Below, piece after piece: positions 1 through 51,425 of a DNA stretch of 51,425 bases. The translations under genes and the position numbers were made by a program. The stretch is from Candidatus Falkowiibacteriota bacterium (lineage in GTDB: Bacteria; Patescibacteriota; Patescibacteriia; Patescibacteriales; UBA12465): the NCBI GenBank assembly GCA_003554785.1, contig PWHG01000067.1, forward strand, positions 1 through 51,425. Reading direction: 5' to 3'. Numbering within the stretch: position 1 is the first letter of the stretch; each line of letters opens with the position of its first letter. The notes below the pieces were generated by a model. That model was given only the letters and a program-made list of their open reading frames with translations. It was not told the origin of the DNA and searched no databases.

Positions 1-319
1 AGAAATAATAGAACCAGGCAATTGGTAAAACTACTAAGAAGTAAATGGCTAAGATTATAAGCCAAGAGTAAATAATTGATTGATCAATTTGATTGTTTGA
101 TTGCTCAATACTTATTCCTGACTGAGGGTCAAAACTAAAATCGGAATTTTGTTGGGATATAAAAAAATAAGAAGAAGCACCCAAAATCACCGCAATTACC
201 AAGCAAACAATTAAAGTAACAGCCATTTTAATCTTTAAATACCTTTTACTTAAAGAAAATTTTAACTTAATTTTCTCCTCCTTGCCAATTAGTTTTTTAA
301 AATAGCTAGAACTAAACAT
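1..319 (-). CDS. Hypothetical membrane protein, 3' end outside the window (MFSSSYFKKLIGKEEK...LVVLPIAWFYYF)
   Basis: Open minus-strand frame from ATG at 319 to the window edge; two hydrophobic segments. Confidence 0.6.
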   Translation of the reverse strand, partial: MFSSSYFKKLIGKEEKIKLKFSLSKRYLKIKMAVTLIVCLVIAVILGASSYFFISQQNSDFSFDPQSGISIEQSNNQIDQSIIYSWLIILAIYFLVVLPIAWFYYF

Positions 320-425
320 ATATTTATTGTTATTTTATATTATAATTATAGCATAAAATTGATAGTTTTTAAAAAATCTATTTTATGTTAAAATATAGGT
401 ATAAAATTAATTAATATTAAAAACT

Positions 426-2126
426 ATGTCAGAAAGTATACAAAAAGATAAGATTAAAATTGCTTATTTTAGCATGGAAATTGCTATTGAAAATGCGATT
501 AAAAGCTATGCTGGTGGTTTAGGAGTGCTATCAGGAGACACCTTAAAGTCAGCCGCTGACCTAAAATTACCACTTTTAGGCATAACTTTGCTTAATAATC
601 AAGGATACTTTAAGCAGATTATCAATAAAAGGGGAGAGCAAGTAGAGAAGCCAGATAAATATAATTACCGTAAATTAAAAAAATTAGTAGCTCAAACCCA
701 TATTTATATTGGTAAAGATAAAGTAAAACTAAGAGCTTGGGAATATAAAGTAAGAGGTTATGGAAAAAGTATTGTGCCCGTATATTTTCTAGATACTGAT
801 ATTTCTGGCAACAAAGAAGAGTATCGCAAATTAACTGGCTCACTTTATAGTGGTGATAATAGGTATCGTTTAATGCAAGAAATTGTTTTAGGACGTGGAG
901 GGGTGAAAATATTGCCACTTTTGGGCTATAAAAATATAAGCAAATATCATTTAAACGAAGGTCATGCAGCTCTATCTACAATTGAGCTCTTTAATCAAAA
1001 AAAAGAAAAAACTTCTAGTAATAAAAAAGATATTGAAAAAATAACTGAAGAAATTCGAAAAAAATGCGTATTTACTACCCATACACCGGTTAAAGCTGGA
1101 CATGATATTTTTTCAATAGAATTGGTCAAAGAACTGCAAACTGATTTTCCTTTTAACCTACCAGAAATTATTCGCGATAATCAGTTAAATATGAGCCATT
1201 TAGCTATTCATTTTAGCTCCTATATTAACGGAGTGGCCAGAAGTCATCAAAAGGTTTCAACTGAAATGTTTCCTGGTCACAACATTGCTGCCATTACCAA
1301 TGGAGTGCATTCAAGAACCTGGACTTCACCTGAATTTAGAGAGCTTTATGACAAATATATTCCAGGTTGGAGGGAATGCAGTTTAACTCTAAGAAACGCC
1401 TTTTTAATTCCTCCAAGAGAGATTTGGTTAACCCATCAAAAAGCTAAGAAGAATTTAATTGATTTAGTCTATAAAAGAGAAAAAGTTAGATTAAGCTCAA
1501 AAGTCTTTACAATTGGCTTTGCCCGTCGCTTTACTGGCTATAAGCGCTCAAATTTACTTTTTAATAACATTGATGAACTCCTAAGAATCAATAAAGAAGT
1601 GGGAAAAATGCAAATTATCTATGCTGGTAAAGCTCACCCCAGTGACCAAGATGGAAAAAATATGATACAACACATCAATGAAGTCAAAGAGAAGTATAAA
1701 GATCAAATTAAAATTGTTTTTTTAGAGGATTATGATATGGATATAGCTAAAGTTTTAATCCCTGGGGTTGATATTTGGCTTAACACCCCACTACCACCAA
1801 ATGAGGCTTCAGGAACTAGTGGTATGAAAGCTGCTCACAATGGCGTACCTCATTTTAGCACTTTAGATGGTTGGTGGATTGAAGGTTTTATTAACAAAAA
1901 AACTGGCTGGGCGATTGGCAAAAGAAGAAGTACACTTGATCCTAAGGAATTAAATAAGCATGATGCTAAAGATCTATATTTCCGACTTGAGTTTAGAATT
2001 TTACCCCGCTATTACAACACACCTAATCGCTGGCGAGAAACTATGCGCCACACAATTGCCATTAACGCCTCTTTTTTCAATACTGAGAGAATGATGCAAC
2101 AATATGCTCAAGGAGCTTATCTGTAG
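426..2126 (+). CDS. glgP: Alpha-glucan (glycogen/starch) phosphorylase family, short form (566 aa)
   Basis: N-term IAYFSMEIAIENAIKSYAGGLGVLSGDTLKSAADL and PLP-lysine region EASGTSGMKAAHNGVP. Confidence 0.9.
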   Translation: MSESIQKDKIKIAYFSMEIAIENAIKSYAGGLGVLSGDTLKSAADLKLPLLGITLLNNQGYFKQIINKRGEQVEKPDKYNYRKLKKLVAQTHIYIGKDKVKLRAWEYKVRGYGKSIVPVYFLDTDISGNKEEYRKLTGSLYSGDNRYRLMQEIVLGRGGVKILPLLGYKNISKYHLNEGHAALSTIELFNQKKEKTSSNKKDIEKITEEIRKKCVFTTHTPVKAGHDIFSIELVKELQTDFPFNLPEIIRDNQLNMSHLAIHFSSYINGVARSHQKVSTEMFPGHNIAAITNGVHSRTWTSPEFRELYDKYIPGWRECSLTLRNAFLIPPREIWLTHQKAKKNLIDLVYKREKVRLSSKVFTIGFARRFTGYKRSNLLFNNIDELLRINKEVGKMQIIYAGKAHPSDQDGKNMIQHINEVKEKYKDQIKIVFLEDYDMDIAKVLIPGVDIWLNTPLPPNEASGTSGMKAAHNGVPHFSTLDGWWIEGFINKKTGWAIGKRRSTLDPKELNKHDAKDLYFRLEFRILPRYYNTPNRWRETMRHTIAINASFFNTERMMQQYAQGAYL

Positions 2127-2151
2127 TTTAAAGCAATAAATATTATTAAGA

Positions 2152-2186
2152 AAAAAGACCATTTAATTTACAATGGTCTTTTTTTA
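2152..2186 (+). terminator. Intrinsic terminator after glgP
   Basis: AAAGACCATT...AATGGTCTTT stem followed by a T run. Confidence 0.8.
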
Positions 2187-2214
2187 TATTAAATATATTT
2201 AATTGATAATTTAA

Positions 2215-3267
2215 TTATTCATCTTTTTTAAGATGAACAGTTCGGGTTGGAAAGGGAATACCAATACCTGATTGATTGAGAGCTTTATATATATTATCAA
2301 TGGCTTCAATCTTTTTATCAAAAGCTTCACCTTGATTATCAACCCAAAAACGAACTTGCCAATTAAGACCTGAGTCAGCCATAGAAACCATTATAGCACT
2401 AACTGGGGGGTCTTCACTGATACCTGACATACTCTTTATTGTATCCTCAGCCACTTCTTTTACCTTGTCGGTGTCTGAGCCATAAACAACACTAAAGTCA
2501 ACAACTACACGTAAGTTTAAATCTGGTTTAGTATAGTTTGTGATTAAACTATCAGCTAAGCGACCATTGGGGATAGTTAAAAGTTCATTGTTAAATGAAG
2601 TAATTTTTGTACTTCTAATTGAAATCTCACTCACTATTCCCATTTCACCAGATTCTAAGGTAACTCTGTCACCGACTTCCATACTTTTTTCAAGTATCAT
2701 TGAAATTCCTCCAAAAACATTCTTTAAAGTGCTTTGCATAGCAAAACCAATTACAAAACTAGCTATACCAGCACCAGCCAGTAGGGGAGTAATATCTACG
2801 TTCCAAATTGATAATATCCAAATAATTGCAACTATAAACAAGACCACTTTAACGGTTTTAGTTAGCAGTGGTACTAGTGAATCTAACATTTTAGTGGGAT
2901 TTTTTTGCTTGTAAACATCAAATAGGAAGTTGATAATAATGTCAGAGACAATAATTGCGGCATAAAGAAGGAAAAGGGCAGTAATTGAGCGAACTAGTTG
3001 TTCTATCCAAACATAGCTAATATCAAGAGTGGAAATAGCTACCTGTAGACCAACTAAAACAATAATATGGATAAAAGGCGGTCGCAGCTTATCAACAATT
3101 AACTCATCTAGTGTGGTTTTTGTTTTAGCCGCCCACTTTTTTAAGTAACGTTTGGATATAAAAGTGATAAATTTGGCTAGAAAAAAAGAAGCTAAGACAA
3201 TTAAGGCAGCATGAAAATATTGACTTTTAACAATAATTTCAATCAATGACATAATATTTAAGGACAT
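2215..3267 (-). CDS. Small-conductance mechanosensitive channel, MscS family
   Basis: LLAGAGIASFVIGFAMQSTLKNVFGGISMILEKSMEVGDRV, typical MscS TM3/beta domain. Confidence 0.92.
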   Translation of the reverse strand: MSLNIMSLIEIIVKSQYFHAALIVLASFFLAKFITFISKRYLKKWAAKTKTTLDELIVDKLRPPFIHIIVLVGLQVAISTLDISYVWIEQLVRSITALFLLYAAIIVSDIIINFLFDVYKQKNPTKMLDSLVPLLTKTVKVVLFIVAIIWILSIWNVDITPLLAGAGIASFVIGFAMQSTLKNVFGGISMILEKSMEVGDRVTLESGEMGIVSEISIRSTKITSFNNELLTIPNGRLADSLITNYTKPDLNLRVVVDFSVVYGSDTDKVKEVAEDTIKSMSGISEDPPVSAIMVSMADSGLNWQVRFWVDNQGEAFDKKIEAIDNIYKALNQSGIGIPFPTRTVHLKKDE

Positions 3268-3370
3268 AATATTTAAGATTAATTTTTAGATTTTTATATA
3301 ATTACTATAGCACTCTTTTATTTTTTTCTCAAACATGCTATCATCATTTAAACAATCTAGATAAACCTAA

Positions 3371-3391
3371 ACGTCAAACTTGACGTCATTT
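3371..3391 (+). promoter_or_regulatory. Inverted repeat in uvrB 5' leader (ACGTCA-AACT-TGACGT, then CATTTTTT)
   Basis: 6-bp perfect stem with 4-nt loop and T run, about 15 bp before the uvrB ATG. Confidence 0.5.
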
Positions 3392-3399
3392 TTTGTTAT

Positions 3400-5232
3400 A
3401 TGAGCAAATTTCAGCTTAAATCTGGCTTTAAACCTACTGGAGATCAGCCTAAAGCGATTGAAAAACTATATAAAGGTTTAAAAAGTAATTACCAAAAACA
3501 AACCCTGCTTGGAGTCACTGGATCTGGTAAGACTTTTAGTATGGCTAACTTAATTGTTAAATACAATAAACCAACATTAATTATTGCTCCAAATAAGGCT
3601 TTAGCAGCTCAGTTATATCGAGAATATAAAAACTTTTTTCCTAAAAACGCTGTCCATTATTTTGTCTCATATTATGACTATTATCAACCAGAAGCATATA
3701 TTCCCGGTAGTGATACCTATATTGATAAAGAAGCCATGATTAACCAAGAAATTGACCGCCTACGCCATGGAGCAACATCAGCTTTAATATCACGAGATGA
3801 TGTAATTGTGGTTGCCTCAGTATCTTGTATTTATAATCTTGGTATCCCCAATGACTATATTGAATCAGCTCTTCATCTGGAAAAAGGGCAAATGATGAGT
3901 CGCTCAGACTTTATTCGACAATTAATTGCCATTCACTTTGAAAGAAATCGAATTGATCTAAAAAGAGGTCAATTTAGGGCTAGAGGCGATATTATTGAAA
4001 TTAGGCCAATGTCAGAAAATATTTTCTATCGAATAGATATAAAAAATCAGCAAATCAATGAAATAAGTGTAATTGATGACCTTAGTCGCCATATTTTAAA
4101 GAATTTAGAGGAAATAGTAATATTTCCACCAAAACATTTTGTCTCTAGTCAACCAAAAATTGAAGAGGCAATTGCTAACATTAAAATTGAATTAAAAGAT
4201 AGATTAAAATATTTTGAAAAAAATAAGATGTATCTAGAAGCTGACCGCCTAAAAAGACGAACTGATTATGATATGACTATGCTTAAAGCTCTTGGCTATT
4301 GTCATGGAATTGAAAACTATTCTCGTCATTTGACCGGAAAATTGGCTGGTGAAGCTCCAGATTCACTCTTAGCTTATTTTCCTTGGAAAAATAAAAAACC
4401 AGACTTTCTCACAATTATAGATGAGTCCCACATTGCAATCCCACAAATCAGAGGTATGTATAGTGGAGATAGGTCTCGTAAAGAAACACTAGTTAAATAT
4501 GGTTGGCGACTACCATCAGCTCTTGATAATCGACCACTTAAATTTCCTGAATTTGAAAAACGAGTTGGACAAACAATTTATACTAGCGCCACTGCAGCAG
4601 AGTTTGAATTAAAAAACAGTCAACAAGTGGTTGAACAAATTATTAGACCAACTGGTTTAGTTGATCCACCAATTGAAATTAGACCAGTTTTTGACAGATC
4701 TAAAAATTATAGTCAAATTGATGATGTGGTTAATGAAGCTATAAAATTGATTAAAAAAAAGCAACGAGTGATTGTTAATACTTTAACTAAAAAACAAGCT
4801 GAAGATTTAAGTCAATACTTTAAAAATAAGCAAATAAGTGCTAATTATCTTCACTCTGACATTAAAACCCTACAAAGAACCGAGATTCTAAAAGCTTTTC
4901 GGCAAGGTGATTTTTCGGTTCTAATCGGCGTTAACCTACTCAGAGAAGGCCTTGATTTACCAGAAGTAACTCTTGTAGCTATTTTAGATGCTGATCGGGA
5001 AGGTTTTCTTCGCAGTGAAACTTCACTAATGCAAACCATGGGAAGAGCCGCTCGCAATGTAGCTGGGAAAATAATTCTCTATGCTGATAAAGAAACAAGA
5101 TCAATGAAAAGAGCAATTGCTGAGTCACAAAGAAGAAGAAAAAAACAATTGGAATACAATAAAAAACATAACATTAACCCTAAAACTATCAGAAAAAAAA
5201 TTGAAGATATGATAGATTTAGAAATTAAATAA
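3400..5232 (+). CDS. uvrB: Excinuclease ABC subunit UvrB, apparently without the C-terminal UVR domain
   Basis: GVTGSGKT, YFVSYYDYYQPEAYIP, MGRAARN; ends at NINPKTIRKKIEDMIDLEIK. Confidence 0.97.
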   Translation: MSKFQLKSGFKPTGDQPKAIEKLYKGLKSNYQKQTLLGVTGSGKTFSMANLIVKYNKPTLIIAPNKALAAQLYREYKNFFPKNAVHYFVSYYDYYQPEAYIPGSDTYIDKEAMINQEIDRLRHGATSALISRDDVIVVASVSCIYNLGIPNDYIESALHLEKGQMMSRSDFIRQLIAIHFERNRIDLKRGQFRARGDIIEIRPMSENIFYRIDIKNQQINEISVIDDLSRHILKNLEEIVIFPPKHFVSSQPKIEEAIANIKIELKDRLKYFEKNKMYLEADRLKRRTDYDMTMLKALGYCHGIENYSRHLTGKLAGEAPDSLLAYFPWKNKKPDFLTIIDESHIAIPQIRGMYSGDRSRKETLVKYGWRLPSALDNRPLKFPEFEKRVGQTIYTSATAAEFELKNSQQVVEQIIRPTGLVDPPIEIRPVFDRSKNYSQIDDVVNEAIKLIKKKQRVIVNTLTKKQAEDLSQYFKNKQISANYLHSDIKTLQRTEILKAFRQGDFSVLIGVNLLREGLDLPEVTLVAILDADREGFLRSETSLMQTMGRAARNVAGKIILYADKETRSMKRAIAESQRRRKKQLEYNKKHNINPKTIRKKIEDMIDLEIK

Positions 5233-5233
5233 T

Positions 5234-7738
5234 ATGGACGATAAAATAATTATAAAAAAAGCTAATACTCATAATTTAAAAAATGTTAGCTTAGAGATAC
5301 CACATAATACTTTAAGTGTGATCACTGGAGTATCGGGGTCTGGTAAATCTTCACTAGCTTTTGACACTATTTTTGCCGAAGGTCAAAGACAATATGTTGA
5401 GTCTCTTTCACCTTATATGCGACAATTTTTAGGTCAAAAAAAACCAGCCAAAGTAGAAGAGATTATTGGACTAGCACCAGCAATTTCTATTGATCAAAAA
5501 GCTCTTTCACATAATCCTCGCTCAACCGTGGGAACTCTAACAGAGATCCATGATTATCTAAGAGTTTTATATGCTAGATTAGGAGAAGTTTTTTGCCCCA
5601 AATGTGGAGAAAAAATATCAAAACTCAGCCCGGAAGAAATGGTTGATATTATTGCCTCTGAAGCCAAAAAGAAAAAATCTAAGAATGTAAAAATTCTTAG
5701 CCCAGTAGTTAGATCAAGAAAAGGCGAATATTACCAGTTGTTATATGATTATCTAAAACTTGGCTACATGCAAGCTAGAGTAGATAATGAATGGCATAAT
5801 TTATCTGATCCAATTACATTATCACCGAATAAAAAGCATAGTATTGAAATATTAATTGACGATTTGGATATAAACGATCAAAGTCGCTTGTTTGAAGCAG
5901 TTGAACTAGCTATTTCCTATAGTCAAGGATTAGTAATTAGTCAAATTAACAGGGAAGAACAACTTTTGTCAGCTAATTGGACTTGTCAAAATGATAATTT
6001 TGCTTTTCCGGAAATTGAACCTAGACTATTTTCATTTAATTCACCCTATGGAGCCTGTCAGGAATGTTCAGGTTTGGGCAAAATTGGCTTTTTCTCAGGG
6101 CAAACATGTCCGAGTTGTTTGGGAAAACGATTAAAACCTGAGGCTTTGTCTGTAAAAATTAATAAAAAAAATATTGCTGAAATTAATGCTTTATCAATTG
6201 ATAAAAATTATGATTTCTTTTTTGATTATTGGCAAAAAATGGATAAAAAACAACTTTCTATTGCTGAAAATGTAGTCTTAGAAATTGTTAATCGTTTAGA
6301 TTTTCTAAAAAGAGTCGGTTTAAACTATCTATCCCTTGATCGTGAAGCTGAGAGTTTATCTGGTGGAGAAGCTCAGAGAATTAGATTATCTTCACAAATT
6401 GGTTCACAGCTCTCACGAACTCTTTATGTTTTAGATGAACCAACTATTGGACTTCATGAAAAAGATACCGAGCGTTTAATTGATACTTTAAAGACCTTAA
6501 GAGATAAAAACAATACTGTATTAATCGTTGAACATGATGAAAGAACTATTCTTTCATCTGACTATTTAATCGATCTTGGGCCACTGGCAGGTACCAAAGG
6601 TGGAAAAATTGTAAGCAGTGGCTATATTGATAAATTATTAACTAATCCAAAAGAAATTAAAAAATCACTAACTCTGCAGTATCTTAAAAACCAGAAAAAA
6701 ATTGAACTGCCAAGTAAGCGTCGATCTCAAAATCATGGGAAAATAAAAGTTAAAGGTGCCAGAGCTCATAATTTAAAAAATATTAATTTAGATATACCAC
6801 TGGGACGTTTAATTGGAATTAGCGGAGTTTCTGGCTCTGGTAAATCATCACTTTTGTATAATGTTGTTTATAAAAACCTACAACAAATAAAAATGAACAA
6901 TAATAAAGATAAAACTAAATTAGTTGATGTCAGTGAAATAAAGGGAAGTGAGTATATAAACAAAGTGGTAGTAATTAATCAATCACCAATTGGTCGCTCT
7001 CCACGCTCAAATCCAGCCACCTACACAGGCTTTTTTACAGCCATTCGCGACTTTTACGCTTCACTACCAGCTTCAAAAGAACGTGGTTATTCCATTTCAC
7101 GTTTTTCCTTCAATGTCTCAGGTGGAAGATGTGAAGCTTGCCAAGGAGCAGGAGCGAAACTAATTGAAATGCATTTTTTGCCACCAGTTTTAGTAGAATG
7201 CGATATTTGTCATGGCAAAAGATTTAATCGAGAGACTTTGGCAGTAAAATATAAAGATAAAAATATCTCTGATATTTTAAATTTAACCATTGATGAGGCC
7301 TTTAAATTTTTCACTGGTAACCATTATATAACCGATAAGCTAGCGATTTTACAATCAGTTGGTCTTGGTTACTTAAAACTTGGTCAATCAGCCACTACAC
7401 TATCTGGCGGGGAAGCGCAAAGAATTAAAATTGCCAAAGAATTAAACCAACGAATGGGACGTCGCACTCTATACCTCCTTGATGAACCAACCACTGGACT
7501 GCATTACCATGACATAGTTATGTTACTTAAAGTTTTAAACAAGCTAGTTGATAAAGGCAATACCGTATTAGTAATTGAACACAATCTTCATATTTTAAAA
7601 AGTATGGACTATTTAATTGATCTGGGACCCGGTGGTGGAGAAAATGGTGGCAAACTACTAGCTAGCGGCACTCCTGAAGAGATTGTTAAAAATAAAAAAA
7701 GTATTACCGGAAATTATTTAAAAGATTATTTAAAATAA
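5234..7738 (+). CDS. uvrA: Excinuclease ABC subunit UvrA, 834 aa, lacking the insertion domain of the first half
   Basis: Two Walker A/signature sets (GVSGSGKSSL x2, LSGGEAQRI x2); GACQECSGLGKIGFFSGQTCPSCLGKRL. Confidence 0.97.
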   Translation: MDDKIIIKKANTHNLKNVSLEIPHNTLSVITGVSGSGKSSLAFDTIFAEGQRQYVESLSPYMRQFLGQKKPAKVEEIIGLAPAISIDQKALSHNPRSTVGTLTEIHDYLRVLYARLGEVFCPKCGEKISKLSPEEMVDIIASEAKKKKSKNVKILSPVVRSRKGEYYQLLYDYLKLGYMQARVDNEWHNLSDPITLSPNKKHSIEILIDDLDINDQSRLFEAVELAISYSQGLVISQINREEQLLSANWTCQNDNFAFPEIEPRLFSFNSPYGACQECSGLGKIGFFSGQTCPSCLGKRLKPEALSVKINKKNIAEINALSIDKNYDFFFDYWQKMDKKQLSIAENVVLEIVNRLDFLKRVGLNYLSLDREAESLSGGEAQRIRLSSQIGSQLSRTLYVLDEPTIGLHEKDTERLIDTLKTLRDKNNTVLIVEHDERTILSSDYLIDLGPLAGTKGGKIVSSGYIDKLLTNPKEIKKSLTLQYLKNQKKIELPSKRRSQNHGKIKVKGARAHNLKNINLDIPLGRLIGISGVSGSGKSSLLYNVVYKNLQQIKMNNNKDKTKLVDVSEIKGSEYINKVVVINQSPIGRSPRSNPATYTGFFTAIRDFYASLPASKERGYSISRFSFNVSGGRCEACQGAGAKLIEMHFLPPVLVECDICHGKRFNRETLAVKYKDKNISDILNLTIDEAFKFFTGNHYITDKLAILQSVGLGYLKLGQSATTLSGGEAQRIKIAKELNQRMGRRTLYLLDEPTTGLHYHDIVMLLKVLNKLVDKGNTVLVIEHNLHILKSMDYLIDLGPGGGENGGKLLASGTPEEIVKNKKSITGNYLKDYLK

Positions 7739-7743
7739 AAAAA

Positions 7744-7888
7744 AGCCGAAAATTATATTTCGGCTAAAAAATGGCTTCAAACGAGTTTTGGTCAAATGGT
7801 AAAGGGGATGTGCTTCCTTTCTGGTGTCGCCAACCGCTAGTTGTTTGAGCTACTAGAGATTTCTGAAGACATTTTATTTAAAAGAACA
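7744..7888 (-). ncRNA. Candidate structured ncRNA on the minus strand, possibly SRP (4.5S-like) RNA, ending at an intrinsic terminator
   Basis: Minus strand: CAAAC...GGTTGG CGACA CC AGAAA GG AAGCACAT CC...GACC...GTTTG elongated hairpin with AGAAAGGAAGCA resembling the SRP domain IV tip (GGAAGGAAGCA); AGCCGAAA/TTTCGGCT stem then U8 on the minus strand; TATAAT at 7900-7895 with TTGACA at 7927-7922, but a long 21-nt spacer. Confidence 0.45.
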
Positions 7889-7927
7889 AAGTTAATTATA
7901 GATTAACATAATCAAAAAAATTGTCAA

Positions 7928-8040
7928 TAAAGAAAAAAGGGGGAGAAAAAAAATTTCCTCCCCCGAAATTAATCCCTTAACTACTAACCAAAAAACTATA
8001 AACCAAAACATAAAAAGGGATTAATTTTAAGAACAATAAT
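7928..8040 (-). ncRNA. Second candidate minus-strand small RNA: 11-bp stem with 40-nt loop, then GC-rich terminator hairpin
   Basis: AAATTAATCCC (7966-7976) pairs GGGATTAATTT (8017-8027); GGGGGAG (7939-7945) pairs CTCCCCC (7958-7964), followed by a U-rich tail on the minus strand only. Confidence 0.4.
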
Positions 8041-8065
8041 TAAAAAATAGCTTAAATTATTTCAA

Positions 8066-9241
8066 ATGTCAAATAAAATTGTAGAAAAATTAAAGGAAAT
8101 AACTAAAAATTCCCCTAAATCTCCAGGTGTATATTTTTGGCTGGATGAAAATGGTAAGAGCATATATATTGGCAGAGCTAATAATTTAAAACAAAGATTA
8201 AATCAATATTGGCAAAAAAATCTGGATTCAAAAAGTCAGGAAATGGTAAAGAATGCCTATAATTTAAAATATATTGAAACTGAGACAATCCTTGAATCAA
8301 TAATACTTGAAGCAGCAAATATAAAAAAATATTGGCCTCTATACAATATTCGAGATCGTGATAATCGTTCCTTTATTTATATAATAATTGATAAAAATAA
8401 GTTTCCTAAAATTAATTTAATCAGAGAAAGACAATTAAATAAATTAAATAAAGACGATTTCTATATTTATGGCCCTTATCAATCCTATCGTTTAATAAAT
8501 ACCGCTTTAAAGTTAATTAGAAAAATTTTTCCCTATAGCCTATGCCAGCCCGATAGTGGAAAGCCTTGTTTTGATAGACAAATTGGACTTTGTCCGGGAG
8601 TATGTGTTTCTGAGATAAGTAGTGCTGAGTACAAAAAAAATATAAGAAATATAAAACTTCTTTTAAGTGGTCAAAAAGATAAATTGATTGAAAAACTTAA
8701 AAAAGATAATCCGGAAAAAATTAAGTCTCTTGCTCATATCCAGGAAGTATCACTGCTACAAAAAGAAGATGATTTAAAAGATTTTGCTTTTAAACGAATT
8801 GAGGCTTATGACATCTCTCACTGGCAAGGAAAAAATCCCTATGGAGCCATGGTGGTAATGGAGAATGGGAAAATAAAAAATTCTGACTATCGCTTATTTA
8901 AAATCAAACAAGAAAACAATAAAAATGATGAAGCTTCACTGCTGGAAGTTTTATCTAGAAGACTTAGTCACCATGAATGGAATTACCCGGATTTAATTGT
9001 TATTGATGGCGGTTTTCCACAAGTATATTTTTTAGAAAGAAACTTAAAAGAAATAAATACTAATATCAGCATCGTTGGTTTATCAAAATATCAAAAGGAT
9101 AAATTAGTATTTGCTAAAAATTTATCTGATGATATAAAAAAAACCATCAAGAAAAATAAAGAGCAATTAATTACTCTACGAGATGAAGCCCACCGTTTTT
9201 CTAATTATGGCAGAAAGAGAAGTTTAAAAAGACTTGACTAA
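8066..9241 (+). CDS. uvrC: Excinuclease ABC subunit UvrC, short (391 aa), lacking a recognisable UVR motif and C-terminal HhH
   Basis: GIY-YIG (SPGVYFWLDENGKSIYIGRANNLKQRL), RNase H-like domain (AYDISHWQGKNPYGAMVV, DLIVIDGG, DEAHRF). Confidence 0.93.
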   Translation: MSNKIVEKLKEITKNSPKSPGVYFWLDENGKSIYIGRANNLKQRLNQYWQKNLDSKSQEMVKNAYNLKYIETETILESIILEAANIKKYWPLYNIRDRDNRSFIYIIIDKNKFPKINLIRERQLNKLNKDDFYIYGPYQSYRLINTALKLIRKIFPYSLCQPDSGKPCFDRQIGLCPGVCVSEISSAEYKKNIRNIKLLLSGQKDKLIEKLKKDNPEKIKSLAHIQEVSLLQKEDDLKDFAFKRIEAYDISHWQGKNPYGAMVVMENGKIKNSDYRLFKIKQENNKNDEASLLEVLSRRLSHHEWNYPDLIVIDGGFPQVYFLERNLKEINTNISIVGLSKYQKDKLVFAKNLSDDIKKTIKKNKEQLITLRDEAHRFSNYGRKRSLKRLD

Positions 9242-9261
9242 TTTTTATTTTTTGCTAATAT
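9234..9261 (+). promoter_or_regulatory. Sigma70-like promoter for the rplJ operon
   Basis: TTGACT-16-TAATAT, overlapping the uvrC 3' end. Confidence 0.6.
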
Positions 9262-9277
9262 ATACTTACAATTAATC

Positions 9278-9345
9278 ATTACCGCAGACCGCAAGCATTA
9301 AATAAGTCTTGCCGAGGTTATAAATTAACTTTTATCTGTGGTAAT
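9278..9345 (+). promoter_or_regulatory. Ribosomal protein L10 leader (autoregulatory RNA)
   Basis: ATTACCGCAGA pairs TCTGTGGTAAT (one G-U); internal CCGCAAGC and GCCGAGGT motifs; immediately upstream of rplJ. Confidence 0.85.
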
Positions 9346-9370
9346 GCACAGATTTTTTAATATAAATAAT

Positions 9371-9901
9371 ATGCCAAAAACTAAAAATGAAAAAAAAGAA
9401 ATTTTAAAAAACTTAGAAGATAAAATTTCTCAATCTAAATCAATAATTTTTGCCGGTTTTGATTCCTTGGAAGTAAAAGAGAATGAAGAATTAAGAGAGA
9501 AATTAAGACAAGAAAATAGTGAGTATTTAGTGGCTAAAAAAACTTTAATAAAATTAGCTTTTGAAAAACAAGGGATTAAAAATCTAGATGTTGATAGTTT
9601 AACTGGAAAAGTAGCAGCTGTATTTGCTTATGGAGATGAAATTTCCCCAGCTAAAACTATTGAGAAATTTAGAAAAAATAAAGAAGATAAATTATATTTT
9701 CTTGGCGGACTTTTAGAAGGAGAAATGATAAGCCAAGAAAAAGTAGATGCTTTAGCTAAACTTCCAAGCAGAGAAGAGTTATATGCCAAAATTGTCGGTT
9801 CAATTAACTCACCAATTTCAGGTCTTGTAAATGCGTTGGCAGGTAATTTACGTAATTTAGTTTATGCTTTAAAAGCTATTGAAGAACAAAAAAATAATTA
9901 A
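9371..9901 (+). CDS. rplJ: 50S ribosomal protein L10 (start moved from 9338 to the ATG at 9371)
   Basis: MPKTKNEKKEILKNLEDKISQSKSIIFAGF; upstream extension overlaps the leader stem. Confidence 0.93.
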   Translation: MPKTKNEKKEILKNLEDKISQSKSIIFAGFDSLEVKENEELREKLRQENSEYLVAKKTLIKLAFEKQGIKNLDVDSLTGKVAAVFAYGDEISPAKTIEKFRKNKEDKLYFLGGLLEGEMISQEKVDALAKLPSREELYAKIVGSINSPISGLVNALAGNLRNLVYALKAIEEQKNN

Positions 9902-9926
9902 TTAATAAAATAATAATTTTAAAATT

Positions 9927-10349
9927 ATGTCTGAAGAAAAAAAAGAAGAAGGCACTACAGAAAATGTAGAAGTGCCTAAAAAATTTAAATCATTAGTTGA
10001 AGAAATTGAAAAAATGTCAGTTCTTGATTTAGCTGAATTTGTTAAAATTTTAGAAGATAAATTTGGCGTATCTGCTTCTGCTCCAGCAATGATGGCTGCT
10101 CCTCAAGGAAATGGTCAAGAAGAAGCAGCTCCAGAAAAAGATAGTTTTGACATTGAAATTAGTGAAAGTGGAAGTAATAAAATCAATGTTATTAAAGCTG
10201 TTAGAGAGATCACTGAGATGGGCTTAAAAGAAGCTAAAGACTTAGTTGACTCTGCACCTAAAGTATTGAAGGAAGAAGTTAAAAAAGAAGAAGCTGAAGA
10301 AATTAAAGCTAAACTAGAAGAAGCTGGCGCTAAAGTAACTTTAAAGTAA
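9927..10349 (+). CDS. rplL: 50S ribosomal protein L7/L12
   Basis: [56 protein letters not shown]. Confidence 0.97.
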
Positions 10350-10372
10350 ATTATTACTTTAAAAGCATAACA

Positions 10373-10401
10373 AAAATCATCGCGTTTGCGATGATTTTTT
10401 G
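10373..10401 (+). terminator. Terminator after rplL
   Basis: AAAATCATCGC-gttt-GCGATGATTTT + T run. Confidence 0.85.
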
Positions 10402-10430
10402 TATTTAAAATTATTTATATTAAAACTTTT

Positions 10431-12725
10431 CTAAAAGGAAAAACTATAAATCTTTGTATCTGATAAAAGATAAACTCTTTCTAATTGATGATCAATGCTT
10501 AAATCAAAAACATCTTCTAGGTCGGGGAATTGATATTGAGACTCAAAGCTACCATCGTAATTATATTTTACTAAGCGCAAACTTTGTCTATCAAATATAT
10601 ATAAGCTATTTTCATTGGTAATTAATTTACTAGCACTATTTAAAGGTGGGTCAATATTATCTAAATTAAAGTCATCATCATTTTCTCCAAGATATAGTCT
10701 TAAAATATTTGCATCATTTTCTAAAACCCAAATTTCAGCAGTTACTGCCATATCTATTGCTGAGGAAAGATTAACATCTTCTTGCAACCAGTTACTAAAT
10801 TGCTCGAAGGAGTTAGCAGGAGAATGTCGAAAAATACTATTTTCAGCTGAATGAAGACTATACAACAAATCATTTACCTCATAAATATCTAAGGCATTGG
10901 TTTTTTTATCAACCAAACCAGAAACAGCTATGTTTTCATACTGACCATCAATATCAACTTGAACTATATTCTCATCATCTAAATAATTTATTTTGTCATC
11001 ATAGACAAAAGGAATTTCTAAATTTAAATCTCCACTAGTATTAATTAAAGTAGATGAAGTTTCTTTTTCATCACTATTGTAAATATAGATAATTTTTCCA
11101 GCTGGATCACTAACATATAAATTATTATCAATTATTGATAAATTTCTAGGCTCAGCTGAAGAGTTTAAGTCAACAGTATCAAATAATTTTTCCGGTTCAT
11201 TAATTATAGTTAACTTTTGAATTTCCCGCCTTGATTCTTGCAAATTATTTTGCCAAGTTGTCAAAAGTTCTTCTTGCTCTTCATTTAATGCTTCAAGTTC
11301 AGAGATTTCATCACTAATTTCACCTATAATTAACTTAGCTCCGTCTTCATTGTCATATAATAAATAACTTTCAATTAAATCATATCGATCTTGAATTTCT
11401 TCAATTGTAGCCATAAATTGTTCATTGTGCTCTTGCAATCTTTTTTGACGATTAGTAATTGATATACTAATAATTAAAACAATTAATAATAATGCGACAG
11501 AAATAATTAGTAATTTTCGTTTAGGGTGTAAAGTTTTGAAATTTTTAAAAATATCAGTAAATGAATTTGACCAAAAATTAGGAGTAAATAAATTGACAAT
11601 AAAATTTTTAATGGTTTTAATAAATTTAAAAAACAGGGAACTAGATTTAACCACTTCAATTTTAGTTTTAATGTCAATGCTTGATTTAGGGTCACTAGAA
11701 TTGTCAACTACCTCTTTTTTTTGCTCTTTAGTTTTTTCAACAGCTTGTTTTACCTTTTTATCTTTAATTTTAAGAAAAGGAAATAATTTTTTGAAAAAAT
11801 TAGAAATTTTTGATAAAAAATCATCAAAATTATTTTTAAATTTTGACTTATCAAAAAAACCAGTAGGGGACAACATATCCTCAGTTTTTCTTTCTGTGTG
11901 TTTTAAAGTAGAAATTGAGCTTTGAGCCGATAAATTTTCTAATATTTCTTCTTTTTCATCTTGCTCACTTAAACCTAAGGTATTTTTAATAATAATTCCC
12001 AAAAAGGGAGCATACGAATTAACTTTAGCTAATGATTGTTTCATTTGCTCAGTAGCTACCATTGGAGGTAACTTACTAATAATTAAAACCATCTCTTTTG
12101 TAGACAAATATTCAGGTAAATTTTCATTGGTAAAGAAAAAATAGGAAGCACTAGGAATTTCACCACTAACTACAGAAGAAAATATTTTAAAATTTTTCAT
12201 TCGTTCACTCACTACTTGCTCATCCTCTTGATCTTGATAATCACTTCTTTCAACATCAGAAGCACTGGATTCAACATTAATGATTTCATATTGATCAGCT
12301 TTCTTATAAATTAAATAAGCACGATTACGACCAAAGTTTGAAAAAAATAATTGATTTTCATAAATTAAGCCAATAGTAATATTAAAATCACTTGATTTAA
12401 CTCGGATATTTTCCGAAATTAAAAATTCCGATAAAGCTCGATTTAGTTTAGTTAAAAAAGCTTCAAAAATATTTTCCAGTTTTAAACCTTCTATTTTATC
12501 TCGTAAAAATATTTTTTCGTCTTGATAATAATATTGATCAATACCATTTATTAAAAAATCATATATTTTCTTAGCGTCAGCTTTTTTTGCCTCTAACTCA
12601 AAGAGGATAAATACTTTACCGGCAACTTGTTGAGTTAGGTTATCTGGTTGAGCTACATACACCTCTCGATGGCCACTTGAGCTTTTAGCCAGGTTGAGCA
12701 TTAAGGAAGAAATTTTATGATACAT
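10431..12725 (-). CDS. Large membrane protein: N-term PP2C-like (probably inactive) domain, single TM, C-term beta-propeller-like region
   Basis: SDFNITIGLIYENQLFFSNFGRNRAYLIYKK PP2C-like strands; TM LLIISVALLLIVLIISISI; repeated YVSDPAGKIIYIYN-type blades. Confidence 0.6.
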   Translation of the reverse strand: MYHKISSLMLNLAKSSSGHREVYVAQPDNLTQQVAGKVFILFELEAKKADAKKIYDFLINGIDQYYYQDEKIFLRDKIEGLKLENIFEAFLTKLNRALSEFLISENIRVKSSDFNITIGLIYENQLFFSNFGRNRAYLIYKKADQYEIINVESSASDVERSDYQDQEDEQVVSERMKNFKIFSSVVSGEIPSASYFFFTNENLPEYLSTKEMVLIISKLPPMVATEQMKQSLAKVNSYAPFLGIIIKNTLGLSEQDEKEEILENLSAQSSISTLKHTERKTEDMLSPTGFFDKSKFKNNFDDFLSKISNFFKKLFPFLKIKDKKVKQAVEKTKEQKKEVVDNSSDPKSSIDIKTKIEVVKSSSLFFKFIKTIKNFIVNLFTPNFWSNSFTDIFKNFKTLHPKRKLLIISVALLLIVLIISISITNRQKRLQEHNEQFMATIEEIQDRYDLIESYLLYDNEDGAKLIIGEISDEISELEALNEEQEELLTTWQNNLQESRREIQKLTIINEPEKLFDTVDLNSSAEPRNLSIIDNNLYVSDPAGKIIYIYNSDEKETSSTLINTSGDLNLEIPFVYDDKINYLDDENIVQVDIDGQYENIAVSGLVDKKTNALDIYEVNDLLYSLHSAENSIFRHSPANSFEQFSNWLQEDVNLSSAIDMAVTAEIWVLENDANILRLYLGENDDDFNLDNIDPPLNSASKLITNENSLYIFDRQSLRLVKYNYDGSFESQYQFPDLEDVFDLSIDHQLERVYLLSDTKIYSFSF

Positions 12726-12819
12726 AAAAAAATATTAAAATTTTATATTTGACTTGTGTCTATATATATTATACTATAAAATAAATAACAGTCAAAGACT
12801 TTTTAAATTTTATATAAAT

Positions 12820-13431
12820 ATGCTAGCAAAATTATTTGGCTCATTATGCCGAGTAAAAATATTAAAAACTTTTTTACTTAACTCCGACAAAAAGTTCTAC
12901 ACAAGACAGTTAGCAAGAGACTTAAATTTACAAGTAAATGCCGTTCGTCGAGAACTCAATAATTTAACTAAAATTGGTATAATTAAGCCAGAAAAAGACA
13001 CAGTCAAGGGAAGAAAATTTTTTTCTTGTGAAAAAAAATCCATACTTTTCAATGAATTAAAAGCTTTATTTTGCAAAGCTCAATTATTATCTTCACAAGA
13101 TTTTGTCGAGAACCTACAAAAAATGTATACACCAAAATTTATTATGTTGTGTGGTTTTTTTGTTGGTGATAGCAATGCTCAAACAGATTTATTCATTGTT
13201 GGAAACTTTAAAAAAAATCAAATTATAAAATTAATTTCTCAACTAGAAAAAGATGTTAATCGAGAAATTAACTATACTATAATGACTCAATCAGAGTTTA
13301 TATATCGTCGCCAAATTGTTGATAGATTTTTAAGTGATCTACTAAAAAGAAAGCATAAAATTATTGTTGGCCAAGAAATGCTAGAAGATGAAAAATTAGC
13401 AGAAGCCAACTCTAAGGTTCCGGTTAAATAA
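12820..13431 (+). CDS. Winged-helix regulator with C-terminal nucleotidyltransferase-like domain
   Basis: MLAKLFGSLCRVKILKTFLLNSDKKFYTRQLARDLNLQVNAVRRELNNLTKIGII; GDSNAQTDLFIVGNF...REINYTIMTQSEF; ORF-track start 12754 likely too early. Confidence 0.65.
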   Translation: MLAKLFGSLCRVKILKTFLLNSDKKFYTRQLARDLNLQVNAVRRELNNLTKIGIIKPEKDTVKGRKFFSCEKKSILFNELKALFCKAQLLSSQDFVENLQKMYTPKFIMLCGFFVGDSNAQTDLFIVGNFKKNQIIKLISQLEKDVNREINYTIMTQSEFIYRRQIVDRFLSDLLKRKHKIIVGQEMLEDEKLAEANSKVPVK

Positions 13432-13435
13432 GTTT

Positions 13436-15292
13436 ATGTATACATTAAATCAAATACTTTCCTATATCTACAAGAGTCTAAAAATTCTTTTTATTATTTT
13501 GGGCTCTTTATTTGTTTTAACTCTTATTATCTTTTTAATTAATTTTAACAGTTGGCAATCAATTATAAAAAACAGCTATAGTGCTAGAGATAATCTCTAT
13601 TCTAGTTTATATAGTTTACTTGATTCTGATTTAAATAAAGCTCAAGAGCAAGCACAAATTGCTCAATATAATTTCAAGCAAACAAGCGCTGACATTGAAA
13701 ATATAAAAAATACTAATCCATTTTTTAGTCTTCCTTTTTTAAGAAAAGAAATAAATAATCTTAAAAGACTTAGTCAAACCGGTGAGCTTCTTAGCAATAG
13801 TTTTCTTTCCGCTAGTGATTTAATTTATCAACTTGAAGATACGGTTAAAGTCTTTAATCGTCCAGGATCATTTACACTTGAAGATAGAAAAAATTTAATT
13901 GCTTTTGGTTTTGAACATGAACCAGAATTAGCTGGTTTAAAAGCTAATCTTGATTTAGCTCTGTATAATTTAGATAAAATTGAAAATTCTTTTTTTACTC
14001 TTCCTATTGAAAATGAAATTACTAAATTAAAAACTCAACTAAATGAAACAGAAGTTTTATTAGCTCGAGCTTTACCAATACTTAGACTTTTACCCACTCT
14101 TGGTGGTTGGCCTGAGAGTAGTCATTTTTTAATCTTATTTCAAAACAATGATGAACTTAGACCAACTGGAGGCTTTATTGGCTCTTTGGCAACTTTGGAA
14201 GTTTCTGATTTAGGTGAAAACATTGATATGCAAGTTAGTGATGTCTATCACTATGATATGCCTTCAATAAAACATTTAGAGACTAATCCACCTGAGCCAA
14301 TTGCCAGATATATGGGCCTAAAAAATTGGTATTTAAGAGACTCAAATTGGTCTCCAGATTTTCCCACAAGTGCTAAATTTATTGAACAATTATTTTACCA
14401 GGAAAGCAGTTACGCAGATAAACAGTTTCATGATTTAGATGCAATTTTTGCAGTTACACCTCAGTTTGTAGCTAAATTAATTGAACTAACTGGTCCAATT
14501 GAACTAGATGGTGAAACCTATAATGCTAAAAACTTACAAGCTCTTTTACAATATCAAACTGGAATTGGTTACAGAGATGAAGATATTGAATCCTGGGATA
14601 GAAAAGATATTATTCAAGATTTAGCTATGATATTAAAAGATCGTTTAAAAAATATAAGTAATTTTCAAACTTTAGAATTATTTCAAATTCTTGACCAAGC
14701 AATTATAAAAAAAGATCTACAAGCCTATTTTACAAACCCACAAAATCAAAACTTAGCTCAAAGCTTAGAAGTTGATGGTAAAATAGCTTCAGTTGACCAT
14801 GATTACCTAATGATTGTTGATGCTAATCTAGCTGCTTTTAAAACTGATGCAGTAATGAGAAAAAATTGGTACTATAAATTAGAAAAAAGAGATAATGATT
14901 TAATCGCTAATTTATACCTGAATTATCAACATGACGGTGGATTTGATTGGCGAACCACTCGCTATCAAAGCTATACACGAATATTAACTCCAAAGGGAAG
15001 TCAATTGCTATCAATTGAAAATGCTTCTGATTTAAAAGTTGAAGACAACAATGAATTAAATAAAACAATTATTGGCTTTTATTTTTCCGTTGAACCAAGT
15101 CAAAGCAAACAAATTAAAATTTCCTATAAATTACCTGACAAAATAAAAAATCAGGTAGAAGATAATAACTATAAACTTTATCTACAAAGACAGGCCGGAA
15201 GTCGTATAAATTCTTTTAAATTTGAGTTCCTAAACCAACCACCATTGACAAATAAGTTAGAAAATGATAAGTTAATTAGAATCTTTAAATAA
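13436..15292 (+). CDS. DUF4012 domain membrane protein
   Basis: LGGWPESSHFLILFQNNDELRPTGGFIGSLATLEV signature. Confidence 0.88.
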   Translation: MYTLNQILSYIYKSLKILFIILGSLFVLTLIIFLINFNSWQSIIKNSYSARDNLYSSLYSLLDSDLNKAQEQAQIAQYNFKQTSADIENIKNTNPFFSLPFLRKEINNLKRLSQTGELLSNSFLSASDLIYQLEDTVKVFNRPGSFTLEDRKNLIAFGFEHEPELAGLKANLDLALYNLDKIENSFFTLPIENEITKLKTQLNETEVLLARALPILRLLPTLGGWPESSHFLILFQNNDELRPTGGFIGSLATLEVSDLGENIDMQVSDVYHYDMPSIKHLETNPPEPIARYMGLKNWYLRDSNWSPDFPTSAKFIEQLFYQESSYADKQFHDLDAIFAVTPQFVAKLIELTGPIELDGETYNAKNLQALLQYQTGIGYRDEDIESWDRKDIIQDLAMILKDRLKNISNFQTLELFQILDQAIIKKDLQAYFTNPQNQNLAQSLEVDGKIASVDHDYLMIVDANLAAFKTDAVMRKNWYYKLEKRDNDLIANLYLNYQHDGGFDWRTTRYQSYTRILTPKGSQLLSIENASDLKVEDNNELNKTIIGFYFSVEPSQSKQIKISYKLPDKIKNQVEDNNYKLYLQRQAGSRINSFKFEFLNQPPLTNKLENDKLIRIFK

Positions 15293-15296
15293 GAAT

Positions 15297-15968
15297 ATGC
15301 AAACTAAAGCTGAAAAATATCTAATTAAAGTTATTTTAAAATTATTCAGAAAAATAGAAAATATCCCTTATATCATTAATTTAGGAGCTAGCAAAAGCAC
15401 AATTATTGAAGAGGCGATAATTAAAGAAAACTTTTTCTTTATTGAAGATCGCTGTGATATTGAGGATTGTAAAGTTAAGGCTGATTATGTAAAAAACTCA
15501 TATACTTGTCCACTAGAAAATATGGAAGTTATTTCCAGTAATCAATATGACCTCGCCTTTGCAAATTTTGTCTTTGAACATGTTGAAAATTCACAAAATG
15601 CAGTAAAAGAGATATTTAGAATATTAAAACCTAAAAGTAAGCTAGTAATTAGCCTATCAAACCCTCAAGCTCCTGAATTTATATTAGCTAAATACACACC
15701 AACTAGTTTTCATCAGTTATTTAGAAAAAAAGGGCACGATAGCGCTCATCCAGTAAAATACAGCTACAAAAGTATTAATAACTTAAAGAAAATATTTAAG
15801 GAAAATAGCTTTAAGTTAATAGAAGAGAAGAGGTTTGCTTTCACCTATGGTTATTTATATAGATTTTTTATTATTAACTATTTAAGCTTAGTTTATGATA
15901 AATTACTTGAAATACTTAGATTAGAGAAAATTAAAAGTCACGTAGTTTTAGTACTTGAAAAAAATTAA
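15297..15968 (+). CDS. Class I SAM-dependent methyltransferase
   Basis: YIINLGAS...YDLAFANFVFEHVENSQNAVKEIFRILKPKSKLVISLSNP. Confidence 0.75.
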   Translation: MQTKAEKYLIKVILKLFRKIENIPYIINLGASKSTIIEEAIIKENFFFIEDRCDIEDCKVKADYVKNSYTCPLENMEVISSNQYDLAFANFVFEHVENSQNAVKEIFRILKPKSKLVISLSNPQAPEFILAKYTPTSFHQLFRKKGHDSAHPVKYSYKSINNLKKIFKENSFKLIEEKRFAFTYGYLYRFFIINYLSLVYDKLLEILRLEKIKSHVVLVLEKN

Positions 15969-16008
15969 ATTAAAATAAATTAATTGTACATTCAAAAAAA
16001 ATTGAAAA

Positions 16009-17097
16009 ATGAAAAGACTAGTAGTAGTACTAATTGTCTTTGTCCTGGGATTATTTGGCATTAAGATGCATGAGTCAAAAGATTTAAAAAAAATTGAAGA
16101 ATCTTTTTTCTCAGCTAATCATACTGCCAGGTATTGGACAAGTCCAATTATCAGACCAGAAAATGTAGAAAATTTAGCTAAAACTGATTTGTTAATTGTT
16201 GATGTAGAAAATATGTTCAACAATTATAATCATTTAGTGGAAATCAAGAAAAAAAATCCAGACTTGAAATTGATTTGCTACACCAATCCGATGGAGATTT
16301 GGACGACTAAATACGATAATCGTCCTTGGCAAAACTCAGTGATTGATGAAATTGTAAATAACAGACCAGAATGGATATTGCGGCAAACAATTTACAATGA
16401 AAGGTCACTAGTAACATTTTGGCCTGGAATGACAATGTTAAACCTTTCAACGGCTTGTCCAAGAGAAGGTTGGAGACGATATTATTCCTGGATGGCTAGA
16501 AAGCTAAATCGCGAAGTTTTATCTGACACGATTTGGGATGGTTATTTCATGGATAATTGTACTCCCAATATTTCTTGGGTATCACCAGGAAATATTGACA
16601 TAAACAATGATGGTCAACCCAACTTGGATCAAAGAATTGACCAGAGTTGGGAAAGAGGTGTTAGACGATTCTTGCGTCGAATTCGCCGAAGCAATAATGA
16701 TGATTTCATTATTATTGGCAACAAAGGTGATCATTATTATCTAGACATTGTGGATGGAAAAATGTTTGAAAATTTTCCCAATGCTTGGCTTGGTGATGAG
16801 TGGGCTGAGGGATTTGAACAATCAATTGAAAATGCCAAAAAAACCGGAGCCTATACCATTTTTAGTATAAACTCAGGAGAAGTAGAATTTGGTCTAGCTA
16901 GTGCCTTGCTTCTAGATAATGTTTATCTAGCGATAGGACAGGATGATGATCAAATTTATCAAGAGTTTATGATTGATCTTGGTAAGCCACTTGGACCTTA
17001 TTACAGAGAAGGGGATAAATATATTCGCCACTTTGAAAAGGGAAAAGTAGTAGTATCCCCACTACAAAGAAAAGGGGAAATAAGGGCTACAGTTTAG
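16009..17097 (+). CDS. Putative glycoside hydrolase (GHL15-like), secreted/membrane-anchored
   Basis: LLIVDVEN, FWPGMTMLNLS, WDGYFMDN, MFENFPNAW; parallel motifs in the 37290-39305 product. Confidence 0.65.
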   Translation: MKRLVVVLIVFVLGLFGIKMHESKDLKKIEESFFSANHTARYWTSPIIRPENVENLAKTDLLIVDVENMFNNYNHLVEIKKKNPDLKLICYTNPMEIWTTKYDNRPWQNSVIDEIVNNRPEWILRQTIYNERSLVTFWPGMTMLNLSTACPREGWRRYYSWMARKLNREVLSDTIWDGYFMDNCTPNISWVSPGNIDINNDGQPNLDQRIDQSWERGVRRFLRRIRRSNNDDFIIIGNKGDHYYLDIVDGKMFENFPNAWLGDEWAEGFEQSIENAKKTGAYTIFSINSGEVEFGLASALLLDNVYLAIGQDDDQIYQEFMIDLGKPLGPYYREGDKYIRHFEKGKVVVSPLQRKGEIRATV

Positions 17098-17107
17098 CCC
17101 TTTTTTT
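17082..17107 (+). terminator. Terminator overlapping the stop codon of the 16009-17097 CDS
   Basis: AAGGGCT...AGCCCTT + T7; TAG lies in the hairpin. Confidence 0.8.
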
Positions 17108-17137
17108 ATTTTAATTTATCAGTTATTATTATAATAT

Positions 17138-18433
17138 ATGTTAGAAATTTTAATTTTACTTACAATTTTAATTTTTGTTTTATTTACCATCTTACCTAAA
17201 ATCGGTTTATATATTTTAGCTTTATCATTGCCACTTATTGGTATTGAGTTAAGTTTGTATAATTTAAGTATACCGATCGTTGATTTAATTGCTGTAACTT
17301 TGCTTTTAGCTTTTTTTCTTAATTATCTAATAAGTTTAGTTTCTAAAAATAAAGTCAATAAATTATCTTGGCCCTTTTTAGTGCCATTTGCTATTTTTTT
17401 GTTAATTAGTTTTTTATCAGTTATTTTTTCTGGTAACTTTAGCGATTCACTTTATTACTTTCTTCGCTGGTTAGTCTTTCTTTATTTAGCCTACATTGTA
17501 GTGCCGGCAAATATTATTAAAAATCCAAAAATATTGAAAACTACTATTGTAATGGTGTTTATTAGCTCACTTGTAGTTTTGTTTGGTGGCTTTTTATCTC
17601 TTTATGGTCAAGATATCTATGATAGTTTCTTTCGTTTGCAAGGTATAAACATATCTGGTTTTTTTCCATTTGGCAGAAATCATAATTTAATTGCAGAGTT
17701 TTTAAATATTGGCGTTTTTCTTACTTTAATTATTAGGGAATTTTTAAAAAGTCAACGTGAGAAAAATTTAGCTGATGTTTTATTTGTTTTATTTACTTTT
17801 GGAATTATATTAACTTTTTCCCGAGCCGCTTGGATTACTTTAATTTTACAATTAATTGTTTATTTAGGCTTTAAGGCTTACTACAAAAAAAGAGAAAGAA
17901 TTCCAATTGTCTTAATTAGTCTTTTATTTCTAATTATCATCTCACCACTTTTTTTCCGCATGGAAAGACTCCAAGATGCCAATATTGGCTCAACTCAGAG
18001 TCGAGTGCTTTTAAACAATGTAGCAATTAATGCAGTTAAGGAGAAACCAATACTAGGTCATGGGAGTGGGGAATTTATAAATTTAGTTGATAAAGATATT
18101 CGTTTCAGGGCTCAGCATGGAGAAGCAATTGATGCCCATGGTGTACTTGCTAAAGTTTTAGCAGAAAGTGGAATATTTGGTTTAGTTGCCTGGCTCTTTA
18201 TTGTCTTATATTTATTTAAAATTACAGTGCTAGCAATAAAAAGATATTACCCTAAAATCTCTTGGATACTTCCACTTTGCCTGGCTGTTTGGGGCGGCTT
18301 GTTTTTTCAACTATTTAACACCTCGTACTTTAAAGGAAAAGTCTGGCTTCCAATACTACTTCTATTTTTAGCTATTAAATTTTTAGACGAGAAATATGTC
18401 AAAAAAAATAAAAATACTACATATATTACCTAA
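17138..18433 (+). CDS. O-antigen ligase/polymerase (Wzy/WaaL-like) multi-pass membrane protein
   Basis: TFSRAAWITL; KPILGHGSGEFI; DAHGVLAKVLAESGIFGLVAWL. Confidence 0.82.
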   Translation: MLEILILLTILIFVLFTILPKIGLYILALSLPLIGIELSLYNLSIPIVDLIAVTLLLAFFLNYLISLVSKNKVNKLSWPFLVPFAIFLLISFLSVIFSGNFSDSLYYFLRWLVFLYLAYIVVPANIIKNPKILKTTIVMVFISSLVVLFGGFLSLYGQDIYDSFFRLQGINISGFFPFGRNHNLIAEFLNIGVFLTLIIREFLKSQREKNLADVLFVLFTFGIILTFSRAAWITLILQLIVYLGFKAYYKKRERIPIVLISLLFLIIISPLFFRMERLQDANIGSTQSRVLLNNVAINAVKEKPILGHGSGEFINLVDKDIRFRAQHGEAIDAHGVLAKVLAESGIFGLVAWLFIVLYLFKITVLAIKRYYPKISWILPLCLAVWGGLFFQLFNTSYFKGKVWLPILLLFLAIKFLDEKYVKKNKNTTYIT

Positions 18434-19493
18434 TTTAAGCGGTGGGGGTGCGGAAAAAGTTTGCCTGCAAATTCTAATTGGTTTAGATAAAAATAAATTT
18501 AGAACCTATCTTTTATTATTTAAAGACAACGACAAACAAGTTGGAATAATTGAAAAAAGGCAATTAGAGAGATCGGGAGTCAAGATTATTTCTTTGAAAA
18601 AAAAATATTTATTTGATTTTATTAATTTTTTTCAAATAATAAAAAACCTAAATAAAATTAAAGCTGATGTTTTGCATTGTCATTTAGGCGGCGATGTTTA
18701 TGGACCACTGGCAAGCTACTTTATAAAAAAACCTAAGATTATCTCAACTGAACACAATATTAATATCTCAGAGAAAAGATTAGCTAACTTTCTTAAAAGA
18801 CTTAGTGTGGGAAGAATTGATAAAATATTGGCAGTCTCAAAAGCAGTTAAAAGAGATGCGATAAAGCGATATAATATTAATGAAAGAAAAATTGATATAG
18901 TATATAATGGAGTTGATTTAAATTACTATAATTTAGAAACTAAAAAAAGACCTAAAAATGAACCAATAATTTTAGGCTCAATGGGTAGATTAAATAAACA
19001 AAAAGGCCATAGTGATTTAATAAAAGCTTGCTCACTGCTAAAAAATCAAAACTATATATTAGAGATTGCTGGAGAAGGGTATTTAAAAGAATCTTTGGAA
19101 AAACAAATTAGTAGTTTAGGTTTAGAAAATAGAATTAGTTTAGTTGGTCAAGTAAATAGCCAAAATTGGTTAAATAAAATTGACATTTTTGTTATGCCAT
19201 CTCGCTGGGAAGGTTTAGGTTTAGCTATTCTAGAAGCAGCTGCGAGCAGAAAACCAATTATTGCCAGCTCAGTTGATGGGATACTGGAGATATTGGATAA
19301 TAAAAATAGCTTTTTATATGAAAACAAAAACTTAGATCAATTAACAAAAAATATTGATTTTCTTTTAACTAATCTAAACAGTCAGGTTGTTCAAGAAAAA
19401 ATTGAATTAGCCTATAGTTTAGTTAAAAGTAAGTTTAGTTTAAATAAAATGATAGAAAATTACCAAACTATTTATGAAAATATTACAGGTTAA
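18396..19493 (+). CDS. GT4-family glycosyltransferase
   Basis: ILPNLSGGGAEKVCLQILIGL; MPSRWEGLGLAILEAAASRKPIIAS. Confidence 0.88.
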   Translation: MSKKIKILHILPNLSGGGAEKVCLQILIGLDKNKFRTYLLLFKDNDKQVGIIEKRQLERSGVKIISLKKKYLFDFINFFQIIKNLNKIKADVLHCHLGGDVYGPLASYFIKKPKIISTEHNINISEKRLANFLKRLSVGRIDKILAVSKAVKRDAIKRYNINERKIDIVYNGVDLNYYNLETKKRPKNEPIILGSMGRLNKQKGHSDLIKACSLLKNQNYILEIAGEGYLKESLEKQISSLGLENRISLVGQVNSQNWLNKIDIFVMPSRWEGLGLAILEAAASRKPIIASSVDGILEILDNKNSFLYENKNLDQLTKNIDFLLTNLNSQVVQEKIELAYSLVKSKFSLNKMIENYQTIYENITG

Positions 19494-20691
19494 CAAATAT
19501 CATTATCCTAAAGGTGGAGCTGATAAATACTATCTTAAATTATCGCAAAAACTAAAAGAAGCTAATTATGAGGTGGCTAATTTTTCCATGCTGCATCCAA
19601 AAAATTTAGACTCAAAATGGTCTAAGTATTTTGTTTCAAATATTGAATTTAATAATTCAAAATTTATTGACAAACTTAAAACTCCGGGACGAATTATTTA
19701 TAGTTTAGAGGCTAAAAATAAATTTGAAAAATTAGTTAAGGATTTTAAACCTGACATAGTTCATTTGCACAATATTTACCATCAAATCTCTCCTTCAATT
19801 TTAAATATCACCAGAAAATACCAAATACCAACAATTATTCATTTACACGACTACAAACTAATTTGTCCAAATTATCAACTATTTACAAACAATCATACTT
19901 GCCAAGCTTGTTTAAAAAAAAGATACTACAATTGTTTTTTTAAAAAATGCCTAAAAAATTCCTATAGCAAAATTGCTTTAGCTAGCTTAGAGATGTATAT
20001 TCATCACTCAATTTTAAATATCTATAAAAAAAATATTGATCATTTAATTTCTCCAAGTAAGTTTTTAAAAAATAAATTTGTTGAATTTGGCTGGCCAAGT
20101 GAGAAAATTTCTGTTTTATATAACCCATTTGATAGTACTCTAGAAACAAAAAAGGATTTAAAAAGAAAAAACTATCTTCTCTATTTTGGACGCTTAAGCA
20201 AAGAGAAGGGAATTGATGTTTTATTAAATGCGCTTAAAAGCACTAATGAAAGCTTAAAGATTGTTGGCAGTGGTTCTTATGAAAATCAACTTAAAAAATT
20301 AGCTAAAGAGAAAAATTTAAATGTAGAGTTTTTAGGCTTTAAAGAAGGTGATGATTTAATTAGCATCATCTCTGAAGCCAAAGCAGTGATTATTCCTTCA
20401 ATTTGGTGGGAAAATATGCCCCTTAACATGCTTGAAGCTCTTAGTTTAGAAAAACCAGTGATTGCTAGTAGCACTGGCGGAATGCCTGAGATTATAAAAG
20501 AAGGAGAAAATGGCCTTCTATTTAAACCAGGTTCAGTTAGTGAATTAAGAGAAAAAATTAAAAAGTTAAATCAACTTGATTTAGATAAAATGGGGAAAAA
20601 AGCCAAAGAAAGTGTCAAACATTTAAACGAAGATAGTAATTTAAAAGCAATAGAAGAAATCTATAATTCATTTAAAAAAAGAAATCCTTAA
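19474..20691 (+). CDS. GT4-family glycosyltransferase
   Basis: KYHYPKGGADKYYLKLSQKL; PSIWWENMPLNMLEALSLEKPVIASSTGGMPEII. Confidence 0.9.
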   Translation: MKILQVNKYHYPKGGADKYYLKLSQKLKEANYEVANFSMLHPKNLDSKWSKYFVSNIEFNNSKFIDKLKTPGRIIYSLEAKNKFEKLVKDFKPDIVHLHNIYHQISPSILNITRKYQIPTIIHLHDYKLICPNYQLFTNNHTCQACLKKRYYNCFFKKCLKNSYSKIALASLEMYIHHSILNIYKKNIDHLISPSKFLKNKFVEFGWPSEKISVLYNPFDSTLETKKDLKRKNYLLYFGRLSKEKGIDVLLNALKSTNESLKIVGSGSYENQLKKLAKEKNLNVEFLGFKEGDDLISIISEAKAVIIPSIWWENMPLNMLEALSLEKPVIASSTGGMPEIIKEGENGLLFKPGSVSELREKIKKLNQLDLDKMGKKAKESVKHLNEDSNLKAIEEIYNSFKKRNP

Positions 20692-20712
20692 TAAGAGGAT
20701 TTCTTTTTTTAT
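20679..20712 (+). terminator. Terminator with the upstream CDS stop codon in its loop
   Basis: AAGAAATCCT-TAATAAG-AGGATTTCTT + T run. Confidence 0.85.
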
Positions 20713-20730
20713 ATTTAGTTTAATTCTTTA

Positions 20731-22050
20731 TTATTCAATAGTAATTGAAATACTATAATGAAGACCTGAGTCTTTTCCTTCTACTTTTATATCATGTCGC
20801 CCAGCTTTCATTTCTGGAATTGTAATAACTTCAGAAAAACGACCTCTAAAATTTGCTTTAGAATTAGTTTTTTCTTTAGCGATAGTGATGATTAAATCTT
20901 CATCTGGTCTAAAACCACCACCGGAAACTAAAACTTCACTATTTATATAAGCGCGAGTTTTATCCAAATTTAGAAACAGATTTTCAAGTGGATAAACCCT
21001 GTCATCTGTTTCAGTGGCTTCAACTGAGGCTATTTTTTCTAAATTTTCATCTAAAACTAAAATATTAGTATTGTTAAATATCACTAATTTATCACCGTTT
21101 AAATGAAGAACTTTAAGGCCCATTGCCCAACCAGATTGTCCTCCCAGGTGAGTTGTGAAGCGATAATTACTTAGGTTCATATTTTGATCTAATTGAACCA
21201 CTCCTACGCCATTGCTAAAATAAACATTATGATTGTGTCCACTACTAGTAATATCAAAACCTTGATGGCCAATATGTTTGAAGTGTCCAAGTAAGTTACC
21301 ATTTAAATCAAATTTTTTGGCATAGTAGTCATCAACTACATATAAGTGACCAAAACTGTCTTGATAAGCTTTTCTATTACCTTTTTCATATTTAAAATTT
21401 AAAGGTATGTCGCTAACAGTTTTTCTAGTTTCTCTATCATAAGCTAATAATGAACTAGTTTCTTCGTCAACACTTAAAATAAAGCGATCAATACCGGCAT
21501 TAATATTATAAGGTGACTTGGAGTTTGTAAAATCATAAGAATCAATTACTTGGAGATCAAAATTAAAATATTTAACACCTTTAGCACTAACAGTTACAAT
21601 TCTACCATCAAATCGATTAATGCGATTATACCACTCCCAATAAGTATTTTTACTTTCATTTACTAAATGTAGACTATTTCCTACTACTTGATATTTATAA
21701 ATAGTATAATGACTAACCGCATAAACAAATAATTGATTTCTTTCAACAGAAAATGTTAAATCATAAAAATCCTCATAGCGATTAAAACGAGGGTTATAGG
21801 GTTTAATTTTTTCGAGTAATGTTAAATTATCATCATCTAGACGAAAAACCTCTAGACTTCCAGTGTCAGCACTACCAACATAAATATTATTGGCAAAAAC
21901 AATCGCATCGCCGGAATAATATGATTTTAAATTTGTTTTTCCGGAATTAATCATTAAAGTAGTTAATAAAATCACTACCAATAATCCAATTCCAATAATT
22001 GACCATTTTTTCATATTTTTATTTTTATATTTTAAAATTCTAGTTATCAT
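20731..22050 (-). CDS. Membrane-anchored beta-propeller protein with C-terminal Ig-like domain (start may be 22014)
   Basis: N-term TM WSIIGIGLLVVILLTTLMI; repeated blades; SEVLVSGGGFRPDEDLIITI... C-term. Confidence 0.55.
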   Translation of the reverse strand: MITRILKYKNKNMKKWSIIGIGLLVVILLTTLMINSGKTNLKSYYSGDAIVFANNIYVGSADTGSLEVFRLDDDNLTLLEKIKPYNPRFNRYEDFYDLTFSVERNQLFVYAVSHYTIYKYQVVGNSLHLVNESKNTYWEWYNRINRFDGRIVTVSAKGVKYFNFDLQVIDSYDFTNSKSPYNINAGIDRFILSVDEETSSLLAYDRETRKTVSDIPLNFKYEKGNRKAYQDSFGHLYVVDDYYAKKFDLNGNLLGHFKHIGHQGFDITSSGHNHNVYFSNGVGVVQLDQNMNLSNYRFTTHLGGQSGWAMGLKVLHLNGDKLVIFNNTNILVLDENLEKIASVEATETDDRVYPLENLFLNLDKTRAYINSEVLVSGGGFRPDEDLIITIAKEKTNSKANFRGRFSEVITIPEMKAGRHDIKVEGKDSGLHYSISITIE

Positions 22051-22141
22051 ACACTAAATAATTAAATATGTCAATAGATAGGTATTGACAAATATTTTTT
22101 TATGTTGTAGTATGACAAGTTAATAAATAAATAAAATCGTT

Positions 22142-22927
22142 ATGGAATTTAATCAATTTTCGCAATTAGTAAACCGAAAAAAACAGACAATCGTTAGTAT
22201 TATGCTAATAAGTTTAGTTTTAGTATTAGTTGCATCTATTCTTTCTCCTATAAAATATGGAGCTCAATCAAGAATTTTAGTTATGCAAGAGGGGGTAACT
22301 TCTGATGCTTATACTCTATCAAGAACTAATGAATATTTAGGAAACTTATTTTCTCAAATAATTTATTCAAGTTCATTTTTTGATTTAGTAATGGACAATG
22401 ATAATTATCAAATTGATAATAATTATTTCAGTGGTCAACAAACAGAAAGAATTAAAAAATGGAGAAATTCAATTAATACACGTACATATAGTGACAGTGG
22501 AATTATTGAAATTAATGTTTATCACCAACAACCACAACAAGCACAACAAATTGCTTTATCGATTAATAGCACCTTAACTAGTTATAGTCATAAGTATTCT
22601 GGTAATGAAAATATTAAAATTAATGTTATTGATCAACCACTAGTATCAGAGAGGCCAGTTAAACCAAACATACCCTATATTATCGCAATTACTATCTTAG
22701 GATCATTTATTTTAGCTTTAATCTTTATCTACATTTTTCCTGAAGAAAAATATGATATTAGATTATTTACAGCTAAAGCAAAAAAAAGCAAAAAAAATAT
22801 TGATCAAATAATAGAAGAAGAGGAAGAAGAAAGTGAAGAAGCAAAAAGATTAAATGAATATTATAGAAACTTGGAAAAAAATCGAGAAGATGATGTGTCA
22901 GGTGATATGGACAATATCATCAAATAA
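22142..22927 (+). CDS. Wzz/chain-length-determinant-like protein
   Basis: Two TMs flanking an extracytoplasmic domain; VSERPVKPNIPYIIAITILGSFILALIFIYIFPE. Confidence 0.75.
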   Translation: MEFNQFSQLVNRKKQTIVSIMLISLVLVLVASILSPIKYGAQSRILVMQEGVTSDAYTLSRTNEYLGNLFSQIIYSSSFFDLVMDNDNYQIDNNYFSGQQTERIKKWRNSINTRTYSDSGIIEINVYHQQPQQAQQIALSINSTLTSYSHKYSGNENIKINVIDQPLVSERPVKPNIPYIIAITILGSFILALIFIYIFPEEKYDIRLFTAKAKKSKKNIDQIIEEEEEESEEAKRLNEYYRNLEKNREDDVSGDMDNIIK

Positions 22928-22930
22928 TCC

Positions 22931-22959
22931 TTGACAAAAATCCAGTTTTAATATATATT
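22931..22959 (+). promoter_or_regulatory. Sigma70-like promoter of the first island gene
   Basis: TTGACA-17-TATATT. Confidence 0.65.
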
Positions 22960-23016
22960 AATCAGTTAATAATTGTTCATTTTAAAAAAACCAAATGGGT
23001 AGGAGGCCCTTGAGTA

Positions 23017-23487
23017 ATGAAAAAAGTAGAAAAAGATTATGTAATTTATGGACTTGTTTTTTTGTTTCTTCTTTTGCTGGTTTACATGCTAGCAACCAGA
23101 AGTGATAAAAGTTCAGCAGAACACACTATTGATGAAAGGGTTGAAATCAAAGAACAACCCAGAGCAAAAGCTACACCGCAAGGTACCACAACCTTCTGTT
23201 TTCGGCTCAACGGTAGGGAAGACATGCATTTACCAGCACTCCTGGGAGGCGCTGGAAATGACGTCTATCCAAACGGACTTTCCGGGTTTAACTGGTCATT
23301 GACACCAACTTCAAGTGGCGATGAACCTTATGGAATCCTAGATGACGGGACTATCTTTGTAAAAAAAGAGTTCCTTTCAAAATGGGACCCGAATAAGGTT
23401 GAAATTAAGTCCGACCTCACTGGCTGGAGCCCTGTTCAAATGCGAGAAGAAGAAGTAAACGGAGAGCCGGCTTACGTGTATAAATAA
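23017..23487 (+). CDS. Membrane-anchored protein with unrecognised C-terminal domain (paralogue A)
   Basis: AGGAGG at 23001-23006; N-term TM YVIYGLVFLFLLLLVYMLA; C-term FCFRLNGREDMHLP...YGILDDGTIFV...IKSDLTGWSPVQM...YVYK. Confidence 0.8.
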   Translation: MKKVEKDYVIYGLVFLFLLLLVYMLATRSDKSSAEHTIDERVEIKEQPRAKATPQGTTTFCFRLNGREDMHLPALLGGAGNDVYPNGLSGFNWSLTPTSSGDEPYGILDDGTIFVKKEFLSKWDPNKVEIKSDLTGWSPVQMREEEVNGEPAYVYK

Positions 23488-23502
23488 GCCAAACCTCCAA
23501 TT

Positions 23503-23533
23503 GCCTCAGTTGTAAAAAACTGAGGCTTTTTTT
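23503..23533 (+). terminator. Terminator after paralogue A
   Basis: GCCTCAGT...ACTGAGGC + T7. Confidence 0.85.
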
Positions 23534-23543
23534 ATATTTTCTC

Positions 23544-23572
23544 TTGACATAAACAAAAAAATTATGTACAAT
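23544..23572 (+). promoter_or_regulatory. Sigma70-like promoter for the beta-barrel gene
   Basis: TTGACA-17-TACAAT. Confidence 0.7.
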
Positions 23573-23631
23573 AATATGATTATTTAAAAAAATAATTTAT
23601 TGAACATTAACAACAAAAAAAATATACAGTC

Positions 23632-24501
23632 ATGAAAAAATTTGTAATTTTTATCATTCTGTTTTTGGGTTTTATTTACTCAAGCTCAGGACAATTCAAA
23701 GAAGAGGTAAATGTTTCACTCTTTGCTGGTGGTTATTTTGCTCAGCAAAACACTAACAATCAAGGAGGTTGGTACGGCATTTATGCCGAATACTTACCTT
23801 TTAAAACTTCAGACCATGTATCTTTTGGTTTTTCCTTTCTTTATTCAAAGTCTAGGTTTGAAAATAATACTCAAACCTACAGGTATGAAGGAAGTAGCAG
23901 TCAAATTGGTGCAGGTATTACTGTAGGGAAATACTGGGATTTTTTCTCTCTGCGACATTCAGCTTTTTTAGGCACAAATATTATGCTTAAAAAAACTGAA
24001 GATCAAGGAAGAGGGGATGGTCACAATGGATCTGTTTATGAAATGACTCAAGAGGACTATATAGTTTCTTTTGATCTCAATTTCAACCTTCTTAAAACAT
24101 ATGGGTATTCCCATAACATTTTTCCTAGAACCCAGTTTAAATTGGGTTGGCAAAAACCTTTAGCTTTCTATAAAGAAGACTATTGGAATGGGGATGAAAT
24201 TCCGGAATCAGTTATTTGGGATAAAGCTGGCTTTAGTTCTGAAATAAAACTTAGTCTTATTGAAGCTGGTCTGTTTGAAAACCTAAGACAATACAAGGTT
24301 TTTCTGGGATATCAATATTTCCGGGGAGACAGAAGTCATTGGTTAATTACAGGTCCTGAAATGTCTTTTTTGAAAATGGAAAAAGATGACTGGCTTAGTA
24401 TAAACCTGTTTGTTAAACAACGAATAGGAAATTTTGAGCCAAGCCTTAATGATACCCATTTTGGTGTCAATTTGGTATTTACTTTTACGAATTTAAATTA
24501 A
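23632..24501 (+). CDS. Candidate outer-membrane-type beta-barrel protein with signal peptide
   Basis: MKKFVIFIILFLGFIYSSSGQ signal; alternating amphipathic aromatic strands (VNVSLFAGGYFAQQ, HVSFGFSFLYSKSRF, THFGVNLVFTFTNLN). Confidence 0.65.
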   Translation: MKKFVIFIILFLGFIYSSSGQFKEEVNVSLFAGGYFAQQNTNNQGGWYGIYAEYLPFKTSDHVSFGFSFLYSKSRFENNTQTYRYEGSSSQIGAGITVGKYWDFFSLRHSAFLGTNIMLKKTEDQGRGDGHNGSVYEMTQEDYIVSFDLNFNLLKTYGYSHNIFPRTQFKLGWQKPLAFYKEDYWNGDEIPESVIWDKAGFSSEIKLSLIEAGLFENLRQYKVFLGYQYFRGDRSHWLITGPEMSFLKMEKDDWLSINLFVKQRIGNFEPSLNDTHFGVNLVFTFTNLN

Positions 24502-24532
24502 GAAATTGTATAAACAAAAAGGAGGATTAATC

Positions 24533-25198
24533 ATGAAAAAACAAGTATTTTGGATTGCACTGATTATATTAATTGGTGCCATACTTTTCCTGTTTTATTT
24601 CAACTTCTGTTCAACAGACAGAGTTGAGGTGGAAACAAGAGAAGTTCACACAGAAATCAGAGAAGCTGATTATCAGAGATTAAGGGACAGAATTGTAAGT
24701 CTGGAAAGAAAACTACTTGAGCTGGAAAATAAAATTAACCAGCACACAAGCGCTAAAACAACGACCACTAGGTCGGTGACTCAAGCTAAACCTGCACCCA
24801 CTCCTGAGCCTAGGCCGGAACCAAAGACAGTAAGGGCTGATGATAAAAAAGCAGACCTGAGTCATTTACGTAACGTAAGTGGCGACATCATCTTCTGTGT
24901 TATGGCAAATAATGATGGTGGAATGCATTTTCCCCAATATGCCCTGGAAAGAGGAGCAACTTTTGAAGGAAACGTTCGATCCAATACTACCAGCGATGGA
25001 AACAACTGGGTCGTGCACCCAACAGAAACCATGCGTGGAGATTATGGAATCACTCATGATGGCACATTTTTTGTGTCTCATAGTGTAATTGATTCCCTAA
25101 TTGACGTCCATAACCTTGCCATAAAGTCAGAATTTACTGGTTGGCAACCAAGAGACATGACAAGAGAAGGGAATTATTGGGTTTATAAAACCCGATGA
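24533..25198 (+). CDS. Membrane-anchored protein with coiled-coil stalk and the same C-terminal domain (paralogue B)
   Basis: AGGAGG at 24520-24525; TM FWIALIILIGAILFLFYF; coiled coil RLRDRIVSLERKLLELENKI; C-term IIFCVMANNDGGMHFP...YGITHDGTFFV...IKSEFTGWQPRDM...WVYK; TGA stop. Confidence 0.8.
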   Translation: MKKQVFWIALIILIGAILFLFYFNFCSTDRVEVETREVHTEIREADYQRLRDRIVSLERKLLELENKINQHTSAKTTTTRSVTQAKPAPTPEPRPEPKTVRADDKKADLSHLRNVSGDIIFCVMANNDGGMHFPQYALERGATFEGNVRSNTTSDGNNWVVHPTETMRGDYGITHDGTFFVSHSVIDSLIDVHNLAIKSEFTGWQPRDMTREGNYWVYKTR

Positions 25199-25214
25199 TC
25201 CTTCAAAAAATACA

Positions 25215-25247
25215 CCCTCAGATTAAATTAAAATCTGAGGGTTTTTT
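25215..25247 (+). terminator. Terminator after paralogue B
   Basis: CCCTCAGATT...AATCTGAGGG + T6. Confidence 0.85.
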
Positions 25248-25252
25248 AATAT

Positions 25253-25285
25253 AAAAAACCCCTAAACTAAAAAAGTTTAGGGGTT
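25253..25285 (-). terminator. Terminator of the minus-strand lipoprotein gene
   Basis: AACCCCTAAACT...AGTTTAGGGGTT, T run on the minus strand. Confidence 0.85.
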
Positions 25286-25300
25286 ATACTTTTTCACAAA

Positions 25301-26434
25301 CTAACTTATAATTTGTAAAAAAATATATTGATAATAATCATCCCAGAAAATTGACTGGGACATATTATTATTTTCCTGATCTTCATATAAACCCCAGACC
25401 ATTCTTACGGGGAAATCTTCTATATCGGAGATATGAAGCTTTCCCCAGTTAGGAAAATTTGGAACCGAACTTAAGGGTATTGGTGAATGCCACTGCTCAT
25501 TGTGGTCAAGATATGACCACCAGGGATCACCTTGACTAAATGAGCCATCAAGATTTACATAAACTGTAACTGAATTGTCGTTGTTTATTGTAAACCTCAA
25601 GGCTGCTGATGGTCCCTGATCACCATTTTCACCGGGAATTGGCACAACTGGAATAATTTCTCCATCATCTTTTAGATGAAAAGAAATAAGGGTTGGTTCA
25701 TCAACAGTCACAAAATTACTGTTTTTGAAGTTTCCCCATATTGGATCATCACCAACAAACCTCACCACTCCAAAAGAGTGATCACCGGGCGCTATTTCAA
25801 TTTGAGTTTTAACCCAATGACCAACGCCTTCTGCGGGATGAAGTTCACCATTAGAAGACATTCGATAATTGGTATCAGCCGGATTTATCATTTGGTGATT
25901 ATCCCAGGGAATATCTGTAATTGTGCCATACAGATAATAGTTTCCTGATACTCCATGCCAGGCATTTTTGTAGATACCGGCAGTAATCTTAAATTTATCA
26001 CCACTTTCCTCTACATCAGTGATGTAAAACGGTGATTCAGGGTATCTAGGAAATAAATTTAAATAGGAGGTAACTTGATGTTCTTCTCCATTTAAACCTA
26101 CTATAGTTAATGATATTGACTTCATATCATAACCGCCATAGAAATAAATGGGATTATCATCAAAGCTTTCCTCCTCATTCCAAAATTCCCATATAACATA
26201 ATCTACAGACATATCAGTTTCATAACTAAATATGAACTGTTTGTTAGATTCAACCATGAAGATGGTTTCACCAGCTTCGGTTGTTGTGGTTTCAATTTCC
26301 TGACCTTCTTCAAGTGTAGCCACTTTAATTGCAACTTCACCATCACCAGGATCAAGATCGGGATCCATGTAATCTACCTTTTCGCAGGCAGAAAAAATGA
26401 AAAAGAAAAGAAAAATACTCAGAATTTTTTTCAT
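25301..26434 (-). CDS. Secreted lipoprotein of unknown function, Bacteroidetes-like style
   Basis: MKKILSIFLFFFIFSAC lipobox followed by acidic EKVDYMDPDLDPGDGE. Confidence 0.7.
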   Translation of the reverse strand: MKKILSIFLFFFIFSACEKVDYMDPDLDPGDGEVAIKVATLEEGQEIETTTTEAGETIFMVESNKQFIFSYETDMSVDYVIWEFWNEEESFDDNPIYFYGGYDMKSISLTIVGLNGEEHQVTSYLNLFPRYPESPFYITDVEESGDKFKITAGIYKNAWHGVSGNYYLYGTITDIPWDNHQMINPADTNYRMSSNGELHPAEGVGHWVKTQIEIAPGDHSFGVVRFVGDDPIWGNFKNSNFVTVDEPTLISFHLKDDGEIIPVVPIPGENGDQGPSAALRFTINNDNSVTVYVNLDGSFSQGDPWWSYLDHNEQWHSPIPLSSVPNFPNWGKLHISDIEDFPVRMVWGLYEDQENNNMSQSIFWDDYYQYIFLQIIS

Positions 26435-26485
26435 GACTCAACAATTTTGGGTTAATATTTAAGTTTTTTAAAAGAACTAATATAT

Positions 26486-27583
26486 TTAAATTAATAAACT
26501 TCTATATAAATTTAGGGTCTCTTTAGCAATTGCTAGAGATTCATAGTTTTCTTTTACACTGTTTTTTAACTTTTCTCCCATATTTTTTAATTTCTCCTTA
26601 TCAGTATTTAAAATTTCTTTTAATTTATGTTCTAAACTGTTAATATTTTGACTTTTAAAGCTATAGGATAAGTTATTAGTAGTTTGCAAATTAGCCTCAA
26701 TATCACTAACCAAACATGGTAGGGAATAACTCATGGCTTCAAGCAGGGAAATTGACAATCCTTCCATTTTTGAAGTTTGAGTGAATAAATAGGCATTAGC
26801 AAATAAATGTTTTAAATTATCTCCATTTTGGTTGTTAGTAAATATAATTCTATCATCACCAACTGCTAGACTTTCTAATTCTTGTTTATATTCACCCTCA
26901 CCAACAATAACTAACTTTTTATCAGTCTCAATATTTTTAAAAGCTTCAATTAAATACTGAACTCCTTTTAATTTGATAATTCTAGAAACACTTAAAATAT
27001 AGGAATCTTTTTCAAGGTTCCAATTTTTTAGTAAATCATTTCCAGGATATTCAGGAATTTCTACACCATTAGGTATTAAAATTGCTTCTTTGTTATATTT
27101 ATTTTTAAAATATTCCTTAGTAATTGGGGTTAAAACTATCACCTTATCAGCCCACTTCGCCATAGACTTTTCACCCATTTTAAGCATTAATCTAGCAAAA
27201 CGTCCCCATTTATCATTATCATAATCAAAGCTATGTAAAGTAGATATAACTTTAACTTTTGGTTTAAATAGTTTTACTATAAATATTAAAAGGGAAGGGC
27301 CAACACCATGAAAATGAACAATATCAACTTTTCTAAAACAAACATCAATAGTAGCTAAAAAGTTGTGCGTAATACTGGCTAAATTTTTAGTATTTATAAA
27401 AGGCTTAGAAATTATCTTAATTCCTTTAAACTCATTTTTACTATCTGGCCAATACTTTTTGCGATTGTATACTAAAATTTCTTGATCAAGCAATTTTAAA
27501 CTAAGTGCCAATCTTTCGGCTTGCTTTTCAACCCCGCCATCTTTAGCCGGAATGCCTTTTTGTCCGATAAATGCAATTTTCAT
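26486..27583 (-). CDS. GT4-family glycosyltransferase (start at MKIAFIGQKG)
   Basis: MKIAFIGQKGIPAKDGGVEKQAERLALSL; TSKMEGLSISLLEAMSYSLPCLVSD. Confidence 0.88.
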   Translation of the reverse strand: MKIAFIGQKGIPAKDGGVEKQAERLALSLKLLDQEILVYNRKKYWPDSKNEFKGIKIISKPFINTKNLASITHNFLATIDVCFRKVDIVHFHGVGPSLLIFIVKLFKPKVKVISTLHSFDYDNDKWGRFARLMLKMGEKSMAKWADKVIVLTPITKEYFKNKYNKEAILIPNGVEIPEYPGNDLLKNWNLEKDSYILSVSRIIKLKGVQYLIEAFKNIETDKKLVIVGEGEYKQELESLAVGDDRIIFTNNQNGDNLKHLFANAYLFTQTSKMEGLSISLLEAMSYSLPCLVSDIEANLQTTNNLSYSFKSQNINSLEHKLKEILNTDKEKLKNMGEKLKNSVKENYESLAIAKETLNLYRSLLI

Positions 27584-27687
27584 ATAATTAAATTTAACAT
27601 ATAAACTTATCAATTTTTAACAATTATGTCAAGGCTTGCTGTTTTATTTTATTTATAATAAACTGAAAATACAAAGATAAAAATATT

Positions 27688-28896
27688 ATGATTAAAATAT
27701 TAGGTATAAAATTAGCAAGTATTGATAAACACAGTTTATTGAAAAAATTAGAAAAGATTCTAGAAAGAGAGAAAAAAATATACATTTGCACTCCAAATCC
27801 AGAAATAATTCTTAAATCTCATCAAGATGAGGAGCTATTTTATATTTTAAACCAAGCTGAATACAATTTAGCAGATGGTTTTGGTTTGCAAATTGCTGGT
27901 CGTTTAAGCAATCAAAGTTTTCCTCGAATTACTGGTGCTGATTTTAGTCTTGAACTTTTAAAATTAGCAGAAAAACAAGAAAAAAAAGTAATAATTGTAA
28001 ATCATAAAAATGGTCGCTCAAGTATCAGTGATATTGAGAAAGCTTTAAAAAAATTAGTACCCAATCTAAATTTTTTAGTTATTAATTCTGATGTTAAAAT
28101 TAATCTTGACAAAAACTCTGAAAAACAAATTGAAGAATATTCAGCTGATATTTTATTCTCTCTATTTGGCGCCCCTTGGCAAGAAAAGTTTATTTACCAT
28201 AACTTAAATAAATTTACTAATCTAAAAATTGCCATTGGCGTGGGCGGAGCTTTTGATTTTTTAACTAAAAAAGCCAAACGAGCTTCAAAGTTAATCAGAA
28301 AAATTGGTCTGGAATGGTTGTGGCGATTAATACTTGAACCCAAGAGATTTAAAAGAATATTTAATGCCACAATTTTATTTATGGCTAAAGTAATTAATTG
28401 GCGCTTTATTCTCCCTCTTAAATATCGAAAAAATGTGGCTTGTTTGCTATATAGATTTAAAAACAAGGAAAAGGAAATACTGCTAGTTAAAAGAAGTGAT
28501 CAAAAAAATCATTGGCAAGTTCCTCAAGGTGGTCTTGATGGTCAAAAAATTATTGAGGCCGGAAAAAGGGAACTAAGAGAAGAGGTTGGTACCAGCAATT
28601 TTACTGTTGAAAAAGTTTTTAAAAATGTATTTAAATATAAATTTAGAGATAATTTTTCTTCTGATAAAGAGAAAAATAAACATTATGATAAATTTGGCTA
28701 CAAGGGCCAAAAACAAAATTTATTAATCGCTCGCTTTACTGGCAGTGATGAGGATATAAACATTAATTTTTGGGACCACACAAATTGGAAGTGGGTAAAG
28801 AAATCAGAGGTACTAAAGATTGTTCACCCAGTTAGAAGAAATGCTACTAAAAAATTTTTAGAAAAATTAAATAAATTAAAATATGAAAAAAATTAG
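27688..28896 (+). CDS. WecG/TagA/CpsF-family glycosyltransferase fused to a C-terminal Nudix domain
   Basis: CTPNPEIILKSHQDEELFYILNQAEYNLADGFGLQIAGR (GT26); WQVPQGGLDGQKIIEAGKRELREEVGT (Nudix box). Confidence 0.85.
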   Translation: MIKILGIKLASIDKHSLLKKLEKILEREKKIYICTPNPEIILKSHQDEELFYILNQAEYNLADGFGLQIAGRLSNQSFPRITGADFSLELLKLAEKQEKKVIIVNHKNGRSSISDIEKALKKLVPNLNFLVINSDVKINLDKNSEKQIEEYSADILFSLFGAPWQEKFIYHNLNKFTNLKIAIGVGGAFDFLTKKAKRASKLIRKIGLEWLWRLILEPKRFKRIFNATILFMAKVINWRFILPLKYRKNVACLLYRFKNKEKEILLVKRSDQKNHWQVPQGGLDGQKIIEAGKRELREEVGTSNFTVEKVFKNVFKYKFRDNFSSDKEKNKHYDKFGYKGQKQNLLIARFTGSDEDININFWDHTNWKWVKKSEVLKIVHPVRRNATKKFLEKLNKLKYEKN

Positions 28897-30349
28897 ATTA
28901 CGTTTTGCGCCTTCACCAACCGGTTATGTTCACTTAGGTAGCCTAAGAACAGTCCTGTTTGACTATCTACTGGCTAAAAACTTAAATGGACAATTAATTC
29001 TTAGACTTGAAGATACAGATCAATCACGACAAATTCAAGGAGCTTTAGATAATTTACTGGAAGTTTGTAATTGGATAGGTTTGGAGTTTGATGAGGGTCC
29101 ACATAAAGAAAACCAAAAATATGGTCCCTATATTCAAAGTCAAAGAACTGATGTTTACAAAAAACATGCTCAGAAATTAATTAAAAACAAATCTGCTTAT
29201 TTTTGTTTTTGCACTAAGGAGAGATTAGAGGAGATGCGAAGCGAGCAAACTAAAAACAAACAAGCTCCAAAATATGACAAAAAATGTCGTTATTTAAGTA
29301 AAGAAGAAATAGATAAAAATTTACAAGCAAACAAAGCTTATGTAATTCGACAAAAAATGCCAACTGAAGGTGAGATTAAGGTTTATGATGAACTAAGAGG
29401 TGAGATTACTTTTAAAGCCAATGATCTAGAGGATCACATTTTAATGAAATCTGATGGAATGCCGACTTATCAATTAGCTAGTGTTGTTGACGATCATTTA
29501 ATGGAAATTAGCCATGTTAGCCGAGGTGAAGAATGGATTCCATCACTACCTAAAAATGTTTTACTCTATCAAGCCTTTAGTTGGCATGTACCAAAGTTTA
29601 TTCACTTTCCCTTAATACTAAACAAAGATGGAGGGAAGTTAAGTAAACGCCAAGGTGATGTTTTTGTTGAAGACTACAGAAACCAAGGTTATTTGCCTGA
29701 AGCTTTAATTAATTTTTGTGCACTTCTGGGTTGGCACCCTAAGGGAGACAATGAAATTTTTACATTAAGTCAATTAGAGAAAGAATTTTCATTAAATAGT
29801 TTAGGAATTAGTCCGGCAATTTTTGATATTGATAAACTTCAATATTTTAATGGTTATTATATTCGTCAAAAATCTGACGAAAATTTATATTTATTAACTA
29901 AACCTTTTTTAGTAAAAGCCAAACTTTTATCAGAAAATCCTAAGCAAGAAGAAAGGGAGAAATGTCTAAAATTAATGCCCATTGCTAAAGAGAGAATCAA
30001 AACTTTAAACGACCTACCATTTCTTTTTTCCTTCTTTTTTGAAGATATTGAATACGAAAAATCACTTCTTATTTGGAAAAACTTAAGTGAAAAAGAGGTG
30101 GCTGATAATTTAAAAGAATTATTAGAAATTATAGAAAAAATTGAAAATTGGCAACTAGAAAATCTTGAAAAAACCATCATTTCTTATTTAAAAGAAAATA
30201 ACAAAAAAAATGGTGATTATCTTTGGCCACTTAGAGTAGCACTCTCAGGACAGAAATTTAGCCCCAGCCCCTTTGAAAATGCTTACATACTAGGCAAGCT
30301 GGCAAGTATAAAACGTATTAAAGACGCCATATCTTTATTGTCTTATTAA
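28883..30349 (+). CDS. gltX: Glutamate--tRNA ligase
   Basis: RFAPSPTGYVHLGSLRTVLFDYLLAK; KLSKRQGDVFVEDYRNQGYLPEALINF. Confidence 0.96.
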   Translation: MKKIRLRFAPSPTGYVHLGSLRTVLFDYLLAKNLNGQLILRLEDTDQSRQIQGALDNLLEVCNWIGLEFDEGPHKENQKYGPYIQSQRTDVYKKHAQKLIKNKSAYFCFCTKERLEEMRSEQTKNKQAPKYDKKCRYLSKEEIDKNLQANKAYVIRQKMPTEGEIKVYDELRGEITFKANDLEDHILMKSDGMPTYQLASVVDDHLMEISHVSRGEEWIPSLPKNVLLYQAFSWHVPKFIHFPLILNKDGGKLSKRQGDVFVEDYRNQGYLPEALINFCALLGWHPKGDNEIFTLSQLEKEFSLNSLGISPAIFDIDKLQYFNGYYIRQKSDENLYLLTKPFLVKAKLLSENPKQEEREKCLKLMPIAKERIKTLNDLPFLFSFFFEDIEYEKSLLIWKNLSEKEVADNLKELLEIIEKIENWQLENLEKTIISYLKENNKKNGDYLWPLRVALSGQKFSPSPFENAYILGKLASIKRIKDAISLLSY

Positions 30350-30373
30350 ATTAAATTTGCTATAATATAAACA

Positions 30374-31621
30374 ATGAAAAGTATAAATAAAATTACAATT
30401 TTATCAATCTTTTTTATCGCTTTTTTTGCGTTAATTTTTGTATTTGATTTTAAAAACCCAGTTAGCAGTCAAAGCGATGCCGCCATTAACGCAGAAATTG
30501 AACTTCTCAACCAGCAAATAGCTGAGCAAAAAAAACAAATTGATGATATTAATAAAAAGCGCCAAGAATATGAAGATTTAGTTAAACAAGCCCAAAGCAA
30601 AGCGGCTAGTTTAAGTAATCAATTAACTATTCTAAACTCAAGAATCTCTCAAGCAGAAATCGAAATTGAAAGTACTGAAAATGAAATTTCCAAAACCAAT
30701 CTTCAAATTCAAAAATTAACCGCTGACAAAGCGGCTTTGGATAGAAAAATTGAGGACCAAAAAAACGCAATTACTCATTTACTTAGACTTTCATATCGGC
30801 AAAATCAAATAAATACTCTTGAAATCTTACTCCTTAATGACTCATTAACTGAATTTTTAAATCAAGTTAAATATTTAGACAATACTAACCAAGAAATTGC
30901 AAGAAGTGTAAAACAACTAAAAGAAAATCAAGAATTGTTAGTAAAAAATAAGGAAAGTTTAGAAGAAAGAAGAAGGGAATTAGCTAATCTAAAGGCAGAA
31001 TTAATATCAAATAGAAATGCACTTGAATATGAAAAACAAAATAAAACCTTTATTTTAGAAGAAACTAGAGAAAATGAAAGTGAATATCAAAGTTTAATTG
31101 CTCAAGCTAAAAAAGAGCACCAACAAGCACAATCAGAAATTGATAGTTTAGAAGTTTCTGTTCGTCAAAAATTAGCTAATTTAAGTGATGATCCTCTAGA
31201 GGGTAGTGATAGCACAATTGCTTGGCCAGTACCAAAAAACGTTATTACTTCCCATTTTCACGATCCACGCTATCCATATCGACATGTAATTGGTGAACAT
31301 TCTGGTATTGATATTAGAGCCGCTCAGGGAACTACCTTAAGATCTGCCGCTGACGGTTATGTAGCTAGGGTTAAATTTGATGGAACCAGCGCCTATGCCT
31401 ATATAATGATAATTCACAACAATGGACTTTCCACAGTTTATGGTCACGTGTCAGCTGTAAGTGTTAAACCTGATCAGTTTGTTGTTCAAGGGCAAACTAT
31501 TGGAAAAACTGGTGGTGCTCCTGGTAGCCCAGGAGCTGGAGCATTTTCTACTGGACCCCATCTTCATTTTGAAGTAAGAAAAAATGGACTACCGGTTAAT
31601 CCACTTAATTATTTACCATAA
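30374..31621 (+). CDS. M23 peptidase with N-terminal coiled coil (EnvC/NlpD-like)
   Basis: HSGIDIRAAQGTTLRSAADGYVA...TGPHLHFEVRKNGLPVNPLNYL. Confidence 0.92.
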   Translation: MKSINKITILSIFFIAFFALIFVFDFKNPVSSQSDAAINAEIELLNQQIAEQKKQIDDINKKRQEYEDLVKQAQSKAASLSNQLTILNSRISQAEIEIESTENEISKTNLQIQKLTADKAALDRKIEDQKNAITHLLRLSYRQNQINTLEILLLNDSLTEFLNQVKYLDNTNQEIARSVKQLKENQELLVKNKESLEERRRELANLKAELISNRNALEYEKQNKTFILEETRENESEYQSLIAQAKKEHQQAQSEIDSLEVSVRQKLANLSDDPLEGSDSTIAWPVPKNVITSHFHDPRYPYRHVIGEHSGIDIRAAQGTTLRSAADGYVARVKFDGTSAYAYIMIIHNNGLSTVYGHVSAVSVKPDQFVVQGQTIGKTGGAPGSPGAGAFSTGPHLHFEVRKNGLPVNPLNYLP

Positions 31622-31733
31622 TTTTATGTCATTTGAGAAAAATTTTACTCACTAAAGATGATGGCAGTATAGAAAAAAACAAAAGAGTTAAAGCTAAAGG
31701 AAGTAAGGCTAAGAAAAAAGATTTTAGATTAAA

Positions 31734-32921
31734 CTAGAGAAAGAGGGGGGAAATAAAATTTTTATCATCTTTAAACTTTTGACTAATGATATAATAATCC
31801 TTAATATCTAATTTTTTAGATATTTTTTTTAAAGAATATTTGTCATAATCTCCACCACTAATCTTTATTTCAAGACTTATTTTTTTATTCAGTATTAAAT
31901 CAATTTCTTGACTATTTCGATAGTTGTAAAAAGATAAATCACCATAGGAACTTAGTTGATTAACAACAGCATTTTCCAATAACTGACCATTATTAACAGA
32001 AGAAATAATCTGTAATATTCCAGTATCACTAAAATAAATTTTCTTTCCTCCGGCCACAGACCGGTCTATACTTTTTGAATATTTTGGTAATAATTTAATA
32101 AAAAATATACCACTTAAAAACTCTAAATAAGCATAAACCTTAGGCCGGGAAACATTGAGCTCTGAAGCAATTTTAGTAATATCTAATTGAGAGCCTATCC
32201 TTGGAGCTAATAAAAGAATTAAATCCCTTAACTCCTTAACATCCTTATAGTCAGCTAATATTTTTAAATCTTTTTCAAAAAATGAAGAAAATATATTTTT
32301 TAATATTTGCTTTTTAGTTTCTATATCATCTGTTAAAACTACTTCAGGGAAACCGCCAAAGGACAGATAATCTTGATAATCTAATTTAAATTTTTCCGCC
32401 TCAAATTCATTTTGTGATTTTTGTATTTGACTTAAACCCGTTGATTTAGAATCAATAGTATCAATTTTATTATGCCAATATAAATATTCCTGAAAACTCA
32501 AAGGATTAAGTTGAAAAATAAACTTACGACCAGATAATGACTCGGGAAATAAATTTTTTAAATAAAAATTAGATGATCCAGTAAGAAAAAATTTAACTCT
32601 ATAATTATCAATTAAATACTTAATTACCTTGGTAATTTCGGGATAATTTTGAATTTCATCAATAAAAATATATATGCGTTGTTTTTCCTTAGCTTTTGTT
32701 AATTTAAATAAAGTCTTATAAATATTATTATAATCTAACTCTTCAAACACTTTGGCATCAAGCGGGTTTTCTAAATCAAACCAAAATTTTGGTGACTTTA
32801 TTTTTTGATAAATTTGCTTTAATAGTGTAGTTTTACCAACTTGCCTCATTCCAGTTATAATTAAAGCATTTTTATGTTCACTATATTTAATTATTTTCTT
32901 AAAAAGAATTCTTTTAAACAT
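31734..32921 (-). CDS. AAA ATPase with DUF4143-like C-terminal domain
   Basis: ALIITGMRQVGKTTLLKQIYQ, RIYIFIDEIQ, FLTGSSNFYLKNLFPESLSGRKFIFQLNPLSFQEYL. Confidence 0.9.
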   Translation of the reverse strand: MFKRILFKKIIKYSEHKNALIITGMRQVGKTTLLKQIYQKIKSPKFWFDLENPLDAKVFEELDYNNIYKTLFKLTKAKEKQRIYIFIDEIQNYPEITKVIKYLIDNYRVKFFLTGSSNFYLKNLFPESLSGRKFIFQLNPLSFQEYLYWHNKIDTIDSKSTGLSQIQKSQNEFEAEKFKLDYQDYLSFGGFPEVVLTDDIETKKQILKNIFSSFFEKDLKILADYKDVKELRDLILLLAPRIGSQLDITKIASELNVSRPKVYAYLEFLSGIFFIKLLPKYSKSIDRSVAGGKKIYFSDTGILQIISSVNNGQLLENAVVNQLSSYGDLSFYNYRNSQEIDLILNKKISLEIKISGGDYDKYSLKKISKKLDIKDYYIISQKFKDDKNFISPLFL

Positions 32922-32923
32922 AT

Positions 32924-32969
32924 TATTACATATTTACTCATATTTGTACAAATTTTATTACAAATTTAC
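32924..32969 (-). promoter_or_regulatory. Possible operator: two direct repeats TATTACA(t/a)ATTTAC 32 bp apart with palindrome ATTTGTACAAAT between them
   Basis: Repeats at 32924-32937 and 32956-32969 (13/14 identical), palindrome at 32942-32953, adjacent to the ATPase start codon. Confidence 0.45.
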
Positions 32970-33067
32970 ATAAAAGTCAAGTTAATCCGACAGAACAATA
33001 TTAACGAGTGATGATTTTAAAAATGCCATTTTTACAAGAAAAAGATAATAAATTAGCGCGCTTTTAA

Positions 33068-34021
33068 TTAATCATCATCCTTTAGAGGATGAAACTTTTC
33101 TTGCATTTTTTGAGCATAGAGATCGCTAGCATGAACATAGCGAGTAGTAGTATCTAAGGATTCATGACCCAATAGAACTTGAATTGCCGCTGGATTAGCT
33201 CCAGCTTCGGCTAAATAGGTGGCAAAACCATGTCTTAGTGAATGAGCTGAAACCGGAACATTTATATCTAAAAGCTCACGATATCGTTTAATTTTCGCCT
33301 GTAAGTAATTGGGCGATATTTTTTTATCTTTTTCTTTGCCTTTAGGAGAATTGAGTCCGCGATAGGGAATAAAAGCAAAGGGAGAGTCATCGTTGCGACT
33401 ATCAAAATAGTTTTTTAAATGCTTAAGGGCTCTTGGGGTTAAATAGACAAAACGCTCTTTTTTACCTTTACCAACTACAAATATACGCCCACTTTTATCA
33501 ATTTGATTAGTTTTTAAATTAATTAATTCTGAGATTCTAAGGCCAGTAGAGAAGAGAACTTCTAAAATTGCTCGATTTCTTAGAGCCACTCGCTTATCTT
33601 TTTCAGCTTTAGTTGGATATTCTATAAGTTTGACAATTTCATCAATTTCTGCTACTTGTGATTTTTTCTTAGCAGCTTTTATCATTTTAATAGCATCAGG
33701 TGTTAAAGGGGAATTGTAGTCCATGTCGGTTAGATATTTTAAATAACTCCTTAGAACTGATAGCATTCTATTAATTGAATATGGATTGAGTCTAACATGA
33801 CCTAATTGCTTATTGGCAGTTTGTCGATCAATGGAGGATAGATTAGCTCTGAAGTTTAATATATCTTTTTTAGTTAATTTACTAAAACTTAATTTATTTT
33901 CTAATAAAAAATCTTCAAAGACTTTGAGGTCTCGTTCATAATTATAAATTGTTTTTGGGGAATAATTACTTACTTTTAAATTAAGTAAAAAATCATCAAA
34001 AAGGGGAAGATTGCTTGACAT
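33068..34021 (-). CDS. XerC/XerD-type tyrosine recombinase
   Basis: SAHSLRHGFATYLAEAGANPAAIQVLLGHESLDTTTRYVH; FSTGLRISELINLK. Confidence 0.93.
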   Translation of the reverse strand: MSSNLPLFDDFLLNLKVSNYSPKTIYNYERDLKVFEDFLLENKLSFSKLTKKDILNFRANLSSIDRQTANKQLGHVRLNPYSINRMLSVLRSYLKYLTDMDYNSPLTPDAIKMIKAAKKKSQVAEIDEIVKLIEYPTKAEKDKRVALRNRAILEVLFSTGLRISELINLKTNQIDKSGRIFVVGKGKKERFVYLTPRALKHLKNYFDSRNDDSPFAFIPYRGLNSPKGKEKDKKISPNYLQAKIKRYRELLDINVPVSAHSLRHGFATYLAEAGANPAAIQVLLGHESLDTTTRYVHASDLYAQKMQEKFHPLKDDD

Positions 34022-34078
34022 ATGTTTATTATATTAAACTGAGTATAATAACCCTTATACTCCATTATATACTATTAA

Positions 34079-34219
34079 CTAATAAATCGTCAAGCCAAGG
34101 ATGCTTACCTCTGGTTGAAACATTAAAATAAGCTTCAAAAATAATAGAAATAATCCAATAACAATAAGGACAGCTATTATTATTGCTAAATAAAATAGAA
34201 ATTTAAATGTTTGTTCCAT
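34079..34219 (-). CDS. Small single-TM protein, 46 aa (MEQTFKFLFYLAIIIAVLIVIGLFLLFLKLILMFQPEVSILGLTIY)
   Basis: Open frame below the ORF-track cutoff, between xer and ftsQ-like genes. Confidence 0.45.
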   Translation of the reverse strand: MEQTFKFLFYLAIIIAVLIVIGLFLLFLKLILMFQPEVSILGLTIY

Positions 34220-34226
34220 ATATTTT

Positions 34227-35057
34227 TTATTTATAATTTATAAAAGCTTTATCACCATAGCGAACATCAATATATTTAATGTCATCAATGTTAGTATCAC
34301 TTTCTTGCTTTAAATTTAAGATAATAACATTAAGTTTTTCTAATTGCTTACTAAAATTTGCTCGCCGACTAAAAAACACTTCAGGTCCCTGTTTTAATGC
34401 TAAATTGATGTTATACACCTCAGTGTTTAATAGAATTTCAGAAAAGGAAAAATTTTCAAAGTCTTTGGCCATATCATATAATTCTATTACTTCATTGACA
34501 TAATCTATATTTAATTGTATACAAGAATCTAAATCATCCTCACTTAAGGAGCCTTTTTTAATTATTGGATAATCTTTTAGATCTTGATTGTTAACTTCTA
34601 AGCTATTTATCGGACAAGACTCTATATCTCTAAATTGATAATTATTTTGATTTTTAAGTACATATATCGGTTCCCTTTCTTCTACTATAATATTTAAAGT
34701 TTTCGGGATTGTCTTTTTTACTCTAATATTAGATAAATCTAGACGTAAAAACATTTCTTCTTTTAATTGATCTTTAGAAAAAAACCATAAATTATCACCG
34801 CTTATATTAAAAATACTGGTTTTTTGGCATTGTTGCCATACAAGATCTTCAATTAAATAATCTGCGGTTCTGTCGTTACCTTTAACATTTATGTTTTTTA
34901 TGGTAAATAGTGGTGAGTAAAATAAAACGTAGAATAATAAAGCTAAAATTGTTAAACTAGCTAGAAAATAAAGAATTTTCTTTTTTCTTTTTTTGTTTCT
35001 TTTTTGTTTAAAAAATGGATTCTTTAAACTTCTTTTTTGATAATCTTTTTTGGGCAT
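34227..35057 (-). CDS. ftsQ: FtsQ-like cell division protein (POTRA)
   Basis: N-term basic + TM; SPLFTIKNINVKGNDRTADYLIEDLV; RVKKTIPKTLNIIVEEREPIYVL. Confidence 0.75.
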   Translation of the reverse strand: MPKKDYQKRSLKNPFFKQKRNKKRKKKILYFLASLTILALLFYVLFYSPLFTIKNINVKGNDRTADYLIEDLVWQQCQKTSIFNISGDNLWFFSKDQLKEEMFLRLDLSNIRVKKTIPKTLNIIVEEREPIYVLKNQNNYQFRDIESCPINSLEVNNQDLKDYPIIKKGSLSEDDLDSCIQLNIDYVNEVIELYDMAKDFENFSFSEILLNTEVYNINLALKQGPEVFFSRRANFSKQLEKLNVIILNLKQESDTNIDDIKYIDVRYGDKAFINYK

Positions 35058-35059
35058 AA

Positions 35060-36223
35060 TTACTTTAATTCTCTCCTTATATTACTTCTAAAACGAGTCA
35101 GAGTTTCATAAATTATTGTTTGACTTAATTTTGAAAGCTTGTCCATAGAATTTGCATCTTCTTTGTTTTCTGAAACAATAATTACTTCATCGCCAAGCTC
35201 TACTTTTTGGTCACCAATAATTTGCCAAGAAGAAAGATTCATAGAAACTCGACCAACTAACTCTATATCTACAAGTCCTTGCTTGGTTTTAACCTTAGCT
35301 TTTAATTTTGTATTAGCTAACAACCAGCTTAAACCTTCAAAATAACCAAAGGGGATACTTATAATTTGACTATTATCTTTAGTAATTTGATAGGTGGCAT
35401 TATAGGAAACTATTTCACCAGCTTTTAAGTTATACGAGGAAATAACCTTACTAACAACACGCATAGCTGGTTTTAAATTTTTATACGCTAAATTAAAATT
35501 TGATGAGTTTGGTAAAAATACATGGTGTCCATAAAAACATAAACCAACGCGATAGGCATTTAAACGATCATCATTTAAGGTAAATAAACTAGCACTATTT
35601 CCTAAATGAACTAAACTAGGCTTGTAACCAGCTTTTTTTAATTTATCCAAAGCATTGAAAAAATTATCAGATTGTTTTTGATTTAATTCCTTATCTGATT
35701 CAGCTGATGCTAAGTGAGAGCAAAAACCTACAACTTCTAGCTTTTTTAAATACTTTTCTGCGTTTTTTAAAAACTGATCTATGTCTTTAATTCCCTCTCT
35801 ATTCATGCCGGAATTAAAAAACAAATGAATTTTAAATTTTTTTCTAAAACTAGCTAAAAATTTTAATGTTTCAAGATTATAGACTACAATTTCCGTGTCT
35901 TTTGGAGATATATAGCGATAAGCTTCTTTAGACATTTCTCCAATTAACAAAATCTTGCCTTTAAAATAATCTCTTACAATTTGGCTTTCTGGAAAGGAGT
36001 CAACCGCAATTCTTTTAAGCTTAGTTTTATTTAATATTTTAGCTACCTCTTTTAATCCATGGCCGTAAGCATTAGCTTTTAGAACTGGAATAATTTCTGC
36101 CTGCTTTTTAAGTGATTGCAGGTAGTTTAAATTAGATAACAAGTTGTCAGAAAATATTTCAATGCGATTTAAAGTTGGATATTTAGGCTTTATTATATTT
36201 TTTATTTTTTCACTAATTAACAT
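35060..36223 (-). CDS. alr: Alanine racemase
   Basis: IIPVLKANAYGHGLKEVAKIL (PLP lysine); VELVGRVSMNLSSW. Confidence 0.93.
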   Translation of the reverse strand: MLISEKIKNIIKPKYPTLNRIEIFSDNLLSNLNYLQSLKKQAEIIPVLKANAYGHGLKEVAKILNKTKLKRIAVDSFPESQIVRDYFKGKILLIGEMSKEAYRYISPKDTEIVVYNLETLKFLASFRKKFKIHLFFNSGMNREGIKDIDQFLKNAEKYLKKLEVVGFCSHLASAESDKELNQKQSDNFFNALDKLKKAGYKPSLVHLGNSASLFTLNDDRLNAYRVGLCFYGHHVFLPNSSNFNLAYKNLKPAMRVVSKVISSYNLKAGEIVSYNATYQITKDNSQIISIPFGYFEGLSWLLANTKLKAKVKTKQGLVDIELVGRVSMNLSSWQIIGDQKVELGDEVIIVSENKEDANSMDKLSKLSQTIIYETLTRFRSNIRRELK

Positions 36224-36226
36224 AAA

Positions 36227-37279
36227 TTATTCAATAACAGTTCCCTGTCCCTGATTGATAAAATCAGACTGTAAATTAGTATCTAAGTTTGGTAGTGAGC
36301 CACTTTTTTCTTGGTAACATACACTATCTTTGTAACGATATCTTAAATTCTCAATTATATTTAAAACTTGTCCAGTATGTTGTTTATCCGGTATAATTTC
36401 AATCTCAAATCCCGCTCGATATGTACCACCTGATTTATCAATAGATGGTACCTGCCATATAAGTTGATTATTGTCTGGATTGTAAGAATAATTACCGGCA
36501 AGTAATGATTTTTTCTCACCCAAGCTAGCATAATGAGGTAATTGTCCGCTGAACACAAAATCACTTAAATCATTGCCAAGGTTGTCAATTTGAAAGAAAA
36601 CCCAATATGAGGTTGGAATTGAAACAATTGGTGGAATCGGGCCAATACCAAGCTGATCGCCTCTTATGCTGTGATAATAGGCGCTTGAGGTGACATTAGT
36701 GTCTGATAGGAAGCGTACATTATCTAAACTATATTCTTGACTAAATTCTTCATCTAAAAAATTAATATCAATTAAGGCTCGCCAAGCACAATGTCTAAGT
36801 AATGGGTCAGCTGGATTAGAAAAATATGCTCTAAGAACAATCTCTTCATCACTGAATCCATCTATATTTTCAATAACTAAATCACGGCCATTTATTTCAA
36901 CATTTTCAGGCAAACTATCAGATTCCAGTCTACTTAAATTAAAACCTGAAGTTATGGTTTCAAGTGATACTACTATTTCATCAATTTCATCTTCACTAGT
37001 ATTTTTATAATTTAAATTAAGGGTTTTAAAAGAGTTTTTTTCAATTGCAAGTGATGAGAGAGAAAATTCAATTTCCAGTGGATCATTTATTTCAACTGGC
37101 TCGTCAGGTTCCTGAGGTGATTTAATTTCCGAATCAGAAATTGATGGTTGATATAAATTGAAAGTGAAAATAAATACAATGAAAAGTAAAATTATAACCG
37201 ATAAACTTATATCTAAAATAAAATGCAAGCGACGTCGTTTTTTTCTCTTTTTTATAATTTTGAAAATGTTAAAAATCAT
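36227..37279 (-). CDS. Membrane-anchored extracytoplasmic protein, unknown function
   Basis: N-term TM LSVIILLFIVFIFTFNLY then beta-rich domain. Confidence 0.55.
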   Translation of the reverse strand: MIFNIFKIIKKRKKRRRLHFILDISLSVIILLFIVFIFTFNLYQPSISDSEIKSPQEPDEPVEINDPLEIEFSLSSLAIEKNSFKTLNLNYKNTSEDEIDEIVVSLETITSGFNLSRLESDSLPENVEINGRDLVIENIDGFSDEEIVLRAYFSNPADPLLRHCAWRALIDINFLDEEFSQEYSLDNVRFLSDTNVTSSAYYHSIRGDQLGIGPIPPIVSIPTSYWVFFQIDNLGNDLSDFVFSGQLPHYASLGEKKSLLAGNYSYNPDNNQLIWQVPSIDKSGGTYRAGFEIEIIPDKQHTGQVLNIIENLRYRYKDSVCYQEKSGSLPNLDTNLQSDFINQGQGTVIE

Positions 37280-37289
37280 ATTTTAAAAA

Positions 37290-39305
37290 TTAATAATGTT
37301 TTATACCCACAAAAATTTCGGCCTTTCCATTTCCAGTTGAATCAAAAACCGATACATTTATACCTTTTAAATAATCATCAATTGCTAAAAAATTATTTAT
37401 AGTCTCACCCTTATCATTGAAAACTTTAACTTCAGCTTTGCTTCCCGGACCAGAACCAGAAATTATTTCATATTTATTATTTAAATTTGTATCAGCACTA
37501 GCTACATTTACACCACCTCGAAAATTTTTATCATAAGCAAAAAAGGTGCTCAATTCCCTGCCTCTATAATCAAAAATTCTGATGTGAGGACCACCGCCAG
37601 GGCCAGCGCCGGTTATAATTTCATATTTTCCATTTCCATTGGTATCACCAACAGCCACATCTATTCCCCCACGAAAATTTTTATCATAAGCAAAAAAAGT
37701 TGAAACACAATCACCTTGTAAATTATAGACTCGAACTTGTGGACCACCGCCAGGGCCGGCGCCAACAATAATTTCTTTTTGACCATTGCCATTTAAATCA
37801 GCTGCCGCGATAGATATTTTTCCTTTAAACCCATGATGAAAAGGTGAAAAACTTAAAATCTCTAAGCTGTTTTGATAAACTTTAACTTCACCATCATAGG
37901 AAACAATTTGTTCTCTTGAATTATTGCCATTTAAATCATGTAAAAGTATTTGACTAGATCCAGAAAAACCTTGTAGATAAGCAAAAAAACCACTTCTAGC
38001 TAACTTACCCGCACTATCAAAAACTCTTAAAAATTCACCATTAGTAAAGGAACTATCATTTACAATATTCATCTCTTTTAAAAGTATTATCGCATCTCTG
38101 GCCTCAATTTCTAACCAATTAATTTTTTCTCCACTATTTATTTGCTCATCTTGAGTACCGGATATTTTTTCTAAAACTTCATTTTCAAAAACAATTCGCT
38201 GTTTTTCTTGACTAGAGTTAACTATTACCACCCCGTTTTCAAAATCTCTTCGCCACAATCCAGCTTCAATGTTATTGTTATCTTTTAATAAATTAAATGG
38301 TGGTGATATAGACTTACCTAAATAAACCTCATACTCATCATACCACCAGGTTTGAGTATGATTGCTTACATCATAGTCAAAACTATAATAACCATCACCT
38401 AAAAGCGCGCTACCAAGACCAAAACGAAACTTTTGATAATCTTCTCTATCTTTATGGTATTTATTAATTACTGTTAGTGACGGTTTGCGCGTATAGTTTG
38501 GTAATTTAAGATATGTGTTTATAGAGCCTTCCCAAGTACCTCCACTTTCCCAATATGAAGGAAAACCTTCAAGCATCATACCGTGAAGATGGGGTAAATA
38601 TGGATGGTAAACTCTACCATTGCCAACAATAACAAAATCATCTCCAGTTAAATCTCTGGTTCTTTGAAGAATTTTTTTAAAACCACCGGACCACAAATCA
38701 TCAACGTGATTTGAATTGGAGTTTCTTCGATTATTGTTAATATCAATATTTCTATCTACCCAACTAACATCACCCCAAGTATTGTCATAGAAAACTCCAT
38801 CCCAAAGACCAGTTGATTGAATATTTTCCATTACAAACTGTGGTAAATAATCATTAAATCTTTCCTCCTTTTCATTCAATCCCGCTCCATCACTAACATT
38901 TAACATAGAGGTGTTGGGCCAATAAACTATTTTTTTGCCCTCTTTATCTCTTAACCACCAAGAATCATCAATATTTCTGTATAACTCTTGTCTTAAAATT
39001 GCATTCGGGTAACTATAGACATCATCAATTATTTCCTGGGCAGTAATATAGGCTAGAATTACTACATCAGGATTAATTTCGCGAATTCTTTTTATTTTAT
39101 CAGGACTATTGATTGATAATTCCATGTCCAAAATCAATAGATCCCAATTAGCTAACTTTTCAGCTTCCTTGTCATTTATATCCCACTTTAGGAAATAGTT
39201 TGCTATTTTTGGGTAGCTTGATTTTTTTTCAATAGCAAACGCTTGTGAAGCAGAGAAAAAACTAGCAATAAAAATGATTGTAAAAATTAAATACTTAAAC
39301 TTCAT
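37290..39305 (-). CDS. Secreted GHL15-like putative glycoside hydrolase with C-terminal FG-GAP/VCBS-like repeats
   Basis: LLILDMEL, YWPNTSMLNVS, WDGVFYDN, MLEGFPSYW; repeats GAGPGGGPQVRVYNLQG..FFAYDKNFRGG. Confidence 0.75.
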   Translation of the reverse strand: MKFKYLIFTIIFIASFFSASQAFAIEKKSSYPKIANYFLKWDINDKEAEKLANWDLLILDMELSINSPDKIKRIREINPDVVILAYITAQEIIDDVYSYPNAILRQELYRNIDDSWWLRDKEGKKIVYWPNTSMLNVSDGAGLNEKEERFNDYLPQFVMENIQSTGLWDGVFYDNTWGDVSWVDRNIDINNNRRNSNSNHVDDLWSGGFKKILQRTRDLTGDDFVIVGNGRVYHPYLPHLHGMMLEGFPSYWESGGTWEGSINTYLKLPNYTRKPSLTVINKYHKDREDYQKFRFGLGSALLGDGYYSFDYDVSNHTQTWWYDEYEVYLGKSISPPFNLLKDNNNIEAGLWRRDFENGVVIVNSSQEKQRIVFENEVLEKISGTQDEQINSGEKINWLEIEARDAIILLKEMNIVNDSSFTNGEFLRVFDSAGKLARSGFFAYLQGFSGSSQILLHDLNGNNSREQIVSYDGEVKVYQNSLEILSFSPFHHGFKGKISIAAADLNGNGQKEIIVGAGPGGGPQVRVYNLQGDCVSTFFAYDKNFRGGIDVAVGDTNGNGKYEIITGAGPGGGPHIRIFDYRGRELSTFFAYDKNFRGGVNVASADTNLNNKYEIISGSGPGSKAEVKVFNDKGETINNFLAIDDYLKGINVSVFDSTGNGKAEIFVGIKHY

Positions 39306-39310
39306 TTTAA

Positions 39311-40564
39311 TTAACTTCTCTTTTTTATATAATTTAATCCAGATGGTAAATATTTCTTTAAAACTTCCGGGATTTTAACTGAACCATCGACTTGTTGATT
39401 TTGCTCTAATATAGCTGGCAGTAATCGACTAGTAGCTAGACCAGAAGCATTTAAGGTGTGAACATAAACATTATTTTTCTTTTCATCTTTATAGCGAATT
39501 TTCCCTCTTCTGGCTTGATAATCTAAAGCATTGGAAACACTACTTACTTCTTTATAAGCATTCATAGAAGGTAACCAAACCTCTAAATCATAAGTTTTAG
39601 CCATAGCCGCACTACAATCTTTAGCAGCAAGTTTTGATACCTGATAATGCAAATCAAGCCCTTTGGTTAATTGTTTAGATATTGCTAAAAGTTCATCAAA
39701 CATTTCCCAAGATTTTTCCGCTTGAGAGATAATAAATAACTCAACTTTATTGAATTGATGACCACGAATCATTCCCCGCTCTTCTTGGCGATAACTACCG
39801 GCTTCACGACGAAAACAAGGAGAATAAGCAAAGTATTTAAGCGGTAATTCATTTAATTTCAATATTTCATCTCGATGATAATTACCTAACATCATTTCAC
39901 TGGTTGCATTTAAACAAGTTTCATCTTGAGTCCAAAAAAGATCATCACCAAACTTTGGTAAATGTCCGGAAATATAGGCTGAATCTTTATTTAAAAGAAA
40001 AGGAGGAATTAAAAATTGATAAGCATTTTTAACATGAAAATCAATAAAATAGGAAAGCAGTGCCCATTCAAGCTGTGCTCCGAGTCCTTTATAGCACCAA
40101 AAACCAGAACCTGACATTTTAGCTGCTCTTTTATAATCAATTATATCAAGCGAAGTTGCCAGCTCTACATGATCTTTAAATTTAAAGGAAAATTCCGTCT
40201 TTTTTTTATAGCTATAGATAACTTGATTATTTTCTTTTCCACCAGCTACAACCTCATCATCGGGAATATTTGGTAACTGTGCCAATGACTCTTCTAAATT
40301 CTTCTCAGTTTCATTTAATGAGGCTTCAAGTTCTTTTATTTTTGCACTCAAGTCTTTTATGCTTTTAATTTCTTTTTGAGATGGCTTTTTTTTGGATAAT
40401 TTATTTTTTTGAGTTTTAAAATCTTGTAAATTTTCAATAAATTTTCGTCTTTTTTCATCAAGAGATAATATATGATCAAGATTTAAGGTTTTAGGATCCA
40501 TTCTCTTTAAAAGAGCTGATCTGACGTAACTTAAGTTTTCTTTAATGTATTTAATATCTAACAT
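39311..40564 (-). CDS. serS: Serine--tRNA ligase
   Basis: MLDIKYIKENLSYVRSALLKR; CFRREAGSYRQEERGMIRGHQFNKVELF. Confidence 0.97.
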   Translation of the reverse strand: MLDIKYIKENLSYVRSALLKRMDPKTLNLDHILSLDEKRRKFIENLQDFKTQKNKLSKKKPSQKEIKSIKDLSAKIKELEASLNETEKNLEESLAQLPNIPDDEVVAGGKENNQVIYSYKKKTEFSFKFKDHVELATSLDIIDYKRAAKMSGSGFWCYKGLGAQLEWALLSYFIDFHVKNAYQFLIPPFLLNKDSAYISGHLPKFGDDLFWTQDETCLNATSEMMLGNYHRDEILKLNELPLKYFAYSPCFRREAGSYRQEERGMIRGHQFNKVELFIISQAEKSWEMFDELLAISKQLTKGLDLHYQVSKLAAKDCSAAMAKTYDLEVWLPSMNAYKEVSSVSNALDYQARRGKIRYKDEKKNNVYVHTLNASGLATSRLLPAILEQNQQVDGSVKIPEVLKKYLPSGLNYIKKRS

Positions 40565-40573
40565 ATTTTTAAA

Positions 40574-42172
40574 TTAAGAGGCGATTTGCCCACCAAATGT
40601 TTTTATTATATTATCAGCTGAACTTTTTTGTTCACTACTTTCTTCAACTTCCTCCTCCTCTTTTCTTTCCTCTTTTTTGTCATCTTCTAAAATTTCCATA
40701 TCTTCATTTAATATAGGATTAATTTTAACTGTTGAAGCAAAAACTTCACTTAATGTTTTTTCAATAATTGGCTTGACACTATTATTTTGTGCCCGGTCTT
40801 GATGAAATCGATATTTAAATTCTAAACTTAGTTCTCCATTATTTAAATTACCTGGTTTACAATTCTGTAGTATAAATGATAAGGAATGGTTATATTTTTT
40901 AATTTTTACCAAAAACTCTGGCCATAATTCTTTAACTTTTTGACAATCAATATTAGCTACACTGGCAGAAACATTTTTTTCTTTCTTTTCTTCAGGTTCT
41001 TCATTTTTTGCTTGAGAAGAACTTTCTGAGCTTTTATTTGGTGTTTGATCAATTGAGTCTTCATTTTTTTGCCAGTAATTTTTACTTAAACACCAATCAA
41101 TAATTACTAACTCCAGTGGCAGTTGTGGTAAAAGATAATTTTTTTCTTGGTTGGCTTTTAGGACTTTACTTAAAATATTTAAAGCTATATCCGGACTACT
41201 TTCTTTTTGTAATTGATTAATTTTTAGTTCAATTTCTTCACCAAAATCAAGTCCTAGTTTTTCCGCCAATCCAACTTGAGCGAAATTAAGTAGCAGTTTT
41301 CTTAAAATTAATATTACCTCATCAATAAAGCTCTTTAAATCAACTCCTTCCTCACTTAAATGATTAATTATCTCTAAAGCTTTACCAGTTTCTTTGCTGT
41401 TTAAAACTATTAGAAAGTCTATGGCTTCATTGAAGCGACTGCGAGGCAAGACTAACTCAGCGGTTTCAACATCAATTTTTTTCTCATCTAAGCTTATAAT
41501 TTGACCTAAAAGACTTTCTGCATCTCTTAGATGTCCAGCACTTTCTTTAGCAATTGATTGAAGTACTTTTTTATCAACTTCAACCTTTTCTTGATCACAG
41601 ATCATTTCCAATTTTTTAACAATATCGGAATTATTAATCTTTTTAAAATCAAAGCGTTGACAACGAGATATAATTGTACCTGGAACTTTATGAATTTCAG
41701 TAGTGCAAAGTATGAAAATTACATATTGTGGCGGTTCTTCAATAATTTTAAGCAAAGCATTAAAAGCAGAAATTGACAGCATGTGAACTTCATCGATTAT
41801 AAATACTTTAAACTTAGCTTGACTGGGATTAACTCGAGCAAAAGAAATTATATTTTCTCGCACATTATCAACACCAGTGTTGGAAGCAGCATCAATTTCT
41901 ACAACTTCCAAATTCTTTCCTTCCTTAATACTAATACAAGCCTCACATTTACCACAAGGCTCACACTGACCTTCTTTTCTGTTGAGACAATTTACAGCTT
42001 TAGCTAAAATTCTAGCCATTGTAGTTTTTCCCACTGCCCGAGGTCCGGAAAATAAATATGCTTGACTAATAGCTTCACTGGCTACCTCATTTTGCAAACT
42101 GACTTTAATATGATTTTGTCCTAATATATCGGAAAATTTTTCAGGCCGATAATTTCTATATAAAGTTGACAT
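40574..42172 (-). CDS. dnaX: DNA polymerase III subunit gamma/tau
   Basis: LYRNYRPEKFSDILGQNHI; SGPRAVGKTTMARILAKAVNC; VFIIDEVHMLSISAFNALLKIIEEPP. Confidence 0.96.
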   Translation of the reverse strand: MSTLYRNYRPEKFSDILGQNHIKVSLQNEVASEAISQAYLFSGPRAVGKTTMARILAKAVNCLNRKEGQCEPCGKCEACISIKEGKNLEVVEIDAASNTGVDNVRENIISFARVNPSQAKFKVFIIDEVHMLSISAFNALLKIIEEPPQYVIFILCTTEIHKVPGTIISRCQRFDFKKINNSDIVKKLEMICDQEKVEVDKKVLQSIAKESAGHLRDAESLLGQIISLDEKKIDVETAELVLPRSRFNEAIDFLIVLNSKETGKALEIINHLSEEGVDLKSFIDEVILILRKLLLNFAQVGLAEKLGLDFGEEIELKINQLQKESSPDIALNILSKVLKANQEKNYLLPQLPLELVIIDWCLSKNYWQKNEDSIDQTPNKSSESSSQAKNEEPEEKKEKNVSASVANIDCQKVKELWPEFLVKIKKYNHSLSFILQNCKPGNLNNGELSLEFKYRFHQDRAQNNSVKPIIEKTLSEVFASTVKINPILNEDMEILEDDKKEERKEEEEVEESSEQKSSADNIIKTFGGQIAS

Positions 42173-42225
42173 AAATAAATTTTAATCTTTTAATCTTATA
42201 ATAATATAAACTAAAGGTCAATTAA

Positions 42226-44703
42226 TTAAACACCAGTTCTTTGACTAATTTCTGATTCAATAAGTGATTTATCTTTACCAAACTTTAGCCGACTGAGATT
42301 TTTAATCTTTTCCGCTAATTCTAAGTTTTCTCTTCCCGGTAAAGGATATTTAGTTTTCATGGAAAATGGTCTAAGAGCAGCATTATCTACTAATAGTTTA
42401 GTATAGCAAGTAAACTTATCAATATTGACTAAATCAAACTCATTAAATGTTGGAGCAAATTCTTTTACTAAATACTCTGCATCTTCTGAGCCAATTTTAA
42501 AACTAAGCATGGTGCCAACATTGCCAAAAACGGCATCTTTTATTTGCGTATCATTATTTTTACTTAACTGACCAATATATTGATGAGCAATAATTAAATT
42601 AAGAGCATATTTTCTTGCTTCTGATAATATTTGACAAATTGAGTCAGTGGTGAAATTTTGAAACTCATCAATATATAAATAAAAATCTTTTCTATCATCA
42701 CCTTTCATGTCCGCTCGCGAAAGTGAGGCCATAAGAATTTTACCAACTATAATCATACCTAACAAATAAGCATTCATTTCCCCGACCATACCTTTAGTTA
42801 ACTTAACCAAGAGTATCTTTTGATTATCCATGACATCTCTGAAATTAAAAGAACTATTTTGTTGGCCAATTATTGGTCGCATAATGTCATTGGATATAAA
42901 ACTAGTTAACTTAGAGGTTATATAAGGAACAATATTGGCTAAAGCTGCTTCTCCACCGGCTTTTTCCGCTTCTTTTTTCCAAAAATCTGCCACAGTTTTA
43001 TTTTTACATCTGGATAATTTTAATTTTCGAAATTCTTCATCGGCTAACACTTTAGGAACCTCCATTAAAGTCGAACCACTGGCTGGGTCTTCCATAATTA
43101 AAAGAAGTGCATTTCTCATATATTGTTCAAACATTGGTCCACCAGTAGATTTTAAATCATACAATTTATCAAAAATATTAATCATTTCATTGATTACAAA
43201 ACTTTTTTGCTCTGGATAACGATCATCATATTCTAGTAAATTTAAAGCCATAGGCCGCTCAGTATCTCCAGGAGCAAATAATACTACATCTTCAGCTCGA
43301 GAGGCAGGTATTCTTGAAATTATATCATCAATTAAATCACCGTGAGGGTCAATTACACACACTCCCTCCCCATTTTGAATATCTTGAATTGCCATTCCCG
43401 CTTGTAATACTGATTTACCTACACCTGATTTACCAACAATATATGTGTGACGACGTCTATCGGCTTTTTTCATCCTAATTTCTTTATTTTCTCCGCGATA
43501 AAAATTTTCCCCCAACAAAATACCCTCAGATGGTACCTCATTGGGAGCAGAGGCACTTTTAGCTGACAACCAAACAATATTAGGAGTTTCTGTAAATTTG
43601 AGTGGAAAGTGATAAATACTGACTAATTCTTCAGTATTTAATATAAATGAATTTTCTTCATCAAAGCGTCTAAATATAAAATTTTGGATATTCTTTTTTT
43701 GGTTTCTAAGTTGGGCTCGCGAGAAACTATTTCCATATGTATAGTTATTGTATTCTGTAAAAGCATTAGCTAAGTTTTCTAAATATGTTTTAGATTGTAC
43801 TTTTGTTTTAGTGCTTGCAATTAAACGAATATTAACGTCTAAACCAGCCTTCATATTTTTTTCTTCCATTGATTTAACAATTTCTTCCTCTACCGACGTT
43901 AAAGTCTTTGTTTCCATATTATTGGGATCTTGTTTTTTACTAGAAAATGCTGAAACAATTTCTGAAAAAATATTATCACTATTTAAACCTTTACTTATCG
44001 ACTTTTTTTCCTGGATTTTTCTTACCACTCTTTTAATTTTTCCATGCCATGGATAATATGCACTGCGAACTACATATTGAATAGCTAAACTTTCATCAGC
44101 TTTTAATTTAGAAATAACATTAATTATAGAATTCAAAGGATCAACATCCATATGCCGATATGTCTTAAGTGGAAAAATAAATTTCTTTTGGGTTTTTAAA
44201 ACTGCGGAAAGAATTTGCCCGTCCGGTGTAAAAACATTATAATCTTCTACCTCTTCTATACTAGCCTCAGGATAATGAGCATGAATTTGTTGTTCTATGT
44301 ATCGACTCATTGCCACTGGAACTGCAACATAAAAAGCAATTCTGCCTTTGCTGGCCACAATTTCAAAAGAAAAATGATCATTTCTACCAGTTAAAAATAC
44401 AGAAAAACCTCTTTGAGCTTTTAAACCCCCAATACTGGAAAATATAGTTTCTCCACGAGAAATTTCTTCTTTTATAGCTTCAGCTGAACTGGAATTATTA
44501 TCTTCATCACTTTTTTCCTTTGGTAGTTTGATTAAAAAAGTTTGGTGATCAAAGTAATTGCTTTTAGTGATTAATTTTCTTAAAAATTCTCGTCTAAAAA
44601 TAAAAAGAGGTAGTAGTATTAATAAAAATAAAAAAACAAAAATTAACCATGGTTCTGGCCAGGTAATTGAAATATTTATAAAATTACTAGATTCAGTTAA
44701 CAT
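42226..44703 (-). CDS. VirD4/TraG-like type IV coupling ATPase (membrane-anchored)
   Basis: TYIVGKSGVGKSVLQAGMAIQDIQNGEGVCVIDPHGDL; FYLYIDEFQNFTTDSICQILSEARKYALNLIIAHQYI; N-term TM. Confidence 0.85.
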   Translation of the reverse strand: MLTESSNFINISITWPEPWLIFVFLFLLILLPLFIFRREFLRKLITKSNYFDHQTFLIKLPKEKSDEDNNSSSAEAIKEEISRGETIFSSIGGLKAQRGFSVFLTGRNDHFSFEIVASKGRIAFYVAVPVAMSRYIEQQIHAHYPEASIEEVEDYNVFTPDGQILSAVLKTQKKFIFPLKTYRHMDVDPLNSIINVISKLKADESLAIQYVVRSAYYPWHGKIKRVVRKIQEKKSISKGLNSDNIFSEIVSAFSSKKQDPNNMETKTLTSVEEEIVKSMEEKNMKAGLDVNIRLIASTKTKVQSKTYLENLANAFTEYNNYTYGNSFSRAQLRNQKKNIQNFIFRRFDEENSFILNTEELVSIYHFPLKFTETPNIVWLSAKSASAPNEVPSEGILLGENFYRGENKEIRMKKADRRRHTYIVGKSGVGKSVLQAGMAIQDIQNGEGVCVIDPHGDLIDDIISRIPASRAEDVVLFAPGDTERPMALNLLEYDDRYPEQKSFVINEMINIFDKLYDLKSTGGPMFEQYMRNALLLIMEDPASGSTLMEVPKVLADEEFRKLKLSRCKNKTVADFWKKEAEKAGGEAALANIVPYITSKLTSFISNDIMRPIIGQQNSSFNFRDVMDNQKILLVKLTKGMVGEMNAYLLGMIIVGKILMASLSRADMKGDDRKDFYLYIDEFQNFTTDSICQILSEARKYALNLIIAHQYIGQLSKNNDTQIKDAVFGNVGTMLSFKIGSEDAEYLVKEFAPTFNEFDLVNIDKFTCYTKLLVDNAALRPFSMKTKYPLPGRENLELAEKIKNLSRLKFGKDKSLIESEISQRTGV

Positions 44704-44706
44704 AAT

Positions 44707-45174
44707 TTAGTATTTTTTAAGTTTTATAATTTTATCGGCTTTAATTTTAGCTTCCTTTTCTAAAAAATATTTATTTACTTGTGGAATCAGCGACAACCAC
44801 TTTTTTATTAAAACAACAACCTTTCCAATACTAACTTTAGTTTTAGTAAGTAATTGATTTATTTTATCTCTAGTTTCTTCACCCTTATTTTTAAATTCTT
44901 CTTGTTTTTCTGCAGATAAAGTTAAAAAAATATCATTTAAACCATGTGATAATATAGTATCAATTTGCTTGCTTCTTTCTTGATCTTCTGATTTTATCTC
45001 TTTATCACTAGTTTTACTAACTTCATCATTGATATTTTTATCATCAGCTTCATCTTTTTTTTCTTGAGTTTTTTCATGCTTTTTTTCTATCGCAGATTTT
45101 TCCCTATCTTCTTCTGGTTTTTCTGGAGCCTTTTCCGGCTGAGGTATTTTTTCTAAATTTTTTTCTGGATCCAT
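44707..45174 (-). CDS. Charged hypothetical protein directly upstream of the coupling ATPase gene
   Basis: Lys/Glu-rich low-complexity N-term; 3-bp gap to the ATPase start. Confidence 0.55.
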   Translation of the reverse strand: MDPEKNLEKIPQPEKAPEKPEEDREKSAIEKKHEKTQEKKDEADDKNINDEVSKTSDKEIKSEDQERSKQIDTILSHGLNDIFLTLSAEKQEEFKNKGEETRDKINQLLTKTKVSIGKVVVLIKKWLSLIPQVNKYFLEKEAKIKADKIIKLKKY

Positions 45175-45178
45175 ATTT

Positions 45179-45352
45179 TTAATCTATTAATATTGCTAAG
45201 ACCGGACAAGAACTAGCGGCGTTTTCTGCACACTCGTGATCTTTTTGTGATATTACTTTTGAGATATTTTCATCATTCATTTCAAAAGTATCGCCACACA
45301 TATTGGCACATAAACCACAGCCAATGCACTTGTTTTCATCAACTTTTATCAT
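45179..45352 (-). CDS. Small ferredoxin, single [4Fe-4S] type (57 aa), missed by the ORF track
   Basis: MIKVDENKCIGCGLCANMCGDTFEMNDENISKVISQKDHECAENAASSCPVLAILID: CxxCxxC...CP plus extra Cys pair. Confidence 0.9.
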   Translation of the reverse strand: MIKVDENKCIGCGLCANMCGDTFEMNDENISKVISQKDHECAENAASSCPVLAILID

Positions 45353-45475
45353 ATTTTTTAAAACCTAGAAAACCAGCAAATTTATTGATGCTTAACTAGA
45401 TTATCCTAATTAATTTTTTTATTATTTATTTTTATTATAGCATAAATTAATTGATTTAAACAAATAAAAAAACAA

Positions 45476-45504
45476 TTGACATAAAATTAATCTTTTGCTA
45501 TATT
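45476..45504 (+). promoter_or_regulatory. Sigma70-like promoter for rpmA
   Basis: TTGACA-17-TATATT. Confidence 0.65.
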
Positions 45505-45573
45505 TATTTTATATAAAATATTATAAAATAACACTTACAAGACTAATTTAGTCTTTATTTAGTTAATAATTAT

Positions 45574-45852
45574 ATGGCAAAAAAGAAAGCTGGTGGCTCC
45601 ACCGCCTTGGGTCGAGATTCCCAAAGTAAACGACTAGGCGTAAAAAAATCTGATGGACAAATTGTTAAATCAGGTAATATTATAATCAGACAAAGAGGTA
45701 ATAAATACTACCCGGGTTTAAATGTCTCTCAAGGAAAAGATGATACACTATTTGCTACTGCAAATGGTTTAGTTAAATTTAAATCTAAGAAAAAAAAGAA
45801 TTTTGACGGCAACTTAAGAAAAATAAAATTAGTTGAAGTCGCTGATAAATAA
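45574..45852 (+). CDS. rpmA: 50S ribosomal protein L27
   Basis: [42 protein letters not shown]. Confidence 0.96.
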
Positions 45853-45864
45853 ATTTTTACTACA

Positions 45865-45898
45865 AAAAAATACGCCAACTACAATTGGCGTATTTTTT
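45865..45898. terminator. Bidirectional terminator between rpmA and pyrG
   Basis: AAAAAATACGCCAA...TTGGCGTATTTTTT. Confidence 0.88.
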
Positions 45899-45911
45899 AT
45901 TTACAATAAAT

Positions 45912-47576
45912 TTACTTATTTTTTCTACAAACTGATACAAACTTCACAAATAAAGGGTGTGGAGTTAAAGGGCGAGAAATATATTCAGGATGAAACTGGA
46001 CACCAACAAAAAATGGATGATCTTTTATTTCTATAGCCTCTACGATTAAATCGTCTGGTGAAGTACCAGAAATTACTAAACCATTTTTTTCTAGTATTTC
46101 TCTATAATAATTATTAAATTCATAGCGATGGCGATGTCTTTCACTGATTATATTTGCCTCTTGAAATTTCTCATAAGCTTTTTTAAGTATAGTGCCCTTT
46201 TTTAATTTACAATCCCAAGCACCCAACCTAATTGTACCTCCATAACCTTTATCAGCAATTAATTTTGCTTGTTCGGGCATAATATGAATAACTGGATGTT
46301 TAGTATTAGCTTCTATTTCTTGAGAGTTTGCCTCCTTTAGATTAGCTACATGGCGAGCAAATTCAATTACTGCCATTTGCATACCATAACATAAACCAAA
46401 ATAAGGGATATTGTTTTCTCGACAATATTTTATAGCTCTAATTTTACCTTCAGAGCCACGTTTCCCCCAACCTTGAGGAACTACGACCCCATCCATTTTT
46501 TTTAATTGTTCTATTCCATTATTTTCAATATCTTCAGTGTTTATCCAATGAAGTTTAATCTTTGTATGATTATGTGCTCCTGCATGTTTTAAAGCTTCAA
46601 TGACTGAAATATAGGAATCAGACAATGAATAATGACCGGTTTTGAAATATTTCCCAACTATACCAACATTAATTGTTTCTTTGGGGCTTTTAACGGCAGA
46701 AGCCATTTTTCTCCATTGTTTGTTGTCTAAATCTTTTTTAGGTTTTTCTAAATTCAAAGCCGACATAACACCCTTATCAAAATTTTCTTTTTCAAAATTT
46801 AAAGGAATATCATAAATTGAATCAACATCAGGAGCGGCTATTACATTTTCTATAGGAATATTACAATTGACGGAAATTTTTTCTTTACGAGCATTGTCAA
46901 TAGGTCGATCACTACGAGCGACAATGAAATCAGGTTGGACACCAGCTGTGTTTAAACTTTTAACCGCATGTTGAGTAGGCTTAGTTTTCATTTCTCCAAT
47001 TTTATTGGGTACAGGTAAATATGAGACCATAACAAACAAAACATCTTTAGGATGAAATAATTTTAAAACTCTAGCTGCTTCTAAAAAAATTAAATTTTCA
47101 TATTCACCAACTGTGCCACCAATTTCAATAATCATAACCTCAGATTGAGTTTTATCTACAGCCTTTTTAATTCTATCTCGAATTTCCATGGGAATATGTG
47201 GAACTACTTGCACACATTTTCCTCGATATCCAAGTCGCCTTTCTCTTTCAATAACTGATTGATATATTCGACCAGTGGTCATGTAATTTTCTTTATAAAT
47301 ATCAGTATTTAAAAATCTTTCATAATTACCAATATCTTGGTCCGTTTCATCGCCATCAGCAGTTACAAATACTTCACCATGTTCAATTGGATTCATGGTA
47401 CCAGCATCAATATTTACATAAGGATCCATTTTAATGGCACTGACTCTATAGCCATGATTTTGTAAAATTTGACCAATTGAAGCAGCGGTAACACCTTTAC
47501 CTACTCCTGACATTACACCACCCACCACAAAGATGTATTTTACATTTTTGTCTTTCATTTTTTCATGTATTGACAT
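45912..47576 (-). CDS. pyrG: CTP synthase
   Basis: YIFVVGGVMSGVGKGVTAASIGQIL; TMNPIEHGEVFVTADGDETDQDIGNYERF; GLCYGMQ. Confidence 0.96.
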   Translation of the reverse strand: MSIHEKMKDKNVKYIFVVGGVMSGVGKGVTAASIGQILQNHGYRVSAIKMDPYVNIDAGTMNPIEHGEVFVTADGDETDQDIGNYERFLNTDIYKENYMTTGRIYQSVIERERRLGYRGKCVQVVPHIPMEIRDRIKKAVDKTQSEVMIIEIGGTVGEYENLIFLEAARVLKLFHPKDVLFVMVSYLPVPNKIGEMKTKPTQHAVKSLNTAGVQPDFIVARSDRPIDNARKEKISVNCNIPIENVIAAPDVDSIYDIPLNFEKENFDKGVMSALNLEKPKKDLDNKQWRKMASAVKSPKETINVGIVGKYFKTGHYSLSDSYISVIEALKHAGAHNHTKIKLHWINTEDIENNGIEQLKKMDGVVVPQGWGKRGSEGKIRAIKYCRENNIPYFGLCYGMQMAVIEFARHVANLKEANSQEIEANTKHPVIHIMPEQAKLIADKGYGGTIRLGAWDCKLKKGTILKKAYEKFQEANIISERHRHRYEFNNYYREILEKNGLVISGTSPDDLIVEAIEIKDHPFFVGVQFHPEYISRPLTPHPLFVKFVSVCRKNK

Positions 47577-47636
47577 ATTTTAAATTAAGTTTTATAAATT
47601 TAGTATACCAGTTCTTTAACCAAAAAATTCTTTTTT

Positions 47637-47939
47637 ATGAAAACTATTCTTGTAAAAACCGAGATTAACCAAAATTATTCTCAGAAAATCTTTGTTCGCT
47701 ATCGTTTGTATGCTATCAAAGAAAATTATCTTGATCACTTAGCTTCTGAGAAAAATTTACCAGACATTATTCGCGAGTTAATTTCTTTAGATAATCCGGA
47801 GGTTTGTCTAGAACTCAATGAACTAAATGAATCAGATAAAAATCTTGTTCATTCAAATCAGATTAAAATTAAAGAATTAGATAATAAGGAAAAAAATCGT
47901 TTCTTTAATTATACAAAAAAACCAACTAAAGGTGCCTAG
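47637..47939 (+). CDS. Hypothetical protein (100 aa)
   Basis: Clean ORF ending at a terminator; no recognised family. Confidence 0.55.
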   Translation: MKTILVKTEINQNYSQKIFVRYRLYAIKENYLDHLASEKNLPDIIRELISLDNPEVCLELNELNESDKNLVHSNQIKIKELDNKEKNRFFNYTKKPTKGA

Positions 47940-47951
47940 CACCTTTTTTAT
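47928..47951. terminator. Terminator shared by convergent genes
   Basis: AAAGGTGC-CTA-GCACCTTT + T run; TAG of the + gene in the loop, TTA (stop of the - gene) in the T tract. Confidence 0.8.
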
Positions 47952-49195
47952 TTATCTAAAATAATCTCTAAGGCTTTGTCCATTTGCGGATCTCTTTCTT
48001 CTTCGTAGTCTTCTAAAGTCATTTCAAGTTCAACATCTGGTTCAACTCCTTTTTCGTTAATATAATCACCTTGTGGAGTATACCAAGTAGCAACAGTCAC
48101 TTTTAAAGATGAGCCATCAAGCAGTGGTTTTAAATTTTGCACTGAGCCCTTACCAAAAGTTTGCTCACCAACAACAGTAGCTAATTTGTAATCACGCAAA
48201 GCTCCAGCTACAATCTCTGATCCGGAAGCTGAACCTTGATTTACCAAAACTACTGTTTCTATACCTTTTAACCTAGCTAAACCTTGAGCAAAATACTCCT
48301 TTCTTTTTCCATCACTCATTTCCTCAATCAATACCGGTCCTTCAACAATCCACTCACTGGCCACATCAATAGCAGTGTCTAGATAACCTCCGGGATTATT
48401 GCGTAAATCTAAAATTATACCTTCAGGATCATTATTTAAAATTTCTAAAACAGCTTCATTAAATAGCGAGATTGTATCTTCATGAAAATTTGATATCTCG
48501 ATTAAATAAATGCCATTATCTTTTTTCTCCCAAGATACACTTTCAATTACAATAGTTCCTCTGGTAACACTAACATCAAAAGGTTTGTCTTCTCCTTCGC
48601 GAATAATTGTTAATACCACCTCTGTGTCTTTGTCACCTCTAATTTTTCTAACTGCTTCATTTAAACTCATATTAACTGTCGAAACACCATCGATGGAATA
48701 AATTTTATCTCCGGAGCGAAGTCCGGCTTTATCAGCCGGCATACCAGATAATGGAGCAATTATAGTTACCATATCATCTCTAATACCAACCTCAGCTCCA
48801 ATACCTTCAAAACTACCGGAAAGGTCATCCATAAACTCTTTTACATCTTGAGGATCTAAAAAAGTAGTATAGGGATCATCTAAAGACTCGGTCATACCTT
48901 TAAGAGATCCATAGAACATATCTTTTTCATCAATTGCATTTCTATCCACGTGTTCATTTTTTATAGTATTCCAAGTTTGCCAATACAGATCAGAATTAAA
49001 CTCTTCAGCATGCTCACCGTTTGCATTAAGATGAGTAAATAAACTTCCTTCTGCTGAATTAAAATTATGCACAGCTAATAAATAACCAAAGGAAAAAGAA
49101 ACTGCTAAAACTAAAATTAAAGGAAAAATTCTACTTTTCCATGTTTTTTTGGAATTTTTTTCTTCTTTATCTTTTTTAATTAAACTATAGTTCAT
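47948..49195 (-). CDS. S41 C-terminal processing peptidase (PDZ)
   Basis: DPYTTFLDPQDVKEF; LDLRNNPGGYLDTAIDVASEW; GSASGSEIVAGALRDY...GKGSVQ. Confidence 0.95.
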   Translation of the reverse strand: MNYSLIKKDKEEKNSKKTWKSRIFPLILVLAVSFSFGYLLAVHNFNSAEGSLFTHLNANGEHAEEFNSDLYWQTWNTIKNEHVDRNAIDEKDMFYGSLKGMTESLDDPYTTFLDPQDVKEFMDDLSGSFEGIGAEVGIRDDMVTIIAPLSGMPADKAGLRSGDKIYSIDGVSTVNMSLNEAVRKIRGDKDTEVVLTIIREGEDKPFDVSVTRGTIVIESVSWEKKDNGIYLIEISNFHEDTISLFNEAVLEILNNDPEGIILDLRNNPGGYLDTAIDVASEWIVEGPVLIEEMSDGKRKEYFAQGLARLKGIETVVLVNQGSASGSEIVAGALRDYKLATVVGEQTFGKGSVQNLKPLLDGSSLKVTVATWYTPQGDYINEKGVEPDVELEMTLEDYEEERDPQMDKALEIILDK

Positions 49196-49205
49196 ATAAA
49201 TTTAT

Positions 49206-49802
49206 TTATTTTCTTAGAATTTTAAACTGATTTTGAGAAATATCTATTAAGCTTGAAGCTTTAGAATTTCTTGATTTATTTGAATCAATTACTAAATCAG
49301 GTTTATATTTTTTATTTTTAAATACTTCTTCTACTTTAGCAATCGCAATTGGATCTTGTCCACTAAAATTAAAACTGGTGGAAACCAAGGGTTCCCCCAG
49401 TCTCTTTATTATTTTAATAAAAAAATCGTTTTTGGGCAAACGCATAGCCAGACTTCCTCTTTTTTCTAAATTTTTATTTAATTTATTTTTACTTTTTAAA
49501 ATAAAACTAATTGCTTTTTTAGATTGTCTAAATTCAGAAATTTTTTGCCTTTGCCATTGATTAATATAGCTATATTTAGAGGCCATAGCAAGGCTGGAAA
49601 CTAAAAGAATATATGACTTAGATAAATTTCTTCTTTTAATTTTGCCTATCTTTTCAATCGCTTTTTGACTAGATGATAGACATGAATAGCCGTAGATAGT
49701 ATCAGTTTTAATTACAATCACTTTTTGCTTTTTTAAAAAACTAATTATTTTTTTAATTTCCTCATTATTTAAATCCTTTAAATTTTTTTTAACAATCTCC
49801 AT
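49206..49802 (-). CDS. tsaC: YrdC/Sua5 L-threonylcarbamoyladenylate synthase
   Basis: VIVIKTDTIYGYSCLSSSQKAIEKIGKIKRRNLSKSYILLV; PLVSTSFNFSGQDP. Confidence 0.88.
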   Translation of the reverse strand: MEIVKKNLKDLNNEEIKKIISFLKKQKVIVIKTDTIYGYSCLSSSQKAIEKIGKIKRRNLSKSYILLVSSLAMASKYSYINQWQRQKISEFRQSKKAISFILKSKNKLNKNLEKRGSLAMRLPKNDFFIKIIKRLGEPLVSTSFNFSGQDPIAIAKVEEVFKNKKYKPDLVIDSNKSRNSKASSLIDISQNQFKILRK

Positions 49803-49804
49803 AT

Positions 49805-50335
49805 TTACTGAGTTTCCATTATTGACTCTACCGCCTTAATCGCTTCAGGCAGAATTGGTAAAAGTATTTGAATAAACCATAGAAGATATGGAACTAGCAT
49901 TGAAGTCTCCATTTGGCTAGAAAATAAGCCATCTAAGAAAGCATATTGATTTATTACATAAACAATTACACCCAAAAACAAAGCACCTTCTAAAAATCCC
50001 AAAACTCCTCCAAGTAATCTGTTGATCAATTTGGTAAAAGGTATAATTGAGATAAATTTAAATAATTTCTCTAAATATACAAAAATCCAATCAATTATTC
50101 TAGTGGCAACAACAAAAAGAACAATAAAGGATAACACCTTTCCCACCCCTTCACCTAGAGAAACATAATTCAAGGACCAATTATAAAAAGGTATATAGTA
50201 ATAGCTAGCAATAATTGCTCCAATCACTAAGCCCAATATTCTACCAAGTAACCTAATTAAACCCTTAGCCAAGCCATTGAAAACAAAACCGGCTAAAAAT
50301 AATATTAATACTAAATCAAACCAAGTAATGATCAT
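49805..50335 (-). CDS. CvpA-family membrane protein
   Basis: FDLVLILFLAGFVFNGLAKGLIRLLGRILGLVIG; LINRLLGGVLGFLEGALFLGVI. Confidence 0.82.
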   Translation of the reverse strand: MIITWFDLVLILFLAGFVFNGLAKGLIRLLGRILGLVIGAIIASYYYIPFYNWSLNYVSLGEGVGKVLSFIVLFVVATRIIDWIFVYLEKLFKFISIIPFTKLINRLLGGVLGFLEGALFLGVIVYVINQYAFLDGLFSSQMETSMLVPYLLWFIQILLPILPEAIKAVESIMETQ

Positions 50336-50350
50336 ATGTTTTATTTAAAT

Positions 50351-51425
50351 TTAATTTAACTTAGGAAAAATTGGGGCTATCTTTTTAATCTTTTCCTTTT
50401 TTAAACCTTTTAATATAACTTCACTAGATTGAGGGATAAAAATAGAAGACAGATAAACTGCTTGATAAAATTGAGAAACCAAATCTTTCAAAACTTTCTC
50501 AATTTCTTGTTTATCGTTCATTTTCCAGGGAGCTGATTTAGTTAAACCCTCATCGCAAAAACGTAGCTTTTGCCAGACAACTTGCAGGGCTTCACCTAAT
50601 TTATAGTCTGACATTTTTTGGTAAAATTCATCAAAAAACAAATTATCAGGTTTTTTAAAGTCATCTTCTATTTCAACCTCAATATTATTTTTCTCAATTA
50701 AATTACTAATTCGTGAAGCAAAGTTTCCCAGTACATTGGCTAAATCTGCTTGATATTTAAGTTTAAGGTTAGATTCAGAAAAATCACCATCATAATAAGT
50801 GGAAATATCAGTTAATAAATAATAGCGAAGAGCGTCACTGCCAAACTTATCAACCATTTCAAAGGGATCAACAGTGTTTCCCTCACTTTTGCTAATCTTT
50901 TTTCCATCAGCAGTTAGAAAACCAAAAACTAAAATCTGTTTAGGTGGCTTTAAATCTGCTGACATAAGCATGGCCGGCCACATAGCGCTTTGTTGACGGA
51001 GATTGTCTTTTCCGCAAACCTGAAGGCCGGGCCAAAAGTCATTAAAGTTTTTCTCATCATCTGGCCAATCAAGTGTAGAGATATAGTTAATTAAAGCGTC
51101 AAACCAGACATACATTACCTGCTCGCTATCTCCGGGAACTTCTATGCCATTGGGCATTTTTTCCTTTAGTCGAGAAACAGAGAAATCATTGAGACCGGCT
51201 TTAACAAAACTTTTAATCTCATTTAAGCGATAATTTGGTATTACAAAACTGGGATTTTTATCATAAAAATCTAGAAGTGCTTTTTGGTATTTTGAAAAGC
51301 GGAAAAAGTAATTTTCTTCATCAATTAACTCTAAATCGGCATTGGGATGGTATGGACATCTGCCTTTTTCTAGATCAGAGTCAGATTTTTCCAATTCACA
51401 GCCAACACAGTATTTTACCTGATAA
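50351..51425 (-). CDS. metG: Methionine--tRNA ligase, 5' part outside the window
   Basis: YCVGCELEKSDSDLEKGRCPYHPNADLELIDEENYFFRFSKYQ; KKISKSEGN. Confidence 0.95.
   Translation of the reverse strand, partial: YQVKYCVGCELEKSDSDLEKGRCPYHPNADLELIDEENYFFRFSKYQKALLDFYDKNPSFVIPNYRLNEIKSFVKAGLNDFSVSRLKEKMPNGIEVPGDSEQVMYVWFDALINYISTLDWPDDEKNFNDFWPGLQVCGKDNLRQQSAMWPAMLMSADLKPPKQILVFGFLTADGKKISKSEGNTVDPFEMVDKFGSDALRYYLLTDISTYYDGDFSESNLKLKYQADLANVLGNFASRISNLIEKNNIEVEIEDDFKKPDNLFFDEFYQKMSDYKLGEALQVVWQKLRFCDEGLTKSAPWKMNDKQEIEKVLKDLVSQFYQAVYLSSIFIPQSSEVILKGLKKEKIKKIAPIFPKLN

Follow-up and report, generated by a model that had tools for sequence, protein, structure and literature searches.

A resident gene cassette of Candidatus Falkowbacteria encodes a predicted outer-membrane-type beta-barrel

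Results

Four putative surface-protein genes lie within a predicted polysaccharide locus

The window analyzed here, a 51,425-nt stretch of DNA from a member of the Candidatus Falkowbacteria (Patescibacteria), corresponds to contig C27 of a 911-kb, 86-contig draft genome (G000) that is estimated to be 82% complete. It contains four open reading frames encoding proteins of 156, 289, 221 and 377 aa (P0001-P0004), as described in an earlier note on the same DNA, which had also correctly placed the organism in the CPR. By the families assigned to the surrounding genes, the cassette lies inside a putative Wzy-type polysaccharide locus (Table 1). The Wzz-like protein P0005 scores below the Pfam cut-offs for both GNVR (20.6 bits, cut-off 27.7, E 4.4e-4) and Wzz (17.6 bits, cut-off 25.5, E 0.005). 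The divergently oriented F4 gene encodes a protein whose alignment has a mean column identity of 55% and whose repeat pattern suggests a beta-propeller. The same pattern had raised glutaminyl cyclase as a candidate, which was dropped as no PDB profile matched. Downstream of the cassette (27688-28896), reading by eye suggests that a WecG/TagA-like domain is fused to a Nudix-like stretch; some relatives have a WecG/TagA-like protein of only about 240 aa. Many relatives carry a CorA gene between GT4 (or F5) and WecG, which is absent from the window at 27613-27688.

Table 1 Features of the cassette and its surroundings (window positions)
Position	Strand	Feature	Remarks
16009-20691	+	GHL15-like, Wzy_C-like and two GT4 genes	families assigned on relatives
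20731-22014	-	F4, membrane-anchored, repeat-bearing	from alignment of relatives
22142-22927	+	F3, Wzz-like polysaccharide co-polymerase (P0005, 261 aa)	sub-cut-off Pfam GNVR/Wzz
22931-22959	+	near-consensus sigma-70 promoter of 23017 gene	TTGACA-17-TATATT (11/12)
23001-23006	+	Shine-Dalgarno site of 23017 gene	AGGAGG
23017-23487	+	F1a (P0001, 156 aa)	N-terminal anchor, linker, ~100-aa C-terminal domain
23503-23526	+	intrinsic terminator after F1a	
23544-23572	+	near-consensus promoter of barrel gene	TTGACA-17-TACAAT (11/12)
23632-24501	+	F2, barrel (P0002, 289 aa)	signal peptide, Gln21, predicted 12-stranded outer-membrane-type barrel
24520-24525	+	Shine-Dalgarno site of 24533 gene	AGGAGG
24533-25198	+	F1b (P0003, 221 aa)	anchor, coiled coil, Thr/Pro-rich linker, C-terminal domain
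25214-25242	+	terminator of + strand unit	
25257-25285	-	terminator of lipoprotein gene	
25301-26434	-	F5 (P0004, 377 aa)	lipoprotein, predicted Ig/PKD-like and further beta domains
26486-27613	-	GT4 glycosyltransferase flanking lipoprotein gene	PF00534, 6e-28

Two of the genes are preceded by a full AGGAGG Shine-Dalgarno site, as reported earlier, and the claimed rarity of this motif was borne out: it occurs before 4 of 236 sampled ORFs of the genome, while 214 have no Shine-Dalgarno-like motif at all. The site before the 24533 gene comes on top of these four because the ORF caller had taken a TTG start; we prefer the ATG at 24533 behind AGGAGG as the start of F1b over the worse TTG at 24506. 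Shine-Dalgarno sites are likewise nearly missing from the closed genome of a relative (G028), where 787 of 836 ORFs have none.

The promoters of the 23017 and 23632 genes are near-consensus and resemble those of Wzz and F4 across the family. Wzz and F4 are divergent promoter partners, and TTGACA was found upstream of F4 in 20/23 and of Wzz in 20/23 genes. The same hexamer precedes the barrel gene in the other loci that carry F1a (L050, L072, L075, L079 and L082). In loci without an intervening F1a, 2-134 nt separate Wzz from the downstream barrel gene, which has the same orientation, and the barrel gene is followed at a distance of -1 to 41 nt by that of the anchored protein. This spacing, together with the separate TTGACA promoter of the barrel gene in F1a-carrying loci, suggests an ancestral Wzz-barrel-F1b unit.

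The cassette is a resident of the Falkowbacteria

Searched with single proteins of the window, the 39 genomes of the family gave matches to the barrel in 18 cases, to F1 in 11 and to F5 in 12. A profile search identified the barrel in 24 of the 39 and in two further genomes of the order that belong to other families. Among 384 genomes drawn evenly from the phylum, four matched the barrel, every one within the window's order. In the 15 family genomes without a match, the barrel may be missing from an incomplete assembly, lost or too divergent for the profile to detect.

Gene calls on 20 loci of the searched genomes and on 23 named loci revealed a recurring order, with variations: GHL15 - Wzy - GT4 - GT4 - F4 - Wzz - (F1a) - barrel - F1b, followed by F5 and GT4 in either order and then CorA - WecG - GltX - M23 - Xer. 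The order is shared by the single-contig chromosome of G028 (CP066698.1), and Wzz-barrel-F1 is also present in another family (L144). F1a occurs in only part of the family. The conserved core consists of Wzz - barrel - F1b, directly adjacent to one another in most relatives, usually with a multi-domain lipoprotein gene and a GT4 gene behind. The mean identity is 31% for the barrel, 23% for F1 and 25% for F5, compared to 50% for Wzz and F4. By pairwise distance, the barrel and F5 diverge in step with F4 (Mantel r 0.84 for the barrel and 0.82 for F5, p 0.0005 for both), and the barrel also does so with Wzz (r 0.72, p 0.0005), a correlation of distances that is no substitute for a comparison of trees.

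The slot behind Wzz varies in some genomes. In Falkowbacteria GWF2_43_32 (L071, 10858-20313), the barrel slot between Wzz and GT4 is expanded and holds two divergent barrel-like proteins, several lipoproteins and one coiled-coil protein. In L084 (2425-3351), an exported 308-aa protein with Gln after its signal peptide is encoded behind Wzz and has no detectable relation to the barrel family. Genome G024 carries two barrel-family copies (L063, 2144-2992 and 7277-8110), neither of them beside Wzz in the stretch that was read.

The earlier note had read the region as a foreign-looking island from a diderm donor, and two features fit a recent arrival: the Bacteroidota-like signal peptides and the GC content. 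The hand-counted values of that note (30/60, 31/60 and 11/60) are exact, and the 3.5-kb region has 36.2% GC compared to 30.0 ± 1.7% (maximum 33.4%) in other windows of the same size. However, in 18 of 19 loci the GC content of the cassette genes exceeds that of their neighbors (by a mean of 5.6 points, and of 8.4 in GC3), and it correlates with local GC across loci (r 0.76), which indicates an old property of these genes. Amino-acid make-up accounts for part of the rise, as second-position GC is up by 7 points. High expression as the source of the GC3 rise was not supported by codon adaptation towards ribosomal genes in G028, where the cassette genes rank at percentiles of 0.09-0.69, F4 at 0.98 and Wzz at 0.89. 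The near-consensus promoters, too, speak against a recent island, as the resident Wzz and F4 genes have similar ones. Synteny, the distance correlation and the family-wide GC pattern thus largely rule out a recent acquisition, which we regard as highly improbable: homologues are vertically inherited at the same place in related CPR genomes. The genes may have been acquired in the distant past, prior to the divergence of the family. Even more remote than a recent island is an assembly chimera. The genome is a draft MAG in 86 contigs, but the same genes sit at the same place across relatives, and assemblies made independently, as well as a one-contig genome, show the same order across the junctions, so that synteny makes a misassembly very improbable. 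The four genes are therefore best read as an old, jointly inherited surface cassette of the Falkowbacteria.

P0002 is confidently predicted to be a membrane barrel

P0002 belongs to no family in Pfam or NCBIfam and has no match among PDB sequences; a plasmid search for relatives returned one weak partial match only. We modeled the protein with AlphaFold2 from an 18-sequence alignment drawn only from the window and the named loci. In the model (pLDDT 86.6, pTM 0.80), the signal peptide forms a helix and is followed by 12 strands. In a Foldseek search of the PDB, the best matches were autotransporter translocators (E 8.4e-9, TM-score about 0.5), followed by other outer-membrane barrels; scores of this size support the fold class and no specific family. 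In this prediction, P0002 has an even number of antiparallel strands, and it matches PDB barrels. A Sec signal peptide is visible in all full-length members, and Gln21 at the expected +1 position is invariant in the 18 aligned sequences. The C-terminal HFGVNLVF resembles a BAM beta-signal, which some relatives lack (read by eye).

Should the membrane pattern be misleading, P0002 could instead be a soluble or lipocalin-like barrel. Over whole strands, the contrast between the two faces is indeed moderate (48% vs 27% hydrophobic, p 0.016). However, in the 9-residue strand cores the alternation of lipid-facing and polar residues is strong (0.55 vs 0.35 ± 0.04 in shuffled sequences, reached by 0 of 2000 shuffles), the 12 strands are long, and the top PDB matches are outer-membrane barrels. 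A soluble barrel hence appears quite improbable, and the model, the fold search and strand amphipathy together make a convincing case for a true membrane barrel, in line with what had been guessed from the sequence. That the cassette is resident and that its barrel is a real membrane barrel are, held jointly, very probable.

Glutamine at the +1 position of the signal peptide is a hallmark of exported proteins of Bacteroidetes (PMC5837995). We rejected this rule as proof of a Bacteroidota origin, since a rough inspection by eye showed Gln behind further signal peptides of G028 as well.

The barrel is accompanied by anchored proteins and a lipoprotein

The paralogy of the two anchored proteins proposed in the earlier note is real: the C-terminal domains of F1a and F1b are 39% identical over 96 aa, and in F1b this domain follows the pattern FC..P..N..G.N..P..YG..DG.FFV. 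In several F1b relatives, a lipobox replaces the membrane anchor. With an anchor or lipobox, a predicted coiled coil, a Thr/Pro linker and a small domain, F1b looks like a stalk.

P0004 was rightly read as a lipoprotein. It has a plainly visible signal peptide and a lipobox (FSAC, Cys17) with acidic residues downstream, and its genome encodes LspA, as do 38 of the 39 family genomes, so that lipoproteins can be processed. The AlphaFold2 model of P0004 is only fair (mean pLDDT 72.6, pTM 0.45). P0004 itself gave no Pfam match, while a PKD domain was matched in 2 of 12 relatives; weak Foldseek matches include multi-Ig surface and glycan-binding proteins, at query TM-scores of about 0.15-0.2. A comparison with viral contigs yielded no match.

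Two small contigs of the window's genome (C10 and C14; L115 and L119) encode large, Bacteroidota-like exported proteins, one with WD40-like repeats, and are possibly contamination of the MAG.

No Omp85 and few OPX or secretin genes were found in the lineage

Omp85/BamA scored over the cut-off in none of the 39 family and none of the 111 order genomes, the window's 82%-complete genome included, while all seven control genomes were positive; one sub-cut-off stretch (G071) was left out of the count. OPX/Poly_export was detected in one of the 111 order genomes, a large draft (G026), and not in that of the window. Secretin occurs in two of the 39 family genomes only (G028 and G029). In G028, a secretin with a lipobox (PF00263, 9.3e-41) is encoded beside three exported proteins (L173, 10645-14537; G028:C1, 390.6-394.5 kb).

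Discussion

To our knowledge, the envelope of most Patescibacteria has been inferred rather than seen, and how these cells grip their hosts is largely obscure. For a relative from BM507, an order of the class ABY1 that may or may not be the window's own, a single membrane was inferred (PMC11809585), and absence of an outer membrane has been proposed for Patescibacteria (PMC12102498). The cassette thus poses a paradox: an outer-membrane-type barrel in a lineage in which no insertion machinery was found and single-membrane cells are expected. At only slightly less than an even chance, we propose that Falkowbacteria either possess an outer-membrane-like layer with Omp85-free barrel insertion or export the barrel into the envelope of a host.

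Tentatively, we favor an envelope-spanning polysaccharide or adhesion complex in an unrecognized outer layer of the cell itself. The cassette products would form one assembly, in which Wzz would set polymer length in the cytoplasmic membrane and F1b would serve as an anchored coiled-coil stalk that extends to the outside. The 12-stranded barrel would sit in a lipid-containing outer layer as a pore or anchor, and the putative Ig/PKD lipoprotein may display or bind glycan or a partner cell. In favor of this mechanism we counted the shared gene order, the Wzz-barrel-F1b spacing, the distance tracking, the barrel model, LspA and the architecture of F1b. Against it we counted the missing Omp85, the near absence of OPX and secretin, and the single-membrane proposals cited above. 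If the barrel resides in the cell's own outer layer, this layer must accept it without Omp85.

The main rival to such an own layer is delivery to a host. The Sec-exported barrel would reach a diderm host, whose BAM would insert it into the host's outer membrane as a pore or docking receptor, while F1 and the lipoprotein would stay on the epibiont and hold the contact. This would suit a lineage without an Omp85 of its own, the fast divergence of barrel, F1 and F5 relative to Wzz and F4, and the invariant Gln that recalls Bacteroidetes export; moreover, cultivated Patescibacteria depend on hosts (PMC12206443). However, it leaves the tight linkage to Wzz and the polysaccharide locus unexplained, the locus has no dedicated secretion signal or effector transporter, and no host is known for Falkowbacteria, so we consider it unlikely. 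We give still less weight to the barrel inserting into shed vesicles or a patchy glycolipid coat made by the locus, in which case the cell would have no full outer membrane and the barrel would not be delivered to a host. The polysaccharide genes on all sides and the lack of detected outer-membrane biogenesis genes agree with such a coat, but we know of no precedent for outer-membrane-type barrels used in this way. The earlier note's view of a surface module is likely right, and with the barrel sitting either in an unrecognized outer layer or in a host, a conserved, predicted membrane barrel offers a concrete, testable handle on the Patescibacteria envelope and its grip on hosts.

Several known systems resemble parts of the cassette. 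Like the autotransporter translocators Hbp, EspP and NalP, its best Foldseek matches, P0002 has a signal peptide, long antiparallel barrel strands and alternating lipid-facing and polar residues. In contrast to these, it has no visible passenger domain and no assigned family, its genomes lack Omp85, and no homology is detectable at the sequence level, with 8-13% identity in the best autotransporter fold matches. P0004 shares with surface lipoproteins of Bacteroidota (PKD/SGBP-type) the lipobox, the acidic stretch after Cys and, by prediction, Ig/PKD-like beta domains, but differs in its lack of a Pfam match and its low TM-scores, and no SusC/D genes were seen in the cassette. The aligned barrel proteins conform to the Bacteroidetes Q-rule, whereas in a rough screen Gln was not universal among the exported proteins of the closed Falkowbacteria genome. 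As in diderm Wzy-dependent loci, in which OPX/Wza accompanies Wzz or Wzc, the locus contains Wzz-like, Wzy_C and GT genes, and a barrel gene is linked to the co-polymerase; unlike these loci, the window's genome has in place of OPX a novel barrel family and an anchored protein with a predicted coiled coil.

Follow-up and report, generated by a model that had tools for sequence, protein, structure and literature searches.

A circularly permuted domain in two membrane-anchored proteins beside a β-barrel gene of Patescibacteria without BamA

What is the domain that two membrane-anchored proteins share on either side of a β-barrel gene, and what does the arrangement do in an ultrasmall Patescibacterium? 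The question is raised by contig PWHG01000067.1 of Candidatus Falkowiibacteriota bacterium (assembly GCA_003554785.1), which was analysed over its whole length of 51,425 nucleotides (the window) and is part of a 911 kb genome in 86 contigs. An earlier note on this DNA had drawn attention to the pair, here called proteins A and B, but it missed both the circular permutation of their common domain and the fact that the barrel is found in genomes without BamA.

Two anchored proteins share a C-terminal domain

The C-terminal domains of A and B match at 39% over 96 aa (BLASTP, E = 2e-14), and protein B, used as a query against its whole own genome, retrieved protein A at 5.7e-10. The Smith–Waterman score of the two C termini is 126, far above that of 2,000 shuffles (25.7 ± 4.5, maximum 60). 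The similarity described in the earlier note is therefore significant and both open reading frames (ORFs) are present on either side of the barrel gene, although the domain is nearer 105 residues than the roughly 95 aa first given. The N-terminal halves score 28 and have only the membrane anchor in common; the transmembrane (TM) anchor claimed for both proteins is seen in a mean hydropathy over 19 residues of 2.6 in A (2.59 at residue 9) and 2.9 in B. Homologues of B carry either a lipobox (TAC, VGC, SAC or SSC in several genomes) or, as in the window and others, a TM helix, so that the anchor type interchanges while the stalk–domain layout stays constant.

An AGGAGG ribosome-binding site precedes the ATG of protein B. 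Consensus matches around A, the barrel and B, listed as putative elements in Table 1, comprise two promoter-like sites, both with 17-base spacers, and two terminator-like hairpins. These predicted sites would split the block into two transcription units, one of A alone and one of the barrel together with B.

Table 1 Features of the window and of canonical-order proteins in related genomes (L108, L111 and L112 are loci of other families of the order)
Feature	Position	Strand	Basis or remark
Exported glycoside hydrolase-like protein (GHL15), polysaccharide locus	16009..17097	+	PF14885 1.2e-19
Wzy/O-antigen-ligase-type membrane protein, polysaccharide locus	17138..18433	+	PF04932 2.4e-18
Wzz-like polysaccharide co-polymerase (TIGR01006-like), first gene of conserved block	22142..22927	+	NCBIfam, Pfam, relatives' loci
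Promoter-like site for A (TTGACA-17-TATATT)	22931..22959	+	11/12 consensus matches
Protein A: N-terminal TM anchor, short linker, permuted domain	23017..23487	+	ORF, 156 aa
Permuted domain of A	23179..23484	+	Profile match 1.2e-38, alignment
Terminator-like hairpin after A	23503..23526	+	
Promoter-like site for barrel–B (TTGACA-17-TACAAT)	23544..23572	+	11/12 consensus matches
Predicted 12-strand β-barrel protein with N-terminal signal sequence	23632..24501	+	AlphaFold2, Foldseek
Protein B: TM anchor, coiled coil, Pro/Ala/Thr-rich stalk, permuted domain	24533..25198	+	ORF, 221 aa
Permuted domain of B	24884..25195	+	Profile match 2.0e-37; AlphaFold2 pLDDT 94.4, pTM 0.86
Terminator-like hairpin after B, common to barrel and B	25214..25242	+	
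Exported lipoprotein (lipobox FSAC), no Pfam family, kept near module	25301..26434	−	Sequence, equivalents in relatives
Canonical-order protein	L108 4783-5259 (G075)	−	Near Wzz gene
Canonical-order protein	L111 1777-2190	−	Near Wzz gene
Canonical-order protein	L112 4888-5346	+	Near Wzz gene
Canonical-order tandem protein (G075)	L108 11831-12901	−	Near Wzz gene

The domain is circularly permuted

When the whole order was searched, one protein of genome G075 was matched twice by the A/B profile within a single frame, with profile positions 53–106 first and 2–47 after them. In other families of the order, proteins with this arrangement of halves, here termed canonical, are encoded close to the Wzz gene (Table 1). 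The native profile meets the canonical-order G075 protein as two swapped halves (28.0 + 18.9 bits). When the profile was rotated just before the YG..DGxFFVS strand, which is a sharp optimum among the cut points, the match to this protein rose from 28.0 to 55.6 bits and was aligned over 2–102; the same rotated profile raised the G105 match from 23.8 to 43.1 bits and brought the tandem protein of G075 from 27.1 to 39.1 bits.

A second, independent set consisted of the proteins in the position of B in four genomes (G022, G017, G001 and G040), which have the same anchor, coiled coil and stalk, and to which those of G009 and G053 were later added. Rotation at column 60 aligned 97–99 columns with a probability of 67% for the four proteins and 86% for the six, compared with 7–13% and 14–60%, respectively, for cuts outside 54–66; cuts at 54 and 66 were intermediate, and the reversed profile gave 0.1%. 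Both orders therefore exist at the same gene position. Taken together, these profile comparisons show that the A/B domain is a circular permutation of one that related Patescibacteria carry on exported proteins.

The partner barrel gene records the event. In its tree, a 100/99 branch separates all 14 genomes with the permuted form from the six with the canonical form; the placement of G009 and G053, on long branches, is unsure, and the split does not rest on these two alone. Because the tree divides exactly by permutation state, a single permutation event is likely. The canonical order is also present in four other families of the order, and it is therefore most simply taken as ancestral, the permuted form having been derived once. 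The locus is a clear natural example of circular permutation: the two orders have both persisted, in sister lineages, at a single gene position.

The domain resembles carbohydrate-binding folds locally

The earlier note had been unable to place the domain in a family, and this judgement stands. Nothing credible came from Pfam or NCBIfam when A, B, their homologues and the rotated and consensus sequences were scanned, and PDB sequence searches with the domain, rotated order included, returned nothing significant. Against the CBM48/AMPK1_CBM profiles (PF02922/PF16561), canonical-order, rotated and consensus sequences had no match at E ≤ 10 and the native A/B domains none at E ≤ 0.5; because the family profile does not match, we do not file the domain in CBM48. 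Fold prediction followed by Foldseek, the check that had been suggested, yielded a confident, compact and mostly β model of the B domain (pLDDT 94.4) and no global or confident match in the PDB, by a comparison that depends on sequence order. Foldseek against viral models gave no match.

The recurrent partial Foldseek matches are AMPK glycogen-binding domains, which superpose locally over 41–43 residues at 1.7 Å with a probability of at most 0.38; they are many entries of one protein and are counted as one observation. In rotated order the domain runs in register with AMPK over 65 columns, with a weak hhalign score of 15.1 (shuffles 9.9 ± 1.9, maximum 13.8 in 60); a single-sequence hhalign of this kind is too weak for a claim of homology. 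AMPK contacts sugar through Trp100, Trp133 and Asn150 (PMC9788615). In the domain a W and an N are invariant and stand at or within one position of W100 and N150, respectively, and W133 is only partly matched, by F, Y, W or H near an invariant P. In its native form the A/B domain would differ in strand order from CBM48/AMPK. The domain is probably an Ig-like, CBM48/AMPK-type E-set fold with its halves exchanged. Because the resemblance found to CBM48/AMPK is only local, sugar binding is something that we infer: the domain may be a permuted E-set carbohydrate-binding domain.

A conserved barrel–B unit in a polysaccharide locus

A profile of the two sequences detected the A/B pair at the same spacing in three further family genomes and B alone in another two. 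The domain is present in 15 family genomes and the barrel gene in 30 of 39. The usual gene order is β-propeller (opposite strand), Wzz-like, (A), barrel, B, glycosyltransferase, lipoprotein, CorA-like protein and WecG, and the module adjoins the same glycosyltransferase genes across the family. The genomes are related, so that neither these counts nor those below are independent.

The check for co-occurrence with a barrel neighbour, which the earlier note had also proposed, showed that wherever the domain is present and the contig is intact, in 14 of 14 genomes, B lies immediately 3′ of the barrel (G048, with a rearranged contig, was left out). With the barrel in 30 of 39 genomes Fisher P is about 0.006, which is indicative only, as the genomes are not independent. 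B and the barrel are a two-gene unit, inherited together. Functional coupling, which had been suggested for all three proteins, is thus upheld for B, by this adjacency and by a barrel tree that splits with the domain order of B. The case for A is weaker: A lies 5′ of the barrel in only seven genomes (the window and six others) and in a separate predicted transcription unit. Stand-alone A-type proteins with no barrel nearby occur in G051 (L121 4174-4731, +) and G046 (L122 1426-1983, +), in a second conserved neighbourhood with PIN-domain and ABC-F-like genes, so the link between A and the barrel is not an obligate one.

The first gene of the block, Wzz-like, matches TIGR01006 at E = 1.3e-10 with 41 bits, below the curated cut-off of 296; its Pfam Wzz score is 17.6 against a cut-off of 25.5, and Pfam GNVR/Wzz is weak. 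The gene holds the same position in the loci of relatives. Two side observations concern the genes downstream. The sequence of the exported lipoprotein and of its equivalents in relatives suggests several Ig-like/CBM-like repeats, and positions 27688-28896 (+) of the window encode a WecG/TagA glycosyltransferase fused to a NUDIX domain, the NUDIX part being absent in some relatives.

Among 381 genomes sampled in the class, all matches of the domain and of the barrel fall within this order, and barrel relatives with named records belong to Candidatus Falkowbacteria and other Patescibacteria. Profiles were used to search Patescibacteria, single-sequence queries to search phages, plasmids and viral contigs, and exact peptide patterns to search Bacteroidota genomes. 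A phage origin was rejected, with no tblastn match in phages and no relative in viral contigs, as was a plasmid origin, with no match for the domain and one weak, irrelevant match for the barrel.

An outer-membrane-type barrel in genomes without BamA

AlphaFold2 models the barrel protein with 12 strands (pLDDT 86.5, pTM 0.80) and a hydrophobic helix at residues 2–15 of the N terminus, and its best Foldseek match is the β-domain of the autotransporter Hbp (5.3e-9). The predicted closed, even-stranded antiparallel barrel, together with the signal sequence, would class the protein as an outer-membrane β-barrel; its inside/outside alternation is weak, with 83 of 2,000 shuffles as high. No genome of the order, out of 111 that include single-contig ones, had Omp85 (PF01103) or POTRA (PF07244) above cut-off, and seven control genomes were above it. 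Below the cut-off there are one Omp85 fragment, in G078 (18.8 bits), and two for POTRA, which are not evidence of BamA. For the nearest described relative, of a genus related to the host of the module, a single membrane together with murein was inferred (PMC11809585).

Other envelope-type proteins were seen in these genomes. Second, stand-alone barrel paralogues lie outside the polysaccharide locus in G021 (L123 6239-7084, +) and G003 (L115 5433-6314, +), where they adjoin unrelated housekeeping genes. Related barrels are found elsewhere in the order, at least one of them fused to LysM. LysM is carried by exported proteins beside Wzz (L109 5332-6840, +; L108 5238-6665, −), and the LysM protein of G098 also matches the barrel profile and is a LysM–barrel fusion (PF01476 1.1e-6). 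An MlaA/VacJ outer-membrane lipoprotein lies near the Wzz gene of the same genome (L109 150-1082, −; PF04333 5.7e-30). In this BamA-less order, 30 of the 111 genomes score above cut-off for T9SS-type C-terminal sorting tails (PF18962). The genome of the window is one of them (G000:C48:2123-2347 and C33:3013-3216), and a further tail is on the G075 tandem protein (L108 11831-12901, −). Exported DUF5018 proteins (PF16410), of what we take to be a Bacteroidota-type family, occupy the Wzz-adjacent slot in L108 7983-9728 (−) and L110 2954-4426 (+).

Discussion

With moderate confidence, we propose that the surface-polysaccharide locus has at its export end an attachment module made up of A, the barrel and B, in which B would reach from the cell membrane to the barrel or glycan layer. 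B would be held in the cytoplasmic membrane by its TM helix or a lipid, its coiled coil and Pro/Ala/Thr stalk would span the wall, and its domain would bind the polysaccharide of the locus, the inner face of the barrel or both; B would in this way tether cell, barrel and glycan layer. A, as a short stalkless version, may hold glycan near the membrane. Here we infer export, the anchoring topology, glycan binding and the docking of B to the barrel. In favour of the proposal are the carbohydrate context (Wzz-like, Wzy_C, glycosyltransferases and GHL15), the homology of A and B, the kept Wzz–(A)–barrel–B order, the permutation, the co-inheritance, the local match to AMPK and the conserved W and N. 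Against it are the lack of a significant sequence match to carbohydrate-binding modules, Foldseek probabilities of 0.38 or below, the weak AMPK hhalign, the partly matched W133 and the occurrence of A without a barrel; and, because the genomes have no BamA, the membrane of the barrel is left unexplained.

The strict adjacency of B and the barrel, and a barrel tree that mirrors the domain order of B, would suit the main rival explanation, by which the domain is a protein–protein adaptor that docks on the barrel and binds no sugar, B being a wall-to-barrel tether like OmpA/Pal- or LysM-type linkers. The barrel-profile match beside Wzz that is fused to LysM in another family (G098), and so has a tether in the same chain, points the same way. 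A-type proteins with the same domain away from any barrel argue against an adaptor, however, as do the canonical-order relatives, which are small secreted proteins without a tether, and we consider this explanation possible but on the unlikely side. It is very unlikely, in our estimate, that the barrel, B and other Bacteroidota-like exports are inserted in or processed by the envelope of a host, with the host BAM. The absence of Omp85, BamA and POTRA above cut-off from the 111 genomes, with seven controls above it, would fit such an arrangement, as would the T9SS-type tails in 30 genomes, the MlaA in one genome and the single membrane inferred for the nearest described relative; but the membrane anchors of A and B should retain both proteins on the Patescibacterium, no host is known for these genomes, and a T9SS tail can be an Ig-like domain that was inherited and is used for something else.

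The GC content of A and B (0.42 and 0.41, compared with 0.27–0.31 in the flanks) and the Bacteroidota-like signal peptides might suggest contamination or mis-binning, by which the barrel, B and the lipoprotein came from Bacteroidota and were joined to a contig of a Patescibacterium. The same block, however, is found in many independent assemblies with Patescibacterial genes on both sides, and it lies on a single-contig chromosome of about 1 Mb from Candidatus Falkowbacteria (G047, CP066698.1). This chromosome and the conserved synteny refute a mis-joined contig, to which we attach almost no probability.

Returning to the attachment module, its wider setting can be read more boldly. Only tentatively, and as something rather doubtful, we suggest that a presumed single-membrane order with outer-membrane-type barrels and tethers, and no BamA, has either an unrecognised outer lipid layer with its own barrel assembly or barrels placed in the outer membrane of a host, with a tether domain permuted in place. 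More generally, the conservation of a barrel–tether–Wzz module where BamA is lacking calls into question whether these Patescibacteria are plain monoderms, and in the barrel and B it supplies defined proteins for locating the outer surface of the cells and for studying how they hold on to a polysaccharide layer or a host.

Several known systems share parts of this arrangement. The barrel recalls the outer-membrane barrels of the autotransporter β-domains Hbp (3aeh) and EspP (2qom), and also PgaA (4y25) and AlgE, in its 12-strand model and Foldseek E value; it differs from them in its unrelated sequence, with an identity of about 10%, in having no passenger and in the lack of Omp85/BamA in its host genomes. 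The upstream gene resembles Wzz/CpsC-type co-polymerases in its TIGR01006 similarity and in hydrophobic segments near both ends. Known partners of Wzz are Wza, tyrosine kinases or AlgE/PgaA-type exporters, whereas the partner here is an anchored stalk protein with the permuted domain, of which we know no example among them. After rotation, the domain pattern V-x-gdfTgW...M...gxYyV / vxFCv..g....P / N..GyNfxV parallels the AMPK domain; CBM48/AMPK differs in that there is no significant sequence match and no global fold match, in the exchanged halves of A/B, and in phylum and export. Finally, MalS of E. coli is a known circular permutation in a carbohydrate enzyme (PMC10223318) and is alike in having a permuted order in a glycan-related protein, but MalS is a catalytic enzyme with its domains in permuted order, whereas in A and B the halves of one small, stand-alone domain have changed places.
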